From the IMG/VR virus record IMGVR_UViG_3300024429_000009, positions 1 to 50,944 of that record: 50,944 bases of DNA; one strand, 5' to 3'. Every line of letters starts with the position of its first letter. The stretch's first letter is position 1. This DNA is from a virus. Below, piece after piece: positions 1 to 50,944 of this stretch. The position numbers and the translations under genes were made by a program. Under the pieces are notes generated by a model. That model was not told the origin of the DNA. It searched no databases and worked only from the letters and a program-made list of their open reading frames with translations.

Positions 1-26
1 CGGTTCGAATCCGACCCCCGCAACCA
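1..26 (+). tRNA. 3' end of a host tRNA gene (partial)
   Basis: The first 26 bases read as a T-loop (TTCGAAT) with flanking stem, the 3' side of an acceptor stem and an encoded CCA end. The 5' part with the anticodon lies outside the window, so the amino acid cannot be given. It shows that the left edge is host chromosome with clustered tRNA genes. Confidence 0.8.
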
Positions 27-30
27 AAAT

Positions 31-104
31 GGCGGTGTAGCTCAGTCGGTTAGAGCACACGGCTCATACCCGTGGAGTCCGGGGTTCGAATCCCTGCACC
101 GCTA
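31..104 (+). tRNA. tRNA-Met(CAT), phage integration target
   Basis: A full cloverleaf can be drawn: 7-bp acceptor stem GGCGGTG/CACCGCT (first pair G-U), anticodon stem CACGG/CCGTG with loop CTCATAC, and T-loop TTCGAAT. The anticodon CAT is at 65-67 and the discriminator base is A104. The following bases are CCC, so CCA is not exactly encoded. It looks like an elongator tRNA-Met; a lysidine-modified Ile tRNA cannot be excluded. The last 17 bases (88-104) belong to the direct repeat shared with the right end, so the phage recombines into the 3' end of this gene and restores it. Confidence 0.92.
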
Positions 105-182
105 CCCCTAATTAGAACAATACTTTAGGAGCTAGTTTCAAAATAGAGATAGTAAAAGTGTAGTAATGGCGACAATTTACAA
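88..182. repeat. attL-type junction; left copy of 95-bp direct repeat
   Basis: Bases 88-182 are identical to 50850-50944. The repeat starts inside the T-arm of tRNA-Met and runs through the integrase start codon. The left copy is preceded by host tRNA sequence and the right copy by phage sequence. The point where identity begins (87/88) therefore marks the left limit of the recombination core. The right limit cannot be seen, because no attB or attR is present. Confidence 0.85.
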
Positions 183-1197
183 GCGCGGTCGACAATGGTG
201 GCTTGCCTATACTATAGACAGGAAGCGCATTCAGAAAGCTATCGGGTCTTACAAGGCAATCGCCGAGCTAGCCAAAAAAGACATTGAAGTTCAAATAGCT
301 AAGCAAAGAGCCGGCCTTGCTATCATCGATAGAAAACTCTCTGAATATATCCCGCAATTTCTCTCTTATATCCGGATTCATACCAAGCCTTCGACTACAA
401 AGCGCTATGTCCAGATTACCGGACATCTGTCGGACTTTCTGGATACTTTGCCGGATCCTCCCTATAAACTCTCTCAGATCAGTCCTCCCGTAATCGAGCA
501 ATATAAGATTTATAGACTAGATTTCGTCAAACCCCAAACTGTCAACTATGAGCTAACCTGTCTGCATCACTTCTTCCGTTATGCTATGGAGATGAAATAT
601 ATCCAGGAAAATCCCACCCAGAGCATCAAGAAGATACGAAAGCCAGCCAGGAAAGCGCCAAGATACCTCACCAAAGAGGAAATAGCTGCCTTACTAGAGA
701 AATGCGACAACAAACACAACCTGCTGGATATAGTCAAGTTTCTCCTCAATACTGGTATGAGGTGGGGAGAGTTGCGCAATCTGGAGTGGGAAGATATAAA
801 CTGGAATGAAGAGCGAATACATATCAGGGTTAAGAAAGACTGGTCTCCCAAAGGTGGGGAGAGAAAAATACCGATAAATGCAACTGTTCAAGAAATACTG
901 AACATTAGGCAAAATGAATATAAGAAGGATATATGGGTATTCACAACCAGTACTGGCTCACAAATAAGGCATTCCCATACCTGGGAGCGATTCAAGCAGG
1001 CATGTAAAAGGGCAGAGTTGGACAATGTAACCCTCCATGTTCTCCGTCATACCTTTGCTTCTCACTTAGTGATGGCAGGAGTGGACTTGGCTAGTATATC
1101 AAAACTTCTGGGCCACCAAGATATTTCGACTACTATGATATACTCCCACCTGAGCCAGGACCATCTGAGGAGAGCGGTCGAGAGGTTGGAGTTTTGA
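166..1197 (+). CDS. int: Tyrosine site-specific recombinase (phage integrase)
   Basis: The protein has 343 residues, usual for a phage tyrosine integrase. An N-terminal arm-binding-like segment (about 1-60) is followed by a SAM-like core-binding domain (about 60-165) and a C-terminal catalytic domain. Catalytic residues are visible: Arg near 199 in GMRWGELR, His291 and Arg294 in HVLRHTF, His317 in LLGHQ and nucleophile Tyr326 in MIYSHL. It would integrate and excise the phage at the tRNA-Met gene 62 bases upstream. No clear ribosome binding site precedes the ATG, so translation may be weak. In the circular phage it lies downstream of, and on the same strand as, the repressor operon; after integration it lies downstream of the host tRNA gene. 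Confidence 0.96.
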   Translation: MATIYKRGRQWWLAYTIDRKRIQKAIGSYKAIAELAKKDIEVQIAKQRAGLAIIDRKLSEYIPQFLSYIRIHTKPSTTKRYVQITGHLSDFLDTLPDPPYKLSQISPPVIEQYKIYRLDFVKPQTVNYELTCLHHFFRYAMEMKYIQENPTQSIKKIRKPARKAPRYLTKEEIAALLEKCDNKHNLLDIVKFLLNTGMRWGELRNLEWEDINWNEERIHIRVKKDWSPKGGERKIPINATVQEILNIRQNEYKKDIWVFTTSTGSQIRHSHTWERFKQACKRAELDNVTLHVLRHTFASHLVMAGVDLASISKLLGHQDISTTMIYSHLSQDHLRRAVERLEF

Positions 1198-1205
1198 GCT
1201 AAGGC

Positions 1206-1234
1206 TTGACAAACTACGCAATTTGGTATATAAT
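1206..1234 (+). promoter_or_regulatory. Consensus sigma-70 promoter
   Basis: TTGACA (1206-1211) and TATAAT (1229-1234) are separated by exactly 17 bases, a perfect match to the consensus. It is just downstream of int and just upstream of the two-gene pair at 1263-2035, so those genes are probably transcribed strongly in the prophage. Confidence 0.85.
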
Positions 1235-1262
1235 CAAAATAGACTAACCGTGGCAGAAGAGA

Positions 1263-1622
1263 TTGAGCAAAAGTAAGCCGTTCCAAAGAGGAAGAAACTG
1301 TAGTAAATATGGAAGGATAATCTATAGCCACGAATATAAGGATGGCAAGGTGATTCATCTGGCTCGGGGCCTTTGGAAGAATACCATCCTTGAACATCAC
1401 CCGGATCTCTGGGAGAGGTATGAGGATATCCTCGATATTGTGGAAACACAACCCTACCATGCAATCGCAAAAAGGAAGATTAGATATGTTAAGAACTTTC
1501 CTACAAAACTTCCCCTGGAAGTTGTTGCCGAGCTCAAAGAATGCGATAAATATTGTATCATCCACGTAGACTTTTTGAGAGGGATAGCAATATCATTTAA
1601 GCATTTACGGAGGAAGTCATGA
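1263..1622 (+). CDS. Small BECR/PBECR-like protein, putative toxin
   Basis: This 119-residue basic protein starts at TTG. The pattern of a Trp plus HP (LWKNTILEHHPDL), then an acidic helix, then a basic strand-rich C-terminus resembles small BECR-fold (PBECR/DUF4258-like) phage proteins. Several BECR families are RNases or other toxins. That assignment is from memory of the pattern and no catalytic residues are proven. Its stop overlaps the start of the next gene by four bases (ATGA), so the two are translationally coupled. The consensus promoter upstream and the DUF2283-like partner fit a toxin-antitoxin or other accessory pair expressed from the prophage. The ribosome binding site (AGAAGAGA) is weak. 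Confidence 0.5.
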   Translation: MSKSKPFQRGRNCSKYGRIIYSHEYKDGKVIHLARGLWKNTILEHHPDLWERYEDILDIVETQPYHAIAKRKIRYVKNFPTKLPLEVVAELKECDKYCIIHVDFLRGIAISFKHLRRKS

Positions 1623-2035
1623 AAAATGAAGCTCCCGAAATGAATAAAGGTGATGAAATATGCTTTCATTATGACTCAGAAGCCGATATTATGTATGTTA
1701 CCAGGGTTCCTCACCAATTTTCTAGCCATTGTTTGGAGCTAGAACCCAATATTCGTCTGATGGTTGACAAGGATGTGAAAGAAGTGCTAGGAATGATTTT
1801 TTTGAATTACTACGAGCACATTCCCCAATTCTTCAAAAACAAGTCTTTTAAGGGGAAAAAGTGTAGAGATTGCAGGTCGCAGAATGAATGTTTTGCGACA
1901 AATATAACCCAGATTTTACAGTCAGAGATCCTACTGGAAGAAGTTAAATCAAGAAACAAAAAAATTCCTAGCATTCAAAGTGACCTGCCCCAAAGAATCA
2001 AGCATTTACCGGAAAAGGCTTTTGCCTGTGTCTAG
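1619..2035 (+). CDS. DUF2283-like protein, putative antitoxin partner
   Basis: The protein has 138 residues. Residues about 12-60 match the DUF2283 layout: an opening YDSEADIMYV, a central short beta segment, then a valine/glycine-rich strand (VLGMIFLNYY). The C-terminal half contains CRDCRSQNEC, a possible metal site, which is not part of the usual short DUF2283 domain. The start codon overlaps the upstream stop (ATGA). DUF2283 genes commonly sit beside DUF4258-type genes, so an antitoxin role is reasonable but inferred. Transcription ends convergently with the leftward lysis genes, with only 20 bases between stops and no visible terminator. Confidence 0.55.
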   Translation: MKNEAPEMNKGDEICFHYDSEADIMYVTRVPHQFSSHCLELEPNIRLMVDKDVKEVLGMIFLNYYEHIPQFFKNKSFKGKKCRDCRSQNECFATNITQILQSEILLEEVKSRNKKIPSIQSDLPQRIKHLPEKAFACV

Positions 2036-2055
2036 TCTTCTACAAGCTACTCATA

Positions 2056-2313
2056 CTACTTTTCCCTCTGTTTCTCTCCTAATTCCCTTATGAACTTCAC
2101 CCCTCCCTTTGGTATGAGAATACTGGCTATCTTAGTACCCTCCTTTTGTGCCGGTACCGGATAGAGTAAGCGTAGGCAGTAAAACGCTTTGTCAAACTCT
2201 TCTAGCTCTCCATAGCCGCGATAGTATATTCCCGTTAGCTCTGTTTCCGGAGGGGCTATTAGAATAGTTGGATCATACCATTCAATCTTCACCACTCTCT
2301 TTTTTTTGTTCAT
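2056..2313 (-). CDS. Hypothetical protein after the endolysin gene
   Basis: This 85-residue protein has no recognised family. It is the last gene of the long leftward unit and overlaps the 3' end of the amidase gene by 32 bases. A TTG two codons upstream of the chosen ATG is possible; neither has a strong Shine-Dalgarno site. The sequence is mixed alpha/beta without a signal peptide or membrane segment. Position suggests a lysis-associated or accessory role, but nothing shows it. Confidence 0.6.
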   Translation of the reverse strand: MNKKKRVVKIEWYDPTILIAPPETELTGIYYRGYGELEEFDKAFYCLRLLYPVPAQKEGTKIASILIPKGGVKFIRELGEKQREK

Positions 2314-2698
2314 TTTCAAGAACTTTCTTTAGGTCAAAAAACTTTCCCGGGCATACTGTGTTTGCCAAGTCTCTATGTAGCAGGATATTAGTTTTCGGGA
2401 TCCGGAAAGCAAAGCACAGGAATTTAAGAAGTCTCCTGAGACTCGAGTATTGCTCCTCGGATGGCAGATACTTCGTAAAATTCCCGGTGACGCAAATACC
2501 CATATTGCGGTAATTGTGATATTTCACATGGGCGCCCTGTTTTGTCATAGGACGCCCATATTCTAAATTTCCATTCTTTCGTACAATCCATGCGTAACCT
2601 ACATCCACAAAGCCTCTTTTTAAATGCCACCGCCTGATAGTATCAACGCTTACGTCCCGGGAGGCTGAATGGTGTATGGTGATGAGTTCCCACTTCAT
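2282..2698 (-). CDS. N-acetylmuramoyl-L-alanine amidase (endolysin)
   Basis: The 138-residue protein is a single Amidase_2/PGRP domain. It begins with ITIHHSA, which carries the first zinc His, continues with HLKRGF and GYAWIV, then QGAHV, and ends with LHRDLANTVCPGK, which supplies the other zinc His and Cys. This matches T7 lysozyme-like amidases that cut the lactyl-amide bond of peptidoglycan. There is no signal peptide or cell-wall-binding domain, so a holin or similar export step would be needed. The start overlaps the upstream stop (ATGA), which indicates translational coupling. Confidence 0.93.
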   Translation of the reverse strand: MKWELITIHHSASRDVSVDTIRRWHLKRGFVDVGYAWIVRKNGNLEYGRPMTKQGAHVKYHNYRNMGICVTGNFTKYLPSEEQYSSLRRLLKFLCFAFRIPKTNILLHRDLANTVCPGKFFDLKKVLENEQKKESGED

Positions 2699-3150
2699 TC
2701 CTTAATCAGCGTTTTCCTTATGACCTCGAGCAAGTCCGCAAATTCCTCATCAGTGAAGTGATCATCCTCTCTCATTACATTCACTTGGTCAAATACAGGT
2801 TGGTACTTATCCACGCCCCACTCGAAGTTAATGAGCCTAGATTTGCACAAGCCCCCTACCGCAAACAATGCAGCACGGACTCCCCTGGGCTGCCCTTCAC
2901 CAAGCAACCCAATCAGTTCACCTAATTCCTCATCGGTGAACTTCTTATCTTCCGTGAACTCGTCTAGCTTATCGAACGCCGGCTGATAATCACTCATATC
3001 CCACTTGAAATCCACGTATGGATTTCTTAGCACGGCTTCTGCTATGTACAGTCCACCTTCCAGTGCTTTGTTAAACATTTTTCGTGCCTCCTTGTTCTTG
3101 AGAATTTGTTTAATACCCCACCAAACTAAAACGTACTGCCACCAAATCAT
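2695..3150 (-). CDS. Protein with internally duplicated acidic domain
   Basis: This 151-residue protein of unknown function has a hydrophobic, Trp-rich N-terminus (about 1-18). It is followed by two copies of a unit of about 45 residues, starting near 43 and 107. Both share the pattern [NE]F[KE]W..[DV]..YQP.FD, then an acidic stretch and FTDEE...L. The duplication is clear from the text. It sits between the exported protein and the amidase. The N-terminal segment could be a single membrane anchor, so a lysis-accessory role is possible but unproven. Confidence 0.75.
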   Translation of the reverse strand: MIWWQYVLVWWGIKQILKNKEARKMFNKALEGGLYIAEAVLRNPYVDFKWDMSDYQPAFDKLDEFTEDKKFTDEELGELIGLLGEGQPRGVRAALFAVGGLCKSRLINFEWGVDKYQPVFDQVNVMREDDHFTDEEFADLLEVIRKTLIKE

Positions 3151-3159
3151 TTATATTTT

Positions 3160-3645
3160 CTATTCGATCTCATTTCTAAACTTGTAACTGAAGCCGAAAT
3201 AGCAATTTCCTTGATGAAATACGATCTGCGGTCTCAATTTAGAGAACATTTTTCCTAAGTCTGTCCTTCGTGGCCACTCAGGTAAAATAAACTCAATTCC
3301 GTAAAACCATCCCGGTTCAAATTCAAGCGTATTCGGATCCTCCCTATCATCTTTCAAATACTTCCCCATTGTTATTGAAAACAGATCCTCTTCATAAATT
3401 GAGATCTCGCCTCCCATCCGTGCACCACCATTGAAAACGACTAAAGGCTTCGCACTCGAGGCGAATCGTTTAGCAGCTTCTGTGAGAAAGTCCCAGGTAT
3501 AATTGACGTAGGTAAAAATAGATACCGGCTCCTTTCTCACCTTTTGTATAACCTGCTCCTGTGCAGTGTCAGCCATTACCATCCCTACCAATAAGGCAAA
3601 CACCATCAGAAACATACTTGCCATGATCAACACTTTCTTCTTCAT
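3160..3645 (-). CDS. Exported protein, possible small beta-barrel
   Basis: The 161-residue protein has a clear Sec signal peptide: MKKK start, hydrophobic core to about residue 23, then MADTAQ. The mature part is rich in aromatic residues and alternating strands and ends near an aromatic-rich strand (CYFGFSYKF), resembling outer-membrane proteins, although six polar residues follow. GGAGGG upstream is a good ribosome binding site. The start overlaps the stop of the subtilisin-like gene (ATGA). Phage-encoded envelope proteins may alter the host surface or help lysis; this one is not recognised. Confidence 0.75.
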   Translation of the reverse strand: MKKKVLIMASMFLMVFALLVGMVMADTAQEQVIQKVRKEPVSIFTYVNYTWDFLTEAAKRFASSAKPLVVFNGGARMGGEISIYEEDLFSITMGKYLKDDREDPNTLEFEPGWFYGIEFILPEWPRRTDLGKMFSKLRPQIVFHQGNCYFGFSYKFRNEIE

Positions 3646-4619
3646 ACTTTACCCTCCTTTGACAATCTTTTAATCGCTGCACCCGGTACTCCAAACAAAT
3701 AGAATATGAAAAACATGAGGAGAGCGATAAGCCACTTCCAAGTAATCTTCTTTTTGGACTCTTCAAAGCCGAGAAATTTAAACGGGTCAATGATTCCCCA
3801 ACCAGTTCGCGGATCCCATCCCTCTCCTTCCATATCCCTAGAAGTAATAGCAAATTTGCCAACTACTTCCTTCAAATTCATACTTCTCAGCTCTCTCTCT
3901 AACACCAAAACACCGGATACTTCAGGGCAGGCCATACTGGTACCAGTAGCTTTGACATATCCATTGTCCAGCCAGCATCCAAGAAGATTTTCTCCCGGGG
4001 CCATCGCAATCAGTCTCGGGCCAAAACTAGAGAATGCTGCCTTTTGCCACTCTTCATCTACAGCGCCAATCGCAATCGTGTTAGGATCAACAGCCGGAAA
4101 AATCAACAAAGTACCACTATTTCCTGCAGCACAGATTATCATAACTCCCAAGTCAGCCATCTTCTTCAGAATCGGCTGGATCTCATTGCCGGCGTAGTCA
4201 CCTCCGGCTGAAATATTCACTACTTGACAACCCTCTGCCAAAGCCCACTTTAAGCCTTTTTTCATCCACAACCAAGCTCCCATTCCATCATCATCTAAGA
4301 TTTTGGCCGTGTAGAGCTTACACTTCGGAGCCAGCCCCAGGAATCCTTTTGTAGCGGCTATACATCCACAAACCCAAGTGGCGTGTCCGTTCTTGTCCAT
4401 CTCACCTTCCCCTGTAAAATCTACACTTTTGAAAACCTCTATATCCTGGTGGTCTGGACGACCTGTATCAAGAACTGCTACTTTTACCTCTACTCCCTGG
4501 GTGTGCTCCCAAAGCTCGTTAATCTTCCAGTGCCTGAAAGCCCAATTACTCAGCTCCCTTAAAAACCTCAATCCCTTTAACTTCTCCACCTTGTAAGGCG
4601 GCAAATGCGGTCTATTCAT
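3642..4619 (-). CDS. Subtilisin-like serine protease (S8) with C-terminal membrane anchor
   Basis: The 325-residue protein has the S8 triad in order: Asp51 in VAVLDTG, His79 in NGHATWV and Ser228 in GTSMACPEVSG, with oxyanion Asn167 in AAGNSG. The usual His after GTSMA.P is Glu here. There is no signal peptide, and residues about 293-312 form a hydrophobic segment that could anchor the C-terminus in the membrane. AGGAGG lies seven bases before the ATG. The gene is between a small hypothetical and an exported protein in the lysis/host-interaction region. It may process an envelope or virion protein; the substrate is unknown. Confidence 0.93.
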   Translation of the reverse strand: MNRPHLPPYKVEKLKGLRFLRELSNWAFRHWKINELWEHTQGVEVKVAVLDTGRPDHQDIEVFKSVDFTGEGEMDKNGHATWVCGCIAATKGFLGLAPKCKLYTAKILDDDGMGAWLWMKKGLKWALAEGCQVVNISAGGDYAGNEIQPILKKMADLGVMIICAAGNSGTLLIFPAVDPNTIAIGAVDEEWQKAAFSSFGPRLIAMAPGENLLGCWLDNGYVKATGTSMACPEVSGVLVLERELRSMNLKEVVGKFAITSRDMEGEGWDPRTGWGIIDPFKFLGFEESKKKITWKWLIALLMFFIFYLFGVPGAAIKRLSKEGKV

Positions 4620-4634
4620 TTTTACCTCCTAAAT

Positions 4635-4799
4635 TTATTCTTCTTTACTTTTGGAATCCCCCTTCTCTATCCAAGCTCCAGTCTTGCCATCTTCCTTGAT
4701 GTCGTGAACCATCATGTAGAAAACTTCCATTCTATCCTGATGAAAATGAATTTTCTGAAGTTCTAGCAAAATCTTCTCTAAAAGTTGTTTTTGTCGCAT
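4635..4799 (-). CDS. Small hypothetical protein, 54 residues
   Basis: An ATG at 4799 preceded by AGGAG (spacing about 8) opens a 54-residue reading frame that stops 15 bases before the protease start. The protein is helical and charged, rich in Leu, Lys and Glu, with no membrane segment. No family is recognised. It is the first gene after a divergent intergenic region. Confidence 0.65.
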   Translation of the reverse strand: MRQKQLLEKILLELQKIHFHQDRMEVFYMMVHDIKEDGKTGAWIEKGDSKSKEE

Positions 4800-4873
4800 T
4801 AGATTCTCCTCGACTTTTTTTATTTTTAATGTATATTAGTCTCATAGTATACAGCTAAAAAGGAGGCTCAAGT

Positions 4874-5431
4874 ATGAAAAAAACAAGAATAAGCATGGCT
4901 ACAGTTTTGGTAATAGGGCTACTTCTATCAATGAACCTGTGTGGTTTTGCTCAGGAAGCAAAGAATAATGTGTCTGACCCTGAATTCAGGATAAAATTCG
5001 GTATATTGTCACACAGGGACAACTTCTTTGGATATTCTGGTTTCATTGTGGGTAGTGACTATCTGTTTTATCTTGAAAATAGTTCGTTTGGTATTGCTGG
5101 GGGATTGGAATACATATCTTCTGCCTGGACTACAAATTATTTACATAGAGATTGGAGAGATATCGTTATGACTCTCAGTTTTCTCTATTTTCCCACTTTG
5201 ACTAGAGAGATCTATCTGGGCATGGGTTTGGAGTATCACCACCTGATTCAGGAAGTGACTTATCTTTACACAGATCGCCGTGATATCCGAAAAGATTCGG
5301 GCTTGGGTTTGCATTTTGTAATTGGTTTTAATCTAGGAGAAAATATCTTTCTTGAGGGCAAAATAAATTCAGTTGGAATTAGCTGTGCAAACAAAGGAGG
5401 AATTTCACTGCAAGTGGGGTATAAATTTTAA
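4874..5431 (+). CDS. Outer-membrane beta-barrel-like protein (moron)
   Basis: The 185-residue protein starts with a signal peptide (Lys/Arg start, hydrophobic core to about residue 25, FAQEA cleavage region). The mature part alternates hydrophobic and polar residues in many short strands with aromatic girdles and ends in GYKF, a typical C-terminal Phe signal of outer-membrane barrels. It is the only rightward gene within the leftward tail/lysis block. AAGGAGG precedes the ATG, and a TATACA -10-like box lies at 4848-4853 without a clear -35. An independently placed envelope gene of this kind fits lysogenic conversion, for instance receptor masking. It also suggests that the host is diderm. Confidence 0.8.
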   Translation: MKKTRISMATVLVIGLLLSMNLCGFAQEAKNNVSDPEFRIKFGILSHRDNFFGYSGFIVGSDYLFYLENSSFGIAGGLEYISSAWTTNYLHRDWRDIVMTLSFLYFPTLTREIYLGMGLEYHHLIQEVTYLYTDRRDIRKDSGLGLHFVIGFNLGENIFLEGKINSVGISCANKGGISLQVGYKF

Positions 5432-5448
5432 TTTTCAAAGAACAAATT

Positions 5449-7587
5449 CTAAGCTGTTATATCTACTTTACACATGATAATAGCCGAAATTCTTGCTAGA
5501 ACATTAGAAGTAAACTTGATGCGCTTCCAGCCTGCTCCGCTAATTCCTGTGATGACCAAATCCAATTCGTCTGCCTCATAAGCACCAATAGAGTCCCCAT
5601 AGTTGATTCCGTCGTTGGAAACATATACGTTAATTGTCGGTGAAGTTGAAGCCTCATAAATTCCAAAAGTAAGACTATGTGTATGATTGCTTACTGTATG
5701 AGTATGACTAGATACTGTGTGTTGATGGTTAGATACTGTATGAGTGTGAGCGGGTGTCGTATGCGTGTGATTAGGATGCGTGTGGTTTGGCGTTGAGTGT
5801 CTATGATTGGGATGCGTGTGGTTAGGGGTTGAGTGTGTATGGTTACTAAGGGTTACCGTGTGAGTGTGAGTATGACTAGCTAGACTTAATGTATCATAAT
5901 CTTGTATGAGCCATCCCTCTTGAAGCTCAACACCAACACCATGCGAAAGATAAGCCTGAAGTATTCGCCAAACGCTTGCATATCCGCCTGAATCAACTGA
6001 ACTTGTCGGAGTTGTAGCTCCACCACCACCGCTTGTACTCCCTCCACCTGATGGCGTCCCTTCATAGCCACTTGTGCTACCTCCCCCACTTGCTGAACCT
6101 TTCGCACCGCTTGTCGCTCCTCCGCCGCTTGGAGTAGTATGTCCTCCCCCTGACGGAGTAGTATGTCCTCCACCTGAAGGAGTTGTATGTCCTCCACCAC
6201 TTGGTACTGTAGTAGCATAAGCCCTGAACTCTTTAATTCTAAAAGACAATTTAACATTGACAATTGCGGTCATTTCTGAGACTATTTCAAAGTCCATTTC
6301 AAAGGACTTGGCAGCATCAAGCGATTCTTGGTCAGAAAATACATAAGTATTGCGTAGTTCGTGGTAATGCTTTGCATAAATACTTCCAGCTCTCAGCATA
6401 GGCGTCTCAATCGAATCTTTTCCAATGTGAGTATGAAGTATTCCTCCCAACCCCAGTCCAGCACCACTAGACAAATCAGCATCTCTGGACAACCCGGCAA
6501 TCCCAAATTCACTTATCATTCTTCTCTGAGCCAGGATTTGGTCTCCTACACTCTTTTTCACTTCACCCAACTCTAGCTGTACTTCTATTTTCCTCTCAGT
6601 CCCGACGTGAACAGACGTAGCCACATGAGGGTAATCATAATACGACCCTCCATCCTGGGACGTCAACCGAATCTTCCCTTGCGGCCAGAGCTTTTCATAG
6701 CACACTTCTAACTCTAGCACTCCACGTTTAATCGGATCTTTCGTCTTATTTAACCTATCTATTGCCCAGCGGGTAATGTCTCCTACCTGCCACTCGAAAA
6801 CCTCAAATCTGTTCACCCGCCAGTGATACGCCTTCCCCGCCGTCAATTCTATTCTCATATATCTGCCTGTCGTCGGTACGAAAGTAATTACCACATCAGC
6901 AGTCCCGAAATCCTCCACTGCGGCAAATACCTCAGTTTCTTCTCCTGTGAACGCTCCTGTCGAAGAGATTAAGACTTTGAACCTATCGGCATACGAGTAA
7001 TTCTTTTCCTTTGCAGAGTTTATAGAATCCACCCTTATTTTCCCGAGATAACTTTTCTCCTCTCCCAAATCAACCTGGATATAATCCTCCGCTTCTTGGT
7101 TTTCTCCACTATCCCACTCTGTTTCAGAATTGCCATTGGTCATGTTAGCAGGCGTTCCTGCGACCGGGTTTGTCGTGGGAGTTTTACCTGAAGCTAGATC
7201 ACTCCCGAATCCTGGGATGCACTCAGGCAATTGTAAGTTATCCCTGCGAATCCCAAACTTTTCTTGCGAGCTACCTTCTCCATCATCCTTAACCGTCAGC
7301 AAATAATTATCTCCGGAAGTCATCTGGCCCACTAAAACATCATACTCATTGATAATCGGATCAACTTCCTCATCAGGTTCAAAGAGTTTTACACCCTTAC
7401 CTATCCAATAACGCTTCGTAATAGTATTAGAGATAGGTTGGAAGTAGAATTCCTGCTCCTCATCTACTCCACATTTATAATTTTGAGCAATCTCCTTCAA
7501 ATCATTAAAGACAGATTTCGCCTTTTTCCTATTCCACGCTAACTCAACGCATGGATAGCCTGTATCTATAATCTTACTAGATGCCAT
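5449..7587 (-). CDS. Tail-tip/fibre protein with discoidin domain and HxH stalk
   Basis: The 712-residue protein has four visible parts. An N-terminal baseplate-like region (1-130) is followed by an F5/8 type C (discoidin) domain at about 140-266, seen in DYIQVDLGE, DRFKVLIS and GRYMRIEL. A second structural region (270-460) leads into a Gly/Ser/Thr linker with repeated PSGGGHTT. Residues about 571-638 hold eleven HxH motifs, and a small C-terminal domain follows. HxH stalks in T4-type fibres bind iron in trimeric needles, and discoidin domains bind glycans. This is the most distal tail gene and the likely receptor-binding protein. Its start overlaps the upstream stop (TAATG). Confidence 0.85.
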   Translation of the reverse strand: MASSKIIDTGYPCVELAWNRKKAKSVFNDLKEIAQNYKCGVDEEQEFYFQPISNTITKRYWIGKGVKLFEPDEEVDPIINEYDVLVGQMTSGDNYLLTVKDDGEGSSQEKFGIRRDNLQLPECIPGFGSDLASGKTPTTNPVAGTPANMTNGNSETEWDSGENQEAEDYIQVDLGEEKSYLGKIRVDSINSAKEKNYSYADRFKVLISSTGAFTGEETEVFAAVEDFGTADVVITFVPTTGRYMRIELTAGKAYHWRVNRFEVFEWQVGDITRWAIDRLNKTKDPIKRGVLELEVCYEKLWPQGKIRLTSQDGGSYYDYPHVATSVHVGTERKIEVQLELGEVKKSVGDQILAQRRMISEFGIAGLSRDADLSSGAGLGLGGILHTHIGKDSIETPMLRAGSIYAKHYHELRNTYVFSDQESLDAAKSFEMDFEIVSEMTAIVNVKLSFRIKEFRAYATTVPSGGGHTTPSGGGHTTPSGGGHTTPSGGGATSGAKGSASGGGSTSGYEGTPSGGGSTSGGGGATTPTSSVDSGGYASVWRILQAYLSHGVGVELQEGWLIQDYDTLSLASHTHTHTVTLSNHTHSTPNHTHPNHRHSTPNHTHPNHTHTTPAHTHTVSNHQHTVSSHTHTVSNHTHSLTFGIYEASTSPTINVYVSNDGINYGDSIGAYEADELDLVITGISGAGWKRIKFTSNVLARISAIIMCKVDITA
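5670..5875 (-). repeat. HxH-rich repeat segment of the tail fibre gene
   Basis: This stretch codes for about 68 residues in which HTH, HRH and HQH triplets alternate with short linkers such as TVSN, STPN and PN. Eleven overlapping or separate HxH motifs can be counted. On the plus strand it shows as repeated GTGTG/ATGCGTG-type runs. In known trimeric fibre tips, each pair or set of HxH motifs coordinates a metal ion. Confidence 0.85.
6015..6215 (-). repeat. Gly/Ser/Thr-rich linker repeats in the tail fibre gene
   Basis: The segment encodes tandem PSGGGHTT units (three near-identical copies) followed by looser GGGSTSG units. At DNA level the copies read as repeated blocks on the plus strand between 6115 and 6200. 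The linker separates the globular N-terminal half from the HxH stalk and is a likely site of copy-number variation. Confidence 0.8.
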
Positions 7588-9161
7588 TATGCAGCCTTCT
7601 TTACTTTAGTTTTGCCAATAATATAATTATCTAATATGTCCTCTGCTATTGCAGAAAGCTCAGTACCCACATACGTCTCCTTAATTGTCTGCCAATCAAT
7701 CTGTTCGGAGTAACCCCAACCAGCATAATTGAAAACAATCTGAGTCCCTACCACTTGCGGCAGTTTCGTTATATAACCCGTATACCACTTCGTCTCCCAC
7801 AGATATATCTCGCATTTGTAATTATACTCAAGACCCAAATCCTCTGACACAGCAAAACTAAACGGGCCGCAACCCCCATCTCTGAACCACTGAAAATCTA
7901 ATCCAGGTGGATCCACTAACGGAAAGTTCTTAGTCTTCGATGAAATTATCTTAACTAGGTTATCATCTCGGTCGTAGAATTTCAGCTCTACAATATACTT
8001 ATAAACTTGCGATATATGAATGGGAACAAAGCCGAGTTTCTTTGTCAAAAGTCCATAAACAATCGAGGTGTAGTCAGGAACAAAACCTAATTTGAGCAGC
8101 TCTGTCCCGTAAATAGTAGAACTATGAGAAGGCACTAAACCTAATTTTTTTAATAGCTCTCCATACGCAGTAGAAACGTGTCTAGGTACGAAACCCAGCT
8201 TCTTTATCAGGGGAGTAGCAGTTATAGTTGAAATATGACTAGGTACTACCCCTAACTTTAGTATCTTTTCGCCGTAAATTGTAGAGACCTGGGAAGGAAC
8301 GAAGCCTAGTTGCATAGTATAACTTAACCCATAAGGACCTAAAACAAACGATGGAACAAAGCCTAACTTCTTAGTTAAAGAACTTTCAACTACGGAAATG
8401 TGTGAAGGAACAAAGCCCAACTTTCTCGTCAAAGTTTCTGTATACGTTTCAGCAATTCGTGTCATAGTTACAAACGGTCTTACCAACTTCAACGGAGCTC
8501 CCCGATAAACTGGATTATTAGCAGGTGTCCCGTGATTTCCCTGCCCACTTATATCTATAACTACATTAGCTCCCGCTGCAACCTGTCCATCTGCCTTCTC
8601 ATTCATCAACCAACGCCCTATAAGACCATTTACTATATTGTCTGCGCCTTGGGCATAATATATAATTGTTATCTCAGCAAATGTCAGCTCACGATTATAG
8701 ACACGAACCTCCTCTATTCTACCGTGCCACGGATTTACTCCTTCTCCATTCCAAGGTATCTGTCCGATATCAAACCAATCTAGACCTGAAAGGTCATTAG
8801 CAAAAGTTGAATCGTTTCCTTGGTCTGCAAGGTCAATATAAAAATGATTTATATGTCCAGCAGCGTCAACAAGAATAGCAAAAAGATGGCGGGCAGAATT
8901 ATTAGTAAAAACTGCTGAATCAACAACGTTCTCCCCCACAGCAGTGTTAGTTCTTGCATGAAGTTTTTGGTCACCATTACTGAAGTCGATTGCTGAATAA
9001 CTGTGCGCAGCATTAGCCGCTGCAAAAATGTCTCGGTTAGCAGCCCATGCCGATAATTGACCTCTACCAATAATCGTATGTGCACCACCAAAGACACTGC
9101 CTGAAGTAACACCATTAGCACTTACACGGTGGCTACTTCCAGTAACAAATTGTAATGCCAT
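7587..9161 (-). CDS. Tail protein with LamG-like domain and eight 18-19-residue repeats
   Basis: The 524-residue protein begins with a laminin-G/concanavalin-like beta-sandwich (about 1-225; hallmark WHGRIEEVRVYNREL near 145-159). Residues 247-392 consist of eight tandem units spaced 18 or 19 residues apart, each built on KLGFVPSH.STIYG. A C-terminal domain (390-524) rich in aromatic residues and strands follows and resembles a baseplate or tail-tip part. LamG-like domains in tail proteins usually bind glycans. It lies between the distal-tail proteins and the HxH fibre gene and overlaps the latter by one base. The repeat is not one I recognise. Confidence 0.82.
   Translation of the reverse strand: MALQFVTGSSHRVSANGVTSGSVFGGAHTIIGRGQLSAWAANRDIFAAANAAHSYSAIDFSNGDQKLHARTNTAVGENVVDSAVFTNNSARHLFAILVDAAGHINHFYIDLADQGNDSTFANDLSGLDWFDIGQIPWNGEGVNPWHGRIEEVRVYNRELTFAEITIIYYAQGADNIVNGLIGRWLMNEKADGQVAAGANVVIDISGQGNHGTPANNPVYRGAPLKLVRPFVTMTRIAETYTETLTRKLGFVPSHISVVESSLTKKLGFVPSFVLGPYGLSYTMQLGFVPSQVSTIYGEKILKLGVVPSHISTITATPLIKKLGFVPRHVSTAYGELLKKLGLVPSHSSTIYGTELLKLGFVPDYTSIVYGLLTKKLGFVPIHISQVYKYIVELKFYDRDDNLVKIISSKTKNFPLVDPPGLDFQWFRDGGCGPFSFAVSEDLGLEYNYKCEIYLWETKWYTGYITKLPQVVGTQIVFNYAGWGYSEQIDWQTIKETYVGTELSAIAEDILDNYIIGKTKVKKAA
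7985..8423 (-). repeat. Tandem KLGFVP repeat array in a tail gene
   Basis: Eight units begin at residues 247, 265, 284, 302, 321, 339, 357 and 375, giving a period of 54 or 57 bases. The plus strand shows recurring GGAACAAAGCC-like blocks. Units differ at many third positions, so the array is old, yet the LGFVP core is nearly constant (variants LGVVP and LGLVP). Confidence 0.9.
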
Positions 9162-9170
9162 TTAATTATC

Positions 9171-9668
9171 CTAGGTTACAGGTATTCTGATACACAAATT
9201 TGTTACGTAATAATCACCATTAACTATACTTCCATTATCTATCGCTATTCTACTCAGCATAATCCTTAACAAGTCCCCTGCCGTGAGATTACTTGCTGGC
9301 ATACTCCACGCGACCTCATCAAGCTCATCTTGCTGTGCATCAGTTACGTAATCTCCGCTATCTTCGGTAGAATAAGCACTATCCCAATTTTCGCCTTTAG
9401 CTCTTGATGAGTAGGAGAACCTAAACTGAATTTCATTACCATCGGCAGTCTTTGCGAACCCCTCAACATAAAAATAAATCGTGCCGGCAGCATCAAGATT
9501 AGCAGGAACTCTAAAAGCAGGCTGTAATACGATAAATTCCTCAGTCGTTTTATGGAAGGCGTGTCCTGACATCTCTCCATTTGTACCCACGACTGTTTCT
9601 AAAGGGGCAGGGTTCGCTGGAGGATAATTCCAGCTTCCTGCAGGTATATTAAATTCTACATAAGCCAT
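9171..9668 (-). CDS. Putative virion beta-sandwich protein
   Basis: The 165-residue protein has strand-rich sequence with phrases such as IYFYVEGFAKTADGNEIQF and GDYYVTNLCIRI, typical of small carbohydrate-binding or decoration beta-sandwiches in tails. No named family is recognised. An upstream TTG at 9677 is possible, but GGGAG lies nine bases before the ATG at 9668 and would touch the TTG, so the ATG is preferred. It sits in the tail-tip cluster and is probably virion-associated. Confidence 0.7.
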   Translation of the reverse strand: MAYVEFNIPAGSWNYPPANPAPLETVVGTNGEMSGHAFHKTTEEFIVLQPAFRVPANLDAAGTIYFYVEGFAKTADGNEIQFRFSYSSRAKGENWDSAYSTEDSGDYVTDAQQDELDEVAWSMPASNLTAGDLLRIMLSRIAIDNGSIVNGDYYVTNLCIRIPVT

Positions 9669-9687
9669 TTTTTTCAACTCCCTAAAA

Positions 9688-10098
9688 TTATGTCGTTTCC
9701 TTAGCTTCTAACTTGAAAGTCAGGTCATACTTTTCTCCTTCACCCAGGACTATAGGGTCAACCACTACTCGCACCATCAGGTCACCACTGGCATATTCAG
9801 TATTCGATTTTGTAACACAATACTCCTTAATCGTATCGTTTGTCAGTGGGATACTGTGAACTTCAGCATAGGTAAATTCATGATTCCAGACACCTTTATA
9901 AGATGCCTCATATGTGGGGGCCACGGTTGTATAAAAAGCATTTCCTATTAACGTATGCTGCGTTGCATCCGCTGCCGTGTTATCATCTCCCACTCCCATC
10001 GCCAACCAAGTGGCCGGATCGGGAGTATCAACATCACCTATCGCCTTCACTGATTTTTCTAAAAAATCATTCAGAATTTTTGAGCTTGTTACTGCCAT
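9688..10098 (-). CDS. Putative tail fibre-associated protein
   Basis: The 136-residue protein starts with an Asn/Asp-rich helical segment (MAVTSSKILNDFLEK), then TWLAMGVGDDNTAADATQHTL and a beta-rich C-terminus. The phrase W.A.G.GD...A....T.L is seen in small tail-fibre or tail-collar-like phage proteins near distal tail genes. The function is not established. The gene follows the Dit-like region and precedes the LamG protein. Confidence 0.65.
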   Translation of the reverse strand: MAVTSSKILNDFLEKSVKAIGDVDTPDPATWLAMGVGDDNTAADATQHTLIGNAFYTTVAPTYEASYKGVWNHEFTYAEVHSIPLTNDTIKEYCVTKSNTEYASGDLMVRVVVDPIVLGEGEKYDLTFKLEAKETT

Positions 10099-10134
10099 GC
10101 TTTTTCGCCTCCAATTTCTCTAATTTTCCTTCTT

Positions 10135-10305
10135 TTAATTTTTTGCTTTTTTCGTCACAAACCCATTACCAAAACAGTTTTTACAACCCAAACCTTTACA
10201 CCCAGGACATAAAATATAACCTTCTACTTTTCCTTTTTCCAATCTCTTTCTTATGTCCATAACCCAATCTAACTTCTCCAATCCTTTATAATTTTCAACT
10301 ACCAT
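10135..10305 (-). CDS. Small zinc-ribbon-like protein, 56 residues
   Basis: ATG at 10305 preceded by GGGAGGCG opens a 56-residue frame. Its C-terminal half has CPGCKGLGCKNC, a CxxC-x4-CxxC motif like a DnaJ-type or rubredoxin-like metal knuckle. The start overlaps the end of the upstream small gene by 11 bases. It is located between the Dit-like gene and the fibre genes. The role is unknown. Confidence 0.65.
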   Translation of the reverse strand: MVVENYKGLEKLDWVMDIRKRLEKGKVEGYILCPGCKGLGCKNCFGNGFVTKKAKN

Positions 10306-10450
10306 TCTTCTTCGCCTCCCTTCTTTCTATTAACGCCTCTATCAATTCCTCTAAATTCATTCCCTTGACATCGAGTCGTTTAATAATACCCTTCTTGTCG
10401 TACCAAATTCCCAACACCATCTGCTTTACTCCACCCGTACCCTTAGCCAC
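10295..10450 (-). CDS. Small hypothetical tail-region protein, 51 residues
   Basis: A GTG at 10450 with AGGAGG seven bases upstream opens a 51-residue frame that ends inside the start of the next small gene. The protein has a short beta part (VLGIWYDKKGIIKRLDV) and a charged C-terminal helix. No family is recognised. Its ribosome binding site and coupling to the zinc-ribbon gene support it as real. Confidence 0.6.
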   Translation of the reverse strand: MAKGTGGVKQMVLGIWYDKKGIIKRLDVKGMNLEELIEALIERREAKKNGS

Positions 10451-10462
10451 AATTCTACCCTC

Positions 10463-11233
10463 CTATAAATATCGTTTTCTAAACACAAAAACTAACTGGC
10501 TCGTCCCGGCCGTCCCCGTAATGGTAATAGTGATTGAGTTATCTCCACTCTGTAACTCTATAAACGCTCCTGAAAAGTGAGCAATATCATCTACCGTATT
10601 CAATTTACAGGTAGCATTTTGACAATCTATCACTACCGCATCGCCTGAACTTAAATTACTGGCTGGCTCATACTCAAAATACTTATCGCTATCAGTAGTA
10701 TTCTGAATCTTTATTTTCGAGATGTCCGCACCTGCGCCAGCAGTAAAAGTAATTATGGGGCTAATCTCTACATCTCCGCCATTAGCAACTATGTAAGGAG
10801 TCCCTGAGACAACAGGGTCTTCTGTATCAGTGGTCTCATCCTTGTAGTAGCGGAATCCCTCAACACAGATAAATTCAATTTCTACTTCAGCTACCGTGAG
10901 CATCCCGAGATAACCGAAATCAAAGCTTCTGCATTCTATATTATAAAATTCATCGGCATTTTGAGTCCCGTAAAGTCTCAAATTCTTTGCATAACAGGCT
11001 TTTTTTATCAATTTGAGTTCGGTCTCCATCAGAGCCTGGCTTGCCTTTTTGAAGATTCCGTGGACTATCAGCATCCGAGAGGCTATTTTCTCATCACTTA
11101 CGATTACCCCACCGTGGGCGTGGACCCTCTCCTCTGTGGATATGCGGACAGAATGGGGCTCATCAATCAGTTCTACCCCAGAGGGAAAAGTATACTGAAT
11201 TACATTTCCGCTATTTTTAAGAATTACAGACAT
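10463..11233 (-). CDS. Distal tail (Dit-like) protein
   Basis: The 256-residue protein follows the tape measure gene, where siphovirus Dit genes lie. Its N-terminal half has the Dit beta-layout (VRISTEERVHAHGGVIVSDEK, MLIVHGIFK) followed by the typical LIKKACY helix. The C-terminal half (about 140-256) is a beta-sandwich with GGDVEISPIITF, similar to galectin-like additions on Dit. It would form the hub at the tail end to which fibres attach. The ATG at 11233 overlaps the tape measure stop as TGATG; a TTG three bases earlier is less likely. Confidence 0.78.
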   Translation of the reverse strand: MSVILKNSGNVIQYTFPSGVELIDEPHSVRISTEERVHAHGGVIVSDEKIASRMLIVHGIFKKASQALMETELKLIKKACYAKNLRLYGTQNADEFYNIECRSFDFGYLGMLTVAEVEIEFICVEGFRYYKDETTDTEDPVVSGTPYIVANGGDVEISPIITFTAGAGADISKIKIQNTTDSDKYFEYEPASNLSSGDAVVIDCQNATCKLNTVDDIAHFSGAFIELQSGDNSITITITGTAGTSQLVFVFRKRYL

Positions 11234-14200
11234 CAAAAACCCCTCGACTTTTTCTCTATGGTCTTAACCATAGTCGTCTCTACTAAATCTACTAATTCCT
11301 CAACATCTGCTTTTGTATTTAAGTTTTGCACCCGCATTATTACTGCTCCTCGCTGGAAAGTTACGTTTCCACCTAGTCCTCCCCTGCCTGCTCTCCATTC
11401 CTCAGCCTGGGGAGCAGTAAGGATTGCTTCCTTCCTGTGAACTAAAACAGGCATAGTCCGGGGAATGTTGGGAATACCTATCTGGGCAGTGGGGAGTTTG
11501 GGAATTGTTATTTTAGGGAAGTCCGCTATATTCCATCCCACAGGTATGTTGATTTTAGGAATTGTTATCTCAGGGAAGGGCGGTATGTCCCAACCTATCT
11601 CAATTTTCTCTGGTAGCTTGTTTATCTCTTTGCCCCATTCTTCGATTCCTATCCTTACTTCCTCAAACTCCTCTACCAATTTCTGGGCGTTTCTTCTTCC
11701 TGCCTCGCCCCAATCCTCAATTGCATCTCTCGCTTCCTCGAATCCCTCCACTAATTTCTGGGCATTTCTTCTTCCAGCGTCGCCCCAATCTTCAATCCCG
11801 TACCTTGCATCGTCAGTCGAGTCCTCCATAAGCTTCATCTCTCTCCCAGTTCTTTTAAGAGCATCCCTTATGATATCCGCTGATTTTTCCCCTTCTTTCC
11901 CATATTTTTTCCACCAAGGTATCGAGTCCCTCAGAGCGTCCTTAGCCTCTTCTATTCTCTCTATCATTTCCTCTTCAGTGTAGAGTAACTTCCCAAGATC
12001 GTGCATCGCCTCTTTCCTGAGCTTTTCAGCTTCCTTGAATTTGCCCTGCTCCGCCAAAGCGGCCGCCATCATCAGCTTTATCTCTATCTCAATGAGCTTA
12101 ATCTTCTTGTCTATCATTTCAGCTTCTTTTTTGTAAGCCTCCTCGATAGCTTCAAGCGTACTAATCTTGGCGTCCTTCTCCCTTTCTGCTGTTTCCTCGG
12201 CAGTCTCGGCTATCTCCTCAAGCGTACCCTGCTCCAGCTTCAGCCTGGTTTCGGCTGATAGTGCCAGAAGCTCATCCAGGCTCATTTCTCTCAGAACCCG
12301 ATAGTCATAGTAATTATCAAGTTCCTTTATCAGTTTGTCCCGTGTATTAAGTGCGAGGTCTTCCTGGCTTTGTTGAAGGTTACGTATAGCCCTTTCCGCA
12401 TCGTTGATGCTACCAGTGAGTGACGCACCGACATCCTTAAAGGCTTCACCCAATATTTCTGTAGTATGGGATATATCTCCAAGTGCTGCTTCCAATTCTC
12501 TAGCTCTCTCAGCAGAACCGTCCAACCATGCCACCATCTTATCCCAAAGCGAGACAACCAGAGCCGCTAATCCCAGAAGGACAGCCCCCACTGCATCCCC
12601 CATTGCTGCCGCCTGTATGGCCAGATTCAAAAGAGCATCCGCCACGACTGTCTGGAGCTTCTTGGCAAAGTCAAGGAATGCCTCCTCCATTGTCTTTACT
12701 CCCCTGATGATGTCGACAAAGGAAGAAAAGGCTGTTCTTGCTATGCTTTCAAATGCACCTGCCCATTCTTCAGCGGCTATTTCTGCAAAAGTCTTAACAG
12801 CTTTTTTAGCTTTATCTGTAGCATCTTTCGCAGCATCTGCAACTTCTTTCCAGCCTTCCTTTATAGCCAAAAGACCTTTCTTCTGTTTACCCCAGAATAA
12901 AGTTACCGCATCTACCATTTCAATCTGACTATCAATTATATCCTCTGTTGAGTCTTCAATCCCTCTTGCAGTATCATCCCAGCCTTCTTTCATAGCAAGC
13001 AGGCCGTCCGTTGTAATCCCTACTATTCCTGGGACTTCTTTTTCCACTACTTTCCTAGTAATTTTATAAGCATTGCCAAACCCTAATACGCCATCTACAA
13101 ACTTATCGTATATAGGAGTGAGCTTACTTTCAGCCAAATATGCAGTAGAAACTATCTTTCCGCTTTCCGTATCTATACCTTTTCTAGTATCTTTCCAGCT
13201 CTCCTTGACAGCTAAAGCACCTTTTTTGAACTTACCCCAGAATAAAGTAACTGCGTCAACCATTCCTACAATAGCTTCAACTATATCGTCTGCTGAATCT
13301 TCAATGCTTGTAGCTGTTTCAGCCCAGCTTTCCTTCATTGCCAATAAGCCTTGCTTAACATCCTTACTCATATCTTTTGTTTCTTTTTTTATTCCCTTAC
13401 CAACAACCTTATAAGCCTTTCCAACCCCAACTATACCGTCTACGAATTTATCATAAATAGGTGCAAGTTTGCTTTCTGCAAGATACATAGTAGAGACCAT
13501 TTCGCCAGTGGCTTTATTAACACCTCTCGAAGTATCATCCCAAGCTTCCTTTACTGCCAATGCGCCCTTCTCAAATTGACCCCAAAATACATAAACGGGA
13601 AGCATAATAACTTTCCCTATCTCTTTGAGTTTGACTATTACAAGATCAAGAGCATCGTTTACTTTACCTATCCCTTTTTGTAATGCATCAAATGTCGTAA
13701 TATATTTTTCTGTTGCAGTCGTCATACCATCTATTGCCTTGCCAGCTCCTTCAGCCCCCTCTTCTATAGCCTTAAAAACGGGTTCTACTAATTCTGGCAG
13801 CGGCTCAAAGTATACCTTGACGCCCTCAGTCATCTTCTTCAGATTCAACTCGGCAATCTTGGGCATCTCTTCCCACTTGGCCTCCAAGCCATCAAATAGC
13901 GGAGTCCAGTCGGGCCGCTCGATTTTTTTGAACCAGTTTTTCGGGTTCATTTTCTGGCCAAGCCAGCCTAGTTGTGCAACAATATTAGTCCCGAAGTTCT
14001 TGAGCCCTGTGGACACTGCGCTAAACATATTCTTCCAGACATTTATGAAGTTCTTGCCGAGCCAACTTCCCCAGCCTTTAATAAACTCCCATACCCACTT
14101 AAATATCGTTATTAAATTATCGAAGGCGTTCTTGGCTATTTTGGGTAAGCCTTCAAATATCGTCTTCCAAATTTTACCCCAATTATCCTTCAGCCAGACA

Positions 14201-15672
14201 AGGTGATTCCAGATATTTTGAGCCAGTGCCTTCATATATGCGCCAATCTTGTTGATAAAATCACGAAACTTCTCGCTAGTCTTGTAGAAATAGATAAATG
14301 CCGCTACAGCCGCCGTTATTGCTATTATGATAAGTCCGATTGGACCCAGCATAAAATGAAAAGCTCCTCCCAATTTAATCATCCCTATTTTCAAAAGAGG
14401 TATTAAAGCAATCAATTTAGGTAAAATTATCAAGAAACCACCCAGACCTATCAAAAGGGGTCCTAGGACTGCTGCAAATTTGATGATACCTGAGCTAAGT
14501 TTCGGATGCTCCTTTGCCCAGTCTGACATTTTCTTGACAATATCGGTAATCTTCTCAATCAGGGGGGTTATCATCGGCAGGAGCCTGTCGCCTATTTCTT
14601 GGCCTAAGACTCCTATTCGTATTTTTGCTTGCTCGAAGGCGAATCCTGCTGCATTGATACCCTCTGTTTGTTCCTTGAAAGCTATATCAGTCTGACCTGT
14701 AACATCCATCATAGCAAGGAGCTTCTCTTTGTAGGTATCAGCCTGCGTCCCGGTCAATGCTAGCGCTATGGTTTGACCTTCTATCGAGGAAATGTATTTC
14801 TGCAAGGGAGTATTTGATTCATCAGCCTTTGTTTTGATAAGTTCAAGAGCTCCTGCTAAACCTAAATCAGCAAGCATAGCCTTTCCGCTTGCATATCCCT
14901 TCTCCTCAAGGAGCTTTATCATATCCGCAGTCGGGGCCATCAGGGATTGCATTACCCCCCTGAATTGAGTTGCTACTTCAGCAGCCTTACCTGTGACTCC
15001 TGTCCCGGTAGCCATTACTGCAAATAGTTCCTCTTGGCTCACTCCCATTTCAGCAGTCAGGGGTATTACACGGCCAATGCTGGCTTCAAGTTGAGGGAAA
15101 TCAGTTTGCCCTAATTTGACCGTCATAAAAGCCAAATCGCTGGCTTTCTGAATAGCCTCTTTAGAGGTATCACCGTATCCCTTGGTAACAGCCGACAAGA
15201 GGTTAATTGCTGATGTAGTAGTTGCCACACCAGCCGTGGCAGCCTTAGCTGATATTTCAAGAATAGCCACAGTATCGGCAGTGTCCCCGAACGCAGATAT
15301 GACCTGATAACCACCTGCCGCCAAATCCCCCGTAGCTTTTCCTACATCTACAGCCATTTCCTGGATTGCGCCCTTTAGTTCAATCACCCGGTCAGTAGCG
15401 CCTGGGATCAGGGTGGCTATGTTGGCCATTTCCTTATTGAAAGACATAGAGGACTTTATGGTCAAGCCTAGCGCTGCCGTAATAGCACCGCCGGCAACGG
15501 CCATTCCTATACCTACTTTCCTGAAGGTGGGAGCTAGAGCCTGAAATTTAGCCTGCATCTTGCTGACTGATTTACCAGTCATTACCTCTGCTGATTTCAA
15601 CTGAGACTCAAACTTGGCCATACGAGCTTGAAGCTCGACGTAGGCTTCTCCGACTTTTGTTCCTGCGGCCAT
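11233..15672 (-). CDS. Tail tape measure protein
   Basis: The protein has 1479 residues. Its N-terminus (1-340) matches the TP901-type tape measure core (SFNKEMANIATLIPGA, then GGYQVISAFGD). Hydrophobic segments follow near 395-470. Long helical regions, two exact-length 115-residue repeats plus part of a third, and two 26-residue DWG.AGRRNAQKLVE repeats near the C-terminus complete it. At the usual 0.15 nm per residue the tail would be roughly 220 nm long, which fits a siphovirus. It is preceded by the tail chaperones and followed by Dit. Repeats in tape measures are thought to change tail length. Confidence 0.96.
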   Translation of the reverse strand: MAAGTKVGEAYVELQARMAKFESQLKSAEVMTGKSVSKMQAKFQALAPTFRKVGIGMAVAGGAITAALGLTIKSSMSFNKEMANIATLIPGATDRVIELKGAIQEMAVDVGKATGDLAAGGYQVISAFGDTADTVAILEISAKAATAGVATTTSAINLLSAVTKGYGDTSKEAIQKASDLAFMTVKLGQTDFPQLEASIGRVIPLTAEMGVSQEELFAVMATGTGVTGKAAEVATQFRGVMQSLMAPTADMIKLLEEKGYASGKAMLADLGLAGALELIKTKADESNTPLQKYISSIEGQTIALALTGTQADTYKEKLLAMMDVTGQTDIAFKEQTEGINAAGFAFEQAKIRIGVLGQEIGDRLLPMITPLIEKITDIVKKMSDWAKEHPKLSSGIIKFAAVLGPLLIGLGGFLIILPKLIALIPLLKIGMIKLGGAFHFMLGPIGLIIIAITAAVAAFIYFYKTSEKFRDFINKIGAYMKALAQNIWNHLVWLKDNWGKIWKTIFEGLPKIAKNAFDNLITIFKWVWEFIKGWGSWLGKNFINVWKNMFSAVSTGLKNFGTNIVAQLGWLGQKMNPKNWFKKIERPDWTPLFDGLEAKWEEMPKIAELNLKKMTEGVKVYFEPLPELVEPVFKAIEEGAEGAGKAIDGMTTATEKYITTFDALQKGIGKVNDALDLVIVKLKEIGKVIMLPVYVFWGQFEKGALAVKEAWDDTSRGVNKATGEMVSTMYLAESKLAPIYDKFVDGIVGVGKAYKVVGKGIKKETKDMSKDVKQGLLAMKESWAETATSIEDSADDIVEAIVGMVDAVTLFWGKFKKGALAVKESWKDTRKGIDTESGKIVSTAYLAESKLTPIYDKFVDGVLGFGNAYKITRKVVEKEVPGIVGITTDGLLAMKEGWDDTARGIEDSTEDIIDSQIEMVDAVTLFWGKQKKGLLAIKEGWKEVADAAKDATDKAKKAVKTFAEIAAEEWAGAFESIARTAFSSFVDIIRGVKTMEEAFLDFAKKLQTVVADALLNLAIQAAAMGDAVGAVLLGLAALVVSLWDKMVAWLDGSAERARELEAALGDISHTTEILGEAFKDVGASLTGSINDAERAIRNLQQSQEDLALNTRDKLIKELDNYYDYRVLREMSLDELLALSAETRLKLEQGTLEEIAETAEETAEREKDAKISTLEAIEEAYKKEAEMIDKKIKLIEIEIKLMMAAALAEQGKFKEAEKLRKEAMHDLGKLLYTEEEMIERIEEAKDALRDSIPWWKKYGKEGEKSADIIRDALKRTGREMKLMEDSTDDARYGIEDWGDAGRRNAQKLVEGFEEARDAIEDWGEAGRRNAQKLVEEFEEVRIGIEEWGKEINKLPEKIEIGWDIPPFPEITIPKINIPVGWNIADFPKITIPKLPTAQIGIPNIPRTMPVLVHRKEAILTAPQAEEWRAGRGGLGGNVTFQRGAVIMRVQNLNTKADVEELVDLVETTMVKTIEKKSRGF
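12850..13600 (-). repeat. 345-bp tandem repeats inside the tape measure gene
   Basis: The units read [VL]FWG.F.KGALAVKE.W.DT at the start and GLLAMKE.W, then VDAVT, at the end, 115 residues each. Two complete copies and the start of a third are present. Plus-strand anchors lie at about 12890, 13236 and 13580. The equal period and close sequence indicate a recent duplication by recombination. Confidence 0.88.
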
Positions 15673-15715
15673 TATAAATTTCTCCTGTAATCTTTAAAAA
15701 TACACTTCCAGTATC

Positions 15716-15955
15716 TCAATCTTTCCATTTTCCCTCTCTAATTAATTTAGCTTTTCTTCGCGTTGCCATATCTCTCAATCTTATTATTTTTTGTTCCCGA
15801 GTTTCTGTCTCTACTTTCTCCCCGCTTTCTGCCTTTGCTAACTTTTCTCCATCCTTTAATAGCTGAAAGACCTCATGCAGAGTCATCTCCTTGAATTCAA
15901 CTTTCGAGCACCTATAAAATCTCTTCAATTGAGCAAAGACGTAATCCCAGTCCAT
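15716..15955 (-). CDS. Tail assembly chaperone, frameshift extension (GT-like part)
   Basis: This 79-residue frame, counted from its first ATG, is charged and helical and matches the usual C-terminal extension of siphovirus tail chaperones. It has no ribosome binding site of its own: GCTCTGGACT precedes the ATG. The frame is open upstream through 16000, where it meets the slippery sequence of the upstream gene. A -1 slip there gives a fusion of about 242 residues (148 from the upstream frame plus 94). It is therefore probably made only as part of the GT-type fusion. Confidence 0.85.
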   Translation of the reverse strand: MDWDYVFAQLKRFYRCSKVEFKEMTLHEVFQLLKDGEKLAKAESGEKVETETREQKIIRLRDMATRRKAKLIREGKWKD

Positions 15956-15978
15956 AGTCCAGAGCTGACAATAATAAT

Positions 15979-16443
15979 CTACGCCGTTACTCTCTTCACG
16001 TTTTTTCCTTTTTTTGCTTTAATTCCACCCATTACATAAGTTATGAGATCTCCTATAGCCTTAGGGCTACTCGCTACAATATCATTCGTTTCCTCAAGGG
16101 TCAGTTCAGGATGCTCTCTTCTCAATCCTATGTAGAGGATATAGGTCATTGCCTCATTGGAGGCCATCAACGGTTTTACCCTCTCATTATAATGCTTTTC
16201 TATTTCCTTCTGATTTTCCCCTTTGGTGCCCCACTCCTCGAACTGAAGCCTTCCTATCTCCGCAATAATCTTATTTTCACTAATCCCGGCTATCTTCATA
16301 GACTTCCCAACCTCACCTACATAAAGCGTCTTGAGATAGCGAACAATCTCGCCATAGTCTTGAGTAGTAACCTGTCTTAACTTATATTGTTTTCCCTTGA
16401 ACTCCACTGTTACAGGAGCATCAACAGTTTTGTCTATACCCAT
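15979..16443 (-). CDS. Tail assembly chaperone (G-like)
   Basis: The 154-residue protein lies between the tail tube gene and the tape measure gene, the fixed place for siphovirus chaperones. It opens with a beta segment (VEFKGKQYKLRQVTTQDYGEI), then continues in helices. AGGAG lies seven bases before the ATG at 16443; a GTG six bases upstream would be too close to it. Near the 3' end are two slippery runs, A AAA AAA and A AAA AAC, in the correct phase for -1 frameshifting. Confidence 0.85.
   Translation of the reverse strand: MGIDKTVDAPVTVEFKGKQYKLRQVTTQDYGEIVRYLKTLYVGEVGKSMKIAGISENKIIAEIGRLQFEEWGTKGENQKEIEKHYNERVKPLMASNEAMTYILYIGLRREHPELTLEETNDIVASSPKAIGDLITYVMGGIKAKKGKNVKRVTA
16000..16015 (-). 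other. Programmed -1 frameshift site
   Basis: On the minus strand the zero frame reads GCA AAA AAA GGA AAA AAC GTG. The heptamer A AAA AAC (16006 to 16000) is a classic efficient -1 slippery site, and a second, A AAA AAA, precedes it by two bases. After the slip the frame is open and runs without a stop into the 15716-15955 frame. This is the arrangement conserved in lambda G/GT-type genes. Confidence 0.85.
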
Positions 16444-16529
16444 AATCACACTCCTTTTTTATATTCTCCTCTCTAGGACTGAACGGCTCAAGGAGTTTCT
16501 AGCCCTATTACACCAGCCCTCAAAACCTA

Positions 16530-16952
16530 TTATGCGCTTGTGGACGCGACGGTCACTGCCACCTTACCAGTAGAGGAAAAAGCAAAGCTGATGGCTTGTG
16601 ATCCAGCATGAGGGGCACCTAATGTTTCCCCAGAAATCAAAACCCAACAAGAGTAAGTGTTACCATCCTTTGCCTGAAGCCTCAAATAGACCACCGTTCC
16701 ACCAAGCAGAGCATCCTGAAGGACTTTCTGACCTGTCGTATCTTGGAGATACCAAGATCCATCGAATGAACCGCTGAAGTCCCTCTTTCCAGCAATCCTA
16801 GTTTTATCCGCCTGAAACTTGGGAGTCTCTATTAAATCCAATGCTATAGTCGCAGTCCAGTTCCCTATCTCTGCAACTTCATTCAGGGGTGAGGAAGCAG
16901 CTCCTACATAAACCTTTCCGTGATATCCCGCAATTGCTTTTGTTTCGCCCAT
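16530..16952 (-). CDS. Major tail (tube) protein
   Basis: The 140-residue protein has the beta-rich layout of small tail tube proteins: GKVYVGAAS...EVAEIGNWTATI, then RDFSGSFDGSWYLQDTTGQ, and a C-terminal SFAFSSTGKVAVT strand. Its position directly upstream of the chaperones supports this. AGGAGGTG lies seven bases before the ATG, one of the strongest ribosome binding sites in the window, as expected for an abundant virion protein. Confidence 0.85.
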   Translation of the reverse strand: MGETKAIAGYHGKVYVGAASSPLNEVAEIGNWTATIALDLIETPKFQADKTRIAGKRDFSGSFDGSWYLQDTTGQKVLQDALLGGTVVYLRLQAKDGNTYSCWVLISGETLGAPHAGSQAISFAFSSTGKVAVTVASTSA

Positions 16953-17016
16953 TATTATTCACCTCCTAATACTTACCGAGTTTTACTGAAATTTTCATTA
17001 AACTAATATTAAAGAA

Positions 17017-17451
17017 CTAAATTTTGCTTTTTTCCATTTCGATTCGATATTCTAAAACATTATGATAAGTATCTGTATCATCCTCATATAGATCTCGAGG
17101 AGGTCCTTGCCTTTGGCAGAAAAATACCGAATATCCCTCAGCAGTTATCTCAGCCTCATCCATCGCTGTAGTAACCGCCTTTAATATAACTCCACAATGC
17201 TGGCCTCCCGATACATCATTTTCATTTTTATCTTTATTCTGGCAATACACATCTATCTGAATCAGCACTTCATCCTTCCATTCGGTAAAAGTGTCTTTAT
17301 TGCTACCGGTTACGATCCAGTAGAGGATATAGGGGTAGGATGCATCCTGGGGAGCCTTTTTGTGATAAATCCCTGTTACTAGATTGGTGATAGCTGGCAC
17401 ATTTAAGGCATCGTAGATCCCTATCTTCAAAGCGTTTATATCTATACTCAT
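17017..17451 (-). CDS. Tail completion protein (DUF3168-like)
   Basis: The 144-residue protein has the pattern of DUF3168 tail terminators: a helical start (ALKIGIYDAL), then YPYILYWIVTGSNKDTFTEWKDEVLIQIDVYC and a later VLEYRIEME strand. It sits just upstream of the tail tube gene. It would cap the tail tube at the head-proximal end. Confidence 0.78.
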   Translation of the reverse strand: MSIDINALKIGIYDALNVPAITNLVTGIYHKKAPQDASYPYILYWIVTGSNKDTFTEWKDEVLIQIDVYCQNKDKNENDVSGGQHCGVILKAVTTAMDEAEITAEGYSVFFCQRQGPPRDLYEDDTDTYHNVLEYRIEMEKSKI

Positions 17452-17479
17452 TCTTTACCTACTATCCTTGCTACTCTTT

Positions 17480-18601
17480 TCAAATTTTCCTCCAAGCCAC
17501 CATTGAACCCACGACATCGATTTTCTCTACCCTTTTGTCTTTTGATAATTCCCTCATTAGTTTTACTACGCCTTCTCTCTTAACTCCTTCTCTTTCATTT
17601 GCATCATGAAATACAATGATCCCTCCCCTCAGCACCTTTGGGAAATATAGCTCAAAATCCTTCTTGACGAACTCATATCCGTGGGCACCATCTATGAAAA
17701 GAAATTCTATTCTCTCCTTAATTTTATCACTTGCATCCTGAGAGCGGGAAACGATAGGAGTTATCAAATCATTCAATCCAGCTTTTCTTATATTATCCTT
17801 AAAAATTTCAAAAACTGAATAATCAGGCTGGGGTATTGTTATGAATTTTGAATCTCTACCATCAAAAGGGTCTATAGCATAAATCCTAGTTTTGTTTCCT
17901 GCTTTTGAGCCCCTTGCCAGCCAAACAGTTGATTTCCCTTTCCAAGAGCCTATTTCAACAATTATACCTTTTGAACAGTTCTTTGCTCTCTGGAAAAGAT
18001 ATGCACCTTCCTTGTCGCCAACCCATCCTTGGATGCTTTTAACAATTCTTTTCGTTTCCTCAAGTTCTACTTGATTCTCGCCCGTCAAAACCCCACTCTC
18101 TTGCTTTTGGAACACCGTCAATCCCGGGTTCTTCGGAAACACTAACCTCTGATCCCCAACAACCTCTGAAGCAAGCTTTTTAGGACCCGCCTTAACAACA
18201 GTATCATGTAAAACAATAAACCCACCTTTTTTCACAAAGGGCAAAAAAGTATTATAATCGAACTTAACCTGCTCGTATTTATGGTCCCCATCAATCAAAA
18301 GAATATCTATTTGATTATTCCAACTCTTAGCAAGCTCCTGCGAAGTTAACCGCTCAAAACATAGAGACGGATGAGAAAAGTCAAATTTCTTTTTAAGGTC
18401 GCAAGTATAAAGAATTCCCTTAGTCTTTTCAAGTCCGTACAAAAAAGCTCTACCTGAGTTCAAAGGTCCACTTCCAATCTCAAGCACAACCTGAGCATTA
18501 CATGCTATCACAAGGCCTGCTAGTAAACATGCGAATGGCTTCATATCTCCATACGGCCCTGTAGAATTACCATCAACCACTAATGCATCTAAATTGATCA
18601 T
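17480..18601 (-). CDS. Tandem two-domain SAM methyltransferase
   Basis: The 373-residue protein holds two class I methyltransferase folds of Methyltransf_24 type. Domain 1 has the SAM loop EIGSGPLNSG (41-50), IDGDH (103-107) and GGFIVLHD (126-133). Domain 2 has EIGSWKGKS (216-224), IDGAHGYE (303-310) and GGIIVFHD (326-333). The HD pair and GxH motif resemble enzymes that methylate sugars or small glycosides. The fusion of two copies is unusual. It is next to a two-domain glycosyltransferase and lies between head-completion and tail genes, so modification of virion or host glycans is a plausible inferred role. GAGGTAAGAG precedes the ATG. Confidence 0.85.
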   Translation of the reverse strand: MINLDALVVDGNSTGPYGDMKPFACLLAGLVIACNAQVVLEIGSGPLNSGRAFLYGLEKTKGILYTCDLKKKFDFSHPSLCFERLTSQELAKSWNNQIDILLIDGDHKYEQVKFDYNTFLPFVKKGGFIVLHDTVVKAGPKKLASEVVGDQRLVFPKNPGLTVFQKQESGVLTGENQVELEETKRIVKSIQGWVGDKEGAYLFQRAKNCSKGIIVEIGSWKGKSTVWLARGSKAGNKTRIYAIDPFDGRDSKFITIPQPDYSVFEIFKDNIRKAGLNDLITPIVSRSQDASDKIKERIEFLFIDGAHGYEFVKKDFELYFPKVLRGGIIVFHDANEREGVKREGVVKLMRELSKDKRVEKIDVVGSMVAWRKI

Positions 18602-18610
18602 TCTCTTACC

Positions 18611-20281
18611 TCAAACTACTCTAACTGCCTCAGCCGCATAAAATTTATGCAAAGGGTCCTTAGGATTCATCAAATCTCCTTTTCCTTCCTTCTTCCAAAC
18701 GAAGCCTTTTGGGTAAGATTCAAAATAATGCCTATGCAAACCTCCCTTGATTTCAGCTTTTGAGGATCGAGATTTTCTTTCTTCCAATTGCCTCTCTGCG
18801 AATTCCCTATAAGGATAATGGAAAATTACATTATTAAGTCCTTCCCTGCTCCTGCGCACACTATTCAAAATATAATGCGCACCCCCACTTAAGCTAACTT
18901 TCCTTTTATACTTGAATATCCTATCCGAGCAGGCATTAGTGGAGGAGAACCAGTAATCCTTATCATAGTAACGGAAAATCTTGCGAGGGTCTTTTTTCCC
19001 GAAATCTTCCTCACCTGTTGGTAAGAAAGTAACCCTTAGTTGATTGATGGCATCGAATCCTCTCCTGTCCCTATCCTCTATCAATTCTCTCAGGGTTGGA
19101 AATTCTAAAGTTAATGGAAATTCATCGGCATCCTGATAGATACACCAGTCAGGCTTTACTTGATCCCACTTCTTCATCTTAGCTTCGATAATCAGCACCA
19201 AATTGAGTTGTTCATGCGTATCAAGCTTCTCACAATCAATCCCTCTTTCCCTTAGGTATTCCCATGTTCCATCGGTAGAGTAGTTATCGAAGACAAAGAT
19301 ATCTATGTCCTGAGAAGCTAAATGATCAATAAGGTAGGGTAATATATCCATCTCATTGTAAACACAGACGATGGCTAGTATCTTGAGCTTAAGAAGCACC
19401 ATAGAATCGGTCTTCTTTTTCTCAATTATCGGTTTGAAGTATCCCGGAAAAAGCTTCAGGAAGAAAAGCGCTGTTTCCCTGTCAACTTTCCAATCAAGCT
19501 TTTTTCTAGTGTCCACCCCGAATCCAACATAAAACTCAAGCTCCTCCGTTGGCATAAAGCGAATATCAACTTTACTCGGCAACTTAAAGTTCTTCATTCT
19601 CGGCATCTTGTCAGGAAAACCCCAGCACTGTCGAAAAATCAACAGCTCTTCTCCTTGCTTCAGAGTTGTTCTTGCTTCCTTGCGAATATGGTCGTCATCC
19701 TTTCCATGCCTATCTATCTCTGGCCTCGATCTGTGAATAGTTATTGACTTAGGAGAATGGACAAACCGATTCCATTTTTTGCTCCTGACAGTTAACTCCG
19801 TATCACACCAATAATGAACGTACCCGGGATAGAAGATGTTCCCGTTTAAGAATTCCTCAACATATTTCCTAGAGATCAGCCCATGGGGAGCGAGCCTATC
19901 GTCGAACTCATCCTGGAAGGAGACCAGCCCCATTCCATCCGGGAACGACTCATTGAAGGTTAATACTGCCTCAATCAGCCAATTCTTCTGAACCTCGACA
20001 TCATCGGCTAGAAAGACTATGAGGGAAGAATCTGTTTTGTGATAGCCCTCATTGATTTTGCCAACATACATCTCCCGTTTTGATTTAACAATCTTTTTTA
20101 TCTCTCTCGTATGGGCCATCTCAAATTCATGTACTAACATTAAAGAATCAACGTCATCCCTATCCAAAATCACTATAACTTCCCAATCGGGATATTTGGT
20201 ATTCTCAAAGAGTGATTCAAGACACTTTGTCAACTTCTTATATCTTTGGCGTGTGGGGATAAGAATCGATACTTTTTCCAT
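18611..20281 (-). CDS. Two-domain glycosyltransferase (GT2 plus GT2-like)
   Basis: The 556-residue protein starts with a GT2 fold: VSILIPTRQR (4-13), LDRDD at the first nucleotide-binding acid patch and ADD (92-94) as the DxD-like metal site. A second glycosyltransferase domain starts near 307 (ILAIVCVYNEMD), with FDNYSTDGTWE and QDADEF near 384 as its DxD. It ends in a Lys/Arg-rich tail. No membrane segment is visible, so it is probably cytoplasmic. Its stop is ten bases before the methyltransferase start, and its own start directly follows the neck-protein stop. Together they look like a glycan-building module embedded in virion genes. Confidence 0.88.
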   Translation of the reverse strand: MEKVSILIPTRQRYKKLTKCLESLFENTKYPDWEVIVILDRDDVDSLMLVHEFEMAHTREIKKIVKSKREMYVGKINEGYHKTDSSLIVFLADDVEVQKNWLIEAVLTFNESFPDGMGLVSFQDEFDDRLAPHGLISRKYVEEFLNGNIFYPGYVHYWCDTELTVRSKKWNRFVHSPKSITIHRSRPEIDRHGKDDDHIRKEARTTLKQGEELLIFRQCWGFPDKMPRMKNFKLPSKVDIRFMPTEELEFYVGFGVDTRKKLDWKVDRETALFFLKLFPGYFKPIIEKKKTDSMVLLKLKILAIVCVYNEMDILPYLIDHLASQDIDIFVFDNYSTDGTWEYLRERGIDCEKLDTHEQLNLVLIIEAKMKKWDQVKPDWCIYQDADEFPLTLEFPTLRELIEDRDRRGFDAINQLRVTFLPTGEEDFGKKDPRKIFRYYDKDYWFSSTNACSDRIFKYKRKVSLSGGAHYILNSVRRSREGLNNVIFHYPYREFAERQLEERKSRSSKAEIKGGLHRHYFESYPKGFVWKKEGKGDLMNPKDPLHKFYAAEAVRVV

Positions 20282-20632
20282 TTATTTCCTCGCTATGATT
20301 TTTGCTATCTTGCTTTTATTTCTTTCCAGCCCGGGACGCATAAAAGGACGAGCTGCCATCTTGGAAGTCCCAAACTCTAAGGGTACTGCATAAGTAATAT
20401 TTGTTCCTACTCTTCCTACCACACCATGAGATGTTTTTTCTACCTCATGCGTGACCGACCTTCCCAGCGTTCCTGATTTTTTTCCTGGAGGCTCACCCGG
20501 GGCTGAGGGGCTTTTTCCTGTTAAGCTCTTCTTAATGTCTGCTTCCAAGAATAAACAGGCATCGGTCATATTTTTGACGGCCTTAGCCCGCATCTCCTCC
20601 TTGAGTTTCTTGCCATACCACTTAACATCCAT
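20282..20632 (-). CDS. Head-tail joining protein (HK97 gp10-like)
   Basis: The 116-residue protein matches the HK97 gp10 family: a helical N-terminus, then SPSAPGEPPGKKSGTLGRSV, GRVGTNITYAVPLEFGTSKMAARPFMRPGL split by short loops, and a basic end. It takes part in joining the tail to the head. Its stop is immediately followed by the start codon of the glycosyltransferase gene. Confidence 0.88.
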   Translation of the reverse strand: MDVKWYGKKLKEEMRAKAVKNMTDACLFLEADIKKSLTGKSPSAPGEPPGKKSGTLGRSVTHEVEKTSHGVVGRVGTNITYAVPLEFGTSKMAARPFMRPGLERNKSKIAKIIARK

Positions 20633-20633
20633 T

Positions 20634-20798
20634 TTATTTTCCTATTATGAAGAAAAAGATCGCTCCTATGGAAAATATCAAGGGAAAAATCTTCATCATG
20701 AGAGCATAGACTGGTTCTCTGGTCTTGATCTCCATAATTACTGAGGATACAATTCCTGCTGATCCTATTACCATTACTATCAGTCCGAAAATCTGCAT
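20634..20798 (-). CDS. Small membrane protein, 54 residues
   Basis: ATG at 20798 preceded by AAGGTG opens a 54-residue frame with two hydrophobic stretches (about 3-22 and 36-52) separated by a short charged loop (EIKTREPVY). It ends one base before the neck-protein start. The topology would fit a small holin-like protein, but its location in the neck cluster argues against a simple lysis role. No family is recognised. Confidence 0.62.
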   Translation of the reverse strand: MQIFGLIVMVIGSAGIVSSVIMEIKTREPVYALMMKIFPLIFSIGAIFFFIIGK

Positions 20799-20802
20799 AC
20801 CG

Positions 20803-20973
20803 TCACCTTCTTTTCAGTGCAAAATCCAAGTCGCTTTTAGTCATGTAATCTTGCGGGGAAGAATAGACTGCAATTTTCCTTTGGACTAGCAGATCTGCTT
20901 CTTTGTCATCTACTTCGGTTACGCTCCCTCGCCAATAATTATGCCAATCCTTTTTCAATTTAAGGAATATCAT
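20803..20973 (-). CDS. Small hypothetical neck-region protein, 56 residues
   Basis: The ATG at 20973 overlaps the stop of the head-closure gene (ATGA), and the frame ends four bases before the next small gene. The protein is charged and begins with a basic amphipathic segment (MIFLKLKKDWHNYW). No family is recognised. The coupling and tight packing support it as a real gene. Confidence 0.6.
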   Translation of the reverse strand: MIFLKLKKDWHNYWRGSVTEVDDKEADLLVQRKIAVYSSPQDYMTKSDLDFALKRR

Positions 20974-21491
20974 TCAATTTCGAGTACGTCTAATCTATAA
21001 AATCTATCAGCCTCATCCCAATTTTTGATCAATTCAATACCAAATTTCCTGGTCCCGAATTTCGCTCTGTCTTTTTCAGTAATCGGGATCGGGGGAACTG
21101 ACATAAATAGTCGGTGACTGGCAAATACTGTCTCCTTGCCTGCCGTAAAAAGCTCCCTTCCGGAATAGGGCTGCAACCTGCAGGCGGTATTCGCCAGACT
21201 AATAATATTGTCAATATCAGCAGTAGCCTCAGAGGTTGTACCAGTAATCTCTTCCTCAAGCTCAAAGTTCGTTTCGCTCTTCCCGTAGATCTCAAGGTAG
21301 CCCTCACCGACTTTACCCACCTTAGCAGTAGCCTCGCTTTTTCCTCCGGTGATGATCTCATGCTCTACGAAAGTTCCTGCAAGGCTGCTTATGTTTAATC
21401 TCTCTAGGTTAGCCCACTTATCGATAAACCCTCCCATGCCATCCGGGATTTTATACTTTCTTTGGATGTCAACTCTGTTATTGAAATTCAC
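20970..21491 (-). CDS. Head closure protein with inserted GATA-type domain
   Basis: The 173-residue protein has the start of SPP1 gp16-type head-tail joining proteins (NNRVDIQRKYKIPDGMGGFIDKW) and their usual end (YRLDVLEIE). About 55 extra residues (around 42-96) are inserted, with the pattern GGKSEATAKVGKV...L.I, then TNFELEEEITGTTSEATADI. The same element is inserted in the next upstream protein. Without the insert the length would be about 118 residues, as in the family. It is involved in closing the head after packaging. Confidence 0.78.
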   Translation of the reverse strand: MNFNNRVDIQRKYKIPDGMGGFIDKWANLERLNISSLAGTFVEHEIITGGKSEATAKVGKVGEGYLEIYGKSETNFELEEEITGTTSEATADIDNIISLANTACRLQPYSGRELFTAGKETVFASHRLFMSVPPIPITEKDRAKFGTRKFGIELIKNWDEADRFYRLDVLEIE

Positions 21492-22334
21492 CTAGACAAC
21501 TCCGATTAAGGGCTTTCTCTTTATGAAAGGTATCAGTTGTTCATCGGCCTCTACTACTCCGGTTAGATGCTTCTTGCCTCCCCTGGCATAGCTCCAATCT
21601 CCTAAATGCTCTGAGTCAAAGGCGTATTTCGTATAGAGGGTATTATCATTATCGTACCGGCAAAGGATTATACAGGCTTTCTTGATAGCTCTGGGTGGGT
21701 CATTTACTGCGCCGTATAAATTATTGACATCGGCGGTTGCTCCGGAGGTTGCTCCGGTGATCTGTTCATTCTCGACAAAATTTGTGGCGCTTCTGTTTAT
21801 GATCTTAAGATAGGTAGGATAGACCTCTTTGACTGTAGCAGTCGCTCCGCTTCCACCGGGAGGAGCCGGAGCTGAAATAGTTTCTCCTACCTGAAAAATT
21901 CCGCTTACGTTATCTATATCTAATTTTCCATCAGGCCAGCCCTTAGTTCCTACAATATGGATATTCCCTCTCCCTTTTGGGAAGAGGACTGTCTCTACTT
22001 CTAAAACGCCATTACTGGGTAACTCAGAGTCAAGATAAACTGAATCCTCGTCATGGGTATACCAGGAAGTGCCGAGACTGACTCCTGAGACTTCTATAGA
22101 GGAGATACTTAGGATGTTAGGCTTGAAGCTGAGGAAGATCCTACTTTTTCCATTTCCATCAAGGTAAATATCAAAATCTTTAGGATAGAAATAATCTCCC
22201 GTAATCTTCTCAACGAGTTCCTCAATTCTATCAATTACTTCCTGCTGTTCTGGATCGGCATAACTCTCAGGCCAGTTATCTATATCATCTTCATGAACAT
22301 AATTACCTATAGCTGTATGCGGTTTTTTTGGCAA
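21492..22334 (-). CDS. Head-tail connector adaptor with inserted GATA-type domain
   Basis: The 280-residue protein starts at TTG with GGAGG five bases upstream. The N-terminal helical part (VIDRIEELVEKITGDYFYP) and the C-terminal PPRAIKKACIILCRYDN fit phage connector adaptors (gp6/gp15-like). Between GTKGWP and DPPRAIKKA, which are normally almost adjacent, about 65 residues are inserted. They contain FQVGETISA, GGSGATATVKEV, SATNFVENEQITG and ATSGATADV. The same repeat is seen in the head-closure gene. Confidence 0.8.
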   Translation of the reverse strand: MPKKPHTAIGNYVHEDDIDNWPESYADPEQQEVIDRIEELVEKITGDYFYPKDFDIYLDGNGKSRIFLSFKPNILSISSIEVSGVSLGTSWYTHDEDSVYLDSELPSNGVLEVETVLFPKGRGNIHIVGTKGWPDGKLDIDNVSGIFQVGETISAPAPPGGSGATATVKEVYPTYLKIINRSATNFVENEQITGATSGATADVNNLYGAVNDPPRAIKKACIILCRYDNDNTLYTKYAFDSEHLGDWSYARGGKKHLTGVVEADEQLIPFIKRKPLIGVV

Positions 22335-22363
22335 ATTAGCCTCCTCTCTTTACAGATTTTTAC

Positions 22364-22387
22364 GGGGCTTGATAAGGCTCAAGCCCC
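22364..22387. other. 9-bp perfect hairpin between head genes
   Basis: GGGGCTTGA and TCAAGCCCC form a perfect 9-bp stem with a 6-base loop. It lies in the 73-base gap between the decoration-like gene and the adaptor gene. No T-tract follows on either strand, so an intrinsic terminator is unlikely; mRNA processing or stabilisation of the capsid messages is a better guess. Confidence 0.6.
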
Positions 22388-22407
22388 CAAAAGCCTGTTA
22401 TCTCGAC

Positions 22408-23298
22408 TTACGGACTAATCTGTAACATAATCAGAGGCGGTCCGCCAGCAACCCTGTCAATAATGAAGCCAGCTACCTGCTCATCTCCATCGGTTTGAGT
22501 AATACCACCATGAGATACTTCGTCGGCAACAGAAACTGAGCCCTCGGCATCAAAGACCAATTTTCGTTCGCACTGATCGACACCAGATCCCGCATCACCG
22601 TGTGGATTTATCCAAATCGGCCCCCAGGTCTGAATCCAAATGTACTGGTTTGCCACAAGGGTCTTTACATTTGGTATTCCAGCTACAGATGCAAACCCAG
22701 TTCCTGCCATCCCGCCACTCGGCCCAGCCATCAACCGCACATTACCATAGGGATTCTGAAGAACCTCTACGCTGTGAGAAAGCTTGATAGCCGCCGTCAG
22801 TGGTGCATCAAGGGTAATCGTGACGTATCCATCTCCATCAGCAAGGGTATTGCCGGTAATACCTCTAAATTGGTTATAGTTATCACTTCCAAGGTGAATT
22901 ATAACATAACCACCAACCAGCTCATCCTTAGCGACACCAGCAGCACCTTTACCAGAATCAATTTTAATAGTCGAATCGCCGACAATCTGAGTCTGTAACG
23001 GAGGGGTATTTCCTATTCCATCAGCTATCCGGGAGTAGAATTTCAGACCAAAATGGGTTTGTGCAATAATGTTAGTCGCTTTGACGTAACGATATACACG
23101 CCCATCAGGGCTTATCCTGCGTGTTCCTATAATATAATTCGGGGTGGCGCTCTGTCCGTATAAACCCTGCTGGCTTCCACCTACTAAGAGCCCACCATGA
23201 ATTATATCGCAGTCTATACCATCCCTAAAAGCCTCCTGGATAACACGACTCCAAGGCTGTCCTATATCCCTATCAAGAGTACTAAGATCTTGTCTCAT
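22408..23298 (-). CDS. Putative capsid decoration or head fibre protein
   Basis: The 296-residue protein is beta-rich and Gly-rich with few charged helices. It begins MRQDLSTLDRDIGQPWSRV and ends in a compact strand region (AGFIIDRVAGGPPLIML). It is two genes downstream of the major capsid gene with its own strong ribosome binding site (GAGGTGA), so it is likely to be abundant. The family is not recognised. A decoration, vertex or head-fibre protein is inferred from position and composition. Confidence 0.68.
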   Translation of the reverse strand: MRQDLSTLDRDIGQPWSRVIQEAFRDGIDCDIIHGGLLVGGSQQGLYGQSATPNYIIGTRRISPDGRVYRYVKATNIIAQTHFGLKFYSRIADGIGNTPPLQTQIVGDSTIKIDSGKGAAGVAKDELVGGYVIIHLGSDNYNQFRGITGNTLADGDGYVTITLDAPLTAAIKLSHSVEVLQNPYGNVRLMAGPSGGMAGTGFASVAGIPNVKTLVANQYIWIQTWGPIWINPHGDAGSGVDQCERKLVFDAEGSVSVADEVSHGGITQTDGDEQVAGFIIDRVAGGPPLIMLQISP

Positions 23299-23304
23299 TT
23301 ATTA

Positions 23305-23565
23305 TCACCTCGCTTGCAGTTTTTCAAGTAATTTCTTTTTAGTAAATCTACCAAATTTTATAATCCCCCTCTGAGAGGCCAGCTTCCTTAGCTTCCCTAA
23401 ACTAAAACCGCTAAAATCCTCAGTAACCAGTACATAGGGAGCTTTCCTCGCTTCCTCTATCAGCTTAGTATCGTTTGTTTTGATAACACAGCCCGGAGCG
23501 AGATAACACTTCACGCCCCTAACATATAAATCAATACCAGTCCCACGGTTGATTATCTTCCACAT
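23305..23565 (-). CDS. Small head-region protein with SAP/HeH-like end
   Basis: The 86-residue protein has a short beta domain (about 1-50) followed by a basic two-helix segment (LGKLRKLASQRGI...FTKKKLLEKLQ) resembling SAP or HeH nucleic-acid-binding motifs seen in small phage head proteins. GGAGGG precedes the ATG. It lies between major capsid and decoration-like genes. DNA or capsid-interior binding is an inference. Confidence 0.68.
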   Translation of the reverse strand: MWKIINRGTGIDLYVRGVKCYLAPGCVIKTNDTKLIEEARKAPYVLVTEDFSGFSLGKLRKLASQRGIIKFGRFTKKKLLEKLQAR

Positions 23566-23575
23566 TTAACCCTCC

Positions 23576-24667
23576 TTATGAGTGAGTCAGATTGTAGAGA
23601 ATCACAGCCGCTTCTGGATTTTCCACCTTAAGATCAGCTCTCATAGAGTAAAAGACTCTTTGAGCCTCATCTTCAGGAACTCTCTGGGATTCCAGCTTTA
23701 GGGCCCTCTGTAAACCGATAATAAAGTTATCCTTGTTTGTCAGGACAACATCGGCGTACTTGTAGGTGGCGCCAGCCTCATCCTCATACATCTCCTTTCC
23801 ATCGCTATACGCTGCAAAGTTCGCAGGCATAAGTGGAACGGTTACGATAGGAATGGTCATGTACGTCAGGGGCTCGCCGCCAATAATCGCCTTATCTCCT
23901 AGAGCTGTAGACCGAGCTGCCAGTGCTTTGACGTAATCCGCCAGGATTATATCATTACAGAAGTATCTTAAGTTCGCCAGACCCTTCACCTTGTACTTAG
24001 AAGGGAGCTTTGCCAACATCTGGCCGAACTTAAATTCCCAGTCAAAGAACCCGGAGGCAGCAGGATTCTCCCATCTCTCAGCAATTCCACCGGCGACTTC
24101 AAAGTCATCGGTAGCACTTGCATCCATTTTCTTGGCTGCTTTGGGAAGCATGTGAGCATCATCAGCCTCAGTTGGAGCGTAACCGAGAAGGATATACCTA
24201 AATCCTTCCCAGAGACTCCTTATATCCGTATCAGCATAATCCGCATTAGATACAAAGTAAGCCTCATCCAACTCATTAGCGACCTTAGCTGCAATCACCC
24301 TCATCAGATGATCTGCAAAAGCCTGACCTTCGATGTTATCCTCAAGGTCATCATCAAAGATCTCGATTGCTCCTCTTACCTTTTTAGAGACAAGAGCTAT
24401 CTTTCCGCTATAGAACTCCTTCTTGTAATCCGTGACGCTAAACTTGTCAGCGGGTTTCAAGAACCGTCCAGATCCGTACCCCAGGTACCGGATGTTCTTC
24501 TCGTTCTTATTCATTTTGACTATCCGGGCGTTCTTGTTCCAGAAGGACTGATCTATAACGTAGTCGATAAACTGGTCTGCTTCCTGAGCTGTCAGTTCAA
24601 TATCCGGGAGAGCTTTCATCGCTTTCAGGAATTTCTGTTTGCTCAGTAGTTCAGCATTTGTAAGCAT
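23576..24667 (-). CDS. Major capsid protein
   Basis: The 363-residue protein follows the scaffold gene and precedes the decoration and connector genes. It has the HK97-fold layout: an extended N-arm region, a long spine-helix part (FADHLMRVIAAKVANELDEAYF), and a C-terminus KVENPEAAVILYNLTHS of the type common at the end of HK97-fold capsid proteins. No N-terminal scaffolding delta domain is fused, in keeping with the separate scaffold gene upstream. GAGGTG lies before the ATG. Confidence 0.88.
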   Translation of the reverse strand: MLTNAELLSKQKFLKAMKALPDIELTAQEADQFIDYVIDQSFWNKNARIVKMNKNEKNIRYLGYGSGRFLKPADKFSVTDYKKEFYSGKIALVSKKVRGAIEIFDDDLEDNIEGQAFADHLMRVIAAKVANELDEAYFVSNADYADTDIRSLWEGFRYILLGYAPTEADDAHMLPKAAKKMDASATDDFEVAGGIAERWENPAASGFFDWEFKFGQMLAKLPSKYKVKGLANLRYFCNDIILADYVKALAARSTALGDKAIIGGEPLTYMTIPIVTVPLMPANFAAYSDGKEMYEDEAGATYKYADVVLTNKDNFIIGLQRALKLESQRVPEDEAQRVFYSMRADLKVENPEAAVILYNLTHS

Positions 24668-24752
24668 TAGTTTTTCACCTCGCTATTTCTTAATTTAATT
24701 AAACAATCTATTCTTCGCTAAACTTCAACAATAACCATAAGGAACAATTCGG

Positions 24753-25709
24753 TTATTCTTCACCAAGGTTAAAAGAAGGCCACTTGTCTCCTTTTTCTTC
24801 TGAACTACCATCTCCATCAATCGATTTTTTGACTCCCTTAATCTTCTCGATGGTCTCCAGTCTCTTGGTTATCTTACCCAGCTCTTCCTTGACATCCTCA
24901 TCCTTGCCTTTCTCTCCCAGTTTCCCTGCCAGTTTCTTCATAGAATCCTTGATCTCTTCGAGCTCCTTCTTGAGTTCTCCGTTTCCTTCTGTGTTCTTCT
25001 TGTCTAGCTCAAGAAGCTTCGTTAGAGCATCAATAGCTTTCTGAATTTGCTGCCTGGTACTCTTGGAGAGTTTGGCGCCGGCTTTTTCCAGGTGAGCTTT
25101 CTCTAGTACCTCCAATATTTCCTCGAGCTTATAAGGCTCCTTAGATTTCTGGGTTGCCCCATAGCCAGCGTGCTTGGCTAGGACTCCCACCGCCTTCTTA
25201 AGCTCGTCTGGGAAGTCTCCCTTGTATTTATTGAGGATATTCAAAGCTCCCTTCAAAGCACCAATGACTTTCTCGTCAAGTTTCTTTTGGGCCTTCTCGA
25301 AATCTTCCTCAGAGAAATCCTCCCCTAGTAACTCTTGTAATTGCTCTTTTAGGTCTTTCATTCCCTCTTTCACCTCCAGTGATTTTGATAAATAGAAATG
25401 GTCGGTATGCTTGAAACCGTCCTCGGTCTCGGTAACTTTTGAATAGGAGCAGGAGATATTTTTCCCTAGTCCGTCTACATCGCCACTTCTTGGCATGTAG
25501 AACGAGAAACTAAAATCTACTAGGTCCTTGACCTCCTCACCGCCCATAAGTATCTTAGTACCCTTGACCGTCCCGTCACTATTTATCGAAATTTGGGTTT
25601 TCTGTTTCTTTGTATCGTCTTTCTTGACAATGTAGAACTTCTTGCGATTTGAAGCAGCATCGACAAGGCTGATCTCTTCAATCTCGATCTCCTTCAATTC
25701 CCTGGCCAT
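24753..25709 (-). CDS. Scaffold-like head protein
   Basis: The 318-residue protein is very rich in Lys, Glu and Leu and mostly helical from residue 115 onward, with coiled-coil-like segments such as LKKELEEIKDSMKKLAGKLGE. Its N-terminal part (EIEEISLVDAASNRKKFYIVKK) resembles the XkdF-type protease/scaffold junction. Position between the XkdF-like protease and the major capsid gene is that of a scaffold. GAGGTGA precedes the ATG. The bases between it and the upstream gene hold a candidate small RNA. Confidence 0.75.
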   Translation of the reverse strand: MARELKEIEIEEISLVDAASNRKKFYIVKKDDTKKQKTQISINSDGTVKGTKILMGGEEVKDLVDFSFSFYMPRSGDVDGLGKNISCSYSKVTETEDGFKHTDHFYLSKSLEVKEGMKDLKEQLQELLGEDFSEEDFEKAQKKLDEKVIGALKGALNILNKYKGDFPDELKKAVGVLAKHAGYGATQKSKEPYKLEEILEVLEKAHLEKAGAKLSKSTRQQIQKAIDALTKLLELDKKNTEGNGELKKELEEIKDSMKKLAGKLGEKGKDEDVKEELGKITKRLETIEKIKGVKKSIDGDGSSEEKGDKWPSFNLGEE

Positions 25710-25747
25710 TCACAATCACCTCTCTTTTCTTGGTTTAGGTATTTCAA

Positions 25748-25866
25748 TAAAAAAAGCGGACACCTAAACCTTTCAGATTCACGATCCGAATAGCTTAGGC
25801 GTCCGCTTCTAGCTTCCCTCAGTTGGCTAAGGGAACTTTAGCACGACCTTAACCCTTTTGGCGTCG
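25748..25866 (-). ncRNA. Candidate small RNA with intrinsic terminator in the head operon
   Basis: The 210-base gap between the protease and scaffold genes has no reading frame but strong structure on the minus strand. TTGCTA (25896-25891) and GATAAA (25873-25868) are 17 bases apart and could be a promoter starting near 25861. Then come a GCGAC/GTCGT hairpin, a TTCCCT/AGGGAA hairpin, and a 14-bp stem (arms 25795-25808 and 25754-25767, one G-U pair) with a large loop. That stem is followed by seven T residues, as in an intrinsic terminator. No known riboswitch class is recognised. It could equally be a leader that attenuates the scaffold-capsid genes. Confidence 0.55.
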
Positions 25867-25919
25867 CTTTATCAAATTGTCAATTATCAATAGCAATCAT
25901 ATATGATAGTTTTAAGATG

Positions 25920-27500
25920 TCAAGTGCTAGCCGATGCACGACCAGCCATGCTGAATCCATTTAGCTTGCCGGATAAGACATCCTTCCAGATCTCCGGCTC
26001 ATCACCCAGGTAAATACTCAACCACCAGGCCCCTTTTTTGACCAGGTGCTCCGGACCAGTCCCTCCCTTATGGGTATTTTCCTCCGCCTGGAAGCACTCG
26101 ACTATGGGAACGCTTTTGGCCTTTCCTTTGTGCATGACCTTAATAGATTTCTTCTCGATCATATAGTTCTTGAGAGCTTTCCAGATCTCCTTTGCGTTTG
26201 CCTTATCCCCCTGGGTGTCCTCCTTATCCGGCTCATAAATGATCCCGCCCACTATATGCTCCTTCTTGTCGACCTTTCCGAATGTAAATTCAAGCGCTTG
26301 GCCCTTCTCTGTTTCCTTTTCTTCGTCTGCTTTCTTAGCCTCTTCTTCTGCCTCCCTGTCTTTGATCCTTCTCTTTACCTCGGCTACCGCAGCCTTCTTG
26401 ATCACATTGAGGTCGCTGCAGGTAAATCTCAGAGCTTTTTCCCTATCTACTTCCTCATCGCTCGGACTTAGCCAGGACGACAGACCATAATCGGAAGGTC
26501 TCTGAGGATAGCTTCCCGGGAGCGGGCTTTTAGGACCACGGCGTGCACCCATTCCTTCGGATTCTCGAATATCACAAGTAGGTTTCATTACCTTCGCTAT
26601 CATAGCCACCCTTCTAACGGTTCCTCTGATTGGCCCTGATGCTCTCGGAGTTAAGGCCCCGCCGTTAATCTGGGAAAAGTGCACCATCCAGGCTTTCTTG
26701 TATCCTGCTGCCCCGCCCTCGAATCTAAAACTGCAGTGGGTACCGAAAGGATTCCTCGGACTCCCTGCAAATTTTTCGACAACTTCCTCAAGCTGCTCCT
26801 CTTTTTCTACCTTCTCAGTAGCGGGCTCGAATAGACCTTTATTCAATTTACAATGTGCTTTTGCTTGCTCAAGGGTCCATTTGTCTTTCGGATAGCGAAG
26901 TGCCTGCTGCTCCATCGGCCCTTTGCCTTTTTTACAGTAAATAACAAAATACTTTTTGCCCTTTATCGATTCAGGTTTATCAGCAACCCTTTCGCCTCTT
27001 CTACATGTATCATATTTCTTTGGATCTTCTAATCTGCAAGAATGTTCATTAGGGTAAGGTTTTGAGACTATCACGGGAATTTTACTGATCTCTACTTTGC
27101 TCGTCTCCCTCTTTGCCCTGATTACTTTATCAAATAGCGGAATATAAGGGGGAGTCGGGCCAGCCTTATTATAGGTAAATTTGCATTTCTTCTTGGTTTC
27201 GCCTTGCACAGCCTCGCTTATTTGCTCTTCCAGTTCTTCATCCCTGTTCTCTTCATCATCCTTAATGACTACATCGACTACCTTGGCCTCCCGGCAGGAC
27301 TTCACAAAAGGGCCGCTAATAGAAACATAATCCTTAATAATAACATCATCAAGACCCTCTACGTCAATCCCAATCATTGCCTTTTTGAACAAGGCTTTAT
27401 CCAGGAGCACATTCGGGCTGAACTTTAAGCCTCTTTTTTGTATCTCAGCCTTCAGGATCCCATAGCTTTTTACTATCTCATACTTCGTTATCTTATTCAT
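25920..27500 (-). CDS. XkdF-like prohead protease, multidomain
   Basis: The 526-residue protein ends (about 415-526) in an XkdF-type domain: EHIVGGIIYEPDKEDTQGD, EKKSIKVMHKG, then GAWWLSIYLGDE and GKLNGFSMAGRA. Such domains are putative head-maturation serine proteases. A central segment (about 150-230) has YPNEHSCRLEDPKKYDTCRRGER and KWTLEQAKAHCKLNKGLF, a domain often linked to phage head proteases. A further Cys-containing region (about 255-345) is not recognised. GAGGGTG lies six bases before the ATG at 27500; a GTG nine bases upstream is less likely. Confidence 0.78.
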   Translation of the reverse strand: MNKITKYEIVKSYGILKAEIQKRGLKFSPNVLLDKALFKKAMIGIDVEGLDDVIIKDYVSISGPFVKSCREAKVVDVVIKDDEENRDEELEEQISEAVQGETKKKCKFTYNKAGPTPPYIPLFDKVIRAKRETSKVEISKIPVIVSKPYPNEHSCRLEDPKKYDTCRRGERVADKPESIKGKKYFVIYCKKGKGPMEQQALRYPKDKWTLEQAKAHCKLNKGLFEPATEKVEKEEQLEEVVEKFAGSPRNPFGTHCSFRFEGGAAGYKKAWMVHFSQINGGALTPRASGPIRGTVRRVAMIAKVMKPTCDIRESEGMGARRGPKSPLPGSYPQRPSDYGLSSWLSPSDEEVDREKALRFTCSDLNVIKKAAVAEVKRRIKDREAEEEAKKADEEKETEKGQALEFTFGKVDKKEHIVGGIIYEPDKEDTQGDKANAKEIWKALKNYMIEKKSIKVMHKGKAKSVPIVECFQAEENTHKGGTGPEHLVKKGAWWLSIYLGDEPEIWKDVLSGKLNGFSMAGRASAST

Positions 27501-27612
27501 GTTTATCACCCTCTATTTTTTGCCATATCAACCCACATCTTAACGCCAGATCACAGAGCTCACCATCTTTAAGGTTTTCAACATTTTCTTCTGTTACTTC
27601 TTCTATAAGCAT
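27493..27612 (-). CDS. Tiny overlapping protein, 39 residues
   Basis: This frame starts at 27612 inside the end of the YkgJ-like gene and stops eight bases inside the protease gene. The acidic product carries LCDLALRCGLIWQ near its end. The ribosome binding site AGGA is weakly placed. Overlaps on both sides suggest translational coupling. No family is recognised. Confidence 0.45.
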   Translation of the reverse strand: MLIEEVTEENVENLKDGELCDLALRCGLIWQKIEGDKHE

Positions 27613-27896
27613 TTGTAACCACATCCTTTTGGTGTGAATTTTTGATAATCGTCAGGGTGTTCTTTCTGATAAGGAAAATTTCTACATACTGCAGGCTTAG
27701 TTTTATGAATTCTGCATAAGTGCGTTTTTCTATCATAAAAATCGCAGGAGTAGCCATAACTCTTGCCTTTCTTCTTGACAAAATGCCAATGCTTCTGAAG
27801 CCAGCCCTTTGGCGCAGAATCGGGTATCAAGGCAGGTGTAATCTTTACCTTTAGGGTAACCAGGTCACAGCACCTACCGCATTTCTTACATTTCAT
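27603..27896 (-). CDS. YkgJ-like cysteine cluster protein
   Basis: The 97-residue protein has the pattern of YkgJ/UPF0153 zinc- or iron-chelating proteins: CKKCGRCC at the N-terminus, then YSCDFYD, LCRIHKTKPAVCRNFPY and a C-terminal GCGYKC. Eight or more Cys are available to bind metal. The ATG at 27896 overlaps the stop of the MuF-like gene (ATGA). Such genes are rare between head genes. It may bring metal to, or sit on, a maturation complex, but this is a guess. Confidence 0.82.
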   Translation of the reverse strand: MKCKKCGRCCDLVTLKVKITPALIPDSAPKGWLQKHWHFVKKKGKSYGYSCDFYDRKTHLCRIHKTKPAVCRNFPYQKEHPDDYQKFTPKGCGYKCL

Positions 27897-28837
27897 ATAA
27901 CTGGACTCCAACAGCACCTGCAGATCGGATGAGCCGGCTGCATCCCGTGGGCTTCCTTTATCTTAAATTTTCTTCCGCTCTGAGCTATACAATCATCACA
28001 CGCACCAGCTTGTGAGGTTAGCCACTCTACCATCTCAACCTCAGCCTCCTCATATCCCTCGAGCGTGCCCTCATCAACCGCATAGGCTGACTCGGTTCTG
28101 GCAATCATATCAGCCCGCCTTCGGTGCTTCCTCCTGGCGTATACGTCTATCCGCCTCTCGATCTCTTTTGCGCTAAGCTCGGGCCGGTTAGTTATCAGCC
28201 ATTCTTCGTGATTCGCCACCGCCATCATCTGTCGGGAGGTCAGGCCCACCAGCGGCCTTATCTTCCTGGCAATCTTCGGCATGGCAAATCCTTCCTTTAT
28301 GCCCCGCCTGATGATGTTCTTAATTCCCTTCCTTGTCTCGTTAGTTACCTCCCTGACTAGCGTTGCGCAGTGCTTCTGTGCCCAGGCTACGCTTTTAGGG
28401 TTAAGAATATCAAATCTTGCTTCGATTCCCCCGATAATGAGTGCCTCATTAGCCCCATTTTCTACAACTGTCAAAATAGCAGGCTTCAGTATGCTATTTC
28501 CCCTCTGCTCGATCCATTTCCAGTCGGTTAGCTTAGTGGTTATGTCCAGGGCCCTGTCTTTTTGGAGGGGGGCTAGAGCTTTTCGCTCCGCACCATCCGA
28601 TATCACCCGATAGCTCCCGGGGCCCCCCGTTTTTCTAACATACCGCTTGAGCATGTCCCGGATTATTCTGCTTCTCATAATCTCAAGCCACTCGTTGACT
28701 TTGGGCCTGAGATACTTTGCGGACTTGTCTATCGCTCGGCGCAGGCGTGAGGCTATGCGACCCTTGCGGTCCACTTTTTCAAAGAACTCGGAAATAATAT
28801 CGTCAACCTTATTAGCTTGTTCTAAGGTTAGATTCAT
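27893..28837 (-). CDS. MuF/SPP1 gp7-like head morphogenesis protein
   Basis: The 314-residue protein is helical at its N-terminus and ends in the MuF-type minor head domain: RRADMIARTESAYAVDEG, then WLTSQAGACDDCIAQSGRKF and HPICRCCWSPV with paired Cys. These proteins bind the portal and may be ejected with DNA. It follows the portal gene with one tiny gene between them. GGGAG lies five bases before the ATG. Confidence 0.92.
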   Translation of the reverse strand: MNLTLEQANKVDDIISEFFEKVDRKGRIASRLRRAIDKSAKYLRPKVNEWLEIMRSRIIRDMLKRYVRKTGGPGSYRVISDGAERKALAPLQKDRALDITTKLTDWKWIEQRGNSILKPAILTVVENGANEALIIGGIEARFDILNPKSVAWAQKHCATLVREVTNETRKGIKNIIRRGIKEGFAMPKIARKIRPLVGLTSRQMMAVANHEEWLITNRPELSAKEIERRIDVYARRKHRRRADMIARTESAYAVDEGTLEGYEEAEVEMVEWLTSQAGACDDCIAQSGRKFKIKEAHGMQPAHPICRCCWSPVI

Positions 28838-28877
28838 TCTTCTCCCTTAATTTCCTTTAATCCAATCCCTAGTTGCT

Positions 28878-29027
28878 TCACTGACAGCCGTGACAGGATG
28901 AGCACTGCACACACATCCGCCCGCCGTTAAATACCTCAATTACCTCTCTGGGAAAGCGGAGCTCAGACTCCTTTTCAAAGACAGGCTTCTCATACTTGCT
29001 CCCGGTCTTACTTTCAGGTACTGACAT
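28878..29027 (-). CDS. Tiny protein with C-x2-C-x2-C-x2-C tail
   Basis: ATG at 29027, one base after the portal stop, with AGGAG six bases upstream, opens a 49-residue frame. The last 11 residues are CVQCSSCHGCQ, four Cys with perfect two-residue spacing at the C-terminus. The rest is charged (FEKESELRFPREVIEVF). It could bind a metal or an iron-sulfur cluster or be a modified peptide. It lies between portal and MuF-like genes, two genes before the YkgJ-like protein. Confidence 0.65.
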   Translation of the reverse strand: MSVPESKTGSKYEKPVFEKESELRFPREVIEVFNGGRMCVQCSSCHGCQ

Positions 29028-29028
29028 C

Positions 29029-30450
29029 TTAATCTCCTTTTACCTTCTTAATTTCTTCCTTCAGTTTCTTCTGCTTGGCTATGAATTTCATCTGCTCCTT
29101 GTCCCTCTTCTCCAGATCAGCCTCGCCTATTTCGATCAGGTTCGTACCCACGTAGAATCTGTCTCCTCCCGTATAGGATTTGCCTAAGCCCTCAAGATTC
29201 CTAGCCTCATTCGGAGTCAACTTCCCGTACGCAATCGCTTCGTTGTTTCTCTTAGCCTCAGCATCCCGGTCCCTCAGGTCCATATCATTGAACTTGAACC
29301 TATAGGAGTGGCACTCGAGGCCCTCTTCTATTATCCTGCTGTTGAAAATATCCTCAAGATCTTCCTGCAGGGGCTCTATAACCGATTCGTTATATATAAA
29401 CGTAGACTCCCTTATATTAGTCCCTCCTAACTTACCTATTATGTTTATACCGATTCGGTAGGGAGGCATGGAGTAGGCAGCAAGGATATCTTCTCTCAAG
29501 ACCTGCTGATAAACTCGGAAGCTACCTTCTTTAATATCTACTGAGAGAGGTTTGAACGTTGCTGATCCGCCCTCGGGAACTTGGAGTATCATAGTCTTAT
29601 GAGCATTCTTGCCACCCTTAACTTCTGTATCCAGGTGCTTCTTGATGATCTTCTCAGCATCCTCATCCCACTCACCGGCAAGAACTACCATATAGGCAGG
29701 TACTCCGTAATTGGTGAAGAAAGCGAGATTGTAGTCCCGGATCCCTAAAAGCCCGATGACAGATCCTATCGCGGGCAGGATATTAGGTACTCCGTAGTAA
29801 TCGTTACGAGGATAGTAGTTTATCAGGTATATCAGCTCGTTAGCTCTGTTCTTCTCTTCGTAGTTTCCCTCTTTGCCAGTCTCTAGTTGAAAGTTTTCCT
29901 TCAAACCGAACTCCTTAAACCAGACCTTCTTCATTCCCCGCTTTTGACAGAACTTCTTTTTGCCAGTATGGACCCAGAGGGTATGAGCCCGTACATGGTG
30001 AAGTCCGTCAACCTTATTAGCTCCGTTTCTAGTAACCTCTATCCCGGCATAGCCCATTACTCCCCAGTCAATGATCACCCGTTCGCAGATCTTCCTCAGA
30101 GATAAACTCGGATTAGGCTTATTGAAGAAATCATCTAGTATCTTTTTCTCTGTCTTATTCTCTTTCTGGCCCTCTTTCAGTAGTAATTTCCAACCTAGCC
30201 CCGCTACGTCCGTAGCGATCTGTTTGACAGTAGCCCAAAATATCGAGTTGGATTCGTAAAGCATGAGGAATGATGTAGGCGGATACGGATGAGTGGCTAA
30301 CCCTGATTCTGTCAGCCATTCCTTTTCCTCTTTAAGTTGCTTTGAGGATTTCTTGATCTCATGCTTTGTCAGCTCAGAATAAGGTAGGACAAAGCCCCTG
30401 TCGGTTGCTACATAAACCTTGCCTTTCTTAACTTCCTTTTTGGTACTCAT
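29029..30450 (-). CDS. Portal protein
   Basis: The 473-residue protein follows TerL and has the phage portal (PBSX/SPP1-type) pattern: an N-terminal LTKHEIKKSSKQLKEEKEWL, FWATVKQIATDVAGLGWKLLL, then AYSMPPYRIGI, NIRESTFIYNESVIEPLQEDL and a charged C-terminus. It would form the 12-subunit vertex ring through which DNA enters. GGGGTG lies eight bases before the ATG. Confidence 0.93.
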   Translation of the reverse strand: MSTKKEVKKGKVYVATDRGFVLPYSELTKHEIKKSSKQLKEEKEWLTESGLATHPYPPTSFLMLYESNSIFWATVKQIATDVAGLGWKLLLKEGQKENKTEKKILDDFFNKPNPSLSLRKICERVIIDWGVMGYAGIEVTRNGANKVDGLHHVRAHTLWVHTGKKKFCQKRGMKKVWFKEFGLKENFQLETGKEGNYEEKNRANELIYLINYYPRNDYYGVPNILPAIGSVIGLLGIRDYNLAFFTNYGVPAYMVVLAGEWDEDAEKIIKKHLDTEVKGGKNAHKTMILQVPEGGSATFKPLSVDIKEGSFRVYQQVLREDILAAYSMPPYRIGINIIGKLGGTNIRESTFIYNESVIEPLQEDLEDIFNSRIIEEGLECHSYRFKFNDMDLRDRDAEAKRNNEAIAYGKLTPNEARNLEGLGKSYTGGDRFYVGTNLIEIGEADLEKRDKEQMKFIAKQKKLKEEIKKVKGD

Positions 30451-30456
30451 ACATTA

Positions 30457-31698
30457 TCACCCCGCTACATAAACTTTTCCTTTTCTCTTATTTTTCGTTC
30501 CTAAATGCGTATAAAGAGCGTATCTCTCTGTATCCTGAAGATGATTTCTAAACTTAACCGGCTCCTCTAGCGCGTGCCCGTCCTTATCCTCCTTCCATTT
30601 ATATCCTCTTTTCTCGCTGATATGATTTACACTATCCTCATGTATCTTCACCTTTTGCCTATTTACGTAATCAATGCCCATCTTAACATCTTTATCAGAT
30701 TCATAGATATTGAATCCTGACCTTCCTATCTCTTCTATCCTGGCTGGCTCGGCTGAGTCCGCGTAGATATTATCAGTCTTTACCTTAATCAGCTTCTCAA
30801 GCTCTTTTATCAGATCCATGTTAGTCAGGCCGGTCTTGTAAAGTAGCTCTCTTTCGTAAACTGAAAGATATTTACCCGTATGTTTTTCCGTTATACTAGG
30901 TATTTCATCCTTAAAACCTATCTGTAGTAGTGCTGAGGGGTTATTATAGCCAAAGTCTAGTCCATAAATTGTCTCGTCAAAGCTATCCGGCCAATCCTTA
31001 GCTTTAATAATTTCGTAGTTAGAATAAATAACATTCTTGCGAACTCCCCACTCACCCAGGGCATAAATCTGGTAGTACATCTCATCCTCATCCTTTAAGG
31101 CGTTTAGCTCATCTATATATGATTGATCAAGAAATATATTGTCTTGGTAGGTGGACTGATTGATTTTCGTATCCTTACGATTCCCTTGTACTAGCTTCTC
31201 ATTCAGCCAGTGATACTCATTTATCGGGTTAAAGGTGAGGAACATTTGGTTGCCAAACCCCCTGCCATTAGTACGTCTCCTCAGCCGGAGGTTTAGCTGC
31301 ATAAAATCCTTATGGCTGATCTCACTCGCCTCTTCAATCCAGACATAATTGCCCTCATAACTCTTAATCTTCTCTGGATCATCCAGACTTTTGAAGAGCA
31401 TCCTATTTCTTCCGACTAAAATAGTCATCTCGGTTTTGTTTAGTAGGTAGGGTAACTCGTATTCCTCAAGTAAATCTAGTACCAACTGGTAGGCTGTGAT
31501 TCTCAGGGCGGGCAGGGTCTTTCTTACTACTAGGATCCTGATGTCCTTCTCTTGGTAGAGTTTGTTAATCAGGAGATGCTGGGCCACCGTATAGCTCTTA
31601 CCACTCCCAGCGCCACCATATAATACGTTAATCCTCTTCCTCGACTCTATGAGGAATCTACCAATCTTAGGATTTAGTATTACTTCTAGTTTTTTCAT
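30457..31698 (-). CDS. terL: Terminase large subunit
   Basis: The 413-residue protein has Walker A GGAGSGKS (28-35), Walker B VWIEEASE near 122-129, and the C-terminal RNase H-like nuclease start YGLDFGYNNPSALLQIGF, of PBSX family type (Terminase_3/3C). It drives DNA packaging and cuts the concatemer. Its start overlaps the small-subunit stop (ATGA). Portal follows after six bases. Confidence 0.96.
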   Translation of the reverse strand: MKKLEVILNPKIGRFLIESRKRINVLYGGAGSGKSYTVAQHLLINKLYQEKDIRILVVRKTLPALRITAYQLVLDLLEEYELPYLLNKTEMTILVGRNRMLFKSLDDPEKIKSYEGNYVWIEEASEISHKDFMQLNLRLRRRTNGRGFGNQMFLTFNPINEYHWLNEKLVQGNRKDTKINQSTYQDNIFLDQSYIDELNALKDEDEMYYQIYALGEWGVRKNVIYSNYEIIKAKDWPDSFDETIYGLDFGYNNPSALLQIGFKDEIPSITEKHTGKYLSVYERELLYKTGLTNMDLIKELEKLIKVKTDNIYADSAEPARIEEIGRSGFNIYESDKDVKMGIDYVNRQKVKIHEDSVNHISEKRGYKWKEDKDGHALEEPVKFRNHLQDTERYALYTHLGTKNKRKGKVYVAG

Positions 31699-32075
31699 TC
31701 TTTCTTCTTCTTGCGCCTGTCCTTCTCACCGGCATACCTGATTGTTATTTCTAGGCCCCCGTCAATTACCTGCTCCTGTCTATCTCTCCAACGTCCTGAA
31801 GCCCTATTTTTAAGCCAGAATATCTGAGCGATCACATTACCCTTAGACGCACCTACATACAAAGCATCCTCGACTGTCTGCGTCCGGCCGTCTAGCACCT
31901 GCAGGACTTTCTTGTTTAATTCTGCATCAGCCTGGCGCCATAGCCAAAAGGTGGATTGGTCTATGTCAGCCGCCTTGCACGCCTTGATAAAGGACGCACC
32001 GGCCCCTAATGATTCCAATACGCTTTCAATCCTCTTTTTTTTAAGGCTTGAATTGCTTGAATTCTCGTCTGCCAT
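31695..32075 (-). CDS. terS: Terminase small subunit
   Basis: The 126-residue protein has an N-terminal helix-turn-helix-like region (SFIKACKAADIDQSTFWLWRQAD) and a conserved GNVIAQIFWLKNRASGRWRDRQ seen in small terminase/Terminase_2-type proteins, ending in a basic tail. It recognises the packaging site. Overlap with terL supports the call. Confidence 0.88.
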   Translation of the reverse strand: MADENSSNSSLKKKRIESVLESLGAGASFIKACKAADIDQSTFWLWRQADAELNKKVLQVLDGRTQTVEDALYVGASKGNVIAQIFWLKNRASGRWRDRQEQVIDGGLEITIRYAGEKDRRKKKKE

Positions 32076-32077
32076 AA

Positions 32078-32851
32078 TTACTTTCCCCTGAGAGCAAAAT
32101 AGTCCATATCCCTCTGCGATTTCATCATCTCACTAGGTGAAATATACTGAGCTAGATCTCTCTTGATATAGAATTCCTTTCCATAGTGGTTCAGTTTATC
32201 TATTACTCGGGTCCCGAAATCCTTCCAGTCTATTTCGCTCGGATAGTGATTCAGCTTTCCCACTTTATACTGATCAATGAACTTATATGTCCTGTCTATT
32301 ATCCTAAATGTCTGCTCCGGATCTATAACCGGCTCAAGACTTACCCACGTCTTAATGCCTTCTTCCTTTAGCCTTTCTAGCGTCTTGAACCTTTCCTCTG
32401 GGAGACTGGCCTTCCTCTCCCAATAAAGACTATCCTTTTCCTCAATGAATGTTAATGTTGCCCCGACCTTGATAGCCTTGAACTTCCTGAATAAATCAAT
32501 ATCTCTGAGACATCTCTTCCCGCCTTTGGTCAGGATTGCCACGGTGATACTGTTTTCCAGAAGGATCTTTAATACCTCCCGGGTAGTCCTGTATTTTTCA
32601 TCGGCTATACAATAAGGATCCCCACTGAAACATAAAAGAACCTGGCTGCCGAAGGAATGTCTTCTTGCCTCCCGTCTCAAGATTTCCAAAATATATTGCC
32701 GGGGCCGGACATCGTATAGCCCATTCCTCCTTCCTCTTCGGAGTAACGGCACATAACAATACCGGCAATTATGATCACACTTGTTGTAAATATTCAGGGC
32801 CAGGGGAGAATATTCCCTTGCCCTACCTCTTGGTTCATATATCATTACCAT
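32078..32851 (-). CDS. Radical SAM protein (SplB-like)
   Basis: The 257-residue protein has the radical SAM cluster motif CDHNCRYCYVP (CxxxCxxC) at 25-35 and a TIM-barrel continuation with LLCFSGDPY, VAILTKGG and TWVSLEPVIDP. This fits the SPL/Rv2578c-like family of small radical SAM enzymes. The reaction is unknown; DNA photoproduct repair is known only for some relatives. It lies between SAM decarboxylase and TerS. AAGGT precedes the ATG, with a second ATG two codons later. Confidence 0.85.
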   Translation of the reverse strand: MVMIYEPRGRAREYSPLALNIYNKCDHNCRYCYVPLLRRGRRNGLYDVRPRQYILEILRREARRHSFGSQVLLCFSGDPYCIADEKYRTTREVLKILLENSITVAILTKGGKRCLRDIDLFRKFKAIKVGATLTFIEEKDSLYWERKASLPEERFKTLERLKEEGIKTWVSLEPVIDPEQTFRIIDRTYKFIDQYKVGKLNHYPSEIDWKDFGTRVIDKLNHYGKEFYIKRDLAQYISPSEMMKSQRDMDYFALRGK

Positions 32852-32911
32852 TTTTACCTTTATCTGCCTGTCCGTACTCCAGGCGTTCCTGCATCAATAT
32901 TCATTGCTTTA

Positions 32912-33208
32912 TCAACCCTTTTCTATTAGTTTTCTAAGCTCTCTCTCAAACACCTCTGCCTGCTTAATGTCCCCACAGGTCGCAAACTCCACCCACGCCT
33001 TGCCTAGCTCAGGCCAGGTATGTATTGCCACATGGCTCTCACCGATAACCACAATACCAGTCATCCCCTGGGGATAGAATTCATGCTTGATCGTGCCAAA
33101 TATAGTCGCTCCCGACTTGTGTATTGCCTCTAAAAAGCTATTCCATACCCTCTTATTGACGCTGACATCACCCGTCAGTACAAATTGCCTTGTCTGTATT
33201 AAGCTCAT
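32912..33208 (-). CDS. speD: S-adenosylmethionine decarboxylase proenzyme
   Basis: The 98-residue protein aligns with prokaryotic SpeD proenzymes. The self-cleavage Glu57-Ser58 in GESHVAIHTWPE would yield a pyruvoyl group at Ser58. His63 and Cys78 (FATCGD) match the processing and catalytic residues of the Thermotoga enzyme with a constant offset of five. It makes decarboxylated SAM for spermidine synthesis and consumes SAM. It overlaps the ParB-methyltransferase gene by 41 bases. No spermidine synthase is in the window, so the host must use the product, or lowering SAM is itself the purpose. Confidence 0.9.
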   Translation of the reverse strand: MSLIQTRQFVLTGDVSVNKRVWNSFLEAIHKSGATIFGTIKHEFYPQGMTGIVVIGESHVAIHTWPELGKAWVEFATCGDIKQAEVFERELRKLIEKG

Positions 33209-34469
33209 TTTTTATTGCCCTGGGATTCCCCTTATAAAAGACTAGAATATCTTGGTGCACCGATACCACCTTTCTGTTTCGCATATAGTTGGCAGCCCTT
33301 ACTGCCCCACTGCCTATACTATTTATTAAGATTATCCAATTATAGAGCTTGATACCTTTCTTCTCAAAAATGTCCCTAATATGATTTGGGAACCCCCTAT
33401 AAAATCCCTTTTTGTCCCTTATGTCCTGGCATACAATCACTGCAAATCTGTTATCTTTCAAGCCCTTAATAGAGTTGCCAAGCGCCGTCTCAATTATTAC
33501 TAGGAAGTCCTTATAGGTATCCTGATTACTCGCATCATTGGGCAGGTCAGAATATACCTCAAGGTCATAAAACGGCGGGCAACTGAAGAGCATATCTTGG
33601 GATTTTGGCTTAATGTAATCTAATACCTTTTGACCGTCATCACAGAAATATTCTACGGGTAATTTATAGGCATCACATCGGGCCTGATTTATCTCACACT
33701 GCTCCTTCCTTAGCTCAATCCCCTTGAATTTATAACCCAAATAGCCACTCACAAAACCAAACACTGTGTCTCCTGCAAAGGGATCAAAAGCAGTACCCTT
33801 TTCCATATTAAACCATCTCAGAACCACCTCAGATAGCACTGGGTCTAATATAGATGCTGTACCTAAATTATGAAGGGAAGGATTATATCGACGAAGGGGA
33901 GTAAGTTCACTCAATACCTCTTTTCTGCTCTCGCCTCTATCCTCAATCAAGTCTTTCCACATCCTCTTTCTGTCCTGCCAATAGCCCTGCCTAGTATCTA
34001 GCACACTAAAGGGAGGCACTATAAATTGGTCAATCAGCTTTTTATGGATTATTTCCTCATCATCAGGAACCCAGTTAGCGATTTCTTCCCTCTCAGAAAG
34101 GTCAAATCCTGTTAGCTCTAGGTCGAATTCCCCGTCATCCAACTCAACCATTAAATCTGCTAGCTTAGTAAAATCCCAGTCACCCTGTATCTTATTGAGG
34201 GCTACATTCAAAGCCCTTTCCCCTTTTTCGTCCAAGTCAACCACGGACACCTCGAACTCCTTGACCCCCTTTTCCTTGAGTATTTTTAGCCGCTGGTGGC
34301 CGCCCACCAATTGTCGGCTTCTCTTATTCCAAATAAGGGGCTCCACGCAATCAAACTCTTCCATACTGCGTTTTAATTTTTTATATTCAGGATCGTCTGG
34401 TTTTAAGTTTTTTCTAGGATTATACAGGGCAGGTTTTATATCCGACAGTTTCATCATCTTAATTTCCAC
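33168..34469 (-). CDS. ParB-domain DNA methyltransferase fusion
   Basis: The 433-residue protein starts at GTG with GGAG five bases upstream. Residues 1-95 are a ParB/Srx-like domain (LVGGHQR at 54-60). Residues about 145-430 are an N4-cytosine/N6-adenine methyltransferase with SAM motif DPFAG (229-233) and catalytic SCPPFYD (296-302). Order I then IV is usual for the gamma or alpha-like groups. Such fusions are known in phages and may give self-protection against host restriction. The start overlaps the upstream stop as TAGTG. Confidence 0.88.
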   Translation of the reverse strand: MEIKMMKLSDIKPALYNPRKNLKPDDPEYKKLKRSMEEFDCVEPLIWNKRSRQLVGGHQRLKILKEKGVKEFEVSVVDLDEKGERALNVALNKIQGDWDFTKLADLMVELDDGEFDLELTGFDLSEREEIANWVPDDEEIIHKKLIDQFIVPPFSVLDTRQGYWQDRKRMWKDLIEDRGESRKEVLSELTPLRRYNPSLHNLGTASILDPVLSEVVLRWFNMEKGTAFDPFAGDTVFGFVSGYLGYKFKGIELRKEQCEINQARCDAYKLPVEYFCDDGQKVLDYIKPKSQDMLFSCPPFYDLEVYSDLPNDASNQDTYKDFLVIIETALGNSIKGLKDNRFAVIVCQDIRDKKGFYRGFPNHIRDIFEKKGIKLYNWIILINSIGSGAVRAANYMRNRKVVSVHQDILVFYKGNPRAIKNELNTDKAICTDG

Positions 34470-34654
34470 TAATGTCTCCTTCTTGTAAGTAAAGCCATTG
34501 TTACTGCTAGTGGTAAAGTTAGATCATCATTAAATACATCTCCTACTTCCCTTTCCTGTCGTTGCTCGAAATGTAAGTTATTTATCCTAGCATACTCCTG
34601 TCTATTCCTTCTACGTATCTTTTCACGTTTTCCTACAGCTCGCTTTTTAGGCAA
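34469..34654 (-). CDS. Small basic protein, 61 residues
   Basis: The TTG start has GGGGAG six bases upstream. The N-terminal half is highly basic (KKRAVGKREKIRRRNRQEY), so it may bind nucleic acid. No family is recognised. It is coupled to the ParB-methyltransferase gene through a TAGTG overlap. Confidence 0.6.
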   Translation of the reverse strand: MPKKRAVGKREKIRRRNRQEYARINNLHFEQRQEREVGDVFNDDLTLPLAVTMALLTRRRH

Positions 34655-34667
34655 TTATCTCTCCCCT

Positions 34668-34790
34668 TTACTCAATAATAGCGTCTAGTATGTGCATTAT
34701 AGCGACTACAGCAGCGGGAATCAGGATAACGACTACTCCGCATACTAAGCCGATTATCTCCAGTATGGTTATTCCGGGTACTATATGCAC
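34668..34790 (-). CDS. Small single-span membrane protein, 40 residues
   Basis: A GTG at 34790 with AAGGAGA five bases upstream opens a 40-residue frame that is hydrophobic from about residue 6 to 33. It overlaps the upstream stop by one base (TAGTG). The bases around its start (CACTAATGTCTCCTT on the plus strand) are the same as around the start of the ParB-methyltransferase gene. Its function is unknown. Confidence 0.6.
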   Translation of the reverse strand: MHIVPGITILEIIGLVCGVVVILIPAAVVAIMHILDAIIE

Positions 34791-34918
34791 TAATGTCTCC
34801 TTATGTGCTTCATAAGTTTCGTTACTTCTTTTTCCCACTCACAAATTTCAATCCATTTCATTATGATAGATCTTGGAAAATCCCATACGAAAAATCTTAA
34901 AATAAGAATAATCTTCAT
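34790..34918 (-). CDS. Small hypothetical protein, 42 residues
   Basis: ATG at 34918 lies one base after the stop of the upstream gene, with GGTGG upstream. The product has a hydrophobic, aromatic N-terminus (IILILRFFVWDF) and a charged, basic C-terminus. It overlaps the next gene by one base. No family is recognised. Confidence 0.52.
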   Translation of the reverse strand: MKIILILRFFVWDFPRSIIMKWIEICEWEKEVTKLMKHIRRH

Positions 34919-34919
34919 T

Positions 34920-35120
34920 TTATACCACCGACTCATCAGGAGTCGCAGCACTAAGCGCTACGATAAATTCCATTGCTAAACCATCTCTAACCTCATCAGA
35001 AAATTTATCCTCTGGATCGATCTCAGCCAAGTTACGAATTCGCTCTAGCTCATCTTCTAACAAAACGTATGCTTTTCTGGGCATCCTGCAGGTAAAAGTC
35101 TCCCAACTATCCTTACTCAT
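34920..35120 (-). CDS. Small hypothetical protein, 66 residues
   Basis: This acidic helical protein carries LLEDELERIRNLAEIDPEDKF in its middle. The ATG lies inside the end of the upstream gene (8-base overlap). There is no membrane segment and no recognised family. It belongs to a row of small genes between the HNH nuclease and the SAM-related genes. Confidence 0.58.
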   Translation of the reverse strand: MSKDSWETFTCRMPRKAYVLLEDELERIRNLAEIDPEDKFSDEVRDGLAMEFIVALSAATPDESVV

Positions 35121-35304
35121 CTTTATGTCCTAAAACGCCAGCGAGTAAGACCTTCTGGAGAATGGTTGTAAGGAACATCTTGGTCAACTCAAATGCCTGC
35201 CTTCTGCTGAAGCCCCTGTCCTTATATTCCTTATACTGTTTCCACAAGCTCCTAGACATATCGGCCATCGCCTCTTCCATCTTTCTCCACTCTATTGGCT
35301 TCAA
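35113..35304 (-). CDS. Small hypothetical protein, 63 residues
   Basis: The TTG start has GGAGG six bases upstream. The product is helical (KQYKEYKDRGFSRRQAFEL) with a moderately hydrophobic end. It overlaps the HNH gene by 53 bases and the next gene by 8 bases. Small proteins of the type SRRQAFELTKMFLT are often seen close to terminase genes; no function is known to me. Confidence 0.6.
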   Translation of the reverse strand: MKPIEWRKMEEAMADMSRSLWKQYKEYKDRGFSRRQAFELTKMFLTTILQKVLLAGVLGHKDE

Positions 35305-35644
35305 AGCTTTCCTCCTTTCTCTTTATCTCAAATAGGTCATCTCTATGTAAAAATGGGCCCTTCAAGAAGTGCATTCTGTCATGATCAGGCCTGCAGGTTG
35401 AGATCTCATTCTTCGGTATGCACTTACCCCCCTGGGAGCGATAGAGAATCTCGTGAACCTCATCAGCCGGTCTCCTTCCTCTCCCCTCAGCTAAGCAGAC
35501 CTGACAGTAAGGATGCTCCTCAAAGTATTCTTCTTGCGCCCGCCGATCCTTCTGACGTTTTACTTTCCAGTTATATCTTCGTCTCTGTTTAGCAAATGTA
35601 TTTATATCTTTTAGCCACTTAGATTTTGTCGCTGCTACGCTCAT
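35252..35644 (-). CDS. HNH endonuclease
   Basis: The 130-residue protein has a zinc-finger HNH core: CQVC, then DEVHEILYRSQGGK, and CRPDHDRMH. The basic N-terminus (KRQKDRRAQEEYF) may bind DNA. ATG at 35644 with AGGTG close upstream is chosen; a TTG at 35713 would add 23 residues but lacks a ribosome binding site. HNH proteins near terminase genes often help cut DNA at packaging. It is the first gene after the putative late leader. Confidence 0.85.
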   Translation of the reverse strand: MSVAATKSKWLKDINTFAKQRRRYNWKVKRQKDRRAQEEYFEEHPYCQVCLAEGRGRRPADEVHEILYRSQGGKCIPKNEISTCRPDHDRMHFLKGPFLHRDDLFEIKRKEESFEANRVEKDGRGDGRYV

Positions 35645-35774
35645 CTTGCACCTGCCCGGAAAATAGTTATAATAGAAAGGGGAGCGGCCCAGGGAGAACA
35701 TCCCATAAAACAAGACTGCTTGGCGGCGGACTTGCGGGCGCTCCCTTTATCTATTTTGGCCTTTTAATCTTAAT

Positions 35775-35820
35775 AAAAAAGACCAACCCCAAAAACTCGT
35801 TTCCGTCTTTGATGTTGGTC
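35775..35820 (-). terminator. Intrinsic terminator-like hairpin in the late leader
   Basis: On the minus strand GACCAAC (35820-35814) pairs with GTTGGTC (35787-35781) across a loop of 26 bases and is followed by six T residues and ATT. It lies between the putative late promoter and the HNH gene. A transcript from that promoter would end after about 100 bases unless antitermination occurs. Confidence 0.6.
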
Positions 35821-35872
35821 GTATGTTCGTCTTTTATATGTTAGTCGTTTGTTAGTCGTTTGTTAGTCGGTA
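35814..35872 (+). repeat. Five 11-bp iterons (GTTNGTCGTTT) in the late leader
   Basis: Units start at 35814 (GTTGGTCGTAT), 35825 (GTTCGTCTTTT), 35840, 35851 (both GTTAGTCGTTT) and 35862 (GTTAGTCGGTA). All spacings are 11 bases except one 4-base insertion. An 11-base period is about one helical turn, so a protein could bind one face. They directly follow the -10 box in the direction of transcription. The unit GTTCGTC recurs as GACGAAC at the repressor start. Confidence 0.8.
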
Positions 35873-35875
35873 ATA

Positions 35876-35903
35876 ATCTTATCACATCAATTTCTCTTGT
35901 CAA
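35876..35903 (-). promoter_or_regulatory. Putative late promoter
   Basis: On the minus strand TTGACA (35903-35898) is followed after 16 bases by TAAGAT (35881-35876). The -35 is perfect and the -10 has four of six consensus bases, the same hexamer as the repressor promoter. It lies just after the SEC-C gene and upstream of the packaging and morphogenesis genes. Confidence 0.6.
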
Positions 35904-35908
35904 ATCAC

Positions 35909-36052
35909 TCAGTGCAATGCTATTCTCAGGCTTTTCTTGATCTCCCTCTCCCTTCTCTTTACGTCCTTCGGAAAACAACAGTTCTTATATTTCTTTCCGC
36001 TCTGACAAGAACACCACTTATTAAGAAATTTCCTTCTTTCAGTCCTGTTCAT
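35909..36052 (-). CDS. SEC-C motif protein, 47 residues
   Basis: ATG at 36052 opens a 47-residue frame whose centre reads CSCQSGKKYKNCC, the SEC-C zinc motif found at the end of SecA and in many small proteins. The flanks are basic. It is three bases from the stop of the nuclease gene upstream. It may be a small DNA- or protein-binding accessory factor. Confidence 0.7.
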   Translation of the reverse strand: MNRTERRKFLNKWCSCQSGKKYKNCCFPKDVKRREREIKKSLRIALH

Positions 36053-36055
36053 TTC

Positions 36056-36520
36056 TCACTCCCAACTACCTATCAGCCCGCCGAACTTATCCTCTATCTC
36101 CTTGTAGCCCTCTATTGCCTCTGTAGAAACGCCCAACTTCTCTAGAAACTTCATCATCTCAATAGCTGATTTACTTTCCGCCCAGGGATCTCTGATAACA
36201 ATAGTCAATTTAATAAACTGTTTTGGATGGTATTTCTTGAACCGCTTTAGCTTCGTTCTCGAGGGCTGATCGAGGTAGCCCTTTACCTCTATCCACCTGT
36301 CCTCATCCGGCAGGTAGAAGTCGGGCGTATAGGAGACGTTTCCCCTCCTTATCCCTGAGAAGTAGAACGTTTTTAGCTCGTATTGCCACTTTACATTGAG
36401 GAAGTTGAGGTACCTAGCATAATTCGCCTCCCACCGGCTCCTGAAATAGGTATTATTGAGGTCTTTTCGTCTACCGCCCTGGTAACGATTCGTCTCAACC
36501 ATTTTTATCACTTTAGTCAT
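36056..36520 (-). CDS. PD-(D/E)XK endonuclease
   Basis: The 154-residue protein has FRSRWEANYARYLNFL, then YTPDFYLPDEDRWIEVKGY, which provides the PD...ExK catalytic set (PDF, then E-V-K). This resembles T7 endonuclease I-like or Holliday-junction-resolving phage nucleases. It would resolve branched DNA before packaging. GGGGG lies upstream of the ATG. Confidence 0.85.
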   Translation of the reverse strand: MTKVIKMVETNRYQGGRRKDLNNTYFRSRWEANYARYLNFLNVKWQYELKTFYFSGIRRGNVSYTPDFYLPDEDRWIEVKGYLDQPSRTKLKRFKKYHPKQFIKLTIVIRDPWAESKSAIEMMKFLEKLGVSTEAIEGYKEIEDKFGGLIGSWE

Positions 36521-36538
36521 TTATTTTGCCCCCAGGCT

Positions 36539-36613
36539 TTATTTTCGCCCCGAATTAGCCGTTTTGATTCTTTCTTGATGGTTAACCCTTATCTTGCAGG
36601 GAAACTCGGTCAT
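36539..36613 (-). CDS. Possible tiny protein, 24 residues
   Basis: An ATG overlapping the stop of the upstream Cys-rich gene (ATGA) opens a 24-residue basic frame. Only the overlap supports it. Confidence 0.2.
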   Translation of the reverse strand: MTEFPCKIRVNHQERIKTANSGRK

Positions 36614-36729
36614 TCTATATATCCCTTACCGCCACAGTTACTACAAGGATCGTGGTGGTCAGAGGTCGAACCTACTCCGTGGCATATCTCGCACTCTACT
36701 TTCTCTAGTTCTTCTTTAATTGCTTGCAT
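36610..36729 (-). CDS. Small DnaJ-type zinc-finger protein, 39 residues
   Basis: GGAGG six bases before the ATG opens a 39-residue frame with CEICHGVG and CSNCGGKGY, the paired CxxCxGxG motif of DnaJ-like zinc fingers. The start lies within the end of the upstream gene. Similar small proteins are frequent in phage early regions. Confidence 0.7.
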   Translation of the reverse strand: MQAIKEELEKVECEICHGVGSTSDHHDPCSNCGGKGYIE

Positions 36730-36953
36730 ATTTTCCTCCTCAAACTAAGCTCAATCGCCTGACGGCGAGCCGGAGAGTTGACAAAATCCCTCCAAAACTG
36801 CCTGTGTTTATGTCTGGGATAATGAGCTTTTATCATATCCTCATGTAAGTTTTTAAGCATATTCAGCGATAGACTGACCTTCCAGCCATAATAGAGCCTA
36901 CTTGGTGCTCCGAATACTTTATTTAGGGCTTCTTTGAATAAGCTAATCTTCAT
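36705..36953 (-). CDS. Small basic hypothetical protein, 82 residues
   Basis: The protein is basic and helical with aromatic residues (RLYYGWKVSLSLNMLKNL) and ends in LRRKICKQLKKN. Its start overlaps the methyltransferase stop (ATGA). GGAG lies nine bases upstream. No family is recognised; nucleic acid binding is possible from charge. Confidence 0.62.
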   Translation of the reverse strand: MKISLFKEALNKVFGAPSRLYYGWKVSLSLNMLKNLHEDMIKAHYPRHKHRQFWRDFVNSPARRQAIELSLRRKICKQLKKN

Positions 36954-38281
36954 AGGAATTGCTCCTTGAGGTCCCGGTTGAACATAGTATCTTCCTTGGC
37001 CAGCTTTTTCTTAATAAGTGGAATATAGCTCTTGACTATCTCGTAGCCGATAAACTGCCGATTCTTCTTCTTTGCCACGGCAAGAGTGGTTCCCGAGCCA
37101 CACATGGGATCAAGTGCGATGCCCGGTCGCCAGCCTGCATTACATCCGCAGTCAGTCCAGCCGATGGTTATAATCTTATTGACAAATTCCTCTCCTCGTT
37201 CCCTAGCCGCCTGCCTTAATAATGCTAACCGGTTAGCATTTTGTCCAATCTTATATTCCGAGTCCGTTTTCCCTGTATGGTCGGGATTATCCTTCTTGGT
37301 TATCCTCACCCTAGCCTTACCGCATTTTTTGCATATCCATTCAGGGCAGGATGATAATATAGGTCTAATGATTAACTTTTCAGGAAAGGTAGCGAAATGA
37401 GCTTCTGGATATGGTTGAGTAGGGATTGTCCAGACATCGCCGGGGTTTTTGCCAGAAGGGTTTAGATAAACCCTGTTCATTTGATAGGCCATATTATCTT
37501 TGATAGCAGGTTTTTTATCTCTGCCCCAGTTATCTTTCCTGTTAATTGTTTCTTGCTTATGTTTCTCCCTTATAGCATCCAAATCAAACCAATACTTCTT
37601 TTCCTTAGTCAGCATAAATACTGGCTCATACTTATTTGCCAACCTATCCTTAACCGAGCTAGGCATAGCATTAGGCTTGTGCCATTTGATATCATTGCGG
37701 AGAATCCAGCCCTGCTCGTCTATCATTTTTAATATGAGACGATAATTTTGGAGAACCATACATTTATCTGGCAACCCGTGTATTTTTTCAACTACTATAT
37801 CGGAGCATTTCCTACTTATACCAGTCGTACTCGGACTATCTGACCACCTTTTCGCTGAATAACAATCCCCATGATTCCACCACATAACTCCAGTAGGTTT
37901 CAAGACTCGCTTGCACTCGAGGGTTATTAGAAGCAGATGTTCAAGATACATTTCTAAAGTAGGCTCGAGGCCCAGTTGACCATACCAAGCTCCGCAGAGT
38001 TGGCAGAATTGACCTCCAGTAGAATGAGTTTTAGCAATTTCAGGATTTTGCTGATTCCCTACTTGAGCAGTTGGACCCGATACAGAACCTCTTTCCCTGA
38101 CTACTAATTTATCTCCCCATTGATGTTCACAATTCGGCGCCGCACCCCAAATCTGGTTAGCTTCTTGGCCATAATCCCTCAAACCCCAGTAAGGACACGA
38201 TGTAACAATACAGTCAATAGAGTTATCATCTATTTCTGGCATTGATACTGAGGATTTATTATAGATTACGTTAGTCTCCAT
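36950..38281 (-). CDS. N4/N6 DNA methyltransferase
   Basis: The 443-residue protein has the catalytic motif SCPYW (28-32) near the N-terminus and the SAM motif DPMCGSGTT (391-399) near the C-terminus, the beta-type order. A Cys-pair zinc knuckle (CPEWICKKCGK) precedes the SAM motif. This fits phage amino-methyltransferases that protect DNA from restriction. AAGG lies directly before the ATG. No partner endonuclease gene is adjacent, so it looks like an orphan enzyme. Confidence 0.92.
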   Translation of the reverse strand: METNVIYNKSSVSMPEIDDNSIDCIVTSCPYWGLRDYGQEANQIWGAAPNCEHQWGDKLVVRERGSVSGPTAQVGNQQNPEIAKTHSTGGQFCQLCGAWYGQLGLEPTLEMYLEHLLLITLECKRVLKPTGVMWWNHGDCYSAKRWSDSPSTTGISRKCSDIVVEKIHGLPDKCMVLQNYRLILKMIDEQGWILRNDIKWHKPNAMPSSVKDRLANKYEPVFMLTKEKKYWFDLDAIREKHKQETINRKDNWGRDKKPAIKDNMAYQMNRVYLNPSGKNPGDVWTIPTQPYPEAHFATFPEKLIIRPILSSCPEWICKKCGKARVRITKKDNPDHTGKTDSEYKIGQNANRLALLRQAARERGEEFVNKIITIGWTDCGCNAGWRPGIALDPMCGSGTTLAVAKKKNRQFIGYEIVKSYIPLIKKKLAKEDTMFNRDLKEQFL

Positions 38282-38333
38282 CCCTTACCTTTTGCCCCTT
38301 TTGCTTAGGGAGTTTAATATATTCTTTCTTCAT

Positions 38334-38555
38334 CTAATCACTTTCAAGGTCAAGGTCGCCATATTTTATATACTGTTTAATCTGTCCAATAGCTATTTTA
38401 GGTGTCTCAGCACATTCACAACAAACAGTCCGACTCCGATACCTCCAAACAGGTTCATGCTTAACAAGTTTTCTACAGGTAACGCATTCATACCAAAACA
38501 ACCACGGAACAACTTTTTTCGGTGGTGCATACTGAGGTTTTGGATCTTTTCTCAT
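38334..38555 (-). CDS. Small zinc-ribbon protein, 73 residues
   Basis: The product has CVTC and CCEC knuckles about 23 residues apart, which could bind one zinc. The N-terminus is Pro/Lys-rich. GGAG lies six bases before the ATG. It is located between two DNA methyltransferase genes; the role is unknown. Confidence 0.62.
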   Translation of the reverse strand: MRKDPKPQYAPPKKVVPWLFWYECVTCRKLVKHEPVWRYRSRTVCCECAETPKIAIGQIKQYIKYGDLDLESD

Positions 38556-38565
38556 CTCCTTCTCC

Positions 38566-38931
38566 TTACTTTTTGCCTGTCAAATATCCTTTGACCTTTT
38601 CTAACTCGCCTCCACGTGCAGGAACTAAAACGAGAGCAAGTCTAGTATTTTTCCTAAGATACTCTATATACTCTGCTAAACCCTTCATACCACTGGCGTA
38701 CAGTAATATTCCCATATCAAATTCATTCGGTTTGAAAAGCAAGTGGCCGTTCTTCATAAAGAATGTCCTTTGATTTTTCTTCTTGTCGTGGGTAAAACAT
38801 TCAATAATCCAGATTTTCTCTTTATGAAAAGTAACAAACATCACCGTTTTAAGAAAAGGAAAGACCAAAATATTATCACCGCTGCTAAACCTACTAGCTG
38901 ACTTATGTAACGTAACATGTCCATTATTCAT
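38566..38931 (-). CDS. Hypothetical protein, 121 residues
   Basis: The protein mixes short strands and helices (ILVFPFLKTVMFVTFHKEKIW) and has no recognised family. Its start overlaps the C5 methyltransferase stop (ATGA), with GGAGG seven bases upstream. Coupling suggests joint expression with the methyltransferase; an inhibitor or specificity factor is conceivable but unsupported. Confidence 0.62.
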   Translation of the reverse strand: MNNGHVTLHKSASRFSSGDNILVFPFLKTVMFVTFHKEKIWIIECFTHDKKKNQRTFFMKNGHLLFKPNEFDMGILLYASGMKGLAEYIEYLRKNTRLALVLVPARGGELEKVKGYLTGKK

Positions 38932-39722
38932 CGGTTAGCCTCCAAACTAGCCTTTAATCCTTCTCCAATTAACTCCCCTATAGCACACTCCCATACCCTC
39001 AAGGCTGTCTTACGGTTCATCTGAATATGTAGTTTAGTATTCCAATAAAGATCCTTGACTTCTTCTTTTGGGAATCCATTCTTAGCAAAGCATTTTACAG
39101 CTACTATTGCTGGCTGAAACATCTGATCATCTTTTACTTTTAATTGCTCTGGGCCAAAATGAGTCGGTGGAGGAAAACTCGGTAATATACCTAAGTCCTT
39201 CCTGGCTCCCTGAATAAAGATCCTTTTTCTATATTGTGGCACACCATAACTGACCGCATCCATCATAAGACAACGAGTTACATAGCTACAATTCTCAAGA
39301 CATTCCATTAGTAGAATAAAGAAATCCTTAAATGCGAATAACCCGGGTACGTTCTCGATATAAAATACTTCTGGTTTAATACCTTTTACCATCCGCACAA
39401 ATTCATTCATTAGTTTTGAGTTAGGATTATCAAGACTTCGATTTGTACTCAACACACTGAAGCCTTGACACGGAGGACCACCGAATAGCAAAGTCAGCTC
39501 TCCCTTCTTGATCTTGGCTATTTCCAGTAATTTTCTTGCAGTCAACTTTCGGATATCTTCCTCGAGGACAACTGTTCCTTTCTGATTAGCCCTATACGTC
39601 TGCGCTGCCCCCTTATCGTTTTCAACTGCTACCAGAACCTTAAACCCAGCTCCTCGTATGCCTAACGAGAATCCTCCACAACCAGCGAATAAGTCAATTC
39701 CTGTCGGTTTCTTATCCTTCAT
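38928..39722 (-). CDS. C5-cytosine DNA methyltransferase, short
   Basis: The 264-residue protein shows motif I DLFAGCGGFSLG (10-21), motif IV GGPPCQGFS (81-89, nucleophile Cys85), motif VI ENV (123-125) and motif VIII QYRKR (163-167). It is shorter than usual C5 enzymes. The expected motif X near the end reads AIGELIGEGLKA instead of the common IGNAVPP, and the target-recognition region is small. It is probably an orphan protective methyltransferase, and activity is not certain. GGGGG precedes the ATG. Confidence 0.9.
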   Translation of the reverse strand: MKDKKPTGIDLFAGCGGFSLGIRGAGFKVLVAVENDKGAAQTYRANQKGTVVLEEDIRKLTARKLLEIAKIKKGELTLLFGGPPCQGFSVLSTNRSLDNPNSKLMNEFVRMVKGIKPEVFYIENVPGLFAFKDFFILLMECLENCSYVTRCLMMDAVSYGVPQYRKRIFIQGARKDLGILPSFPPPTHFGPEQLKVKDDQMFQPAIVAVKCFAKNGFPKEEVKDLYWNTKLHIQMNRKTALRVWECAIGELIGEGLKASLEANR

Positions 39723-39969
39723 CTTTCCCCCTGCAAACAGTAATTAACCGCTTTGTACTCACCACAATTACCCTGTTCCTACTCAGGATCCTCCCTAGCA
39801 TTCTAGACGTCGTAATATCATAGTGCGGATGTCGTTGATGCCTCTGAAACCAACTCGGTTTCAGCCCCACCGACTTGGCAAAACAGTGCAATTCCGATAA
39901 ATCATTCCCTACTAGATGAACCTTATCTGTATATATCATCAATATCCCCTGTGGATAGAAAGTAGCCAT
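39712..39969 (-). CDS. DUF4031 protein
   Basis: The 85-residue protein has the DUF4031 signature MIYTDKVHLVGNDLSELHCFA, split here as strand and helix, followed by LKPSWFQRHQRHPHYDIT. The family is common in phages and of unknown function. It overlaps the methyltransferase start by 11 bases. Confidence 0.8.
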   Translation of the reverse strand: MATFYPQGILMIYTDKVHLVGNDLSELHCFAKSVGLKPSWFQRHQRHPHYDITTSRMLGRILSRNRVIVVSTKRLITVCRGKDEG

Positions 39970-40193
39970 AATCCGATAGAGATATAATACCCTCTGCCCT
40001 TACACCATTTCGGCAGCCACACATGAACCCACCAGTCTTTTGGCAGAATAGTAAATCCATACTTAATTCTTCTTCCCCATACCACACTTATTATGTTCCA
40101 ATCAGGTCTAAACTCTGGCCTGATTTCAGCACACCACATAATCGAATTCTCTCCGTACCTAACCCAGGCCCAAGGTAATTTCTTTCGTTTCAT
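39939..40193 (-). CDS. Trp-rich hypothetical protein, 84 residues
   Basis: AAGGAG lies six bases before the ATG at 40193, which overlaps the upstream stop (ATGA). The longer frame to 40265 lacks such a site. The product is Trp- and Arg-rich (WAWVRYGENSIMWCAEIRPEF, KDWWVHVWLPKW). No family is recognised. Confidence 0.6.
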   Translation of the reverse strand: MKRKKLPWAWVRYGENSIMWCAEIRPEFRPDWNIISVVWGRRIKYGFTILPKDWWVHVWLPKWCKGRGYYISIGLWLLSIHRGY

Positions 40194-40336
40194 CTGCTCT
40201 CCTTTCCCTCTCTCAGCGCCCGAAGTAGGAAAAAGCAGGTCCAAATTGACGTGAAGAGGACCCACAGGATTGCCGTTGCCTCGCTCGGAACGGTAATTAT
40301 AGCCAGAACAGAGATAAAAAGTAGGATTTTCTTCAT
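40190..40336 (-). CDS. Small membrane protein, 48 residues
   Basis: ATG at 40336 overlaps the helicase-loader stop (ATGA), and the frame ends in ATGA with the next gene. The product has two hydrophobic segments (about 4-17 and 22-38) and a basic tail. It is holin-like in size and topology but sits among replication genes, so lysis is unlikely. Confidence 0.6.
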   Translation of the reverse strand: MKKILLFISVLAIITVPSEATAILWVLFTSIWTCFFLLRALREGKESR

Positions 40337-41133
40337 GATCCCTGGCCCCCGCTTATCTTCTTTCTCCTAGATAGCTTTCTCCAATCGTCAAACTCCATCA
40401 CTACGCTTTTGCACATTTCCACTATCCGGGAGACGAACCTTGAGCCGATATGCTCTTCTATTTCTTCCAAGCCTAAATTAGAGGTTATTATCGTTGGCTT
40501 CAGAGCTCCACTCCTGCCATCAAGTATCAAATATAAGTCCTGCAGTACCCACTCGCTCACCTTCTCCACCCCTAATTCATCTAGGAATAAGTAATCGTAT
40601 TCCTTGTATTTCTCTATTATATCCTTCTCGCTCAGCCCGTTCGCGATATGCTCCCTGATGTTTAGTAGGAGATCCGGTACTTTTATAAAATAGCAGCTCA
40701 GGTGATCATCCAGGATAAGCTCCCTCATAATAGCAATAGCCAGGTGAGTCTTGCCCGTTCCGTTGCTGCCAGTCAGGAATAACCCCTCGCCAGCACTGAC
40801 CGGTTTCTCAGTATATCTCCTAATGATCCCTAAAACCCTTTTCCTCGATATATCTATTGCCCGGAAGCTGTCTAGCGTACAGCCCAAATATCTCTTAGGT
40901 ACTCCCCGGCTTGCCAATAGGTCTCTTATCTTCTCCTTTATTTCTTTCAGCCTCCCATCCTGCCTTGCCTTTAATATGGGAGCCATACACTTATTACATA
41001 AACCTCTTTCCGCTTCTTTCCAAGTTATAAGTTTATGGCACTTCTTACATTCAGGTTTCGTAAAGGTCCCTATATTTATCCTCTTTCCTAGATTTGTCTG
41101 TTTGATAATGTTGCCGATTCTGCTTGCTTCCAC
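40333..41133 (-). CDS. DnaC/IstB-like helicase loader
   Basis: The 266-residue AAA+ protein starts at GTG with GGAGG six bases upstream. It has an N-terminal zinc knuckle (CKKCHK and CNKC, about 29-54), Walker A TGSNGTGKTH, Walker B YDYLFLDELG, and sensor-type TIITSN. It fits phage loaders that bring the replicative helicase to the origin (lambda P analogue). The gene overlaps the O-like gene by 83 bases. Confidence 0.92.
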   Translation of the reverse strand: MEASRIGNIIKQTNLGKRINIGTFTKPECKKCHKLITWKEAERGLCNKCMAPILKARQDGRLKEIKEKIRDLLASRGVPKRYLGCTLDSFRAIDISRKRVLGIIRRYTEKPVSAGEGLFLTGSNGTGKTHLAIAIMRELILDDHLSCYFIKVPDLLLNIREHIANGLSEKDIIEKYKEYDYLFLDELGVEKVSEWVLQDLYLILDGRSGALKPTIITSNLGLEEIEEHIGSRFVSRIVEMCKSVVMEFDDWRKLSRRKKISGGQGS

Positions 41134-41854
41134 CTAATTCCTCCTTACGTTGTATTTCTAACTTATCAAACTGCTTTCTGAGTTTGCTACCACTCAGGAT
41201 ATTAGTTTTCCAGAATGAATGATTTAGGGCCCAGCTAATTATTACGCTTACTTTCTTTAGATCTCTTCTGTCTTTCTCCTCCATAAGTCTGATCTCGTTA
41301 GCCCACCTATCGAGATGTCTTCCCGCGAATACATAGTCCGGCTTGTTCTCTTTAATGAGCTTCTCTAGTAGCTTGGCCAGGGTCAAATGTTTATCTTTGT
41401 ATGCCACTTTCTTAATTAACCGGTGAGGTCTTTCTTTTGTATAGTTTTCTTTCTTTCTTTTGTGGTCACCATTTTTGGTGATAGTTGCGTCACCATTTTT
41501 GGTGACAGGGGTATCACCATTTTTGGTGATAGTCACCATTTTTGGTGATAGTTTCCATTTCTCCCAGTCTTTCTGTATTCCATACTTACAGATATAACTA
41601 TCACCATTTTTGGTGACAAGTTCTTTTTTAAGTAAGCTCTCTAACAGTCTCGCCACGTGTCTCCTCTCAATTCCTGTGGCTTTTGCGAATTGGGTATGAG
41701 AAATAGTGTCTATTTTCTTATGCCATCCCCAGGTCTTTCTAAAAATTACCCATAAGATTTGCATTTCTTGCCCTGGTATTCTTATTTTTGCTAGATGATC
41801 AGCGATCTCATTCGCTATATCTATATGGCCATTCTCTCGCTGTGGGTTTGCCAT
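41051..41854 (-). CDS. Replication initiator (lambda O-like) containing the origin
   Basis: The 267-residue protein has the phage rep O winged-helix N-terminus (about 1-95: ILWVIFRKTWGWHKKIDTIS, then KATGIERRHVARLLESLLKKEL). The middle repeats TKNGD five times because the DNA there is an array of palindromic iterons. The C-terminus is helical and charged, likely the loader-binding part. As in lambda, the initiator would bind sites within its own gene and recruit the downstream DnaC-like loader. Confidence 0.9.
   Translation of the reverse strand: MANPQRENGHIDIANEIADHLAKIRIPGQEMQILWVIFRKTWGWHKKIDTISHTQFAKATGIERRHVARLLESLLKKELVTKNGDSYICKYGIQKDWEKWKLSPKMVTITKNGDTPVTKNGDATITKNGDHKRKKENYTKERPHRLIKKVAYKDKHLTLAKLLEKLIKENKPDYVFAGRHLDRWANEIRLMEEKDRRDLKKVSVIISWALNHSFWKTNILSGSKLRKQFDKLEIQRKEELGGSKQNRQHYQTDKSRKEDKYRDLYET
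41466..41616 (+). repeat. Replication origin iterons inside the O-like gene
   Basis: Five exact copies of the 16-base palindrome TCACCATTTTTGGTGA begin at 41466, 41490, 41514, 41533 and 41601. The first three are 24 bases apart, the fourth 19 and the fifth 68. Each has 6-base arms and a 4-base T spacer. This matches lambdoid origins embedded in the initiator gene. Confidence 0.9.
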
Positions 41855-41895
41855 TACTTATTTCCTATCCTTAATTATCCCTTTAATAGAAATGA

Positions 41896-41933
41896 GCCCG
41901 CACCAGAGACAGGAGAGAACTCTGATAACGGGC
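41896..41933. other. Imperfect hairpin upstream of the O-like gene
   Basis: GCCCG (41896-41900) pairs with CGGGC (41929-41933), and CAGAG (41904-41908) pairs with CTCTG (41920-41924), with a small internal loop. It directly follows the terminator-like element in the leftward direction and precedes the replication gene leader. It might act in antitermination or mRNA processing. Confidence 0.5.
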
Positions 41934-41935
41934 CC

Positions 41936-41997
41936 AATAAAAAAAGGCTACTCGTACTTTGGGGAAAGCGGGCGGAAAACGTAGTCCGTAAGTAGCC
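41936..41997 (-). terminator. Intrinsic terminator-like element before the replication genes
   Basis: On the minus strand GGCTACT (41997-41991) pairs with AGTAGCC (41952-41946) across a large loop and is followed by seven T residues and ATT. It lies in the 190-base gap between the Rad50-like ATPase and the O-like gene, otherwise empty. It resembles the elements at 35775 and 25748 in having a large loop and a T6-7ATT tail. Confidence 0.6.
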
Positions 41998-42046
41998 GAT
42001 TTCTGTCTGATAATGATTTTCATTTGTTTTCCTTATAGCGACTTTT

Positions 42047-43282
42047 CTAGGACTCTTTAGATAACTTTAACTCACCATCCTCAATTATGAATCCCACCTC
42101 CCCCTCTTCTACTCTCTCAATCCAGATCTGAAAATCATTATTGTTTGCCATCTCTCTGATGATCTTCATATTCTCCTCATCAAGTAATGAGCCATCTCTT
42201 ACCCGGATCACCTTTAATTTAGGATTGACTGCCATCGCTATAGCCATAGATACCTTTAGCTGTTCGGAATCAGAGAGCTGAGAAAAGGGAAAGCCCTTAT
42301 AAGTTACGCTGTCTTTATCAACCGAAAGCCCCTTTATGGGCATATCTGCTTTCTCCAGGGCCTGTTTCTTATTTGAATCCAGCTTTTCTATTTGTTTAGT
42401 AAGTCCATCGCGTTCCCCGGATAGCTTTTTAATATCTGTTTCTTTTTCCCGGAATGCTTCCGCTGCCCTTATTCGCTTGTTTACACTTTCGGCTTCATCA
42501 ATCTTGGTCCTTATTTCCTCAACATCAACCTGTTTATTCTCCTTCAGCCAGTTTCCATGAGCTTTTATTTTCTCCTTATTGTCCTCAACTCTGTTCCTGA
42601 GCTTTCCTATCTTCTCGATATCCTCGTCAATCTGCGCCTGGGTAAAATCTAGATTATGTAGTCTGTTTTCAATGTCGGTATTATGCTTAACTCCGGTTTC
42701 GAGCTTCTCAGTGAGCGATGTTATACTTATTTCCAACACCGGGGTTTCCTCCGGCTCTTCCATCTCTTCTAGCTGTATCTGTACTGCCTTTAGCTCCCTG
42801 TTCTTCAGGGTCCTCTCATCATAAATAGTTTCCTTTTTCTCTTCTAGCTCCTTCAGATCTAATTTCAAATCTACGAGTTCAAGAAGCGTCTCTCCCTGCT
42901 CCTTGCTGTTCAGCCTTGAGAAGTCCAGGGGGTCAAATGATAATTTACCCATAAACCTGTCCAGGAGTTGCTGGGGTGACTTGTACTGCATCCCCTCTTT
43001 GTTCTCTACTTTCAGATAGCTCTTCTCGTTTCCCGTCCAGTTCCTAGTGACGATGATGTCCCCCAGGTCAACCCTCACCTGTGCTTTATCCTCACCCTTC
43101 CTTATAGGCTTTGGTGTTTTCTTCTTTCCATCGCCCCATGAAAGAGCGTACCATATCGAATCGAGCACCGATGATTTACCCTGATCATTCTTCCCCGAGA
43201 TTATCACCAAATTGTCCTTTGGTTTGATCTCGATTGCCTTGATCCTCTTGATGTTCTCTGCTTTTAGCTCAACTATTTTCAC
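42047..43282 (-). CDS. Rad50/SbcC-like ATPase
   Basis: The 411-residue protein starts at a GTG with AGGAG six bases upstream; the ATG at 43303 lacks such a site. It begins VKIVELKAENIKRI, then Walker A SGKNDQGKSS. A central coiled coil (about 130-310) and a C-terminal LSDSEQLKVSMAIAMA signature-like motif complete it. Size fits phage gp46-type or RecF-like recombination ATPases with a short coiled coil. No Mre11-type nuclease is adjacent; the RecB/Cas4-like nuclease two genes upstream may be the partner. Confidence 0.85.
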   Translation of the reverse strand: MKIVELKAENIKRIKAIEIKPKDNLVIISGKNDQGKSSVLDSIWYALSWGDGKKKTPKPIRKGEDKAQVRVDLGDIIVTRNWTGNEKSYLKVENKEGMQYKSPQQLLDRFMGKLSFDPLDFSRLNSKEQGETLLELVDLKLDLKELEEKKETIYDERTLKNRELKAVQIQLEEMEEPEETPVLEISITSLTEKLETGVKHNTDIENRLHNLDFTQAQIDEDIEKIGKLRNRVEDNKEKIKAHGNWLKENKQVDVEEIRTKIDEAESVNKRIRAAEAFREKETDIKKLSGERDGLTKQIEKLDSNKKQALEKADMPIKGLSVDKDSVTYKGFPFSQLSDSEQLKVSMAIAMAVNPKLKVIRVRDGSLLDEENMKIIREMANNNDFQIWIERVEEGEVGFIIEDGELKLSKES

Positions 43283-43478
43283 CTTTTTCTCCTTTCTTCT
43301 CATACTTTATTTTAGGTAACAGTCTATTAACCCTTTTAATCTGTTCGTTAATAGCTTTTCTCATCTTTTCTCGAATTGTAAAAGGATGCCAATGAGCAGT
43401 AATCGTGTCTGTATTAAGTTGTATCACCGTAAGAGCATTCTTTATATCGAGTACTTTTTCATCATCTATATAGGCCAT
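43269..43478 (-). CDS. Small hypothetical protein, paralogue A
   Basis: The 69-residue protein begins MAYIDDEKVLDIKNAL and ends in ...LLPKIKYEKKG. The 50-residue protein encoded just upstream begins MAYIDNEKLGKIKNAL and ends LLPQIKY, so the two are paralogues. GGAGG precedes the ATG. The function is unknown; position suggests a recombination accessory role. Confidence 0.7.
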   Translation of the reverse strand: MAYIDDEKVLDIKNALTVIQLNTDTITAHWHPFTIREKMRKAINEQIKRVNRLLPKIKYEKKGEKGENS

Positions 43479-43494
43479 CCTTTATTCCTCCTTC

Positions 43495-43558
43495 AGCCCG
43501 CCCTGTTAAGGATTGAACTCCTAACGACTTACCTTTTCAGAGCGCTACAGGACGGGCT
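43495..43558. other. Long hairpin between paralogous small genes
   Basis: AGCCCGCCCTGT (43495-43506) pairs with ACAGGACGGGCT (43547-43558) over 12 positions with one mismatch. The 40-base loop contains a further hairpin with GTTCAATC, like a T-loop. It ends four bases before the GGAGG of the next leftward gene. No T-tract follows, so it is not a terminator. Confidence 0.6.
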
Positions 43559-43565
43559 AAACCTC

Positions 43566-43718
43566 TCAATATTTTATCTGAGGTAGTAGTTTACCAATCC
43601 CTCCCACTTGCCTAATTATTAACTCTCTATTATCCTGTTTGGTATCTAATGCACTTCGTAAAATGATAGCCAAGGCGTTCTTTATTTTGCCTAATTTTTC
43701 GTTATCTATGTAAGCCAT
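43566..43718 (-). CDS. Small hypothetical protein, paralogue B, 50 residues
   Basis: ATG at 43718 is one base after the nuclease stop. The sequence is similar to the next leftward gene at both ends (MAYIDNEKLGKIKNAL and LLPQIKY). It lacks part of the middle. A tandem duplication is the simplest explanation. Confidence 0.65.
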   Translation of the reverse strand: MAYIDNEKLGKIKNALAIILRSALDTKQDNRELIIRQVGGIGKLLPQIKY

Positions 43719-44789
43719 TTAAGAATCCTTCCTCTTCTTGAACCCAAATTGGATCTCCTGTATCGGCTTGATCAGCTCTTTTGGTAGTCCGGCTTTGCGT
43801 ATAGTCATTTTATCGACATTGAAATAGGTTAGGGGATCAATGCCCTGCTCGCAGAGGGCATCGTACACTTTCTCCTTATCTAGTATCTCTAGCGTATTCT
43901 GCGGGTTGTAGCCGTATGATCCGGTAGCAAGCGGTATATTGCCATTCTCGTCAACGAATCCCCTGAGTAGATCTCTGACCGCATTCAACCTCTGCTGAAA
44001 TACTAAAACATTACCGGCGTATTCAACTGCTTTCTCCATTGTGTCGATTATCGGTAGATTGCCCCTCTCCACTAGGCTCATCCTCTCACTACACTTGCTA
44101 GCGTACCCGCACAGTGAGCAAAAACTGCCTGGCTTAGCCGGGAATTTCTTAGCCACCTCCATTCCTGCCACAATTTTCCTGACTTTCTTCTCAATGTTTG
44201 GTATAGTAGACACGGGGATCTCGACTGACTTTTCGATTCGGTACCTGATGAAGTGATTCTTGACCAGGATAGTATCGTATTCTTTGTGACCGGGCCCAGC
44301 TAAATCAATATAACTCAGTGCCCAGGCATAGACTTCCAGTTGAAATCTACTTATATCTGTATTCCATCCTGATTTCCAGTCTGTGATTACCAACCTATCT
44401 TCCTCTATATCCACCTTATCAATCTTAAAGCGAAACCAGACATCGTTACTCCGCCAGCCGGTTTGTTCTCCTTCCTTAGTTATCGCTATTTCAACCTCGC
44501 TCCCGCTATGGGTCTCAGGATTCAGCACGAATGACCTAGCGAACCTGTCCATCAGTTCGGGCCCCTCTGGTAGCTCATCCAACCCCTCAGTTAATCCTTT
44601 CCAGGTGATGTCGGAGGTCAGCTCATTCTTCACCAGGTACTTGATATACTCATCTACTTTATCATGTAGTATCCGTCCCTGTATCAGAAGAGGTGACGCC
44701 ATAGTCGGACGCTTATCTTTAGTATATTTCCAGCTTTGCGGGCAGGCTATATATGTACTGATTTGAGTATACGAGTAGCTTCTGGTCAT
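43719..44789 (-). CDS. RecB/Cas4-like PD-(D/E)XK nuclease with Fe-S cysteines
   Basis: The 356-residue protein has YSYTQISTYIACPQSW at the N-terminus with the first Cys, GRILHDKVDEYI, a catalytic DRLVITDWKSGW (D...D-x-K), the following QLEVYAWAL, and a C-terminal cluster FCSLCGYASKC. This is the PDDEXK_1 layout with a likely four-Cys iron-sulfur site, as in AddB/Cas4-type exonucleases. A role in DNA-end processing for recombination fits the neighbouring ATPase. The start overlaps the upstream stop (ATGA). Confidence 0.88.
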   Translation of the reverse strand: MTRSYSYTQISTYIACPQSWKYTKDKRPTMASPLLIQGRILHDKVDEYIKYLVKNELTSDITWKGLTEGLDELPEGPELMDRFARSFVLNPETHSGSEVEIAITKEGEQTGWRSNDVWFRFKIDKVDIEEDRLVITDWKSGWNTDISRFQLEVYAWALSYIDLAGPGHKEYDTILVKNHFIRYRIEKSVEIPVSTIPNIEKKVRKIVAGMEVAKKFPAKPGSFCSLCGYASKCSERMSLVERGNLPIIDTMEKAVEYAGNVLVFQQRLNAVRDLLRGFVDENGNIPLATGSYGYNPQNTLEILDKEKVYDALCEQGIDPLTYFNVDKMTIRKAGLPKELIKPIQEIQFGFKKRKDS

Positions 44790-44965
44790 TTGGATTGCTC
44801 CTTCTCACTTCTTACCATTTGCTCAATCATCCCCAGGGAAATCTTGAAGGAATCCAAAACACCCTGTACTAAGCCTTTCATATCTATCGTTAATTCCACT
44901 ATCACAATCCCTTTCTCCTGGTCAAAATGCTTAACTTCGCTATTCTTAACATATTTATCTAACAT
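44786..44965 (-). CDS. Small hypothetical protein, 59 residues
   Basis: ATG at 44965 with GGAG seven bases upstream opens a 59-residue frame. The product has a beta hairpin-like middle (EKGIVIVELTIDMKGLV) and charged ends. It overlaps the nuclease start by four bases (ATGA). No family is recognised. Confidence 0.65.
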   Translation of the reverse strand: MLDKYVKNSEVKHFDQEKGIVIVELTIDMKGLVQGVLDSFKISLGMIEQMVRSEKEQSK

Positions 44966-45009
44966 CTACTTCTCCTCTCTCTTTCTGAGAATTATAGGTT
45001 TTCAGTATA

Positions 45010-46377
45010 TTACTCCTCTCCTTTCTTGGAATGCTCCTTAAGTTTCTGGGCCATCACTTCGATGCCCCAGATCATATTCTTGTTATTAAGGTCCTTTGAG
45101 GATCCCATACCTTCCCCGAATTCCTCTCTAATCCAGTCTCTATAGCTTCCCTCATCTGCAAATACCCCGATCTCCAGGCATTTCTTCTTAAGGACGTGCC
45201 ATCTGATGTTGAGCTGATTGCGCCCCTTCTTGCCTTCTGATTCTCCTTCCTCTGACTGTTTATCCTGATCTTCCTGGGCCTCTTCTTCTGAGGAAACTTT
45301 ACCCTTCGATTCATCCTTGACCTCTGTTTCGCCTATTTTATCTATGGCTGCCTTATCCTCTCTCTCTTTTTTCTCCTCCAAAGCCGTTTGCTCTTTCATC
45401 ATTTTTTCTACTTGAGAAGGTAGTATCCCTTTTTCTTTACATTCTTTAAGTAGTTTACTAGCGAATTCTGAACTGATAACTTCCTTATCCTTTTCTGAGG
45501 CTATCTTATCTTCTTTCTTTTTTTTCTCCTCTAAAGCTGCCTTTTCTTTCGCTTCCTTCTCTCCCTCATCAGTGGGTATGCTGCCGTCTTTCTTCGGAAA
45601 CAGTAATACAGGCTTATCGTGTAGATTAGGATTATCTATTTCTGCTGTGGGAGCAGGTAGCGCCGATCTCTGCAGCATAGCCATCATTGACTCAACAGAC
45701 ATCTCTAGATCAACGCTCATTACAGGGATGATAGTCAAAATTCGCTTACCCTTCACAACCGGATGAGCTTCCTGCATCTTAACCTCTAAAACAAGGGGGA
45801 TCCAACTGATTCTATTTATCCCTACCCGTTCGAGCATTCCCCTGATCAGTTTTATACCGCTATTGATGTTGATTATGCTGTTGTAGCTAGATGTATCTAT
45901 CTGGTATATTCCTAGTCCCTTGACTTTCGGCAGGATAATCTGAAGGTTTCCTACTTGCTTACATTCTCTCTCCTGATAGTAGGGGCACTCCTTGCCCTCG
46001 CAGTCTATTTCTTTCATCTGAAAATCGTTAAGATCCACCGGTTGCCCTTTTTCATCTACGAGTTTACCATCCTTCATAATTCCTGTACCTTGCGGTAGCT
46101 CAGTTGCTGTCTTTCCGTCACCCTTACAGATTAGTCCTTTCGACCTTCCGTAGCGTTTATACCACTGTGGGAAGAAATCATCTCTGTTCTCCATCGGAAA
46201 CATTATGTCTAGCTTGCGGGGCTTCTCACCGTATACCTCTGTAACCTCTTCCGGTACGGCAAAGTAATCCAGTGTAGATGGATATTCCCTGCCCTTTTTG
46301 CTCAACTTCTTTTCACCGAGCCTGATCTTCCCTTTTCTCGGCAACCTCAATTTCTCTGATAACCCTATGATACTCAT
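45010..46377 (-). CDS. Gp3-like (recombination directionality factor family) protein
   Basis: The 455-residue protein has the features I associate with phage Gp3/RDF-like proteins: VPEEVTEVYGEKPRKLDIMFP, GLICKGDG, CEGKECPYY.ERECKQVGNLQIILP with four Cys, and GLGIYQIDTSSYNSIININS followed by IRGMLERVG. A long Glu/Lys-rich, coiled-coil-like region (about 270-400) and a small helical end domain (WHVLKKKCLEIGV, RDWIREEFG) follow. Characterised RDFs of this family work with serine integrases, whereas this phage has a tyrosine integrase. A recombination or annealing role beside the nuclease and ATPase is more likely. Confidence 0.68.
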   Translation of the reverse strand: MSIIGLSEKLRLPRKGKIRLGEKKLSKKGREYPSTLDYFAVPEEVTEVYGEKPRKLDIMFPMENRDDFFPQWYKRYGRSKGLICKGDGKTATELPQGTGIMKDGKLVDEKGQPVDLNDFQMKEIDCEGKECPYYQERECKQVGNLQIILPKVKGLGIYQIDTSSYNSIININSGIKLIRGMLERVGINRISWIPLVLEVKMQEAHPVVKGKRILTIIPVMSVDLEMSVESMMAMLQRSALPAPTAEIDNPNLHDKPVLLFPKKDGSIPTDEGEKEAKEKAALEEKKKKEDKIASEKDKEVISSEFASKLLKECKEKGILPSQVEKMMKEQTALEEKKEREDKAAIDKIGETEVKDESKGKVSSEEEAQEDQDKQSEEGESEGKKGRNQLNIRWHVLKKKCLEIGVFADEGSYRDWIREEFGEGMGSSKDLNNKNMIWGIEVMAQKLKEHSKKGEE

Positions 46378-46622
46378 ATTATTCTCCTTTCTATTTTTAT
46401 TAACCTGACTATTTTATCCTGAATATTTCCAATTATTTCTGTCTCCCAATCCTGGTAACTACTAGACAATAACCCTAATTGTAAACTTGCCCGAGTATAA
46501 AACTCTACTTCTCCTAAAGTTTTAAGTGCCAGTTCTGGGCAGTTATTGTCAACCTGATTCCTTGCCTTCTGGATCTTCCTACTGATAAAGTTCTGGATGT
46601 TCTCAATGTGCTGTTTGTCCAT
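46374..46622 (-). CDS. Small helical hypothetical protein, 82 residues
   Basis: The product is helical and begins MDKQHIENIQNFISRKIQKARNQ. It overlaps the Gp3-like start (ATGA). There is no membrane segment and no recognised family. A second protein starting MDKQ follows two genes upstream, but the similarity is too short to call. Confidence 0.6.
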   Translation of the reverse strand: MDKQHIENIQNFISRKIQKARNQVDNNCPELALKTLGEVEFYTRASLQLGLLSSSYQDWETEIIGNIQDKIVRLIKIERRII

Positions 46623-46625
46623 TTT

Positions 46626-46778
46626 CTACCTCGCCATTACCGTGACAAAATACAGCCATCCGCTTGCCAGCAGGTATAATCCGCTTGCTATCAGACCAAT
46701 TACCCACTCTCTTAAAGTTGATTCTTTTTCTACTCCGTTATCCTTCTCTAGTTGTTGCCATAACTCTTCATTTTGCAT
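46626..46778 (-). CDS. Small single-span membrane protein, 50 residues
   Basis: AGGAG eight bases before the ATG opens a 50-residue frame with an acidic N-terminus and a hydrophobic segment from about residue 26 to 48. The start overlaps the end of the upstream gene. It could be an early membrane protein, for instance for exclusion or host takeover; no family is recognised. Confidence 0.62.
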   Translation of the reverse strand: MQNEELWQQLEKDNGVEKESTLREWVIGLIASGLYLLASGWLYFVTVMAR

Positions 46779-47040
46779 TGCTTTTGCTCCTTTTTGGCTC
46801 ACCTTGCCCCCAATTTCCTAGCTTTTCCGGCTCGACTAAATCCAGCTTGTCTAGCCCTAATAGTTTCGCTAGCTCGCAGAGCTTGGCGTTGGCTTCCCGG
46901 ATATCCCAGCGGGCTTTACGGACAAGTCCCCAATGGTAAGTCTCTAGTTGGATGCGATCTGCAATTTTCAGCGCCTGGCTCTCTGATTCGGTTAGCTTTA
47001 TCCGTAGGTCAACCAGCTCTTCTAGTACTTGTTTATCCAT
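46768..47040 (-). CDS. Small hypothetical protein, 90 residues
   Basis: The ATG at 47040 is chosen because AGAAGG lies upstream and the alternative at 47091 would overlap the previous gene by 59 bases. The product is helical (VLEELVDLRIKL, ANAKLCELAKLLGLDKL). No family is recognised. Confidence 0.58.
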   Translation of the reverse strand: MDKQVLEELVDLRIKLTESESQALKIADRIQLETYHWGLVRKARWDIREANAKLCELAKLLGLDKLDLVEPEKLGNWGQGEPKRSKSNAK

Positions 47041-47230
47041 TTTTGCCCTTCTTAAGATCAATACCGCAATCCTTCCTGAAAGCTTGCTCATTAAAGTTAC
47101 CGTTTACTTCTTTGAACACTGCTACAAGATTCTCACACGCTAGGAGCCTAATAGAGCATCTCGTAAGTAGTGCTTTGCCCCTGAGTCCCCGAACTCCCCT
47201 TGCTACCAACTCATAATCCTTTCTTTTCAT
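47033..47230 (-). CDS. Small basic hypothetical protein, 65 residues
   Basis: The start follows the stop of the upstream gene directly, with GGAG nine bases upstream. The product is basic with three Cys (TRCSIRLLACENLV and FRKDCGIDLKKGK). No family is recognised. It ends inside the start of the next gene. Confidence 0.58.
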   Translation of the reverse strand: MKRKDYELVARGVRGLRGKALLTRCSIRLLACENLVAVFKEVNGNFNEQAFRKDCGIDLKKGKNG

Positions 47231-47437
47231 CTATTTTTGCTCCATTCTTTCTTTTAATATATTAACGGCTTGAGTCACATCAGAGTCGTGATTGATAACA
47301 TCTTTGAGGTCGTGATTTTTTGAATGGATTTCTTCTAATACCCATCCAATTTGAGATAGTATTTCTTTGTCGCTTCCTGTAAGTCTTGGTTCTAGTTTCC
47401 TTATTGCTCTTGCTAAGGTATCAAAAACATAACTCAT
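47231..47437 (-). CDS. Small acidic hypothetical protein, 68 residues
   Basis: GAGGT precedes the ATG, which overlaps the upstream gene end by 17 bases. The product is helical (TLARAIRKLEPRL, DKEILSQIGWVLEEI) without membrane segments. No family is recognised. Confidence 0.6.
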   Translation of the reverse strand: MSYVFDTLARAIRKLEPRLTGSDKEILSQIGWVLEEIHSKNHDLKDVINHDSDVTQAVNILKERMEQK

Positions 47438-47642
47438 TTTTTACCTCTCTTTCTTTTCTTCTTGTCCAGTAAACTACGAATGAGTCATTAACGAATTTGA
47501 CAAAATTGCTTCGCTGGCTAAGTGGCCAGTAACCTCTGCGGTGTAGATAATCTTTGACTTGGGGCCAAGTAGCTCCTGTTGTCATTCGTAGTCGGTGAAT
47601 TACTTTTAAGATTTGGTCAGATCGCTTAAGTGCTTTTTTCAT
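47421..47642 (-). CDS. Small basic hypothetical protein, 73 residues
   Basis: AGGAGG lies eight bases before the ATG. The product has a winged-helix-like rhythm (ILKVIHRLRMTTGATWPQVKDYLHRRG) and is basic, so DNA binding is possible. The start shares one base with the upstream stop (TAATG). Confidence 0.6.
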   Translation of the reverse strand: MKKALKRSDQILKVIHRLRMTTGATWPQVKDYLHRRGYWPLSQRSNFVKFVNDSFVVYWTRRKEREVKNELCF

Positions 47643-47737
47643 TATCTTGCCTCCTGTTTTCCATAATCTAGTTTCTTTTTCTCATTGGTATATAGCGGTA
47701 AGATCTTCTTTCTTGGCTCTTTGGTGAGTAATTTCAT
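47642..47737 (-). CDS. DUF2958-like fragment, 31 residues
   Basis: AGGAG seven bases before the ATG opens a frame beginning MKLLTKEPRKKILPLYTNE, which resembles the start of DUF2958 proteins (usually about 100 residues). The frame stops after 31 residues. It shares one base with the next start (TAATG). It may be a decayed DUF2958 gene that is still translated. Confidence 0.5.
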   Translation of the reverse strand: MKLLTKEPRKKILPLYTNEKKKLDYGKQEAR

Positions 47738-47782
47738 CTTTTTCTCCTGTGTTTGAAAAATTTGACGCTTATAGGGGCCGTT

Positions 47783-47884
47783 TTAGGGGCTTCGATTAAG
47801 AATATGAGTTATACTACCTAGCTCAGTATGCAAGCCCCTACCGTTTATATCTTCTACGGCTCGCGTATAGATTTTCACCCTCAT
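47783..47884 (-). CDS. Possible tiny protein, 33 residues
   Basis: The ATG overlaps the stop of the excisionase-like gene (ATGA). The 33-residue product begins MRVKIYTRAVEDI. The overlap is the main support. The remaining 45 bases to the next gene hold only its ribosome binding site. Confidence 0.4.
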   Translation of the reverse strand: MRVKIYTRAVEDINGRGLHTELGSITHILNRSP

Positions 47885-48099
47885 ACCTCTATCTTCCTCC
47901 TCGTCTTAATCTCATTGTTAGCCAGGAATTTGAGAATCTTGTGGCGGTCGAAACGGATATGCCTTCTGATGTTGAAAAAGGGGATGATCTCCAGGTAGCA
48001 CCACTTCCTGAGGGTGGACTCTGAGACGTTTAGCCATTCGGAGAGCTCTTTGATGGTGAGAAGGCTATCGTTCAAAACTTTACTCCTTTCGTTATTCAT
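47881..48099 (-). CDS. MerR/excisionase-like DNA-binding protein
   Basis: The 72-residue protein has a winged-helix pattern typical of small excisionases: LLTIKELSEWLNVSESTLRKWCYLEIIPFF followed by the wing and an end basic segment, split as HTH and wing. GGAG lies five bases before the ATG. It lies in the early leftward operon. It may bend attP/attL DNA as an Xis for the tyrosine integrase, or regulate early genes. Confidence 0.78.
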   Translation of the reverse strand: MNNERSKVLNDSLLTIKELSEWLNVSESTLRKWCYLEIIPFFNIRRHIRFDRHKILKFLANNEIKTRRKIEV

Positions 48100-48430
48100 C
48101 GTGCTCCTCTATTACATGGCGACTCTGGCTGGCCGTTTGCTTGATACGGACTTTGATCAGGTCTTTCAGCTCGCCGATCCGGTTGAGATACTCATGCGGC
48201 TCTATCCTGATCTTCTTGTTGAAATATAGCTGCACTAGCCCCTCGAAGTCTTTTCCCTTCCTCAAAACGACTTCTTTTGTGTCGGGGAAGGGCGTGTCCT
48301 GGATCCGCAGAAACTTGAGCCCTTTTCGCTTTTTTCCTTGCTCGTCGAAGTAGTCCCCCATCAGGGCCGCCGCCATGGATATATCCTCGAAGACTACCTC
48401 ACCGTTCGTTTCATCGTAGCGTCTTTTCAT
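48092..48430 (-). CDS. Early hypothetical protein, 112 residues
   Basis: The product is charged and helical in the second half (YLNRIGELKDLIKVRIKQT). AGGAGC lies before the ATG. It follows the Cro-like gene after 50 bases and overlaps the excisionase-like gene by 8 bases. No family is recognised. Confidence 0.65.
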   Translation of the reverse strand: MKRRYDETNGEVVFEDISMAAALMGDYFDEQGKKRKGLKFLRIQDTPFPDTKEVVLRKGKDFEGLVQLYFNKKIRIEPHEYLNRIGELKDLIKVRIKQTASQSRHVIEEHDE

Positions 48431-48480
48431 ATATATTGCTCCTGTTATGATTTATTAACAACACTTTTAATCAAAAAAAA

Positions 48481-48687
48481 TTACCCGTAGGACAGCAGGT
48501 CATCCACCCGGCAATCGAAAATGTCCGCTATCTTCTTGAGCACATTAAACTGGATATCGGCCCGCCGGTGCACCCACCGCCCCGTCTGTTCAGGGCTTGC
48601 ACTGAGTTCCCTGGCTAACTCCTTAACGGTCATATCCCTGATTTTCAAGTAATGAGGTATGCGATTAACTTCTTTTCGTCGGTTCAT
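48481..48687 (-). CDS. Cro-like XRE repressor
   Basis: The 68-residue helix-turn-helix protein reads MTVKELARELSASPEQTGRWVHRRADI over the DNA-binding unit and LKKIADIFDCRVDDLL after it. It is the first leftward gene, divergent from the S24-like repressor, the classical Cro position. AGGAAAC precedes the ATG. Its promoter has perfect -35 and -10 hexamers. Confidence 0.85.
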   Translation of the reverse strand: MNRRKEVNRIPHYLKIRDMTVKELARELSASPEQTGRWVHRRADIQFNVLKKIADIFDCRVDDLLSYG

Positions 48688-48701
48688 TTTAGTTTCCTGT
48701 T

Positions 48702-48721
48702 ATTAGTTATTATATACTAAT
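48702..48721. promoter_or_regulatory. Operator-like palindrome over the early promoter -10
   Basis: ATTAGT (48702-48707) and ACTAAT (48716-48721) form a 6-bp inverted repeat with an 8-base spacer that covers the TATAAT box of the early promoter. This is a likely repressor or Cro binding site. Confidence 0.5.
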
Positions 48722-48736
48722 TTAAATTTTTGTCAA
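48709..48736 (-). promoter_or_regulatory. Early leftward promoter (PR-like)
   Basis: On the minus strand TTGACA (48736-48731) is followed after 16 bases by TATAAT (48714-48709). The Cro-like start codon is 22 bases beyond the -10. This should drive the long early leftward unit. Confidence 0.8.
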
Positions 48737-48778
48737 GCCTCTTTCTTTTTAAAGTGTGTTTGTAACTCGGTGCTGACT

Positions 48779-48793
48779 TGATAAAGCTTATCA
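48779..48793. promoter_or_regulatory. Second operator-like palindrome
   Basis: TGATAA and TTATCA flank AGC, giving a 15-base palindrome midway in the 222-base region between the divergent repressor genes. It differs from the palindrome over the early promoter, so a different protein or a half-site arrangement may be involved. Confidence 0.4.
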
Positions 48794-48876
48794 TAAAAGC
48801 TTCTTTCTGCTAATTTATTTCAATCTATCTCATTTTACAATATATAAATAAAATGTCAAGTTCTCAATCTTTCCCC

Positions 48877-48905
48877 TTGACAACCGACTCTAAATTTAGT
48901 AAGAT
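48877..48905 (+). promoter_or_regulatory. Repressor (PRM-like) promoter
   Basis: TTGACA (48877-48882) and TAAGAT (48900-48905) are 17 bases apart. The expected start of transcription falls at about 48912, on top of the first ATG (48910-48912). The mRNA is thus leaderless or nearly so for that start, or has a leader of about 35 bases if the ATG at 48946 is used. Confidence 0.7.
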
Positions 48906-48909
48906 ATAA

Positions 48910-49617
48910 ATGACGAACATCAAGACGAACGATGAGACGAACAAAATGGAACTGGGAAAAAAGATAAAAGCTCTCAGAGAGAACTTGGGTTTGACGCAAA
49001 CAGACCTTGCTAATAAAACGGGTCTGCATCGTTCGCAACTGTCCAGCCTAGAAAATGAGAATATGCCTCCCTTCCAAGACTTCACCAAATATAAGCTACT
49101 CGGGAAAGTTTTAAAGGCCGATCCCCATGAGCTTTGGAAAATAGGACAACGGGACCGGGAGGAGTGGAAGGCGAAACAGCACTTGGTGAAGGCAGAACTT
49201 CTGAGACCCGATATAATCAAAAAGCCTACCCACCCTATCCCCATCCTCTCCGAAATCCCGGCAGGCAACCCCAAAGATTATAGTGATCAAGACTACCCCC
49301 CTGGCATAGCCGAGGATTACTATGAGTTCAAGGTAGATGATCCCAACGCTTTCTTCCTGAGAGCCAAAGGGGACTGTATGAGCCCTTACATAATAGAGGG
49401 AGACCTTTTGCTTATATCGCCTAATGATAAGGTAGAGACTGGAGATGTGGCTATTGTAATAAATAACAAAGGAGAAAAGGAAGTCACAAGGGTCGTAGTA
49501 CACAAAGACCAGATTATTTTGACTCCTGACAATCCTGCCTATCCGACTGTGGTGTGGGAAGTTAAGGATAAGCCGAAAATAATAGGAAGAGTAAAGGAGA
49601 TAATAAGGAGGAGGTAA
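48910..49617 (+). CDS. S24 (CI/LexA-like) phage repressor
   Basis: The 235-residue protein has an XRE helix-turn-helix (about 17-50) and an S24 peptidase domain (about 110-235). Ala118-Gly119 in EIPAGNP is a likely self-cleavage site and Ser158 in GDCMSPY the nucleophile. The usual catalytic Lys in the GE..VKR strand appears to be Thr193 (KEVTRV), so cleavage may be impaired or use Lys190. The first 12 residues come from GACGAAC repeats; the ATG at 48946 (MELGKKIKALRE) is a more typical HTH start. It maintains lysogeny and heads a three-gene rightward operon. Confidence 0.92.
   Translation: MTNIKTNDETNKMELGKKIKALRENLGLTQTDLANKTGLHRSQLSSLENENMPPFQDFTKYKLLGKVLKADPHELWKIGQRDREEWKAKQHLVKAELLRPDIIKKPTHPIPILSEIPAGNPKDYSDQDYPPGIAEDYYEFKVDDPNAFFLRAKGDCMSPYIIEGDLLLISPNDKVETGDVAIVINNKGEKEVTRVVVHKDQIILTPDNPAYPTVVWEVKDKPKIIGRVKEIIRRR
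48912..48942 (+). repeat. Three GACGAAC repeats, 12-bp period
   Basis: GACGAAC occurs at 48912, 48924 and 48936, exactly 12 bases apart, at the predicted transcription start of the repressor gene. The complement GTTCGTC is one unit of the 11-bp iterons in the late leader (35825). They may be operator half-sites for autoregulation, translated as Thr-Asn pairs if the first ATG is used. Confidence 0.7.
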
Positions 49618-49618
49618 A

Positions 49619-50383
49619 ATGGAAGTTCTAGCTATTAGTCTTATGTTCCTTGGATTTTTAGGTATCTTCGTATCAATTATTGTACTAATAATACAGGCGA
49701 TAAGGAAAAAGAAAAAGAAGCCTTGGGCTTTCGGCCTTCTTGGTTTTGTCATAATTCTATTTATAGGAGGGGGACTAGGAGGAATTAACGGAAAAGGGGT
49801 TACTATGAAATATACTATTTTGAATGAAGATGTTTATGATGCGGCTATTAAGACGCAAGTTACGTTGAGTGTATTAGTGTCAGGCGAAATCTCCGAAGCC
49901 GGCTTGAAAGATTTGCTTAATCAACTTTATTCTTCAACTAAAGCGCGGAAAGGGTTCAAGTACCATGATTCTCCCACAAGTATTTACATCTACGCCTATA
50001 CCTCGAAAGAAAGAGCTGAGACAGGTATGGCACAATGGATAGCAATGCTGCAGAAGGCTCATGCTGAGACGAAACCTACCATCAATATCAATGAGCGCCA
50101 ACTGGGACAACTTGGTGCAGAGCCGGAAGAACGATTTGGTCTATCGGAAGAAAAGCGGAACGAAATCTGGAAGGAACTCATATTGATAGAGGACCGAGCA
50201 ATGAAAGAAGCTGAGAAGCGATATCCAGAAGAATGGGAAAAAGAGATTGAAATGCAGAGGCGTCTGATTGATGAGAATGAGAACAAGTTGGCAGAGAAAT
50301 ATAAATTGACTCTTGAACAGTTAAAAAAAATCTCGACTGAGGGTCTTGAAAAAGATTGGCCTTTCCCAAGGAAAAGTGAGTAA
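49619..50383 (+). CDS. Membrane protein in the lysogeny operon
   Basis: The 254-residue protein has two N-terminal membrane segments (about 4-27 and 37-56) with a Lys-rich loop between (IRKKKKKP), then a soluble part with helical, Glu/Lys-rich C-terminus (about 170-245). AGGAGG lies before the ATG, one base after the repressor stop. Expression with the repressor and membrane location suit a superinfection-exclusion or phage-defence role; no family is recognised. Confidence 0.72.
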   Translation: MEVLAISLMFLGFLGIFVSIIVLIIQAIRKKKKKPWAFGLLGFVIILFIGGGLGGINGKGVTMKYTILNEDVYDAAIKTQVTLSVLVSGEISEAGLKDLLNQLYSSTKARKGFKYHDSPTSIYIYAYTSKERAETGMAQWIAMLQKAHAETKPTININERQLGQLGAEPEERFGLSEEKRNEIWKELILIEDRAMKEAEKRYPEEWEKEIEMQRRLIDENENKLAEKYKLTLEQLKKISTEGLEKDWPFPRKSE

Positions 50384-50407
50384 AAGCAATATTAAGGAGG
50401 AAAAAAT

Positions 50408-50650
50408 ATGAATAGTGGACAATTTGATGAGTTTGAGAAAAATTTCGAAGAGATGAGAAAAAATCTTCAAGCAATGGCTAAAACAATGGAACCAATAGGA
50501 AAAGTAATTAAAGAATTGTCAAAATCAACCCAACCAATAACTAACAAGATGAAAAAGCTGACTTTGGAACTAAGAAACTCGATGGAACCTATATATAAAC
50601 TATTTAAAGATCTGCAAGACCAACTTGGTATTCAAAATAATGATGACTAA
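50408..50650 (+). CDS. Small coiled-coil protein in the lysogeny operon
   Basis: The 80-residue protein is helical with heptad-like spacing and two related stretches (MAKTMEPIGKVIKEL and LRNSMEPIYKLFKDL). AAGGAGG lies before the ATG, 25 bases after the membrane-protein stop. It may pair with the membrane protein. No family is recognised. Confidence 0.68.
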   Translation: MNSGQFDEFEKNFEEMRKNLQAMAKTMEPIGKVIKELSKSTQPITNKMKKLTLELRNSMEPIYKLFKDLQDQLGIQNNDD

Positions 50651-50849
50651 AAAGGCCGCAGGAGACTTTTAAGCCAACCTACTATTTGTAGATAAAAAAT
50701 GGGCAATGCCAGGTAGTATAATTGAAGTAGAACAATGGATAATGATGGCAAAAAATGGCTATATTAAAGGATTATGAAATCAAAGAGAAATGTATGCAGG
50801 AATAGGTCGAAATACTCTCTTAGCGTGTCCTGGGGCTTACTGTGGTAAA
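50651..50849. other. Non-coding attP left arm
   Basis: These 199 bases between the coiled-coil gene and the att core contain no convincing gene. A 23-residue frame from an ATG near 50708 has no ribosome binding site. No strong terminator is visible, so transcription of the lysogeny operon may continue through attP into int in the circular phage. Arm-type integrase sites are expected here but no clear repeat stands out. Confidence 0.5.
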
Positions 50850-50944
50850 GAATCCCTGCACCGCTACCCCTAATTAGAACAATACTTTAGGAGCTAGTTT
50901 CAAAATAGAGATAGTAAAAGTGTAGTAATGGCGACAATTTACAA
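50850..50944. repeat. attP-type junction; right copy of 95-bp direct repeat
   Basis: These 95 bases are identical to 88-182 and end 17 codon bases into int. They follow phage sequence (GTGGTAAA), so this copy is attP as found in circular or tandem phage DNA, not attR. The offset gives a phage unit of 50,762 bp. Confidence 0.88.

Follow-up and report, generated by a model that had tools for sequence, protein, structure and literature searches.

What admits transcription into the late genes of this virus is the question raised by a 129-bp stretch between its early and late genes. Phage growth has late control as one of its basic steps, and the factor responsible has seldom been identified beyond a few model phages. 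The compact cassette described here is a place where a new kind of antiterminator might be sought. The DNA analysed (the window) is the virus record IMGVR_UViG_3300024429_000009, 50,944 bases in length. The finding is drawn from this one genome, and all transcription starts given are predicted. The stretch is a real, non-random regulatory leader, for which a role as a terminator gate to the late genes is plausible.

The source virus is a temperate phage. Its window begins with a host tRNA sequence, the sole Rfam match in our search, and the last ~90 bases of the window repeat bases ~90-181 (regions 50853-50944 and 1-181, the attachment region beside tRNA-Met); as expected, this terminal repeat fits a mix of integrated and excised phage. 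The genes that frame the late leader are as follows.

30-107, tRNA-Met
166-1197, integrase gene
35252-35644, minus strand, HNH endonuclease gene, the first gene past the late leader
41854-41051, O-like initiator gene
48-49.6 kb, immunity region with a CI-like repressor (HTH plus S24), a Cro-like HTH_26 protein and an excisionase-like HTH_17 protein
48687-48481, Cro-like gene (HTH_26)

The early genes run leftward and include the O-like initiator, a DnaC-like loader and methylases. Late genes also run leftward, starting below 35.65 kb, and comprise HNH, ParB-methylase, AdoMet decarboxylase, TerS, TerL, portal, head and tail genes. The AdoMet decarboxylase-like gene (32912-33208, minus strand) sits between the methylase and terminase genes. 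Repeated TCACCAAAAATGGTGA elements are contained in the O-like gene at 41463-41615 and are likely the replication origin. A protein of the Gp3-like recombination directionality factor family is encoded at 45010-46377 (minus strand); the phage integrase is of the tyrosine type.

Between the early and late genes, a promoter (P1), five repeat units and a terminator follow one another in order within 129 nt, directly after a small gene.

35909-36052, minus strand, gene for a 47-aa basic SEC-C miniprotein, a candidate factor in the position of Q
35898-35903, minus strand, P1 -35 element TTGACA
35876-35881, minus strand, P1 extended -10 element TAAGAT (TGaTAAGAT), 16-nt spacer
35862-35868, minus strand, unit 1, GACTAAC, beginning at the predicted +1/+2
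35851-35857, minus strand, unit 2, GACTAAC
35840-35846, minus strand, unit 3, GACTAAC
35825-35831, minus strand, unit 4, GACGAAC, a 15-nt step from unit 3
35814-35820, minus strand, unit 5, GACCAAC, also the 5' arm of the terminator stem
35775-35820, minus strand, intrinsic terminator with a two-part stem and a U6 tract, -19.6 kcal/mol

P1 shows 10/12 matches plus the extended TG, starts 5 bp past the SEC-C gene (minus strand) and has its predicted +1 at ~35869. An exact TTGACA with a fair -10 occurs at only six sites in the 51-kb window, P1 among them. The simple promoter scan gave 38 promoters against 39 expected, a number that is not significant, so that what supports P1 is its quality, its position between genes and the register it keeps with the array; the numbers of terminator-like matches in the region were also near chance expectation. 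The same scan found no further good leftward promoter between the leader and the HNH gene. A second copy of TAAGAT lies past the terminator (35767-35772, minus strand) and is a possible weak, activator-dependent -10, and TAAGATTA is present twice, the copies 109 bp apart.

The conserved core of the repeat is GACNAAC (GTTNGTC on the plus strand). Its five copies fall within ~57 nt, begin ~40 bp past the stop of the SEC-C gene, advance in steps of 11, 11, 15 and 11, and carry T, T, T, G and C as their central base. In 20 simulated genomes a motif of the form xxxNxxx never exceeded three copies per 60 nt; the array is not due to chance, and a five-unit array is unique in the genome. When the initial transcribed region was compared by eye with a -10-like pause element, TAACAA in units 1 and 2 matched at 3/6 positions and TAACAT at ~+27 matched at 4/6. 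The sequence-only reading of this locus had proposed a TTGACA-16-TAAGAT promoter, five 11-bp units and a T-tract hairpin ahead of the packaging and virion genes. The promoter is indeed present on the minus strand (35903-35876), the hairpin was recovered at -19.6 kcal/mol with its U6 tract, and HNH, ParB-methylase, TerS, TerL and portal genes follow. Five units were also found, but their description as 11-bp repeats has to be revised, as the full 11-mer GTTNGTCGTTT is matched by only two of the five, one step is 15 and the shared core is GACNAAC.

The array and the terminator share sequence. At the base of the stem, unit 5 (GACCAAC) pairs with GUUGGUC (35787-35781), followed by an upper stem and the U6 tract, and the leader would end at ~+95. 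The fold of the leader has z = -3.5, none of the shuffles being as good, and the region between the terminator and the HNH gene is not unusual in structure (z = -0.9). Unit 5 pairs with the 3' arm at a probability of 0.995, and units 1-4 are unpaired at a probability of at least 0.84. With unit 5 blocked, the stability of the fold fell from -19.9 kcal/mol to -14.7; it reached -8.4 with the entire 5' arm blocked, and with all units blocked -4.4 was left. One feature of an RNA attenuator, a binding unit that overlaps a terminator arm, is thus present, and since unit 5 is the 5' arm, a factor bound there would block termination. A terminator-like site is also found after the cro-like gene, with a hairpin no better than shuffles.

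The unit is also found at the start of two further predicted transcripts, those of the CI-like repressor and of a promoter beside the integrase.

48877-48905, plus strand, promoter of the CI-like repressor gene, TTGACA-17-TAAGAT
48912-48942, plus strand, three GACGAAC units (48912, 48924, 48936) in 12-bp steps from the predicted +1
48946-49617, plus strand, CI-like repressor gene (HTH plus S24 peptidase)
1206-1248, plus strand, promoter beside the integrase gene, TTGACA-17-TATAAT, with GACTAAC (1242-1248) at the predicted +2

GACNAAC therefore stands at the predicted +1/+2 of three of the six TTGACA promoters, with five units at P1, three at 48877 and one at 1206 (the latter two on the plus strand). 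For the five TTGACA promoters other than P1, the chance of finding it at no fewer than two is ~9e-5, and the single-unit match on the integrase side is weak alone. At all three promoters the units are in transcript orientation, none begins upstream of +1 and none overlaps a -35 or -10. The alignment of the late and CI leaders extends beyond the single motifs, with a score equalled by 1 of 500 shuffles. Because the motif also occurs at the CI and integrase-side promoters, the signal is not late-specific and argues for a broader switch. The exact register with +1, kept at three promoters, fits a factor that recognises nascent 5' ends; spacings of 11-12 bp suit DNA recognition and count against an RNA reading.

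The repressor gene has no clear ribosome-binding site, and its transcript would begin either within the GACGAAC repeats or at 48910, with a leaderless ATG. The repressor units are in frame with this possible start and may thus be coding in part. For the early lytic promoter (48736, minus strand), no GACNAAC was found between 48690 and 48760; it has ATTAGT-N8-ACTAAT over its -10, so that the main repressor probably uses a different operator, GACNAAC being read by a separate factor. Between 48688 and 48905, TACTAATTT and AATTTAGTA elements lie within the early and repressor promoters and are likely operators of CI or Cro. Action of an excisionase at attP through GACNAAC was rejected, as no cluster occurs near the att core.

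A second module of promoter, leader and terminator was found among the head genes. It separates the prohead protease gene (27509-25920) from the next gene, after which the capsid gene follows.

25745-25923, minus strand, second module, with promoter TTGACA-16-TATGAT (25923-25896) and a hairpin plus U7

The gene after the protease gene (24753-25709, minus strand) is probably the scaffold gene. The profile phrog_3017 has matches in both of these genes, in swapped order: at the C-terminus of the protease gene (positions 47-154) and at the N-terminus of the gene after it (1-42). The hairpin of the second module (19 bp, -37.9 kcal/mol, at 25752) is the strongest compact leftward hairpin with a U-tract. 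Its leader carries three short TTGAYAA-like repeats at +1, has a fold with z = -6.2 and gave no match in an Rfam search. Two compact leftward hairpins with U-rich tails stand out, in the late leader and in this module, and as each closes a promoter leader, terminator-gated late transcription is favoured. Because the -37.9 hairpin lies inside the late operon, transcripts of the late genes must either read through terminators or be subject to a gate at two points. The second module contains no GACNAAC, and there is no sequence similarity between the two late leaders, so one motif and a single factor do not explain both.

Two small phage proteins are candidates for the factor that recognises GACNAAC, the SEC-C miniprotein and an excisionase-like protein from the immunity region.

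47881-48099, minus strand, gene for a 72-aa HTH_17 excisionase-like protein

Sixteen of the 47 residues of the SEC-C miniprotein are Lys or Arg, and its predicted structure is fairly confident (pLDDT 83) with a basic C-terminal helix. PHROGs, Pfam and NCBIfam profile searches gave no match to a Q family among the proteins scanned, which included a subset of the small ORFs; for these proteins the earlier statement that no Q-like protein is recognised stands. These protein searches gave no match to an ArpU/RinA/Ltr-like protein either, and no TRAP/RAT-type RNA attenuator protein was seen, nor an Rfam match of that kind. A 66-aa protein (35120-34920) considered as a ribbon-helix-helix protein, by analogy with the plasmid R1 iterons, was unsupported, its model being helical and of low confidence.

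Relatives were sought in viral contigs and phage records. The best TerL relative (L001, 79%) is too short to reach the leader, the relative of the endonuclease beside the leader (L037) is not syntenic, a relative of the 257-aa gene upstream of TerS (L288) lacks the leader, and searches with the HNH protein and the repressor gave no relatives. The leader sequence gave nothing useful against phage records, and a promoter followed by two units was not found in viral contigs. Among the matches listed for the triple-unit pattern, initiator-gene iterons and coding repeats predominate; those listed for a promoter plus one unit are of mixed kinds, and many have ATGACAAAC at the start, like leaderless genes. 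Iterons of 11 bp with the sequence CGACNAAC occur within replication genes at L050:4101-4736, L102:436-1545 and at least ~45 further loci, and the two checked are DnaD/O-like. Their steps of 11 cross the codon frame, which implies selection on DNA, and these arrays act as DNA, a point in favour of a DNA reading of the late array. No relative that carries the leader, and could show conservation or covariation, was found in the contigs and records searched, so the mechanism stays inferred.

The reading to which we give most weight, tentatively and at somewhat under even chances, is a terminator-gated late-operon leader opened by a phage factor whose target is GACNAAC, with nascent RNA a likelier substrate than DNA. 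P1 would probably be active by default, giving a transcript that begins with GACNAAC units. Without the phage factor, polymerase would halt at the hairpin at ~+95, as would early transcription arriving from upstream. The factor, most likely recognising the motif in nascent RNA, would load on the array and either cover unit 5 in the 5' arm or ride with the polymerase, so that transcription continues into the genes for terminase and virion proteins; if the factor is multimeric and binds RNA, its presence on units 1-5 would keep the hairpin from forming. It would also act on the repressor transcript, with its three units at the start, and dampen repressor synthesis, so that a shared factor would tie lytic commitment to late expression. 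The sequence-only reading had expected late control by an antiterminator or activator; terminator-gated late control remains the best reading, while the repeat proved not to be late-specific and the geometry differs from that of known late activators. It is distinctly doubtful that a new class of factor, perhaps the SEC-C miniprotein, reads GACNAAC at nascent 5' ends, takes polymerase past the late terminator and lowers repressor synthesis, but if true, one RNA signal at several promoters would couple lytic commitment to late expression. A single short motif found at the starts of the late, repressor and integrase-side transcripts, and overlapping a terminator arm, yields a testable prediction of a shared regulator.

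Four other explanations were weighed against this one. It is possible, though on balance unlikely, that the units are DNA operators at which a repressor (CI, the Cro-like protein or HTH_17) sits just downstream of +1 and blocks initiation or elongation at three promoters, the terminator merely ending early transcription. Steps of 11-12 bp match one DNA turn, three HTH regulators are encoded in the immunity region, and sites at the +1 of the repressor promoter would suit autoregulation or Cox-like repression; the stoperators of mycobacteriophages are likewise asymmetric, oriented repressor sites that stop transcription (PMC9283540). Yet the early promoter at 48736, where a repressor must act, is without GACNAAC, no unit covers a -35 or -10, and the 15-bp step breaks the phase. 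We regard as improbable a reading that assigns P1 and the terminator to the early operon and takes the units as Alt/Ltr-type upstream activator sites for a weak late promoter, P2, with its -10 at the second TAAGAT (35772-35767). Relative to P2 the array would span about -109 to -53, near the repeat region of Phi13 Ltr (-107 to -42), and the duplication of TAAGATTA at 109 bp also speaks for this reading; P2, however, has no -35 (TTTTTG) and sits in the terminator tail, at the repressor and 1206 promoters the units come after the start with no second promoter following, and none of the proteins scanned matched the ArpU/RinA/Ltr type.

Promoter and terminator enclose ~95 nt in which units 1-4 are largely unpaired, as would suit a stable 95-nt small RNA made from P1, whose single-stranded repeats act in trans as a protein sponge or antisense while the late genes are driven otherwise. 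The exact position at the early-late boundary and the want of another good leftward promoter before HNH speak against it, as does the search for antisense targets, which gave no clear one, the other reverse-complement matches in the window being single; we hold it to be quite improbable. Very improbable, finally, is a role of the array in replication or packaging, as iterons, cos or pac; the HNH gene adjoining it and the CGACNAAC arrays common in DnaD/O-like initiator genes of other phages can be cited in favour. The phage's own O-like gene has different iterons, TCACCAAAAATGGTGA, and the array is not in or near that gene; GC skew does not change near 35.8 kb, TerS is 3.7 kb distant from the array, and the units recur at two other promoters.

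The preferred reading, a terminator-gated late leader, resembles several known systems, and none of the Q-type, Alt/Ltr-type, GafZ and stoperator families matches it in full. The stoperators of cluster A mycobacteriophages are dispersed asymmetric 13-mers bound by the repressor as a monomer (PMC9283540). Like them, the GACNAAC units are asymmetric, hold a single orientation relative to transcription and occur at several promoters, but they form tandem arrays at +1 and are absent from the early lytic promoter. TRAP/RAT-type RNA attenuators use repeated or stem-overlapping RNA sites beside a terminator; the motif here is different. Alt of TP901-1 and Ltr of Phi13 act at four direct repeats that precede the start (at -76 to -32, and within a deletion region of -107 to -42) (PMC13123087). 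Tandem direct repeats at the early-late junction are shared with these systems, whereas the array here runs downstream from the +1 of P1 and is followed by a terminator, the upstream layout fitting only the weak P2. In the Alt/Ltr/ArpU arrangement the activator gene lies directly upstream with the repeats at its 3' end, whereas the gene upstream here encodes the 47-aa SEC-C protein. GafZ of the Caulobacter GTA cluster, a recently described new antiterminator, works with an element in the promoter and with a terminator (PMC11150451). There too a late-type cluster is gated by a terminator, which GafYZ overcome by unusual antitermination, but the element for GafZ is palindromic and lies between -35 and -10, and the terminator follows the first gene. 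In the lambdoid pR'-tR' arrangement a promoter fires into a terminator before the late genes, a default-off layout relieved by Q antitermination. The leader described here is like pR'-tR' of lambda and 21 in its strong promoter heading the late genes, its short leader, its intrinsic terminator and its candidate factor gene directly upstream. The Q-binding element of phage 21 is TGAGCA, present twice as direct repeats between -35 and -10 (PMC6606751), whereas the P1 spacer, AGAGAAATTGATGTGA, has no 6-bp direct repeat and the repeats lie in the transcribed leader. The SEC-C miniprotein gene stands where Q stands in lambda.
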